NCBI GenBank assembly: GCA_903932505.1
Contig: CAIZGN010000513.1
Location: 1-37,164 of the forward strand
Source: Candidatus Hydrogenedentota bacterium
GTDB taxonomy: Bacteria > Hydrogenedentota > Hydrogenedentia > Hydrogenedentales > CAIZGN01
Reading direction: 5' to 3'
Length of the DNA: 37,164 nt
Positions 1 to 37,164 of the stretch are shown in pieces; within the stretch, counting starts at the first letter, position 1; each line of letters begins with the position of its first letter. Both the position numbers and the translations under genes were made by a program. The notes below the pieces were generated by a model that saw only the letters and a list, made by a program, of their open reading frames with translations, had not been told where the DNA came from and ran no database searches.

Positions 1-416
1 ACCCCGGCAAACATCGGCGTGTACACGGATCGACCGTCGATCAACACCAGAAGTTTCTGAGCATAAAGCCCCTCAAATCCGCGAACGCTCAAGGCCCAGC
101 GGTTTCCATTGATACGCGCCGCCTGAACACCGGGTATCAAGCGCAGAGCCTCGGGAATGGACGTCGCCCCCGATCGACGCAAGTCCTCGCCGCTCAACAC
201 AAAAACCGCCACCGGGGCTTCCGACCGCTTCTCTTTCTTCTTGGAGGCGGAAGTCACCTCGACATTCATGAGCTGCTCGAGATTCAGATCCGCAAGCGCG
301 GAAGCCTTCTCCTCTCCACCCTTCTCTGCCTGCGCAAGTGGCGAGAAAGGTAAAAAAACAAGACCAAATAGCAAGCCAAGGGCAACTTTTTCGCAGTAAA
401 CGAAGCATGATTTCAT
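1..416 (-). CDS. TonB-dependent receptor, N-terminal part (signal peptide + plug domain), truncated by window edge
   Basis: Reverse-strand frame from ATG at 416 reads MKSCFVYCEKVALGLLFGLVFLPFSPLAQAEKGGEEKASALADLNLEQLMNVEVTSASKKKEKRSEAPVAVFVLSGEDLRRSGATSIPEALRLIPGVQAARINGNRWALSVRGFEGLYAQKLLVLIDGRSVYTPMFAG; typical plug-domain motifs. The listed ORFs here are other frames. Confidence 0.88.
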   Translation of the reverse strand, partial: MKSCFVYCEKVALGLLFGLVFLPFSPLAQAEKGGEEKASALADLNLEQLMNVEVTSASKKKEKRSEAPVAVFVLSGEDLRRSGATSIPEALRLIPGVQAARINGNRWALSVRGFEGLYAQKLLVLIDGRSVYTPMFAG

Positions 417-590
417 AAATATACCTCTTCCTTCCAATAATGTTTTGAAGGATAACAAGCTAAAGCATACCCGAGATCCGCCTAGCATTCAACCTCGAAT
501 TCCCTTGCCACCCATGGGGGAACCACACACACTTGCACTGGATGCCCCAACGAACGTATTCTTCGGCTCATTCTTTTGGAGATTGAGCCC

Positions 591-1388
591 ATGGATTTTA
601 TCAAAGCACTCATTTTGTCCTTCGTGGAGGGGGCCACGGAGTTTCTGCCCGTGAGCAGTACCGGGCATCTCATTTTGGTGCAGGAATACCTCGGCTTCGG
701 TTCGAATGCGGGCCAAACCTTCGCCGATACTTTTATTGTGGCCATCCAATTACCCGCCATCCTCGCCGTGGTGGTCTATTTTCGGCAGGCCATGCTCCCC
801 GGCAAAGCCGAGGAATTACCCGCTTGGCTGAACCTGTGGACGCGGGTCGTGCTTGCATTTTTGCCCGCTGCCGTCCTCGGCTTCCTGCTGCACGACCGCA
901 TTGAGGCGGTGCTGTTTCACCCGCTCCCCGTGGCTGTGGCACTTATCGTAGGAGGGGTCATCCTCATCCTCTTGGAGTGGAAAGGCATGGAGGGACGGTT
1001 GCAGCACATCTCCGATATTCGATGGTCCACCGCCTTTTGGATCGGGTGCTTCCAATGTCTGGCGCTCATCCCCGGAACATCCCGTTCAGCCGCCACCATC
1101 ATCGGGGCCATGTGTCTCGGCACCAGCCGAGCCGCCGCCGCCGAGTTCTCCTTTTTTCTCGCCGTGCCCACCATGGTTGCGGCCACCACCTACAAACTCC
1201 TCAACGAGGGCGCGCACTTCAACATGCATCAGTGGTCCCTGCTGCTGGTGGGTTCGGTGGGTTCCTTCATCGTGGCCTACGCCTCGGTCGCCTTCCTCAT
1301 GGCGTACATCCGCAACCACAGCTTTGCGCTCTTTGGCTACTACCGAATCATTTTGGGGCTGCTGGTGCTGGGACTGCTGATGATGTAG
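591..1388 (+). CDS. uppP: Undecaprenyl-diphosphatase (UppP/BacA)
   Basis: MDFIKALILSFVEGATEFLPVSSTGHLILV and PGTSRSAATIIGA motifs; ATG at 591 with upstream GGAG preferred over TTG at 576. Confidence 0.95.
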   Translation: MDFIKALILSFVEGATEFLPVSSTGHLILVQEYLGFGSNAGQTFADTFIVAIQLPAILAVVVYFRQAMLPGKAEELPAWLNLWTRVVLAFLPAAVLGFLLHDRIEAVLFHPLPVAVALIVGGVILILLEWKGMEGRLQHISDIRWSTAFWIGCFQCLALIPGTSRSAATIIGAMCLGTSRAAAAEFSFFLAVPTMVAATTYKLLNEGAHFNMHQWSLLLVGSVGSFIVAYASVAFLMAYIRNHSFALFGYYRIILGLLVLGLLMM

Positions 1389-2874
1389 CGGACTCGGTTT
1401 TTTCCGAATCCGGCAACCGTTCGAGATTCAACAGGGATCGCAGTTCGATGCGACTGTGACCCGTCGCGGGGCCAGTGAGTACAAAGGTATACTCCATGCC
1501 CGACTTCAGCGGATAGGCTTTCTTCCACGAAGCACCGTTCATGGGTTCGTATAGCACGGTCGAACTATTTTCCGCCAACTCCACCATATATCCCGAAGCT
1601 TCCGTTCCACACTCCACCCCAAGCACCGACTGCCCGGCGTGAGCGTCCAGCCAAGGCGACCCGGTGGAATTCGCCCGAACCCGCAGCGATAAAGGACAGG
1701 AACCCTCGGCCTCCGCCGAACCCCGCTCCTGCGATACCGCGGCTTCCCGCGCGTAGGCCTGCAAGGCAGGGGTTTCCGTGAAGGGATTGAACAGCACGCG
1801 GGTCTGCCCCCACTCCAACAATATGAAGAATATTACGCCCGCCAAAGCGGCCAAGCCGTACTGAAAAGCCCACACCCCAAGTGCCCGCACCTTTGAGCCG
1901 GGCAGAAACCCGAGGCAGCAGAACAACGACACCAAGGCCGGAAACAAAAGCAGCGGAACCAGCTTGTCGCCCGGAAGAAAAGTGGACAGACACGCCACCC
2001 CAGCAAAACTCATCGCCATGCGCGATCCCAGGCTAAACGCCCCGGCCTCCTCGTAACCCGCCCCGCGAAGCGCCAAGGAAAAGATGAACGGCCAAGTGAC
2101 GATAAGCCCCAACAGGACCCCGATGCGGGTCAAGGCCAGCGTATCATCGAAAAGTCGTTGCAGCGACGATGGCACTTCACCGGCAGGATGATACAAGAAC
2201 CGCCAAAGCGAAAGAGAAAGCGCCATCCCGACCAGAACAACGGCTGCCACAGTAAGAACCCGCAGGCTGCCACCCGGACTCCACGGTTCCGACTCCTCAC
2301 TCTCAATCATCCGCCGCACGGACGACGTCAAACCCGGCAGCGGTCCGTGGCACTGCCAGCATCGGTCAAATTCCGCGCTGTTTTGCGCCCCGCACGAGGG
2401 GCAGGCGGAACCGGGAATCAAATCAAGCCCGGCATCACTTGAAACGGAGTACTCCGTGACAACTTCGGGGGGCTTCAGGGCTTGCTGCAGCCGCTGTATC
2501 GACACCTCAATTAGCGGATGCCCGGGTTCAAGTTTCTTGATGGTCGCCCAAGCCTCCAGCGCCTCCGCGCGATTGCCCCCCACTTCGCAGGTGCGCGCCA
2601 ACTGCAGACACAATCCCGCATCCGTCGGCCAGCGCTTCATCGCCTCCCGAAGTTCGCTTTGCGCCTCGTCCAGACGACCCAGCCGGTAATACGTGGCGGC
2701 AAGAAACCGCGACACATTAACCTTCGGCGTCCACTCGTTGCGCAGCACCTGAAGATGCTCGAGAGCCAGGCGATACTCCCAGTGCAGATACAGTTTCTTG
2801 GCGAGCCGCCAGCGCTGCGGATAATCGTCCGGGTGCTCCTCGACGTGTTTGGCCACGTCCCATTGGTTCGCCAT
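1348..2874 (-). CDS. TPR-repeat N-terminus, zinc-ribbon (CPSCGAQNSAEFDRCWQCHG), several TM helices; uncharacterised
   Basis: Long ORF with TPR-like helices at N-terminus, CxxC...CxxC, then hydrophobic segments. Confidence 0.8.
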   Translation of the reverse strand: MANQWDVAKHVEEHPDDYPQRWRLAKKLYLHWEYRLALEHLQVLRNEWTPKVNVSRFLAATYYRLGRLDEAQSELREAMKRWPTDAGLCLQLARTCEVGGNRAEALEAWATIKKLEPGHPLIEVSIQRLQQALKPPEVVTEYSVSSDAGLDLIPGSACPSCGAQNSAEFDRCWQCHGPLPGLTSSVRRMIESEESEPWSPGGSLRVLTVAAVVLVGMALSLSLWRFLYHPAGEVPSSLQRLFDDTLALTRIGVLLGLIVTWPFIFSLALRGAGYEEAGAFSLGSRMAMSFAGVACLSTFLPGDKLVPLLLFPALVSLFCCLGFLPGSKVRALGVWAFQYGLAALAGVIFFILLEWGQTRVLFNPFTETPALQAYAREAAVSQERGSAEAEGSCPLSLRVRANSTGSPWLDAHAGQSVLGVECGTEASGYMVELAENSSTVLYEPMNGASWKKAYPLKSGMEYTFVLTGPATGHSRIELRSLLNLERLPDSEKTESATSSAVPAPAAPK

Positions 2875-2903
2875 CGAATAGCCTCTCTGCCGCCGGACCC
2901 CGC

Positions 2904-3194
2904 TCAGCGCTTCTTGCGTTTTTCCTCTTTCCTCCGGGCCTTCTGACGGCTCAGGTGAAGACGGTACAGCACTTCATTCACCACGGCAGACACCACGCCC
3001 GCCATCACAATGCCCAACAGTATGCCCGCGACGATACGTGCAAAGACCCCGAAAGATCCGTAGGTCAGATGAAAAACCATCCACACGCCCAGCAGCACCA
3101 TGGGCACCGACACCACCAGAAAAAACAGCCACCCCACTCGATCCACATCACGCACTGACTTTATAGACAAAAATGCTCCTCCTCCTCGTAACAT
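2904..3194 (-). CDS. Small two-TM membrane protein, basic C-terminus
   Basis: 96-aa ORF with two hydrophobic segments (WLFFLVVSVPMVLLGVWMVF, IVAGILLGIVMAGVVSAVV) sitting between overlapping/adjacent same-strand genes. Confidence 0.65.
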   Translation of the reverse strand: MLRGGGAFLSIKSVRDVDRVGWLFFLVVSVPMVLLGVWMVFHLTYGSFGVFARIVAGILLGIVMAGVVSAVVNEVLYRLHLSRQKARRKEEKRKKR

Positions 3195-4462
3195 TCCGCA
3201 TTCGGCAGGAATATACGAAACTTGGCCCCGCCACCGGGGTTGTCTTCCACCTGAATAACACCGCCATGTTCATCCACGATCTTGCGGCTCACCGCAAGGC
3301 CCAAACCGGTGCCTCGGGAACCCTTGGTCGAAAAAAACGGCTCGAATATACGCTCTTTGTCTGCGGCGGCGACCCCGGGCCCATTGTCGCAGACCCATAT
3401 CTCCACGCCGCCGTGCGCGGCGGGCAGCACAGAAACCCGGATGTGTCCCTCACTTTCAGGCACCACTTCCGCCGCATTGATCAGTAGATTCACCAGCACC
3501 CGGTACATTCCCTGACTGTCCACCAGAATGGGGTGATCCATGCGTGCGGTGTCCAGCTCCAATTGCAGGTTTCGCTGCGCAAAAAGTTCAGAGAACGTCT
3601 CATGCGCCTCGGTCAGCAAGGCGGAAGCCTCAATGCGCTCAAGAACCGGCTTGCGCGGCTTCGCAAACGTCAGCATGTCCTGCACAAAATTGGAGATCCG
3701 GTGGGTGCTCCGCTTGAACACAGGCCAGCAACGCCGCAGCACATCAATCTTATCCGTGGCGATCCCCAGGTCAATCAAGTCCGCGCTGCTCTGCAGCCCG
3801 GTTACGATATTCTTCGTGTGATGCGAAAGACTGGTCAGCGCCTGGCCCACCGCCGCCAACTGGGCGTTGCGAATCTGATCGTCGATCAACCGCGCATTGA
3901 CAATGGAAGTCGCCGCCAGCGCGGAAAACATCTGCAGCACCCGCATGTCGACCTTCGTAAAGGAGCCGCCACCGGCCTTGTTCACCACCTCAAGCACCCC
4001 GATGAGCGCATTGTGTTCGACCATGGGCACCGCCAGCAGATTGCGTGTCTGAAACTGGGTCGCATCATCAGCACCCCGGAAAAACCGGGGATCATCCTGC
4101 GCGTTGTCCACCAGAATCGACCGACGAGTTTGCGCCGTCGACCCCGCCACCCCTTGACCGATCTTCAACCGAATCTCGCGCTTCAGCTTTTCCTGACTGC
4201 CCGATTCGCCCAGCGCCACATGGAAAAACAACTCATCCGTCGAAGGATCATACAGCATGAGCGAAGAGGCCTCCGCATCCACCACCTTCTTGCTCTCCTC
4301 GGTGATCCGCTCCAGCAAAACATCCAGATCAGTCATTGCCGCGATCAACTGGTGCACATGGTACAGAGCCTCGATTATCCGCCACATTTCCTCACGGCTG
4401 GCCGATGCAAACTTGTGCAGGGGTTGCTCAGGAACTCTGTCACTTGAATCAGTTGATGTCAT
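3161..4462 (-). CDS. GAF-domain sensor histidine kinase
   Basis: GAF region (LLERITEESKKVVDAEASSLMLYD...), H-box SLSHHTKNI, N-box NLLINAAE, G boxes DNGPGV/GSRGTGLGLAVS. ATG at 4462 overlaps the upstream gene stop (ATGA). Confidence 0.92.
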   Translation of the reverse strand: MTSTDSSDRVPEQPLHKFASASREEMWRIIEALYHVHQLIAAMTDLDVLLERITEESKKVVDAEASSLMLYDPSTDELFFHVALGESGSQEKLKREIRLKIGQGVAGSTAQTRRSILVDNAQDDPRFFRGADDATQFQTRNLLAVPMVEHNALIGVLEVVNKAGGGSFTKVDMRVLQMFSALAATSIVNARLIDDQIRNAQLAAVGQALTSLSHHTKNIVTGLQSSADLIDLGIATDKIDVLRRCWPVFKRSTHRISNFVQDMLTFAKPRKPVLERIEASALLTEAHETFSELFAQRNLQLELDTARMDHPILVDSQGMYRVLVNLLINAAEVVPESEGHIRVSVLPAAHGGVEIWVCDNGPGVAAADKERIFEPFFSTKGSRGTGLGLAVSRKIVDEHGGVIQVEDNPGGGAKFRIFLPNAECYEEEEHFCL

Positions 4463-5439
4463 CGCACCCTCTCTCTTGCCAAGACGTCCAGTTGTGCCTC
4501 CAACGGCACGAGTGAATAATAAAGGACATCGGCTATGGCCTGCAAACTCTCCGGGCACACGCGATCTGCCGTGTCCTGCGCACTGTGCCACAATTCCCGA
4601 TGCTGAACCACGGTGCCGCCAAAGGGATAATCCACCAGATCAAGGCAGGGCATTCCACAGGCGCGAAACGAGGGTTCCACGGCGGCGGCGGCCGGGCCCG
4701 CCTCCGAAAAGTGCCGGTCATAGACCAAATCCCGCGCCATGCCCCACACGCAATCCCGCAGCCAGCTTGGTGCCAACGGGTCCGAGGCCACGCTCAGAAA
4801 GCAATCCCCAATCTCTGCAACATTGATTACCGCCTCCACCTGGCCCAATTCCCCACTCGCACGCAAGAGTTCCACGAACTCTCGCCCCTTCCCCGGCGTC
4901 TGCGTCCCGTCATACCACACAAGCCACAGGCTGCGACCGCTGCGATGGCTTCCCAACATCCGCGCCATTTCCAGCAACCACGCCGTCCCTGCACCCGCCG
5001 CATTCGCCCCGAGAATCGGTTTTCCATCGACCACCGGTGTGTCCAGCGGTGTCCCCACCAGAATCACCCCCGGCAACGTGCCCCGTACCCGCACCATCAG
5101 GCTTGCACACGCCACCTTGCCACTTGGGGCAGCCGTCTCAAAAGGATATTCGCTCAGGGCAAATCCTGCACGCTGTGCCTCCTTGCGAAGATATCCGCGC
5201 GCAATCTCCACCCCGGGACTGCCCGCAGGACGCGGTCCTGCCCCCGACAGAATGGATTCCAAATCCTTTGCCGCCCGTTCCCGATTGAAGGGTGAACGCT
5301 GAATGTCGACTTGAACCCGCTGCCGAAGGTCAGGCTTCAATTGCTTCTGCAACAGCTGCGCAGAAAAGAAAAGGAGCAAAAAGACGAATGCGCCCAGAAA
5401 AACGATCACTTTGACGGCATAATGTTCTTGACGTTCCAT
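4459..5439 (-). CDS. M28/glutaminyl-peptide cyclotransferase-like protein, membrane-anchored; metal site apparently degenerate
   Basis: N-terminal TM segment, then GPRPAGSPGVEIARGYLRKEAQRAGF, ILVGTPLDT, ILGANAAGAGTAWLLEMARML, LWLVWYDG, ELWHSAQDT aligning to the M28/QC fold. Start ATG at 5439; the longer listed ORF to 5925 lies antisense to the next gene. Confidence 0.78.
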   Translation of the reverse strand: MERQEHYAVKVIVFLGAFVFLLLFFSAQLLQKQLKPDLRQRVQVDIQRSPFNRERAAKDLESILSGAGPRPAGSPGVEIARGYLRKEAQRAGFALSEYPFETAAPSGKVACASLMVRVRGTLPGVILVGTPLDTPVVDGKPILGANAAGAGTAWLLEMARMLGSHRSGRSLWLVWYDGTQTPGKGREFVELLRASGELGQVEAVINVAEIGDCFLSVASDPLAPSWLRDCVWGMARDLVYDRHFSEAGPAAAAVEPSFRACGMPCLDLVDYPFGGTVVQHRELWHSAQDTADRVCPESLQAIADVLYYSLVPLEAQLDVLARERVR

Positions 5440-5544
5440 ATCAGGGTTCCCGACTACTGCGATTCCACAACAACGATGAATTAATCTCAATGATAACGCA
5501 TCTATGGGGTCATTGTGCCTTGATGCTCTGCGCAAACGCAAAGC

Positions 5545-5574
5545 TTGGCCTGAAGCCCTCCGCAATGGTATAAT
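5545..5574 (+). promoter_or_regulatory. Candidate sigma70 promoter for the receiver-kinase at 5675 (TTGGCC-N18-TATAAT)
   Basis: ttggcc 5545-5550, 18-bp spacer, tataat 5569-5574 in the divergent intergenic region. Confidence 0.5.
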
Positions 5575-5674
5575 TTCGGCACGAGTGAGGGTATTGCCTC
5601 CGATCCGAGAGCGTCCCACATTCGAACTTTCTAAGGGAGGCTGCTCCTTCCTCGACCGATAGAAGTGATTGCAC

Positions 5675-7267
5675 ATGCCATCAGACAAGCCGATAATCCT
5701 GTTGGTGGAGGACGAACCCGCACACGCCGAGGCCGTTCGAAGAACTGTTGTCGACGTCTGGCCCGCAGCCGAAGTGCATGTCGCCGCCACCTTGGGTGAA
5801 TTCCACCAAATGGCTGAATCCACCCACCCCGACATCGCCATCATGGATCTCAACCTGCCCGACGGCAAGGCCATTGACGCTCTCTCGCCGCCGTCGGGGG
5901 AGCATCCATTTCCCGTCGTCGTCATGACCAGCTATGGCAGTGAGCGGGTCGCAGTTGAAGCCATGAAGGCCGGGGCTATGGACTATGCCGTGAAGTCCTC
6001 CGAAGCCATTGCCGGGCTTCCGCTCACCATCGAGAGAACCCTGCGAGAATGGGAACTGCGCGTCTCCCACAAGAAGGCCGAAGAGGATCGCCGAGAACTC
6101 GAGGCCCAAATGCAGCGCGTACAAAAGCTCGAGAGTCTCGGGATACTCGCCGGGGGCATCGCCCACGACTTCAACAACATCCTCATGTCCATACTCGGAA
6201 ACGCCGAACTGGCCCTGCTCGATCTCCCCGCCGATTCCCCGGCGCGACCCTGCATTGAGGACATCGGTGTCGCCGGGCGTCGTGCCGCCGGACTCACCCA
6301 GCAAATGCTCGCCTACTCAGGCAAAGGACGATTCGAAATAGAACCCCTCGACCTCAACGAAATCGTGCGGGAAATCGTCCACCTACTGGAATCATCCGTC
6401 CCCAAGCGGGTATCCCTGCGACTCCCGCTCAACACCGGACTCCCCCTCACAAGAGCCGATGCCGCACAACTGCAGCAAGTGATCCTCAATCTCGTCTCCA
6501 ACGCCGCCGAATCCTTTGCGGATCATCAAAACGGCGAAATCACCGTCTCTACACAGGCCCGATTTTACACCGAGGAGGAACTCCAGGCGAGCCAGCTTCC
6601 GGAACTCCTTCCGCAGGGAAAATACGTCGCACTGCGAGTCTCAGACACCGGTTCCGGCATGACTAAAGAAGTCCTCGACCAGCTTTTCGATCCCTTCTTC
6701 ACCACCAAATTCCCCGGGCGCGGCCTGGGCATGTCCGCCGTACTCGGAATCGTCCGAGGACACAAAGGCGCTATCCTCGTCGACAGTGTTCCGGAGCAGG
6801 GAACCACGGTTCAGGTGCTTTTCCCCGCACTCGAACCCTCACTTTCCCCCACCTGCACCATCCCCCTCACCGGCAATACGGCCCCGGCAGCAAAAACTGG
6901 TCTCATTCTCTTTGTCGATGATGAAGAACCCGTGCAGGACATTGGCAGGCGCGCGCTCACGCGCTTGGGCTATGAAGTCATCACCGCTTCCGATGGTGTC
7001 GAAGCGCTGGAGCACTTCAAGGAGCGCGGCAAGGACATCCTCTGCACCATTCTGGATCTCAGCATGCCCCGCATGGATGGCGAGCAGACCCTCCATGAGC
7101 TGCGTCGGCTGCAGAAAGACTGCCGGGTCATACTGTCCAGCGGATTTGCTGTGCAGGAACTGGCGAGCCGTTTCACCGGTGAAACCGTCGACGCCTTCAT
7201 CGAAAAGCCCTACAGCATATCCACGCTGCAGCAAAAACTGAATCAGGTCTTGGGCAAAATTGACTAG
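5675..7267 (+). CDS. Hybrid signalling protein: receiver - histidine kinase - receiver
   Basis: ILLVEDEPAH...IAIMDLNLPDG; GGIAHDFNNILMSILGNAEL; NLVSNAAES; DTGSGM; LFVDDEEPVQD...ILDLSMPRMDG...IEKPYS. Confidence 0.93.
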   Translation: MPSDKPIILLVEDEPAHAEAVRRTVVDVWPAAEVHVAATLGEFHQMAESTHPDIAIMDLNLPDGKAIDALSPPSGEHPFPVVVMTSYGSERVAVEAMKAGAMDYAVKSSEAIAGLPLTIERTLREWELRVSHKKAEEDRRELEAQMQRVQKLESLGILAGGIAHDFNNILMSILGNAELALLDLPADSPARPCIEDIGVAGRRAAGLTQQMLAYSGKGRFEIEPLDLNEIVREIVHLLESSVPKRVSLRLPLNTGLPLTRADAAQLQQVILNLVSNAAESFADHQNGEITVSTQARFYTEEELQASQLPELLPQGKYVALRVSDTGSGMTKEVLDQLFDPFFTTKFPGRGLGMSAVLGIVRGHKGAILVDSVPEQGTTVQVLFPALEPSLSPTCTIPLTGNTAPAAKTGLILFVDDEEPVQDIGRRALTRLGYEVITASDGVEALEHFKERGKDILCTILDLSMPRMDGEQTLHELRRLQKDCRVILSSGFAVQELASRFTGETVDAFIEKPYSISTLQQKLNQVLGKID

Positions 7268-8856
7268 ACCAGACACCCGGCGGAATTCGATGGCGCATCG
7301 GCGACGTCCCCAATCTCGGCTCCGGAAAGATTCTTGGTTCCTATGCCCCGCTGTTTGGATGGTGTGTACCGGGGCAAATACACATCCACCCGGGTACCTT
7401 CACCCAGCACACTCTCAACCAGCACATACCCCCCATGCTGCCGAACTATCCCGTATACCGTCGAAAGCCCCAGACCCGTACCTCGGTCTTTTCCCTTGGT
7501 GCTGAAGAACGGCTCGAATATCCGGGACAGCGTGAGCGGACTCATCCCCATCCCGGTGTCCGATACCGAAATAACGACGTACTCACCCGGCAGCGCATCT
7601 GGGTGCAAGCGAACCGCTGCCTCATCAATCTTTCGGTTCTGCGTTTCGACCACAATACGACCCCCGTCCTCGACCGCATCCCGCGCATTCACCAGCAGGT
7701 TGCTCAGCACCTGATCCAACTGCGATGAATCCACCTGTACAGCCCATAGCCCGTCTTGGGGGCGCCAATCCATCGGTATCGTCCCCCCGCCCACATGCTC
7801 AAACATCCGCACAAGCGTCTCCGTGGCCGTGTTGACGTCCACCACCTGCGGCGACACCGGTTGCCGACGCGCAAAGGCAAGCAGCTGCCGAACCAGTCCC
7901 GCCGAACGCTGCGTGGCGGACACAATCTCCTCCACATACGGCCGCATGGAATCGACACTCGCAGAGTGACTCAACGCCAAATCGGCATACCCCATGATCA
8001 CGGTCAGCATGTTGTTGAAATCATGCGCCATGCCGCCCGCCAATTGCCCGAAAGACTCCATTTTCTGGGACTGCAGCAGCTGTAGTTCAAGCAGCTTGCG
8101 CTCTGTCACATCCTGCACCGTCCCCACCGCGCCCGAAAGCCGTTCGTCCGCATCGAAAACCGGCTCCGCGCAAATCTGTATCCAGCGGAACCCCGCGCCG
8201 GACTCCAGACGCTGTTCAGCGCGATACGTCCCGGCAGAAATAGCCCGGCACCACTCGGACTCGGGAATCATATGGTCGCCCGGATATGAGGCGAGAAAAA
8301 AGCCCTCGTAGCAAATCCACGTCTCGGCGGAGACACCCAGAATGGCGGCCGCGCTCGCAGAAAAAATCGATTGCCGGGATACCGCATCATAACGCCAGTG
8401 GCCCATATGCGCGATATCCTGGGCCCGCCGCAAATTTTCTTCGCTCCGCTCCAGCGCGTCTTGGGCCTGCTGATGCTCCACCCGCAACTGCCATTCGCGA
8501 AGGATGCGCTCAGCCGTGTGCACAATGTCCCGAAAGGCCTCCGCCGATTTAAGGATGTAGTCCACCGCGCCACTTTTCATGATTTCCACTGCGATTCTTT
8601 CATCCCCGTGACTAGTCATTACCGCAATGGGAAAAGAGCTGCAATTCGGGGGAGGAACAAGGGCTTCAAGGGCCAGACCGTCGGGAAGATTAAGATCCAT
8701 CAATGCGAGATCCGGAGGACGCGCTACGGACGCCTGCCGGTATTCGGCCAGGGTGCCCACCGACTCCACCAGCCAGTGCGGGGCACTGCCACGAAAGGCG
8801 CGGGTAATCACCTCCACATGGGCAATCTCATCTTCTACCAATAACAATCGAGCCAT
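7264..8856 (-). CDS. Receiver - PAS - histidine kinase
   Basis: MARLLLVEDEIAHVEV...LALMDLNLPDG; PAS region with VQDVTERK; GGMAHDFNNMLTVIMGYADLAL; NLLVNARDAV; DTGMGM; KDRGTGLGLSTVYGIV. Start at 8856 chosen; the ORF extension to 9108 overlaps the neighbouring gene. Confidence 0.92.
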   Translation of the reverse strand: MARLLLVEDEIAHVEVITRAFRGSAPHWLVESVGTLAEYRQASVARPPDLALMDLNLPDGLALEALVPPPNCSSFPIAVMTSHGDERIAVEIMKSGAVDYILKSAEAFRDIVHTAERILREWQLRVEHQQAQDALERSEENLRRAQDIAHMGHWRYDAVSRQSIFSASAAAILGVSAETWICYEGFFLASYPGDHMIPESEWCRAISAGTYRAEQRLESGAGFRWIQICAEPVFDADERLSGAVGTVQDVTERKLLELQLLQSQKMESFGQLAGGMAHDFNNMLTVIMGYADLALSHSASVDSMRPYVEEIVSATQRSAGLVRQLLAFARRQPVSPQVVDVNTATETLVRMFEHVGGGTIPMDWRPQDGLWAVQVDSSQLDQVLSNLLVNARDAVEDGGRIVVETQNRKIDEAAVRLHPDALPGEYVVISVSDTGMGMSPLTLSRIFEPFFSTKGKDRGTGLGLSTVYGIVRQHGGYVLVESVLGEGTRVDVYLPRYTPSKQRGIGTKNLSGAEIGDVADAPSNSAGCLV

Positions 8857-8899
8857 CAGCCCTCCCAAGCCAGCTGGTACACCAGCAATTAAAGAAAAC

Positions 8900-9403
8900 T
8901 CAAGACTCCGCGCCATCCTTACGGGCGTCCGACTCTTGCTTCTCGATCGCCCGTTCCAGCACCACCGCAAGCACCTTGGCTGAAACTGGCTTGATGATAA
9001 GGTCGCCCGAGAAGGTTTCGATGGTGCGCGCACAGGCCACCGTCTCGTCAAAGGGGGAAGTGAGTAGAAGGGGAATACCGGGGCGCACCCGAAGCACTTC
9101 GCGCGCAAGAGCCTCCCCGTTCAAACCCGGCAAGTCAATACCCGCAATGAGGGATGAAAAGAAATCCGGTCGCGAAAGAAAATCGGCAAGCGCAGCATCC
9201 CCGTCTCCATGCATTATAACGCTGTACCCCAATTCCTCCAGCAAACGACCATTGATCCGGGCTACATCCGGATCCCGCTCCACATACAGCACCCGCTTGC
9301 CCGAAGGCACAGGCATTGCGCCCTCCGGCATGGGTACCAGCGTCGGGTGAATGCCTTCCTCGCCCTCGGGGGCAAAGGGGCTGCTTTTCACTTTATTAGC
9401 CAC
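8900..9403 (-). CDS. Receiver-like domain protein with degenerate phosphorylation site
   Basis: RVLYVERDPDVARINGRLLEELGYSVIMHGDGDAAL...SSLIAGIDLPGLNGEAL...LLLTSPFDE...DLIIKPVSA; receiver pattern but Asp positions altered. GTG start at 9403. Confidence 0.75.
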   Translation of the reverse strand: MANKVKSSPFAPEGEEGIHPTLVPMPEGAMPVPSGKRVLYVERDPDVARINGRLLEELGYSVIMHGDGDAALADFLSRPDFFSSLIAGIDLPGLNGEALAREVLRVRPGIPLLLTSPFDETVACARTIETFSGDLIIKPVSAKVLAVVLERAIEKQESDARKDGAES

Positions 9404-9464
9404 AAGAAAGACCCCACTTCTAAAAGAAGTACACTTGGTGTTTGCCGACGCCTGCAGCGACGAT

Positions 9465-9490
9465 CGGCTGGGATGAGCGGCTGGGATGAG
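9465..9490. repeat. Perfect 13-bp tandem duplication (cggctgggatgag x2)
   Basis: 9465-9477 and 9478-9490 are identical. Confidence 0.9.
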
Positions 9491-9517
9491 CGGAGCGGGC
9501 CTTCGGCCCGCTCCGCT
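9489..9517 (-). terminator. GC-rich perfect hairpin (13-bp stem, 3-nt loop) just after the MCP stop; terminator-like but lacking a T-tract
   Basis: agcggagcgggcc-ttc-ggcccgctccgct. Confidence 0.5.
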
Positions 9518-9527
9518 CCAGATTCAA

Positions 9528-11615
9528 CTAAAAATCGGCAAGATCGTTGTCGTCCAAGGGGAGCACCTGTTTGGGATCCACCGTCACCATCCCATGCGAC
9601 CCTTTACGACCCGTCTGGATGGCAGGCACATGGATCGAGTGACTTCCCGGGGAACTGATATGCCCAAGCTGCCGGTGCTGTTGGGGCGCGGCAGCCCGAC
9701 GGTTCATCGGTGCCGAACTCGCCGGAGCGCGCTTCGCGCTCCGATTCGTGTTCACCGCACCGGCACCGCCCACCAGCGCCATCAGTGTGGCCACCATCTC
9801 GTTCAGCTCGCGGGATTGCGCCGACAACTCTTCGCTCGCCGAGGCCGCCTCTTCGGAATTCGCGGCGTTCGCCTGAGTCACCTTGTCCATCTCTGACACG
9901 GCCAGATTCACCTGATCAATGCCCTTGGACTGCTCATTCGTCGCCGTGGCCACTTCAGCCACCAGCGCCGCGACTTTCTGGGCCGACTGGGCGATTTCAT
10001 CCAATATCTGGCCGACCTGCGTCGAGGAGGCCACACCGTTGTCCGCGTTCTTCTGCGCGCCTTCGATAAGCGCCGAGGTGTTCTTCGCGGCTTCAGCACT
10101 GCGCTGCGCTAGATTACGAACCTCTTCGGCCACCACCGCGAAGCCTTTGCCCGCGTCACCGGCACGCGCCGCTTCCACCGCTGCATTCAGCGCCAGCAGA
10201 TTCGTCTGGAACGCGATCTCGTCGATGGTCTTGATGATCTTCGCCGTTTCGTCCGACGACTTCTTAATGTCGTTGATCGCCTGGGCCATCTGCTTCATGG
10301 CTTCACGACCGCGACCGGCGGCCGTTTGCGCGTCGTTCGCCATTCCGTTGGCCTGCTGCGCGTTGTCCGCATTCTGACGCGTCATCGAGGCCATTTCCTC
10401 AAGCGAGGCCGAGGTCTCTTCCAGGCTGGACGCCTGCTCACTCGCACCCTCAGCCATCGACTGGCTCGATTGCGCCACCTGATTCGCAGCCGAGTCCACC
10501 TGTTCCGCGCCGTTCGTCAAACCACCGATAATCCGGTTCAACGGCCCGGTGATACTCCGCGTAATGAAGAGCGCCAGCACGATACCAATCACGGTACCGA
10601 TGCCGAGGCCCACAATCATCGTCCACGAACTGCGCCCCAGCGAGACCACCGCATCGGAGGCACCGGTCGCCGTTTGCTCCATGCCCGTACTCGCCGTGGT
10701 CTCCGCCGCCGCCAGCACCTTCTCGCCCGTCTCTCCACGGCGCTTGCCCAGATCCTCGCGGGCCGTCCAAGCCTTCAAAAAGGCGCCCATGCACCCCTTG
10801 TACTTGTCACCCGCCGCCCGGCACTGTTCGATCAAATCCAAGTCTTCCTGCAACTTGGTGATGGACTTCAACTCGTCCAGCTTCTTGGTGACATCCTCAA
10901 ACTTCTTCTCGGTTTCCGCAAAAAGCTTGGGGTCGCGGTTGGCAATCGCCTGCCAGGTTCCTGTCCGGATCCAGTTTCCGATGTCGACCACGTCGTTAGC
11001 CAAGGCCATTTTCTTCACCCGCTCAAGAATTTTCTCCTCGCCACTAGCCGCAGCCGTCGCGGCTGCATCGGCCGCAGTCGCACCAGCACCGGAAACCGCT
11101 GCTTTCACATCAGCCTCCAGCTTCGTTTTCTGACCCGCCAGAAAGTCCGCGCAGATTTTCATGTATTCGTCCGCAGCGACGATCGAAGCGTCCTTCTGCT
11201 CCTTCAGCACCGCAGTGGTCTTCACCGTCTCCTCAAGCAGTCCCTCATATTCCGTCGCCTGTTTCGTCGCTTCGGCAGCGTTCGTTTTCAGCCACTCGAT
11301 GTTCTCTTTGCCCGCCAGCTCCGTGGCCTTGACCAGATTCTCCTTCACGTTCTTCAGTTCCGTGCGGGCCGCGTCCAGAAACTGCGTTTCCTCGGTAAAC
11401 GCATAGCCCCGTGTCGCATACATCGTTTTCAGCGAAGTGCGCTCCACATCATTCGCCACCATCACCGCAGGCACATTTTTGTCCTGCATGGTCGTCGCGA
11501 TTTTGCTCACACTACTCATGCTCACCACCGCAAGCGCGCCCAAGGCGATCGCGATAAGAATCAGCAACGTGAAGCCCATCCCGATTTTGGCTCCCAACCC
11601 GGTATTCTTAAACAT
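9528..11615 (-). CDS. Methyl-accepting chemotaxis protein
   Basis: N-terminal TM, helical periplasmic domain, second TM ([21 protein letters not shown]), signalling hairpin [50 protein letters not shown]. Confidence 0.96.
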
Positions 11616-11658
11616 GGTCTCTACTCCTTCGTTTCGTTCATGGTTGCCTAATTCGCTC

Positions 11659-12177
11659 TTACTCGCTCGCCGCAGCACTCACCGCGGAAACTTCTTCAGC
11701 TGTCAACGCTTTGTCAACATCCAATAGCATCACGACCTTGTCCCCCAGTTTGCCCATACCAAGAATAAACTCCGTGTCCACGCTCGCACCCAGCGAGGGC
11801 GGCGGTTCAATGTGATCCTCCGGTACGTTCACCACCTCCGACACCTCGTCCACGATGAGGCCCATGGTGATCGGATCCCCGTTGCGCAGCACCTGCACCA
11901 CCACCACACACGTGCGCTCCGTATCCGCAGTCGCCTCCATCCCAAATTTCAGGCGAAGGTCCAGCACCGGGATCACCTTTCCGCGAAGATTGATCACCCC
12001 GCGCGTAAACACCGGTGTCCGTGGAACCCGCGTCACGGGCATGATCCCGATGATTTCCTGCACCTTGAGAATCCCCAAACCATAGGATTCCTCCCGAAGC
12101 TTGAAAGTCAGGTACTTTCCCGCCGCCGAGCTCATGGCCGAGCTGGCCGTTCCAGTGTCAACCGATCCCATTGCCAT
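11659..12177 (-). CDS. cheW: Chemotaxis coupling protein CheW
   Basis: [60 protein letters not shown]. Confidence 0.92.
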
Positions 12178-12485
12178 ATCCGCTCTCCTCTCTTTGCGAA
12201 AAACGCGTTACACATCTATCCGGATGCCCGTGACGCCCAAACTCAGCAGCACCCGCTCACGCGCATCATAAACGTCACGAATGGTCTTACAATACTCTAC
12301 ACAACCAACGCCTATAAGACAACGTGGCTCAATGCTCATACAAGACCCGCGCAAGGGATTTAAAACTTTCACAGTCCACTTTTCTGAAGCAATTAGCGCG
12401 CCAATCCCTTCATTTCCTGCAAGTCAATGAAATACAAGCACTTGCAAGAGCACATGCATCCCCGACTCACCGCGAAAGGGTGTGA

Positions 12486-12558
12486 ATTTTTGAACACCTC
12501 CCACCAGTAATCTCTGCAAGCCATTGCTCATCAATACCTTAGGGCACTGTTCAAAAAT
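12486..12558. repeat. 11-bp perfect inverted repeat, 51-nt loop (atttttgaaca ... tgttcaaaaat)
   Basis: 12486-12496 and 12548-12558 are exact reverse complements in a long non-coding region. Confidence 0.7.
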
Positions 12559-12622
12559 GACCAGGTGCGCAAAACTGAACAGGCTTTCAAGACCTCGGTT
12601 AAATAAAACGACCAGCGCCGCT

Positions 12623-12651
12623 TGACAACCCGCGCGTAACTCGGTATAAAG
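12623..12651 (+). promoter_or_regulatory. Strong sigma70-type promoter (TTGACA-N17-TATAAA) for the sigma-54 activator gene
   Basis: ttgaca 12623-12628, 17-bp spacer, tataaa 12646-12651, followed by AAAGGA and ATG at 12673. Confidence 0.78.
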
Positions 12652-12672
12652 GCCAGACAAAGGAACCCATAC

Positions 12673-14229
<1,557 letters not shown>

Positions 14230-14332
14230 GTGCCAGACGGACAGATGCACTACAGGTGCATTAAGAACACTCTTTGTGCCTTTGTGCCTTCGTGTGAGAC
14301 ATATCGCTTTACAGACCCCTTTCCTGACGCCT

Positions 14333-14372
14333 CACAAGTGAAGATGCAGCGGTGCCGCCACTTGTGTATAAT
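14333..14372 (+). promoter_or_regulatory. Candidate promoter -10 (TATAAT 14367-14372) abutted by an 8-bp inverted repeat (cacaagtg 14333-14340 / cacttgtg 14359-14366)
   Basis: Direct sequence reading upstream of rnd. Confidence 0.5.
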
Positions 14373-14408
14373 GAACCCAAGTCTGGTCGCAAACAACACA
14401 GGTGACGC

Positions 14409-15539
14409 GTGGAGCTGCCCAAGTACGAATTAATCACCAATAGTGACGAATGGCGCGCCTGTTACGAGATTCTGCGCGTCGAACCCCGTATTGGGCTCGA
14501 TCTCGAGGCCAACAGCCTGTATGCCTACCGCGAAAAAATCTGCCTCATCCAAATTTCCGTTCCCGGCCACGATTTCATCCTGGACCCTCTCGCGGGCTTC
14601 AAATTCGACGAATTAGGCGAAATTCTGGCCGATTCGGACATTGAAAAGATATTTCACGCCTCGGATTATGACCTTACCCTTCTTCGGGGCGGCTATGGAT
14701 GGGTGGTCGACCGTCTCTTTGACACCATGTGGGCGGCGCGCATCCTTGGCCATACCAAAATGGGTCTGGCCGGGTTTCTCTCCGATTTGTACGGGATCGC
14801 CTTGGTAAAACGCCATCAAAAGGCCGACTGGTCAGCCCGCCCGCTCACGGAGTCCCAGTTGTCCTATGCCCAGATGGACACCCACTATCTGTTGCGGCTC
14901 CGCGATGAAATGGCGAACCAACTGGAAGCGCGCGGACTCACTGTTGAGGCCCTCGAAATCTTCACCAATGCCTGCCGAATCCCCCCGCTGCTTCGTACCT
15001 TTGACCCGGAGGGATTTTGGTCCCTGCCCGGTGCCAGACGCCTGAGCGGGCGAGGATTGGCCATTCTGCGGGCTTTGTATGGCTTTCGCGAGCAGGAGGC
15101 CCAGCGTCGCGATGCCCCCGTATTCAAGGTTCTCTCCAATGAACTGCTCGTAAAGCTTGCCGAGGCAGCGCCGCTGGATGCCCAGTCCCTGCTCCGCATT
15201 GACGGACTCTCCCGAAAACTCGCGGATCGCATGGGCGAGCGACTGGCTGGCGTGATCGCCAAGGGTGCGGCGACTAAACCGCCTTTACCCCCAGTGCGTA
15301 CCCCGCGCGAGGACAATGGTGCGCTCGGCCGCTACAAGACCCTGTATGCATGGCGGAGGGAGAGTGCGCTGCGGCGGGGGGTGGAGTCGGATGTCATTAT
15401 GACCCGGGAAACCATGTGGGACTTGGCCATGCGCAATCCCACGCGTCTCGAAGACCTGGAATCCGTGGAGACGCTCGGGCCTTGTCGGCGTGCGATGTAC
15501 GCGGACGACCTCCTGCGCGCCCTCGGGGAAACCGAATGA
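14409..15539 (+). CDS. rnd: Ribonuclease D (DEDD exonuclease + HRDC)
   Basis: IGLDLEANSLYAYREKICLIQIS, IFHASDYDLTLL, SYAQMDTHYLLRLRDEM; HRDC-like C-terminus. GTG start. Confidence 0.92.
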   Translation: MELPKYELITNSDEWRACYEILRVEPRIGLDLEANSLYAYREKICLIQISVPGHDFILDPLAGFKFDELGEILADSDIEKIFHASDYDLTLLRGGYGWVVDRLFDTMWAARILGHTKMGLAGFLSDLYGIALVKRHQKADWSARPLTESQLSYAQMDTHYLLRLRDEMANQLEARGLTVEALEIFTNACRIPPLLRTFDPEGFWSLPGARRLSGRGLAILRALYGFREQEAQRRDAPVFKVLSNELLVKLAEAAPLDAQSLLRIDGLSRKLADRMGERLAGVIAKGAATKPPLPPVRTPREDNGALGRYKTLYAWRRESALRRGVESDVIMTRETMWDLAMRNPTRLEDLESVETLGPCRRAMYADDLLRALGETE

Positions 15540-15609
15540 TGGGTATTCGATAGGTGAGCATCAATAACAAGTCGGGGGGCCTCAGGCGCGTTGCGCGCGT
15601 GGAGACGCC

Positions 15610-16833
15610 ATGAACCGTTGGACGCATATCCGCCCGGGTTTTGAACGCGCTTGGGGAATTTCCCACCTTGAAATGGTGATCCGCCTCGAAAAGGCCATGC
15701 TCGTTGTGCGGTATGTGCTTTCGATTCTCTTATCGGCTTGGATTGCACTGGGATTTTCTCTCGAACACACGGGCGAAGAGATCTTGGTGATAATCGCGTT
15801 TCTTGCGCACAACGCCTTCTCGCACTATGCGTTTATCATGAAACGCCGACACCTCTTTCTTAATCTAGCCAATTTTGTTTTCTACTTGGGCACAACCTCC
15901 CTCGTAGTGACTCTGGGTTACCCCGCCGTGCCGTCCAGCGCCCTCTACCTTATCTTTGTGGTGGGTTACGCCGCCTACGCCCCGAGCTTCCTCAACGTCT
16001 TCTCCGTGGTTCTCGTTTCGGCCGGAGCGCAAGTTGCTGCGGTCGCCGTCCAATGGATTACCTGGGGCATCATGCCCGACTATCTGCCGCTTTTCTGGCA
16101 CACCATCGCGCTCCTTTGTGGCGGATGGATGATCGCCCAGCTCATGAGTTATTCAGCCAACGTCCGGCGGCAGGCCCGGGAACACGCCCGGAACCTCGCT
16201 TTTTCCGAGGAAACCATCCGCGTAATTCTGGACACGACCCCCGACCCCATCCTCGTCTATGACGAGGCGGGCACTATTTCTGAAATCAATGAACCCGCCT
16301 GCAACTTCCTCGGCATTCCCCGGGAGCAACTTAAAGGTCAGCACTTTGCTGCCTTCCTCAATATCGAAAATCTACTGACACCGCCGGAACAAGAACCCGG
16401 TGCCATTCAGGTCTCCGAGGCCGAAGCCGTGATTCTTACCGACCGGGGTGAAAAAAAGAACATTCAGATGCGCTTGCGCTCATTTTACCGGGCAAACCGC
16501 CGACACCATGTCGCAGTGCTTGCCGAGCAGATACCGGAACCGTCACAATTCCCCGCCACCGCCCCGGGCGCGCCCGAAGAGGAGCAGCAAGACCAAGCCC
16601 TAGAATACCGGCAGGCCTATATCGAAACCATTGTGCGGCGCATTCGTTCCCCGCTCTCTTCCGTGTCTGGACTCATCGAACTGCTGCTCGAAGGTACCAG
16701 CGGAGATCTGGTCGATTCACAGCGCCAGGCACTCCAAAGCTGCCGACGCAGCCTGCAACGGATATTCGCTTTGCTCCAGGATCCCCATGGACGCATCCAG
16801 AAGCGGAGACTCCCGCCCGGAAACCCGCGCTAG
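15610..16833 (+). CDS. Multi-TM sensor with PAS domain and HisKA-like segment, no ATPase domain
   Basis: About six TM segments, PAS (VILDTTPDPILVYDEAGTISEINEPACNFLGIPREQLKGQ), HisKA-like YIETIVRRIRSPLSSVSGLIELLLEG; ends without N/G boxes. Confidence 0.82.
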   Translation: MNRWTHIRPGFERAWGISHLEMVIRLEKAMLVVRYVLSILLSAWIALGFSLEHTGEEILVIIAFLAHNAFSHYAFIMKRRHLFLNLANFVFYLGTTSLVVTLGYPAVPSSALYLIFVVGYAAYAPSFLNVFSVVLVSAGAQVAAVAVQWITWGIMPDYLPLFWHTIALLCGGWMIAQLMSYSANVRRQAREHARNLAFSEETIRVILDTTPDPILVYDEAGTISEINEPACNFLGIPREQLKGQHFAAFLNIENLLTPPEQEPGAIQVSEAEAVILTDRGEKKNIQMRLRSFYRANRRHHVAVLAEQIPEPSQFPATAPGAPEEEQQDQALEYRQAYIETIVRRIRSPLSSVSGLIELLLEGTSGDLVDSQRQALQSCRRSLQRIFALLQDPHGRIQKRRLPPGNPR

Positions 16834-16905
16834 GCAGGTTGACTGTCCGAGCACGGGGGGCTACAATCAGCGCACGGGAGGAAACTTCGGCAAAGCCGTA
16901 CGCTT

Positions 16906-19900
16906 ATGCATGCCCTTAGCTTCGAAACATTCAAGGTCCACCCCGGAAACGAGGCGGCGTATCAAGCCTGCCTCGATGCTGCGCATCTGCGGCATGGCCC
17001 GGGTTGTCCGCTCATCCTCATGGGGCCCGGCGGCGTGGGTAAGACGCATCTGCTGTGGGCGATTGTCGAGGAGGTTCGGCAGCATGCCGTGGGCGTAGCC
17101 CTCGCCTTCGTCCGCGCAGGCGAATTCCCCGAAAAAGTGCGGCGTTTGGCCAAGCACCCCGCGCCCATCCAGCAGGGTCGCCCATGCCTGCTCTTGGTCG
17201 ACGATACCGAGTCGTTTGACGATTTCCGTGACGAACTCGAAAGGGTTGTCGAACTCTTTTTGCAGCACGGTCACACCGTCATTCTGGCCAGTCAGGTGCC
17301 CGTCGAATCCCTGCCCCGCTTTAGTGCCTGGTTTCACGCCCTCCTCTCCAACGGGCGCACCCTGAGTATGGACCCCGCCGACGCGACGGTGGAAGCAAGC
17401 CCGCGTCCTGCGGTGACCACATCAAAGCCGACCACGCCTTCGAACTGGCCCACCGCCTCTTCCTTGCCAGAAAGCGAGGACGACGTCGAATGGGACGATG
17501 TCCCAAACCTCCCGCTTCCCGGTCTCATGCCCCAACCCGACCCCATCGTCCAGGCGGAGCTTGAGGAGCTTATTGAGGATCGCGAACGACTCTCCAGCGA
17601 GTTGGAGTCCGTCCTTCGCAACATGGAGACCCTGCGCGTATCCTCCGACACGCAGCAAAAACTATCCCAGGATCTCTCCGAACTCCGAGCCCAAGTCGCC
17701 CGGGGAAAAGCCGAGCGCGACGAACTCCGCGATACCATGACAGCGGAACGCGATGCCCTCCGTCAGGCACTCGCCGCTGAAAAAGAGGCGCGCGAACGCG
17801 CCGAGGCCGCCAGTGCCTCCAACCGCCAATCTTTTGAGGCCGAGCGCGCCGAAATCGAGGAACGCGCCGTGCGCGCAGCCACCGAGGCCGCCGAATTGCG
17901 CCGCGAACTCTCCGAGTCTCGCTCAAAACACGGGGTACTCCGCCGCGCCCTTACCGACACCAGCTCCCTCGACGAAGTAAAGCTCCGCTACAGCGAAACC
18001 ATCCGCATGTTGAACGAGCAGCTCGACAACCTGCGTGAAGAACTGCGCAGCACACGCCAGGAACGCACCGTGCTGGAGCACAAAGTCGCGCAAACCGCCG
18101 ACTTGCCCATGGAAGTCGAGCGCCTCCGCCGCGAAGCCGACGGTCTGCGAACCGAACGCGCCAATTTTAAGTCCGTGTTGGACGACACTTCGGTGCTGGA
18201 TCAGTTGAAGGCCCGGCACGAAGAAACGGTAAGCATGCTGCGGGGACAACTCGACTCGCTGCGAATGAAAATGGCCGAAGCGAGGGAAGAACGGGATGCC
18301 GTCGAGCGAACCTACGAGGACCGCATCTCCCAAGCCGCCGAACGCACCAACACCCTGCGCAAGGAACTCGACGACCTGTCTGCCGAGCGCCAGCAGCTCT
18401 ACGAGTCCCTCTCTGATACCCGCGCCTTCGACGAACTCCAGGAATCCCACGCGGAAACGGCCCGCTTTGCCAGTGACCAGATGGACATCCTTCGTGCGGA
18501 AATCCGTCGTCTGCGGGGACAGCACACCGCCCTCGAAAAAGAACTCGCCGATACCCTGGCCCGCGCCCGAAGTGACCGGGAGTCTTCAGAGGCCGACCTC
18601 GCCTCCCTTCAGGCCGTTCGCACGCGCATGGAATCGCAGCTCGCCGACACCTCCGCCCTAGATGAGCTTAAGGTCTGGCACGCCCAGGGTGCCGCAAGAG
18701 CCAGTGAATTGATCGCCGCCGCCAATACGGAGCGAGACCGCGCCTTTGCGGAAAACGAGCGCATGCGCGCTCGCATGGAAGAGAAAACCGCTCAGCTCAC
18801 GCGACTCAAGACCGAGCTGGAGGAAACCCTGAGTGACACGAGCGCACTCGACGCCCTCCGAGAACGACACACCGAAGCGGTCAAAGCCCTCAACACCCAG
18901 CGGGCCGAAAGCGCCGCCATCCGCGACGAGCGGGACACCCTCCGGCAGGAGTGCCAACGTCTCCAGCGGCAAACGGGCGAATTGGATAGCATGAAGGTGC
19001 TGCTGGAGCAGTCCCTGCGCGTCAAGGTCGAGGAGATGGCCCAATTCCAGTCGGAATTGCAAACACTCCGTCGCGAAATCAACGCCAGCAAGGCCGAAGC
19101 GGAAGCCTCGCGCGCCGCCCAGGAAAGACTCCGGGAACGTCTCGCCGAAAAAGCCGCTCTGGAAGGCGCACTCGCCGAGGCCGAAGCGGGCCGGGAAAAA
19201 CTCCTCGAAGCCCACGAAAGCCGAACCCGCGAATGGGAGGCCCTGCGCAAGGAACAGGCCAACTGGGACGAGGAACGCGAGCGACTCGTGGGCCGTCTTG
19301 CACAGGCGGGTGCGCGAACTGCCGAACTGTCGAGCGTGCAGGCCGAACTCGATGCCACCCGCGAGGACCAAACCCGCCTTCAGGAAGAACTGCAGCGCTG
19401 CAACGCAGAAATCGCCGTACTCCAGCGCGAACGCGCACGCACGGAAAAGCGCCAGGCCGAGTTGGAAATTCTCGCCGCCTCCCTGCCCCAAGTGGACGAA
19501 GAACGACGCGCCCTGCGCCGCGAACTGTGGGATCAGGCCGAGCAGCTCACCTTTGTGCAGGCGGAGCTCGCCGCCGTCAAGGACGAGCGCGAGCGACTCC
19601 TCCAGCGCGGGACCTCCATGGAAAAACAGGTCCGTGAACTCGCCGAGGCACGCAGGGACCTTTGGCGCATGGGCGAACGCCTTTCCAGCCTGCAGGAGGA
19701 ACGCCAAACCCTCGAGGCCGGGCTTGCCGATGCCCGCGTTGCCATTGAGGCCGCGCAGGGGCTTCACGCCGCACTGGCCGAAGCCTGCGCCGAGCGGGAC
19801 GAAACCCGACAGCTTGCGTGGAGCAACGCGGAACGTCTGGACATCCTGCGCTCCGACATGCAATCGCTCCTCGCCGAGAAAAGTAGACTTGAGCACCTCT

Positions 19901-21636
19901 TGGGTCTCGCCGAAGAGTGGACTGGCCCCGCCGAAGACATGATCAGCGAGCAGGAGCGGCTCCGCCTTGAAATCCAGCGACTGGCCGGTTCGGTCGAGGC
20001 AGCCTGGCGGAACGCCGAGGAAGCTGAGCGTACCACGGCCCAGGCCAACGCCCTCGAGAACAGCCAGCGCGAAATGGAAAACTTGCGGAACGAAGCGCAG
20101 GCGGACATCCAAGCCCTGCGGGAAACCATAGGCCGACTCTCCGCCGAGCTGGCCGATGTCGAGGCCGAAACCCGAATTGTCGGGGGCGATCAGGGTCGCT
20201 TGCAGGAACTGCTGCAGGCGAATGAAGCCATGCAGAACAAGCTGCGCGAGACCGAGGAAGAACGGAACGCGATACAGGAAGTCCTCGCCCGTCTCCGTGC
20301 CCAAATGGAAGCCGCCCAAGCCGACCGTGATACCGCGCAACAGGAGCATGACCGGCTGCAATCCGCACTGAGGACGCAGCTCGAAATGGAGCAGACCCTC
20401 CGGGACGCCGAGACCGCCCGAAATCACAGTCTGGAAGAAATGACCTGGTTGCGGGATGAACTCAAGTCCTGCGCGGCCGCTGTGGAGGAAAGTCAGGCCA
20501 ACCAAGACCAGATTTCCCGACTGCTTGAGGAAAAATCCGGGGCGGCCCAAGCACTCGAGGCCATGCAGGCCGAGTGCGAGGTTCTCCGGGAACGCGCCAA
20601 GGCCGCCTACGACGAGATCGCCCGTTCACGGGAGGTCATGCAAGCTGCCGTCTTGGAACACGCCCGACTGCAAAACCTCGTGGACGAGAAAAACGCCATC
20701 GAAGAACAGGCCCGCGCCGTTGAAGCGGAGCGCGTCCGTCTGATGGAGGACGCCGCAGAACTCGGTGATCGTCTCGACCGTTTGCGGGCCGAAATCCGGG
20801 CGCATGAAGCGCGTCAGATTAGCCTGCGCGAAGTTCTCGCCGCCAAGGAAGCAACCGAACTTCGACTCGCCGAAGCCTGCGAAGCCCGGGAGAAGACCCG
20901 GCAGGAACGCGACGAACTGCAGGATCAGGCCGCGAAGGCGGAGGCCGAGGAGGCCGCCCTCAAGTCGGGCATCGAACAATTGGACGCCATACTCGCACTC
21001 AAGTCAGATATGGAAGGCGAACTCAACCGCGTGGAGATAGAAAACGACGCCGATCGTCGCCTCCTCCACGAACTCGCAAGCCAAGTGCAGGATCGCCTTG
21101 ATCAGGTGCACGCCGGGCAGGCCGCTTTCGCCTACGCCGGACAGGAAACCCTCTCCGCCCTTGAGCAGCTCGGTGCCAGCCTTCGCGCCCGCGCTGAAGG
21201 CCCTGTCTCCGGGCGAATCCTAGATTTGGAAAAGGAAGTGCTGCAGACCCGCGCCACGCAGGAATCCGCCCGGCAGCAGATCGCTGAATTCCAGCAGCAC
21301 CGGCAAGCGGAACAGCAAGCTTGGGACTCAGAGCGCAAACAACTGTCCGCCCAGGTCGAATCCGCCGAAACCCGAAACCGACAACTGCAGGAAGCCCTCG
21401 CCGCCGCACGCAACCAGCTGCAAGCCGGTGAACACGCCCTGGAAATGGCCCGCGCCCAATTCGGCGCGCGCGCCGCCGAAATGGCGCGGCAGATGGCCCG
21501 TTTGGAAGCCGCCCTGCGCCACGCGCCCCGACCCGCCGGAGACGCCCCGCTCGCCGATGCCCAACCCTCCGGTTCCGCGCATCATCCCATGCAAACGCGA
21601 CTCGCCGACCTCTTCGAGATCGACTTGGATGAATGA
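16906..21636 (+). CDS. DnaA-like P-loop ATPase fused to a very long coiled coil (1576 aa)
   Basis: LSFETFKVHPGNEAAYQACLDAA; Walker A GPGGVGKTHLLWAI; Walker B CLLLVDDTESF; then ~1300 aa of Glu/Arg/Leu/Ala-rich heptad sequence. Confidence 0.88.
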   Translation: MHALSFETFKVHPGNEAAYQACLDAAHLRHGPGCPLILMGPGGVGKTHLLWAIVEEVRQHAVGVALAFVRAGEFPEKVRRLAKHPAPIQQGRPCLLLVDDTESFDDFRDELERVVELFLQHGHTVILASQVPVESLPRFSAWFHALLSNGRTLSMDPADATVEASPRPAVTTSKPTTPSNWPTASSLPESEDDVEWDDVPNLPLPGLMPQPDPIVQAELEELIEDRERLSSELESVLRNMETLRVSSDTQQKLSQDLSELRAQVARGKAERDELRDTMTAERDALRQALAAEKEARERAEAASASNRQSFEAERAEIEERAVRAATEAAELRRELSESRSKHGVLRRALTDTSSLDEVKLRYSETIRMLNEQLDNLREELRSTRQERTVLEHKVAQTADLPMEVERLRREADGLRTERANFKSVLDDTSVLDQLKARHEETVSMLRGQLDSLRMKMAEAREERDAVERTYEDRISQAAERTNTLRKELDDLSAERQQLYESLSDTRAFDELQESHAETARFASDQMDILRAEIRRLRGQHTALEKELADTLARARSDRESSEADLASLQAVRTRMESQLADTSALDELKVWHAQGAARASELIAAANTERDRAFAENERMRARMEEKTAQLTRLKTELEETLSDTSALDALRERHTEAVKALNTQRAESAAIRDERDTLRQECQRLQRQTGELDSMKVLLEQSLRVKVEEMAQFQSELQTLRREINASKAEAEASRAAQERLRERLAEKAALEGALAEAEAGREKLLEAHESRTREWEALRKEQANWDEERERLVGRLAQAGARTAELSSVQAELDATREDQTRLQEELQRCNAEIAVLQRERARTEKRQAELEILAASLPQVDEERRALRRELWDQAEQLTFVQAELAAVKDERERLLQRGTSMEKQVRELAEARRDLWRMGERLSSLQEERQTLEAGLADARVAIEAAQGLHAALAEACAERDETRQLAWSNAERLDILRSDMQSLLAEKSRLEHLLGLAEEWTGPAEDMISEQERLRLEIQRLAGSVEAAWRNAEEAERTTAQANALENSQREMENLRNEAQADIQALRETIGRLSAELADVEAETRIVGGDQGRLQELLQANEAMQNKLRETEEERNAIQEVLARLRAQMEAAQADRDTAQQEHDRLQSALRTQLEMEQTLRDAETARNHSLEEMTWLRDELKSCAAAVEESQANQDQISRLLEEKSGAAQALEAMQAECEVLRERAKAAYDEIARSREVMQAAVLEHARLQNLVDEKNAIEEQARAVEAERVRLMEDAAELGDRLDRLRAEIRAHEARQISLREVLAAKEATELRLAEACEAREKTRQERDELQDQAAKAEAEEAALKSGIEQLDAILALKSDMEGELNRVEIENDADRRLLHELASQVQDRLDQVHAGQAAFAYAGQETLSALEQLGASLRARAEGPVSGRILDLEKEVLQTRATQESARQQIAEFQQHRQAEQQAWDSERKQLSAQVESAETRNRQLQEALAAARNQLQAGEHALEMARAQFGARAAEMARQMARLEAALRHAPRPAGDAPLADAQPSGSAHHPMQTRLADLFEIDLDE
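17950..19017 (+). repeat. Protein-level internal repeat: five copies of L-x-D-T-(S/R)-x-(L/F)-D-x-(L/V) at 17950, 18178, 18409, 18640, 18829
   Basis: Copies LTDTSSLDEV, LDDTSVLDQL, LSDTRAFDEL, LADTSALDEL, LSDTSALDAL spaced 76, 77, 77 and 63 codons. Confidence 0.85.
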
Positions 21637-23665
21637 AAACTCGACACCGCCCTTGAAGCGAGACTGGCAAGTGGGCCTCGCCCTGTTCGCGCTTACGGCC
21701 CTTATCGGCGGAGCCTTCACGGTCTGCTGGGGCACACCAATGTTCTGGCAGATTAAGTACGGCCCCGCAGCCATGCTCGCCCTTGGAAAGGGATACTTCA
21801 ACCCCGATATCAACGCCGTCCCCGCCCTCAAGGATTTCTTCACACTTCACACCGCCGTACTGGACGTCCGCGCCCTGCCCGCCATGATCCCGCCCCTGCC
21901 CGAATTCGACCCCATGCAGTTGCTCTACCTGTATACCCAACTCGCCATTGCCGCCGTCTGGAGCGTCACTGGCGTGTCCTGGCCGGCCCTGTCCATCCTC
22001 TTCGCGCTGCTGTACGGACTCACCGCCCTCGCCGCCTACGGCCTCTTCCGTCTCCTCATGCGGCGCTCCCTCGCCATCGCATTCACACTCGTGTTCTGCA
22101 CCTCCGCGCTCCAATTGGCCTACCTGCAATGGCTGCGTGATTATGGAAAAGTGCCGCTGATCTTCGGGCTGGTATTCCTCCTCGGAATACTCGTCGCCCG
22201 TCCTTGGAAAACACGCCCGCTCCTCGGACTCGCGACGGCCTATGGCGTTATTGCCGGAATCGGTTTGGGTTGCCGTGATGACATGATGGTCATGCTGCCT
22301 CTTTTTCCGGTTGCCCTCCTGTGCTTTGCCCCCGGCCCTTGGAAATCCGTGTACAAACCGAAGCTCGGGGCCATCGCCCTCATGTTTTTCGCCTTTCTGC
22401 TTTCCGCCGCGCCCATCCTCTTTTTTCGCGCCCAAATCGGTGCCTGCACAGGCGACCACGTCTATCTCGGACTCCTGGACCGATGCACAGGCCGCCTCGG
22501 GGTGGGTGGTGCCCCCTACCATTTCGGTGGCCCCTATTCCGACACCCTCATGATTCATGTCACCCAGAACTACGCCCAGCGCGTCCTCGGCTGGGCGCAA
22601 GCCCCCGCATGGTATTCCCTCGACTATGACCGCGCAGGAACCACGCTGCTCAAAGACCTGCTCAACCACTTTCCCGCCGATTTTGCCACCCGCGCCTGTG
22701 CGGCCGTCTGGCGCGTTCTGGACGGATTCCTGCCGACACAACCCAACCCCGCTCCCGGAAAACTGCTCAATCCCTCCTTCGCTGTCTTCTTCCACATCCA
22801 CTACACCCTGCTCAAGGCCCTGGCATGCTTCGGGCGTTATCAGGTACTCGCCGCACTGCTCGTGCTCGCCGCCAGAAATTGGCGACACGGACTTCTGGCC
22901 TTGATGCTCGGCCTTTACCTGCTCGGTCTCTCTGCGGTTCAGTTTAATTTGCGCCACCATGTGCACTGGGCGATTGTCGGGCTGCTTGCAACAGGCTATC
23001 TCTCCGAACAAACCCTCCAGTGGATTGCGCAGGCACGAAATGGACAGTACCTTTCCCCGCGCAACGAATGGCGACAGTGGGCCAAAGGCCCCGTCGCCAT
23101 GGTCATCGTCACCCTGCTTCTCATTCCATCTTCCTTGTGGATACTGCGGGTCTCCCAACAGGGCCGCGTGGAACAGCTCCTCGGTGCCTATGACCAGTTG
23201 CCAGTCCGCCCTCTGCAACCCGCCACAAAGCCCACAGGCAAGGGACTCACGCAACTGTCCATCCCGGCCTTTGCACAGATGGAAACCGTGCCTCCGGATC
23301 GCCAAACCTGGCCTGCCCATACCGCCCTGCTCGCCCTGGATTTTGAGGGCCCACTCGAAGAGACCCCGCTCCGCATTCAATACACCCCCGAAGTCGCCGG
23401 AAGCGACCATCCTGGCACCGACTTGAGCTGGACCGTCAAAACCCCCGCACTCCGTTCCGGTGAACAGATCCGCGCCTACATCCCCGTCTATTACGCATCC
23501 TACTCACGGTTTGATGGCATCGTACTTCCCGAGAATGCGGCCACAAACCTGCGCGCCGTCCAAGGCGTGGACGATGAGTCCGCACTGCCGCCCCTGCTCG
23601 TTTTTGCGATGCTGCGCCCTGACTGGAAAGCGCAACCCCTCTACGTCACAATCACCAGTCCTTGA
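21629..23665 (+). CDS. Polytopic membrane protein, glycosyltransferase-like topology; uncharacterised
   Basis: Many TM segments; ATG at 21629 (MNENSTPPLKRDWQVGLALFALTALIGG) overlaps the preceding stop by 8 nt. Confidence 0.82.
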   Translation: MNENSTPPLKRDWQVGLALFALTALIGGAFTVCWGTPMFWQIKYGPAAMLALGKGYFNPDINAVPALKDFFTLHTAVLDVRALPAMIPPLPEFDPMQLLYLYTQLAIAAVWSVTGVSWPALSILFALLYGLTALAAYGLFRLLMRRSLAIAFTLVFCTSALQLAYLQWLRDYGKVPLIFGLVFLLGILVARPWKTRPLLGLATAYGVIAGIGLGCRDDMMVMLPLFPVALLCFAPGPWKSVYKPKLGAIALMFFAFLLSAAPILFFRAQIGACTGDHVYLGLLDRCTGRLGVGGAPYHFGGPYSDTLMIHVTQNYAQRVLGWAQAPAWYSLDYDRAGTTLLKDLLNHFPADFATRACAAVWRVLDGFLPTQPNPAPGKLLNPSFAVFFHIHYTLLKALACFGRYQVLAALLVLAARNWRHGLLALMLGLYLLGLSAVQFNLRHHVHWAIVGLLATGYLSEQTLQWIAQARNGQYLSPRNEWRQWAKGPVAMVIVTLLLIPSSLWILRVSQQGRVEQLLGAYDQLPVRPLQPATKPTGKGLTQLSIPAFAQMETVPPDRQTWPAHTALLALDFEGPLEETPLRIQYTPEVAGSDHPGTDLSWTVKTPALRSGEQIRAYIPVYYASYSRFDGIVLPENAATNLRAVQGVDDESALPPLLVFAMLRPDWKAQPLYVTITSP

Positions 23666-23752
23666 ATCTAACCCGGCTTTCGCCACTTGGAGTATTCGAC
23701 CGCATCGGGGTATACTATGGCTTCACTTGGATTTCAAAAGGAGAACCATTCC

Positions 23753-25423
23753 ATGCGCAGTGATATTATGAAAAAAGGCTTTGAACGCGCCCCGCACCGT
23801 TCGTTGTTGTGGGCCACTGGCCAAATCAAGTCCCAGTCTGACTTCGAAAAGCCCTTTATCGCCATCTGCAACAGCTACACGGACATCATTCCGGGCCACG
23901 TGCATCTGGCCGAGTTGGGCGAGATTGCCAAGGAAGCCGTGCGAGAGGCGGGCGGTGTTCCTTTCGTCTTCAACACCATCGGCGTGGACGATGGCATCGC
24001 CATGGGCCACGGCGGCATGCGCTACAGCCTCCCCTCCCGCGAACTCATCGCCGATTGCGTCGAGACCATGGTCAATGCCCATCCTTTCGACGGCATGATC
24101 TGTATCCCCAATTGCGACAAGATCGTACCCGGCATGCTCATGGCCTCCATGCGCGTCAACATCCCCACCATCTTCGTGTCGGGTGGGCCCATGGCTGCGG
24201 GAAAAGTCAAGAATGGCAAAGCCACCGACCTTATCACCGTCTTCGAAGGCGTGGGGGCCTACAAGCAGGGTAACATGACCGAGGCCGAACTTGAAGACCT
24301 GGAGCAGAATGCCTGCCCCGGCTGCGGCTCCTGTTCCGGCATGTTCACCGCCAATTCCATGAACTGCCTCTGCGAAGGCATCGGCCTGGCCCTCCCGGGC
24401 AATGGCACCATCCTTGCGCGCACCCCCGAACGCCGGGAACTTGTGCGACAGGCCGCGAAACAAATCATCAAGCTCATTGAGGCCAATCTCCGCCCGCGCG
24501 ACATCGTCACCGCCGACTCCATCGACAACGCATTCGCTCTCGACATGGCCATGGGCGGCTCCACCAACACCGTGCTGCATACGCTGGCGCTGGCCACGGA
24601 AGCGGGTGTGAATTATCCGCTCGAACGCCTCAATGAGGTCTCCGCGCGCGTGCCCAATGTCTGCAAGGTTTCCCCCTCCTCCCATTGGCACATGGAAGAC
24701 GTCGGACTCGCCGGTGGCATCGGTGCCATCCTCGGCGAGATTGCCCGCAAGCCCGGTCTGCTCCACACCAATTGCCCCACCGTCACCCTCAAGACGCTCG
24801 GCGAGAATATTGAGGGTTGCCGCTCCACCAATCACGAGGTCATCAAGACCATCGAGAAACCGTACAGCGACACTGGCGGTCTGGCCGTCCTTTTCGGCAA
24901 TCTGGCCCCGAAGGGTGCCGTGGTCAAAGCGGCCGGTGTGGATCCCGAAATCATGAAGCACACCGGCCCCGCCGTCGTCTTTGAAAGCGAAGAGGAAGCG
25001 ATGGAAGGCATCCTTAACGGAAAAGTCAAAGCGGGCGACATCGTGGTCTTGCGCTTTGAAGGCCCCAAGGGCGGCCCCGGCATGCGCGAAATGCTCGCAC
25101 CCACCTCTGCCGTCATGGGACGCGGTTTGGGCAAGAGCGTCAGCCTCATTACCGATGGTCGTTTCTCGGGCGGCACACGCGGCGCCTGCATCGGTCATGT
25201 GAGTCCCGAAGCCGCCGATGGCGGTCCCATCGGCATTGTCCGCGATGGAGACACCATCGAGATCGACATCCCCGCCCGCACACTCAACATCCGTCTCAGC
25301 GATACGGAAATTGAAGGCCGTTCGCTGGAAGGCGTCACCCCGCCCGATCGCAAGCTCAGCGGATGGCTTAAGCGCTACCAGCGCATGGTCACCAGCGCCA
25401 ACACCGGGGCCGTGTTGGAATAG
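23753..25423 (+). CDS. ilvD: Dihydroxy-acid dehydratase
   Basis: [88 protein letters not shown] 9 nt before ATG at 23753. Confidence 0.97.
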
Positions 25424-25437
25424 CAACCATAAAGAAC

Positions 25438-25475
25438 GAAACCGCCGCAGTCATCTGCGGCGGTTTCTTTTTTTT
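25438..25475 (+). terminator. Rho-independent terminator of ilvD, possibly bidirectional
   Basis: gaaaccgccgcag-tcat-ctgcggcggtttc followed by tttttttt. Confidence 0.95.
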
Positions 25476-25592
25476 CGGAAAGCTCCGGCGAAACCTGCTC
25501 AGGCTGTCCACGCCAGAACTCGCCCCTATGCGCTACAGCCTCTTGGCCAGTCCTTTGAGGCACTCCACACGGGTTTACCCGCAATCTTTTCC

Positions 25593-27416
25593 CTATCGCT
25601 TACCGCTGGGCAGCCATTGCGCAATGAAAGCGTCACGACCCGCACCGGGAGAGGACTTCACGATATCGCCCTTGTCCGTGATGTTCTGCGCGTTGTTGGT
25701 CAGGCGGTTCAGCGTGAAAGCCAGACGCTGCGTCACATAAGGCGAGGCTTCCTCACGAAAGACCCGCGCCAGCTTCGGCGCATCGTCGATGGTCGTCAGG
25801 ACCCCGAGCCCGTACGCGGCCCGCTCCCGCACAGGTGCGGCAGCATCCGCCTGCGCCAAAAGGCCAAACGCGACTTCCTTCGCGACACCGGCATCGGCGT
25901 TATACTGCAACGCGCCAAAAAGGCGCACCCGAGTCGTCTCATCCTGCCTGGCATCCAAGACAGCCTCTTGCACGAGTTTCACGCATTCGGGCGTCATCGC
26001 GATCTCAAGCGTGCGTGCGATTTCCCGGCGCAGCCCGAGATTTTCGGTGCGCAGATACGGCAACAGCTTCGCCGAAACGTCGGGGTTCCCGATACAGCGC
26101 AAGGCAATCGCCGCCGTTTGCGCGGTGACGGCATCCGTCGAGGCCAAGTGCGGCAAAATCACTTCCGCAGCAGGCGCATAGCTCATGGCGCCCAGTTCCG
26201 TGATGCATTGCAGAAGGGCTGCCCCCGTGGCACCGGAGAGCTTGATCAATTCCGCCTTGGGCACGGCTTCATCCCGCCAGGTTACCCGGTAGTCGATTTC
26301 AGTAATGGCCTTTGCCTCGCGACCCCAGCAGAAGGTGCGCAACCAAATCCGGTCCTCGCCCATGTGCACCACCGTATAGGTCGGCTTCTCTGACGCACTC
26401 CGGTCATCCGTAATGGCCGAAAACGGCTCCGGATAATTCGCGTTGATGTCGCCGCCGTTGACCACATAAACGCATCCGTCGCGCTCGTCACGTTTCCCGG
26501 CCCGCAGGGGATGGGTGCGCTCGTAAATGTGCGTATGGCCCGCAAAATTCAGCGGCACATGATGGCGATCCATAGCCTCCGCGATCGGCTTGGTGCTCCC
26601 TTGCCCCATTTCCTTGCGGTTGTCAATCGGCCCCCAGTAGCCCGTGCTGTAGATGGGGAAATGCTGGGCCACCACCGTGTACGGGCTCGCCCCGTCCTTG
26701 AGGTGTTCATCAAGATACGTGGCCGCTTCCCGCACCGCATCCGTCGACAACAACACAAAATGGGTGTTACCCCAATCGAAAGTGGAGAAAGGCTCACCCG
26801 CGCCGGGCAACTCGTGATACTTGCCGAACCAGTCGTTTTCCACATCCTCCTGACGGCCACCCTCGTGGTTGCCGCGCACTGTCACCATCCAAAGATGGTC
26901 GATGATGGATCCGAAACGACTGAAATGTTCCGGCCAAAGCTCGTACTTGTGTCCGCTGAGCACCAAGTCGCCCATATTGATGTAAAACTCGGGATTCCAC
27001 TGCGCGGCATGTTCGCCCATCTTCGTACGCTCCCAGGAATCCTCCCAGCGGCGCGAATCGCCGATAATAACGAAGGTGAAGGGGCGCGCCTCCGCCGGGG
27101 CGGTCTTCACGGTGTTTTCACGCATCTCCCCGCCACACCGCACCCGATACGCGTACGGTGTGCCCGCTTCGAGTCCCGTCATGCGAACCCGGTGAATCGT
27201 CTGCACGGTCGCTTCTTCCGCTTTTTGCGTCAGCGCGCCGCCTTTCCCGTATTCCACCACGCCCTTTTCCGCTTCACGCGATTCCCAGATGAGGGTAATC
27301 CCGTCCTTCGTGACATTGTTCACATGAGGCGCAATGTAAAAGCCTTGGGCCGCCCAAACCGGGGTCGCGGCGGCAATCATCCACAGAACCAAAACCATTC
27401 CTTGTCGCATACGCAT
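25593..27416 (-). CDS. Secreted metallophosphoesterase (purple acid phosphatase-like, FnIII-like N-terminus) with C-terminal HEAT-like repeats
   Basis: Signal peptide; IIGDSR, NMGDLV, VRGNHEGG, AQHFPIYS, FAGHTHIYER; alpha-helical repeats after ~residue 400. Confidence 0.9.
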   Translation of the reverse strand: MRMRQGMVLVLWMIAAATPVWAAQGFYIAPHVNNVTKDGITLIWESREAEKGVVEYGKGGALTQKAEEATVQTIHRVRMTGLEAGTPYAYRVRCGGEMRENTVKTAPAEARPFTFVIIGDSRRWEDSWERTKMGEHAAQWNPEFYINMGDLVLSGHKYELWPEHFSRFGSIIDHLWMVTVRGNHEGGRQEDVENDWFGKYHELPGAGEPFSTFDWGNTHFVLLSTDAVREAATYLDEHLKDGASPYTVVAQHFPIYSTGYWGPIDNRKEMGQGSTKPIAEAMDRHHVPLNFAGHTHIYERTHPLRAGKRDERDGCVYVVNGGDINANYPEPFSAITDDRSASEKPTYTVVHMGEDRIWLRTFCWGREAKAITEIDYRVTWRDEAVPKAELIKLSGATGAALLQCITELGAMSYAPAAEVILPHLASTDAVTAQTAAIALRCIGNPDVSAKLLPYLRTENLGLRREIARTLEIAMTPECVKLVQEAVLDARQDETTRVRLFGALQYNADAGVAKEVAFGLLAQADAAAPVRERAAYGLGVLTTIDDAPKLARVFREEASPYVTQRLAFTLNRLTNNAQNITDKGDIVKSSPGAGRDAFIAQWLPSGKR

Positions 27417-27512
27417 GGCAGTATCCTTTCCGGAAACCGTTCAGAGTCCGCCACCGGCGGATTCGAGATTACAGTACATTCGTTTCAATAGGTCATCAGG
27501 CCGAACGGTTAC

Positions 27513-28862
27513 TCATGACTTCGCCGAAATTAGCCCGTCCAATATTTCCTGCGGAGTGCGCTCCGGGGTGACCGCTGCGAACAACGCTTCCGGGCCTTCC
27601 ACGCTCGCACCGAACTGCGCATAAAACGCGTTCTTCGCCTGCGCGGACGTAAAATGACGCCCCGCCCACGCACTCGTGTATCCCAAGCCCGCATGCGCCT
27701 GCAACAGCGTGTGCGCATGGAGGATATGGGCACCCTCAAGGAAGGCGTCGTAGTGCTTGGCCAGTTCGGGAGCCTCAAAATCGTCCACATATCGCTGGCC
27801 ATGGGCGTTCATCTCCGTGCCCACACAAATGGGCAGATGCCGCGCCTGCGCCAGTCCCACAAAGTGATCCAGCGCCTCGGCCTTCAAATGGCGAACCGCA
27901 GAATCCTTGAAGTTCCAGTTGCGGTCGGGGATGATGTTCACCGCCGCCACCCCTGATTGCACCATCACATCAAGCAATTCCTCCATCGCCTGCTCGCCAT
28001 CCGAGGAACCATCCAGAAACGCATAGGTTGGAATTCCGCCATTGGCGAGAATAAAAGCGTTGACTCGCTCAAGCGTGGGGAAATCCTTGCCCTCGGGTTG
28101 CACGTAACCCGGCCCGCCCGCCTTCATGGTCTTTGCGCGCACCTGGCCTTGGAATGCCGGGGCGTTGTCGAGAATACCCGCGATCTGCTCCTCCGTCATG
28201 CCAAGCTTCCCGGCCCAGAAAGCCGAGCGCGCCGCGCGTTCGGGATATACCGCCGCCGCCTTCAGGTCATAGGCCTCGCACACATGCCGCTCCGTGGCAT
28301 TACCCTTCGGCGTCAACGGAACCACGTCCTGGGTATAATCCAGACGCACCGAATCCAGATACGCGTTGATGCGCTCAGTCATGTTCTGGTTACGGGACTG
28401 TGCGATGCGCAGCAGCTCCGCCAGACAGCCCCCGTCCTCCGCCTGTCCCGACACAAAACCGATACCCATGTGATAGCTGATACCCGGTTCACCCGGCGAA
28501 TTGATCGAGCGACCGCCAAAGGCCGGCACAAAAACCCGCGTCTCCAGGCCCGCGCAGCAGCGAAGCCCGGCCTTCCGGCAAGCCGCAAGAAATTCATCAA
28601 CCCCGTCCAGCACGTCAAAATCCACAAGACCCACAGCGCGAAAACCCTCGCACAAGGCCTTCCACACCACGCCCGAGGGTGACAAACCGTAGCCGTTGAA
28701 GGAGAAGAACGTGTGGCAATGCAGATTAAAGCCCCGCCCGCGTGGCGGAAGAGTAATCTGCCCACCGCGAACCTGCGCCAGCAGTGCGTCCAAGGCCCCG
28801 CCACGAACGGACGGATCAAAATCATTAAGTTTGCGCTCGAGGGCTTCTCTGGATTCAGTCAT
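27513..28862 (-). CDS. PHP-domain putative metal-dependent hydrolase
   Basis: FNLHCHTFFSFNGYGLSPS, VGLVDFDVLDGVDEF, AGLETRVFVP, SYHMGIGFVS. Confidence 0.85.
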   Translation of the reverse strand: MTESREALERKLNDFDPSVRGGALDALLAQVRGGQITLPPRGRGFNLHCHTFFSFNGYGLSPSGVVWKALCEGFRAVGLVDFDVLDGVDEFLAACRKAGLRCCAGLETRVFVPAFGGRSINSPGEPGISYHMGIGFVSGQAEDGGCLAELLRIAQSRNQNMTERINAYLDSVRLDYTQDVVPLTPKGNATERHVCEAYDLKAAAVYPERAARSAFWAGKLGMTEEQIAGILDNAPAFQGQVRAKTMKAGGPGYVQPEGKDFPTLERVNAFILANGGIPTYAFLDGSSDGEQAMEELLDVMVQSGVAAVNIIPDRNWNFKDSAVRHLKAEALDHFVGLAQARHLPICVGTEMNAHGQRYVDDFEAPELAKHYDAFLEGAHILHAHTLLQAHAGLGYTSAWAGRHFTSAQAKNAFYAQFGASVEGPEALFAAVTPERTPQEILDGLISAKS

Positions 28863-28932
28863 GTCTAACTCCTCTCAAATGAATTGGTGCCCGGCATCAA
28901 GCCGGGCGCAGAAGGCCAAAGCCTCCGCAACA

Positions 28933-30735
28933 TCAGAACGCCCACCACCATGGAATCAACCACATTGCAATGGGAAACAAGAGAATGTGCAAAGGTAGTC
29001 CCACCCGCACGAAATCGGACAGCCGATAACCGCCCGGTGAAAACACCATCAGATGGGTCTGATACCCCATGGGAGACACAAACCCGATGGAAGCCGCAAA
29101 CATCACCGTCATGCACAAGGGGCGAGGACTTACGCCCATGGTGGACGCAAATTCCACCGCAAACGGGAACATAAGCGCCGCCGCCGCGTTGTTGGTCAGC
29201 AGTTCCGTGATAATCACCGTGATGATGTACACCCCGGCCATCAGGATCATCGGGCTGGAATGAATTATCGGCCGAATAAACGTGTCCGCCACAATGTCCA
29301 CACAACCCGCCTTCACCAGCGCCTCGCCAAAGCCAAAGGACGCGCCAATGCACGCAAGCGTCGGGATATCCAGGCTCTTTCGCGCGTCCGCGAGCGAAAT
29401 GCACCCCAGTGCCACCATCAACCCAGCCGCAAGAAACGCCGCAATGACAATCGGCACCACTTCAGTGCCCATGAGGAAAATCAGCACACCCAAAACCCCA
29501 ATCGCCGCCACCGCCTTGTCATGCCGGAAAGGATGAGAGTCCTCCACGCCGCGCACGAGATAAAAGTCCGGATTGTTCCGGTGCGCCCGCACGAAGTGCG
29601 GCCCGGCCTGCAGCAGCAAGGTATCACCGCCATGCAAGACCATGTCCCCCACGCGACCCTTCAATCGCGTTTCCCCGCGATGCACCGCAATCACCGCCGC
29701 ATTATACAACGCCCGAAAATCGCTGTCGCGAATGGTCTTGCCCAATACCGGCGAACGATTCGACACCACCGCCTCGGCTAGCATCGTTTCACGTCGTGCG
29801 ATCACCTTCGGATCCAGTTCCGAATCCCGAATCAACTCCAAACCCGCAATCCGGTGCAAATCGACAATGGTTTCAACCGCACCCGTAAACGTCAGGATAT
29901 CGCCTTCCTGCAGAATCTGGTCGGGAGCAACCGGCGTGATCAACTGCACCCCACGGCTGATTTCCACCAGAAACAACCCCGGCAGATGCCGCAAACCCGC
30001 CTTTTCCACCGACTTCCCGATCAAGCGGCAACCCGCTTCCACCCGCATGTTGACCAAATACTCACGGGGATTTTCCTGAAGCGAATCCTGCGTTCCCTCC
30101 CGATTCGGCAAAAGACGACGACCCAGCGTCAACAAATACACCACACCCACAATCGCAAGCGGAATACCCACCGGACTCAGCTCGAACAGGCCCGGCGGCG
30201 CAAGCAACGCAAAACGCTGCGGATCCTGCTTGAATTTCTCGCTCATCAGTCCCGCCACAACCAGATTGGTACTTGTGCCAATAAGCGTGCAGATACCGCC
30301 CAAAATCGAAAGATAAGACAACGGAAGCAGCAAACGCGAAGGCGACACCTTGTTATTCTTGCACCAATCGGTAATCACCGGAAGAAACATCGCGACAATC
30401 GGGGTGTTGTTCAAGAAGGCCGAGGAACTCGTCACCATCACGCCCATCCGACCCAATACCCCGCGCTCCGTATGCACCCGCCCCAGCAACAGACGCCCCA
30501 CGATCGACAAGGCCCCCGTCTCCCTCAACGCCGCCGCCACAATATAAAGCGCCGCCACCGTCAGCATCCCCTCATTGGCAAACCCCTGAAAAGCCTCCTT
30601 GGGCGAAATGATTCCGGTGACCCCGCAAATCACCACCCCCGAAATCAACAGCACATCCGGTGCAAAATCCAATACCAGACCCACAAAGACCACACCCAAG
30701 AGGGCAAATGCGAAAACGGGTTCCCATCCAGCCAT
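28933..30735 (-). CDS. SLC13/ArsB-type anion transporter with internal TrkA-C (RCK_C) domains
   Basis: FANEGMLTVAALYIVAAALRETGAL, FLNNTPIVAMFLPVI, LIGTSTNLVVAGL; GCRLIGKSVEKAGLRHLPGLFLVEISRG...DQILQEGDILTFTG; ELLTNNAAAALMFPFAV. Confidence 0.92.
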   Translation of the reverse strand: MAGWEPVFAFALLGVVFVGLVLDFAPDVLLISGVVICGVTGIISPKEAFQGFANEGMLTVAALYIVAAALRETGALSIVGRLLLGRVHTERGVLGRMGVMVTSSSAFLNNTPIVAMFLPVITDWCKNNKVSPSRLLLPLSYLSILGGICTLIGTSTNLVVAGLMSEKFKQDPQRFALLAPPGLFELSPVGIPLAIVGVVYLLTLGRRLLPNREGTQDSLQENPREYLVNMRVEAGCRLIGKSVEKAGLRHLPGLFLVEISRGVQLITPVAPDQILQEGDILTFTGAVETIVDLHRIAGLELIRDSELDPKVIARRETMLAEAVVSNRSPVLGKTIRDSDFRALYNAAVIAVHRGETRLKGRVGDMVLHGGDTLLLQAGPHFVRAHRNNPDFYLVRGVEDSHPFRHDKAVAAIGVLGVLIFLMGTEVVPIVIAAFLAAGLMVALGCISLADARKSLDIPTLACIGASFGFGEALVKAGCVDIVADTFIRPIIHSSPMILMAGVYIITVIITELLTNNAAAALMFPFAVEFASTMGVSPRPLCMTVMFAASIGFVSPMGYQTHLMVFSPGGYRLSDFVRVGLPLHILLFPIAMWLIPWWWAF

Positions 30736-30895
30736 GGAAAACCTTTCTGCCTGAGAAGCCCCGATAAACAGGGACAAAAGGGGTTAATGCGAAATAGCGC
30801 GTCTCGACAAACCGAGACCAGAAGGCGGAATTATAGCCGATCCCCCCACCCCCAAGCACCCCAAATCCATGCGTCCATAATGCGCCGCGTGGAGA

Positions 30896-30927
30896 AAAAG
30901 CAGGCCCGGCCACAAGGGCCGGGCCTG
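30896..30927 (-). terminator. Rho-independent terminator downstream of the 30954-32360 gene
   Basis: caggcccggcc-acaag-ggccgggcctg; on the minus strand followed by CTTTTTC. Confidence 0.85.
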
Positions 30928-30953
30928 AGACTCAAGCAAGATATTACGTCAGT

Positions 30954-32360
30954 TTATCGGTAGAGGCCAACATACACCTCCGCCTTCGGAGCATTCACAT
31001 TGCTTTGCACCTGTAAATAGTAAACACCGGCGGCCGCGAAGTTGTTGACGGCCGTAGCCGGATCGCCGGAAAAATACAGGTTCCCGAACTTACCCTGATT
31101 GTCTATGGAATGAAACTGGATCGTGTCGTTCGCCAAAGCGGTGAACCGTATCCATGAGCTTCCACTGCGCGTCACCGTGACTTTCTCATATTGAATATTC
31201 GACTGTCCGGCGGCAACCGTTAATTCCTGAGGTACCGAGTCCGTGCTGGTCGTCGGTTGGGAACCCACCAGCTGGAGGCCGACCTGCGTTTCCACATAAC
31301 TCGTCGGCGCGCCACTGCCTTGAAGCGCAATAAAGTAAGTCCCGTCGGCCTGAAGATTATTGATCCCGTTCAAGCTCGTCAGAAGATTGTTCTTGTACAC
31401 CACGGTAACCTCTGCACCTCCCCCGTTCTTCACGTCCACAAAAACATTGTCACCCTTCTTGCCCACATACTTCACCCACACCTTCGCGCCCTGCAAGAGC
31501 GCAATATCTGTGAACGTCGGCGTGGCGGCAGACTTCAGCTCCAAGGTCACATCCGCACCCGAGGTGAGCTCTGAAGACACCAGCACAATCCCGCGCTGGG
31601 CAAGCTCAAAGTCTTCCCCGGTGCTGAGACCAAGCGTATACGTGCCTGTCTCCGGCAGGTTCAGCAGATTGAGTTTGTCATTGGTAACAGGCACCCACGT
31701 CCGCTTGTCGCCCGCATAGGCCCGTCCGATAAAGACCTGGCTGTTGGCGTCCTTCGCAGCCAGATGCACATTGTCGCCCTTTGTTCCTGCGAAAGTCACC
31801 CACGTCAGCACATCCGGCTGAAGCTCCACATCGGTATACTCGACGCTCTTAAAGTCTTTGACCTTCAAAACCTCGATTTCGCCCTCGCCCGCCACCGGCT
31901 TCGCCGTGGAGACCCCAATCGAGTAATTCACGCTCGTCTTGTCATCCACCGACCCGTTGTTCGTCAGCAGCACAAAGAATTCAGTGTCCGTCGGGAAGAA
32001 AAGCGATGCCGATTTGGCTTGAAGGTTCAGAAGTTCCAAGTACGGTTTGTTCTTGGCGTCCACTTTCTGAACATAGTACTGCTCAACCAGAAAGCCTTCC
32101 GTGATGTACTGACCCGTGTTCCCGCTCACCCCGACATCATAGTCAGTGTTCGCCAAGGCCGAAAACTTGAACCAGGAACTCTGCCCAACCGCCAATTCAC
32201 CTTGAACCAGATCCCCGTTCACCGTCAAAACCGTTACTCCACCCTAGGCGGGCACCGATGCCGTGTCCGGCGTCACCGCCCCTTGCGGGCAACCATGCAG
32301 TCCGACGATCACAATGCCCATCGCCAGCAACCATGCCGAGGTCTTCCGTAGCTTGCTCAT
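30954..32360 (-). pseudogene. Lipoprotein with repeated beta-sandwich (PPC-like) domains, interrupted by in-frame TAG at 32246-32244
   Basis: Reverse frame from ATG 32360 reads MSKLRKTSAWLLAMGIVIVGLHGCPQGAVTPDTASVPA*GGVTVLTVNGDLVQGELAVGQSSWFKF...; signal peptide and mature part are in the same frame. Confidence 0.7.
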
Positions 32361-32544
32361 CTTTCCTTCTCCTCTTGCTTGTGTCAGTCATGGGATAAAG
32401 GTGACCCGCCCTTTGGGTCTCCCCGTCTACACTACCAATGAACTGGACTCGCATAACCCGCAAGTCAAACCACACGGGTAAACGAAGAACACAGGTAACC
32501 GCATTCCTTATTGTACGCCTTAAATAAAATCCTTTTCAAACCGA

Positions 32545-33927
32545 TCAAGTGCTGGGAGCCACATCTTCCACGCCAAACGTGGTATCTCTGGGAAGCACCG
32601 AATTGTCGAATTCTTTCACCTGAAAAAAGGTCTGCGCCGCATTTGACGGAATATCCGCGAAATCAAAATAGACAAGGGGGCCAAATCCGCCAAAAACCAT
32701 CGCAGAATTTTTGTCTTCGGGCGCACCGCTGCGCAGCTTGATCCAGTAATCCCCCGGCGACTCCATCATCGGCGTCGTGGTCAAGGACCAATCCGGGCAC
32801 AAGCCCCCGTCAGCCTTGCTCACAAGCTGCGGCCTGGGAACCAGTGCGGATCGAACTTTGAACCGCAACTGGGTCACATAACGGGGCACATAAAAGGCGC
32901 GCAGGAAAATCCGGACCTGCCCACCCTGCACCGCATATTCAGGCACCCGCAAAATGCCGTGCAGGGTGTCCCCCGCGTATTTTTCAATGGCATACTCCGG
33001 ACCACTGAAGGTGCGGGACAGCACCCCCTTCTTGACCGTGAACGACGGTCGGAAGGTTCCCGTACGCCGTAAAGTGGCCCACCTCAATGAATACTGTCCA
33101 CCGAGGTCGCTCACAATCTGCTGGAACTGCGCCTGCAACTGCTCCACGTTTGTCGCGCTGTAATACTCCCCGCCCGTATCCCGCGCAATGTTCTTCAGGT
33201 CGCCCGGATTGACCTCTTTGCCAAAACCAATGGGGAAAATGCGCACCGACAACGAGTCCGCAAGTTTAATGATGTCTGCAGGCTTCTTGATACTAGACTC
33301 ATCACGGCCGTCCGACAGGAAAAGCACAAAACGCCGCTCGTCCGGCGTGTTTTTCGCCTCAAAGTGACTCAACGCCTCGTACACCGTGTCCCAGCATCGC
33401 GTGGATGCCGGATAATTCGCCACATACTCGCTTTGAATCGCATCAATGCGACTCGCCAGAAAGTCCTTGTCCGAAGAAAAATCCGTCACCAACCCCTCCG
33501 AGGCCTCACCCTCTGCACGATGAAACTCATAAAGGCCAATCTGCGCATCAATATTGAGCTTGTTGATAAAATCCTTCGCATCCGCCTCCATCGATTCGAT
33601 CGCATTGGAATCGTACATGCTCTTCGTGTAATCAAGCACCAAAAAGCACTTCAGCTCCTTGTTCGCCCCCTTCGCCAGAACAAAAGCCGTCTCAGACGGA
33701 CTGATGGTGTTCCCGCTTTCCTTCACATTGACCGTAAGCTCCGAAGGCTCCACCGTCACCGCATGTCCGGCGAGGTCAAAGAATGAGAAACTGAAATCCA
33801 GCAGGTACGGTGCCGAATACGCCCGGCTCTTGCTCGAAGCACTCGTGTCCTGCGGGCAACCCGTCAGCACCACTGCAACCGCACAAAGCACCACCGCCGA
33901 AAAAATCCAACAACGCATGACCGTCAT
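32545..33927 (-). CDS. VWA-domain lipoprotein
   Basis: Lipobox VVLTGCPQ; VWA: CFLVLDYTKSMYDSN...TRCWDTVYEALSHF...FVLFLSDGRDESS. Confidence 0.9.
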   Translation of the reverse strand: MTVMRCWIFSAVVLCAVAVVLTGCPQDTSASSKSRAYSAPYLLDFSFSFFDLAGHAVTVEPSELTVNVKESGNTISPSETAFVLAKGANKELKCFLVLDYTKSMYDSNAIESMEADAKDFINKLNIDAQIGLYEFHRAEGEASEGLVTDFSSDKDFLASRIDAIQSEYVANYPASTRCWDTVYEALSHFEAKNTPDERRFVLFLSDGRDESSIKKPADIIKLADSLSVRIFPIGFGKEVNPGDLKNIARDTGGEYYSATNVEQLQAQFQQIVSDLGGQYSLRWATLRRTGTFRPSFTVKKGVLSRTFSGPEYAIEKYAGDTLHGILRVPEYAVQGGQVRIFLRAFYVPRYVTQLRFKVRSALVPRPQLVSKADGGLCPDWSLTTTPMMESPGDYWIKLRSGAPEDKNSAMVFGGFGPLVYFDFADIPSNAAQTFFQVKEFDNSVLPRDTTFGVEDVAPST

Positions 33928-34055
33928 CGTGTGTATCCTTTCCTGAATGCATCCCTAGTTTCGACACCCTTGCTCTCCCCACGCTTTTTCGCCTCACCAT
34001 GCCTGAATGACGCTATCACGATGCCTTCCGGCAATGCAAATCCGGGCGAAATAGT

Positions 34056-34085
34056 TTGAGGGTAACGGGGCTGTGCGACTATATT
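34056..34085 (+). promoter_or_regulatory. Candidate sigma70 promoter (TTGAGG-N18-TATATT) for the sialidase-like gene
   Basis: Direct reading, ~50 nt upstream of ATG 34135. Confidence 0.4.
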
Positions 34086-34134
34086 GTATCGGCATGGGCA
34101 CCACGCCCGTGTATTCACAGACAGGAGATTCATC

Positions 34135-35265
34135 ATGATTACAAAGATGCTGTTGGGTACGCTCGTTATGACCTCAGGGCTTGCCGCCACCCAGGAAAAT
34201 GTCCCCTCCTCTAAACAGGTCATCGTGTATCGGGAGGCCGGGCGTTTTGGCGGATGGCCCGCCAATCACGGCATCTGGATCTGGGGTCAGGAAATCGTCG
34301 TCGGATTCAGTCGGGGTTATTACAAGGATCTCGGCCCCGAGCGCCACAACATTGATCGGGAAAAGCCGGAGGAACACCTGCTCGCGCGCAGTCTTGATGG
34401 CGGCGAGACCTGGACTATCGAAAATCCTGCTGAAAAGGGCACCTTGCTTCCCCAAGGCGCCATGTTACATGGCAAAGAACTCCCCGGAGTACCCATCCCC
34501 GAAGCAAGCGATTGTCCCGGCGGTATTGATTTCACCCACCCGGATTTTGCGATGACCGTGCGGATGTCGGCGGTGGACAAAGGCCCCTCGCGCTTCTATT
34601 ATTCCTACGACCGCGCAAAAACCTGGCGCGGCCCCTACAAGCTGCCCCTCTTCGACCAGCAGGGCATCGCGGGCCGCACGGACTATGTCGTCTACGACTC
34701 ACACACCTGCCTCCTCGTACTCACCGCCGCAAAGAGCAACGGCGAAGAAGGCCGTCCCCTCTGCGTGCGCACCACGGACGGTGGAAAAACCTGGGCCTTC
34801 GTTTCGTGGATCGGCCCGGAACCTTCCGGCTATGCCATCATGCCCTCCACCGTCCGACTTTCCGGCTCGGGCCTGCTCACCGCCATCCGCCGACGCGACG
34901 GCGAGCCAAGCTGGCTCGACATCTACCGTTCCGACGACACCGGAAAGACTTGGACCTATCTCAACCGCCCCGCAGAACTCGGCGAAGGCAACCCCGCCGC
35001 CATGATTCGACTGCAGGACGGTCGGATTGCCCTCACCTACGGGGTGCGCATGAAACCCTACGGCATCCGCGCCCGCCTCAGTCGCGACGCCGGCACAACC
35101 TGGGGCCCGGAGCTAACCCTGCGCGACGATGGCGCAGGACGCGACCTGGGCTATCCACGCACCGTCCAACGGCCCGACGGAAAAATCGTCACCGTCTACT
35201 ACTTCCAGGACAACCTATCCCCGGAACGCTATATCGCCGCCACCATCTGGGATGCGCCGAAGTAG
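34135..35265 (+). CDS. Sialidase-like (BNR/Asp-box) secreted protein
   Basis: Asp-boxes SLDGGETWT, TTDGGKTWA, SDDTGKTWT, SRDAGTTWG; AGGAG before ATG 34135. Confidence 0.88.
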   Translation: MITKMLLGTLVMTSGLAATQENVPSSKQVIVYREAGRFGGWPANHGIWIWGQEIVVGFSRGYYKDLGPERHNIDREKPEEHLLARSLDGGETWTIENPAEKGTLLPQGAMLHGKELPGVPIPEASDCPGGIDFTHPDFAMTVRMSAVDKGPSRFYYSYDRAKTWRGPYKLPLFDQQGIAGRTDYVVYDSHTCLLVLTAAKSNGEEGRPLCVRTTDGGKTWAFVSWIGPEPSGYAIMPSTVRLSGSGLLTAIRRRDGEPSWLDIYRSDDTGKTWTYLNRPAELGEGNPAAMIRLQDGRIALTYGVRMKPYGIRARLSRDAGTTWGPELTLRDDGAGRDLGYPRTVQRPDGKIVTVYYFQDNLSPERYIAATIWDAPK

Positions 35266-35294
35266 CGCTGGACACTCCCGCCACCCAAAAGACG

Positions 35295-35327
35295 TGTCAT
35301 TTTGAGCGCAGCGAGAAATCTTGAACC
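35295..35327 (+). repeat. Short dispersed intergenic repeat of the 'TGTCATTTYGAGCG-AGCGAGAAATCT' type (reads CHFERSEKS)
   Basis: tgtcattttgagcgcagcgagaaatcttgaacc; one frame encodes CHFERSEKS*. Confidence 0.65.
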
Positions 35328-35415
35328 CGCACACTTGATGCAAACCCGCAATGAGTCTAAAATGTGCGAATTGTCTCCAAACCCGATGGAACGCCCATCA
35401 AGAAGGATCCCCGCG

Positions 35416-36795
35416 ATGAACCTACGAAGAACCCCAATATACTTCCTCAGCGCGCTTTGTTTGACGTGCTGCCTCTGGGGCGCTGCTACCGCCTTGGCCA
35501 CCCCTCTGGATGATTATGTAGCCAAACCGGATCCCGCTTTTGAATACTCCTTAAAGCTCACAACCGAGTCCCCCGCCTATACGACCTATGCGTATCACAT
35601 GGTCTCCCAGACCTGGCTGGACACCACAAAGGTCGACCGCCCGAAGTGGGAACACTGGCTGGTTGTGACCGTCCCCAAAGAGGTCGAGTTCAACAAGGCC
35701 TTCATGTTCATCGGCGGCGGCGGCAACCACACCGGCGAAGATGACAATGCCCCGACCGATGCGGGCCCCTTGTCCATGGTGGCGGTGCTGACCAAGACGA
35801 TCGTGGCCGAGATTAAGCAGATTCCGAACCAACCCCTGCACTTCACCGGCGAAAAGATGGAAAAATACAAGGAAAAGGGACGCGTCGAGGACGAGCTCAT
35901 CACCTACGGATGGGACAAGTTTCTCAAAGACGGTGATCCGCTCTGGTTGCCGCGTCTGCCCATGACCAAGGCCGTCGTCCGCGCGATGGACGTGATCCAA
36001 AAAGAATACCCCAAGATCGACGGATTCTTTGTGGCCGGCGGCTCGAAGCGCGGCTGGACCACTTGGACCACCGCAGCGGTCGACAAGCGGGTCGTCGGTA
36101 TCGCACCCGCAGTCATTGACGTGCTCAACATCGTGCCGTCGCTGGACAACCATTTTAACGCCTATGGCTTTTGGGCACCGGCTGTGGGCAATTACGTCGA
36201 GATGGACATCTGCTCGCGGATCCACACCCCGGAATTCGCCGAGCTGGCCAAGATCGTCGAACCCTATTCCTACCGGGATCGCTTCACCATGCCCAAGTAC
36301 ATCGTCAACGGCTCGGGCGACCAGTTCTTCCCCCCGGATTCCTGGAAATTCTATTTCAACGACCTCCCCGGCGAGAAATACCTCTGCTACGTCCCGAACA
36401 CGGATCACGGGTTGAATGCGGAAGCATACGCCAACCTCGCCTCGTTCTATTACGCCATTTTCAAGGGCACACCGCGCCCCAAATTTAGTTGGGAAAGGGC
36501 CAAGGACGGTTCCCTGAAGGTGCAGTGCGAAACCAAGCCCACCTCGGTATTGCTGTGGAAGGCGCACAATCCAAAAGCCCGCGATTTCCGTTTGGAAAGT
36601 GTCGGGAAGATCTATGAAAGCGCCCCGCTGGCGGAATCCTCCCCCGGTGTCTATGAAGCCAGCGAAAAACCTGGCGATACCGGCTGGACCGCCTTCTTCA
36701 TCGAACTCACCTTTGACAACCCCGGTTTCCCGAAACCCTTCAAGTTCACCACCGGTATCAGCATCGTGCCGGACACCTATCCCGGAAAGAAATAA
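35416..36795 (+). CDS. PhoPQ-activated pathogenicity-related family protein (secreted alpha/beta hydrolase-like)
   Basis: VDRPKWEHWLVVTVP, MFIGGGGNHT, FFVAGGSKRGWTTWTTAAVD, VNGSGDQFFPPDS, PNTDHGL; ATG at 35416 after AAGGA. Confidence 0.93.
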   Translation: MNLRRTPIYFLSALCLTCCLWGAATALATPLDDYVAKPDPAFEYSLKLTTESPAYTTYAYHMVSQTWLDTTKVDRPKWEHWLVVTVPKEVEFNKAFMFIGGGGNHTGEDDNAPTDAGPLSMVAVLTKTIVAEIKQIPNQPLHFTGEKMEKYKEKGRVEDELITYGWDKFLKDGDPLWLPRLPMTKAVVRAMDVIQKEYPKIDGFFVAGGSKRGWTTWTTAAVDKRVVGIAPAVIDVLNIVPSLDNHFNAYGFWAPAVGNYVEMDICSRIHTPEFAELAKIVEPYSYRDRFTMPKYIVNGSGDQFFPPDSWKFYFNDLPGEKYLCYVPNTDHGLNAEAYANLASFYYAIFKGTPRPKFSWERAKDGSLKVQCETKPTSVLLWKAHNPKARDFRLESVGKIYESAPLAESSPGVYEASEKPGDTGWTAFFIELTFDNPGFPKPFKFTTGISIVPDTYPGKK

Positions 36796-36808
36796 TCGAG
36801 AATCACAT

Positions 36809-36839
36809 GAAGGGCGGGCGTTTCACACGCCCGCCCTTC
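36809..36839 (+). terminator. Hairpin terminator-like structure after the PhoPQ-related gene
   Basis: gaagggcgggcgt-ttcac-acgcccgcccttc, then ggctttt. Confidence 0.7.
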
Positions 36840-36867
36840 GGCTTTTCCCGGTGGTGCGCAAAGCATC

Positions 36868-37003
36868 TGCTAAGGGCAGACGGTTTTTTTTGAGGCTTTT
36901 TGAGTGCGGGTGGGTTGAGGGCTGAGCATACGCGACATCCCCCCGGTGCTTTGCACCGCCCCCTTCAAAGGGGGATTGGGAACTCGCTTTCGCTTTGCTT
37001 ATG
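36868..37003. repeat. REP-like direct repeat, copy 1 (136 nt)
   Basis: Matches 37029-37164 with 7 differences by eye; contains cggtgc-ttt-gcaccg and cccccttcaaaggggg. Confidence 0.95.
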
Positions 37004-37028
37004 ACGCGGAGGGTAAGGAAATCCTCCT

Positions 37029-37164
37029 TGCTAAGGGCAGACGGGTTTTTTTGAGGCTTTTTGAGTGCGGGTGGGTTTAGGGCTGAGCATACGCGACATC
37101 CCCCCGGTGCTTTGCACCGCCCCCTTCGAAGGGGGATTGGGAGGGTGCTTTCGCTTTGCTTATG
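37029..37164. repeat. REP-like direct repeat, copy 2 (136 nt, reaches window end)
   Basis: Period 161 nt to copy 1; contains the perfect palindrome cccccttcgaaggggg. Confidence 0.95.

Follow-up and report, generated by a model that had tools for sequence, protein, structure and literature searches.

What is a protein that joins an ATPase domain of the DnaA type to a coiled coil of some 1300 residues, and what could it do for the cell that makes it? The question is raised by one open reading frame in the window (the whole 37,164-nucleotide stretch of Hydrogenedentota DNA that was analysed), which begins with ATG and, when the window is translated, contains zero internal stops (Table 1). The product of this gene is a member of an undescribed Hydrogenedentota protein family of DnaA paralogues, and in the reading that we favour, with a probability that we place at roughly 35%, its members would bind nucleotide and act as a tether or cap for DnaA at the replisome.

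Table 1. Features of the DnaA-coil gene, its product and the adjoining genes (positions in the window).
Feature	Position	Strand	Basis or remark
Upstream membrane-PAS-HisKA protein without an ATPase domain	15610..16833	+	72 nt before the ORF
Complete ORF (1576 aa), encoding in order a DnaA-type AAA+ base, a linker, a long coiled coil and a short tail	16906..21636	+	
AAA+ base resembling DnaA domain IIIa (residues 1-165), a lid-less P-loop fold with five strands	16906..17400	+	Pfam Bac_DnaA, AlphaFold, Foldseek
Walker A GPGGVGKT, residues 40-47	17023..17046	+	All 61 homologues have G45, K46 and H48
Walker B LLLVDD, residues 95-100	17188..17205	+	D99 invariant in 61 homologues
Sensor I position, ASQ, residues 128-130	17287..17295	+	Asp of DnaA not kept across the family
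Leu146, at the site of the DnaA/Hda arginine finger	17341..17343	+	Leu in 33/61 and Arg in 6/61 homologues
Disordered linker, about residues 169-210 (~45 aa)	17410..17535	+	pLDDT <50
Coiled coil, about residues 213-1535	17542..21510	+	3.5-residue periodicity against shuffles; modelled helix from 213
About three ungapped ~76-aa repeats within the coil, residues ~339-560	17920..18585	+	Self-comparison
C-terminal tail; final QTRLADLFEIDLDE at 21592-21633 is the degenerate counterpart of relatives' QxxLF[DEG]	21511..21633	+	
Membrane protein encoded downstream (678 aa, without a Pfam family), in the usual place of the HD_3 gene	21629..23665	+	Likely ATG overlaps the stop of the coil gene by 8 nt

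Domain organization

A first-pass annotation had recognised the layout of DnaA/Hda domain III at the N-terminus, and this assignment is borne out by both sequence and structure comparisons. Residues 5-150 match Pfam Bac_DnaA (PF00308; 46.4 bits, cut-off 23, E 6.4e-12), the head is matched by the NCBIfam DnaA model (E 1.6e-13) and by the NCBIfam Hda model (E 5.6e-7, 29.3 bits against an equivalog cut-off of 194.8), and T. maritima DnaA (2z4r) is recovered in a PDB sequence search (E 1.3e-6). In an AlphaFold model made with 29 homologues, the head forms a P-loop domain of five strands, most of it at pLDDT values above 90, and its AAA+ fold ends at about residue 165. When this model was compared with the PDB by Foldseek, ranks 1-11 were DnaA domain III structures and ranks 12-14 were Hda, so the head belongs with DnaA-type AAA+ proteins and not with SMC or another ATPase family.

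Comparison of 61 homologues with four proteins of the DnaA type encoded in the window's assembly defines which parts of the DnaA active site the family has kept. The nucleotide-contact residues F6, F9, N15, Walker A and D99 are near-invariant among the 61 aligned homologues, and at the position of the second Walker B acid 26 of them have Q, 14 have E, 9 have D and the rest have other residues; neither the head model nor the alignment contains a lid or sensor II. The retention of the P-loop and D99, together with the loss of the lid, the arginine finger, the sensor I Asp and the second Walker B acid, suggests that the head is likely to bind nucleotide and, from the known AAA+ mechanism, that DnaA-style hydrolysis in trans is unlikely. 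The family illustrates that the ATPase base of DnaA can be re-used without a lid or a DNA-binding domain.

The same annotation had described an uninterrupted coil to the end of the protein, which holds for about 1300 heptad-rich residues; it does not hold for the linker that precedes the coil, in which the model predicts disorder over residues ~169-208, or for the last ~40 residues, which form a tail containing Pro, Ser and Asp. Over residues ~226-1540 the mean heptad power is 6.17, compared with 1.01+-0.19 (maximum 1.53) in 300 shuffles, and the periodicity peaks at 3.45-3.5 residues. Self-comparison of the coil gives scores of 105, 102 and 87 against a shuffle maximum of 63, evidence from which we conclude that one stretch of the coil arose through repetition of ~76-aa units. 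Family members range in total length from 295 to 1576 aa, the window protein being the longest found, and strong heptads occur in nearly all of them. For a short full-length member, AlphaFold predicts separate long helices at moderate confidence and no extra domain.

An ATPase joined to a long coil could also act in defence or organise DNA in the manner of SMC/Rad50, and the coil does score against the SMC (59 bits), ASRP (72 bits), JetC and LmuB models. However, the SMC and ASRP scores are confined to the coil and lie far under the curated cut-offs (567 and 300, respectively), there are no ABC-type N- and C-terminal halves and no hinge, and the phylum-wide vertical distribution of the family (see below) is unlike that of defence genes. 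An SMC, Rad50 or defence identity was rejected on the ground that all such matches are below cut-off and at the level of the coil, making this a highly improbable account of the family; PADLOC and PHROGs searches returned nothing specific. The absence of a second ATPase half, as in SMC/Rad50, agrees with what had been annotated (Pfam, NCBIfam and Foldseek found none), as does that of the DnaA domain IV helix-turn-helix, since the coil succeeds the base and Pfam and NCBIfam give zero domain IV matches. No Pfam or NCBIfam model spans the whole 1576-aa protein, and no account of a DnaA head joined to a coil turned up in the open-access papers searched, in keeping with the earlier view that no named family has this organization; the DnaA-coil protein is a new architecture on a known domain.

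Distribution and descent of the family

Members of the family were defined by a score of ~118 bits or more against an N-domain profile (A1), by the lack of a lid and by a coil after the base, all of which are found in the window protein (219 bits). By profile score, a homologue is present in 59 of 68 Hydrogenedentota genomes, each at 118 bits or above, compared with at most 84 bits for canonical DnaA. A scan of 85,488 species with one peptide pattern, which would miss some members, returned 34 top records plus one lower record that belong to the family, followed by a drop to canonical DnaA; in all of the 14 canonical DnaA records that were checked below this drop, the stop codon lies ~334 aa away from the match. 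The family records are assigned to Hydrogenedentota or carry another phylum name or none (one Rhodothermaeota, one uncultured bacterium) and match members of the phylum, so this single-pattern scan found no family member outside Hydrogenedentota. A phage or plasmid origin was also considered and rejected, as only weak canonical DnaA-like matches were obtained.

In a tree of the N-domain the members group broadly by taxonomic family, suggesting that inheritance has been mostly vertical; the outgroup row DnaA_C261 was disregarded because it derives from the wrong strand, and the ingroup picture is independent of that row. The coil protein is missing from nine Hydrogenedentota genomes, some of them incomplete.

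The assembly that contains the window (contig C513) encodes a diverged second copy of 468 aa on contig C383. Contamination is a disfavoured explanation for the two copies because the MutS gene and the HD gene described below are single-copy in this assembly and the two contigs resemble each other in tetranucleotide make-up (r=0.963); that the copies are real paralogues is the favoured explanation, though not a proven one. Second DnaA-coil paralogues of ~760 aa, distant from the HD gene, also occur in family f2 (G001:C100 and G010:C41; L194, L195); in the tree these two form a pair of their own with good support.

Other genes of the DnaA type occur in the window's assembly. One (G000:C667, L038:5383-7572, + strand) encodes an MshEN domain (PF05157), a long linker and a DnaA AAA+ domain that has a lid and is without domain IV, and the next gene along is PilB/GspE-like and itself has an MshEN-like start. 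MshEN matches in frames of 700-1200 aa on contigs with DnaA matches recur in most genomes of the phylum, and a search for a paper on the MshEN-DnaA protein found none. Two more DnaA genes lie on short contigs (C732 and C369; L041, L039), the first of which has a proteobacterial-looking domain IV and may be contamination.

Gene neighbourhood

The conserved neighbour of the coil gene is a gene for an HD_3/YfbR-like phosphohydrolase (~190 aa), which lies directly downstream on the same strand at 35 of 44 loci. At 34 of these 35 linked loci the gap between the two genes is -8 to +139 nt, with the genes usually overlapping or only a few bases apart, and spacing of this order suggests that they form one transcript. 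The HD gene was detected in 59 of 68 genomes and is single-copy in nearly all, with products 54-79% identical to the copy of the window's assembly, which matches Pfam HD_3 with an E value of 5e-28.

This linkage allows for another reading, in which the head would sense ATP/ADP or dATP and control or position the adjacent enzyme, acting as a regulator of nucleotide metabolism. The adjacency of the two genes across most families of the phylum and the conservation of the single-copy partner are consistent with this idea. However, the 5'-deoxynucleotidase activity of this HD group is predicted from HD_3/YfbR relatives, and several genomes keep the HD gene without the coil protein: most of the nine genomes that lack the latter retain the former, which suggests that the coil protein is dispensable there, and in six genomes without a detected coil family member the HD gene has no DnaA-like neighbour (in a seventh the contig edge ends the neighbourhood). 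In addition, the two genes are apart in families such as f4 and in the window. The persistence of the HD gene alone and this separation indicate that the two do not need each other, and we regard control of the phosphohydrolase as a less likely role than the one favoured here, yet as a serious rival to it.

The window copy has lost its HD neighbour; the C383 paralogue has the HD gene 60 nt downstream. The membrane-PAS-HisKA neighbour upstream is not conserved beside the family elsewhere. Several histidine kinases and hybrid kinases are encoded nearby (3161-9108), and an MCP-type chemoreceptor gene overlaps a CheW gene at 9528-12177 (- strand).

C-terminal tails and a possible clamp motif

The disordered tails of relatives raise the issue of contact with the sliding clamp. 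Among the 17 sequences of the window's clade, 8 have a QxxLF motif within their last 120 residues, compared with a mean of 0.43 and a maximum of 4 in 2000 shuffling trials that do not correct for shared ancestry, and further members of the clade have an E-variant; as a sequence count, this shows conservation within variable tails, not binding. The clamp-binding motif is Q-phi-x-[L/M]-[F/L] within a flexible region, with an aliphatic residue preferred at position 2 (PMC11139829). This position is mostly Pro or Gly in the coil proteins, making their motif less favourable. DinB and MutS of the same genomes have C-termini of the clamp-binding type (NQHQLRLFDGE- and EQMYLFGP-, respectively).

The tail of the window protein contains no exact QxxLF, and its degenerate ending suggests that this copy may bind the clamp weakly or not at all. 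QxxLF is also missing from the tails of families f10 (0/15) and f3/f4 (0/29), so a clamp motif was rejected as a trait of the whole family, and clamp binding would not be its ancestral function unless it occurs via another motif. Besides QxxLF, the C-termini of f9/f10/f11 (for example, L043 and L042) have a recurrent short amphipathic LxxxVxxAF/AL and an acidic tail, and those of f3/f4 have DDxDPSI/GDHSI endings; these terminal motifs are candidate docking peptides.

Proposed function

The roles named by the first-pass annotation (filament, scaffold, tether or cell-pole organiser) were guesses, of which a tether is still plausible; the HD linkage and the clamp-motif-like tails of relatives suggest a function in replication more than a cytoskeletal one. 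The best reading of these sequence data is that the family is Hda- or YabA-like in role, that is, a DnaA-derived regulator or tether of replication. The head would bind ATP or ADP and hydrolyse it slowly or not at all, the coil would drive multimerisation, and the DnaA-like head could contact DnaA, or itself, via AAA+-AAA+ surfaces. In the window's clade the tail may dock on the sliding clamp DnaN. Like YabA in Bacillus, the protein would tether or cap DnaA as replication proceeds, and the HD_3/YfbR-like partner gene might provide a link to nucleotide supply. The window copy would represent a long-coil paralogue whose adjacent HD gene was lost and whose tail motif is only degenerate.

A serious rival, which we rate as nearly as likely, is that the protein is a structural scaffold or cell-organising coiled coil that acts outside replication, in which the coil is a spacer or filament-former and the head either switches with nucleotide or mediates self-association. 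The spread in length with heptads maintained, as for a spacer, the internal repeats of the coil and the membrane protein encoded by the overlapping next gene of the window are in line with such a function. Three conserved features would be superfluous for a pure spacer, however: the whole DnaA-type nucleotide site kept in all members, the nucleotide phosphohydrolase encoded next door and the short motifs in the tails.

Little is known about how DnaA is restrained in bacteria that lack Hda, SeqA and YabA. A coil-mounted DnaA paralogue that occurs across a phylum, is reduced to the nucleotide-binding base and has a gene in conserved pairing with that of a nucleotide phosphohydrolase is a concrete and testable candidate for such control.

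Comparison with known systems

The coil family has an ATPase adjoining a long coil in common with SMC, Rad50 and ASRP, but the heads of those proteins are of the ABC type, whereas the AAA+ head of the coil family is a single segment with neither a hinge nor a C-terminal half. With DnaA domain III (PF00308) it shares the AAA+ base fold, the N-terminal FxxFxxxxxNxxA, Walker A and the Walker B Asp; it differs in the absence of the lid and sensor II, the arginine finger, the sensor I Asp and domains I, II and IV, in having a coil instead, and in its shortened initiator-specific helices.

The point shared with YabA, which has no AAA+ domain, is a possible role only, as there is no sequence relation to the coil family. 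YabA of Bacillus is a coiled-coil multimer that connects DnaA and DnaN, and both Hda and YabA are known regulators that link these two proteins (PMC5295017). Hda is, like the coil family, a DnaA-derived AAA+ protein without a DNA-binding domain, and the flexible ends of relatives of the window protein carry a clamp-motif-like peptide as well. Hda contains a lid, an arginine finger that is essential for RIDA, and an N-terminal QL[SP]LPL motif (PMC5295017), whereas the window protein lacks a lid, has Leu at the finger position and begins MHALSFETFKV, without QL[SP]LPL; where the family has a motif it is C-terminal, QxxLF being found solely in relatives' C-terminal tails. The window protein is neither an Hda nor a YabA family member, and the loss of the arginine finger argues against Hda-type stimulation of DnaA-ATP hydrolysis. 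If members of the family are clamp-docked regulators, their lid-less, finger-less heads would cap or tether DnaA rather than stimulate hydrolysis. More speculatively, and with considerable doubt on our part, Hydrogenedentota may possess a coiled-coil regulator that derives from DnaA and docks on the clamp, which would add to Hda and YabA a third means, specific to one lineage, of coupling DnaA activity to the replisome.
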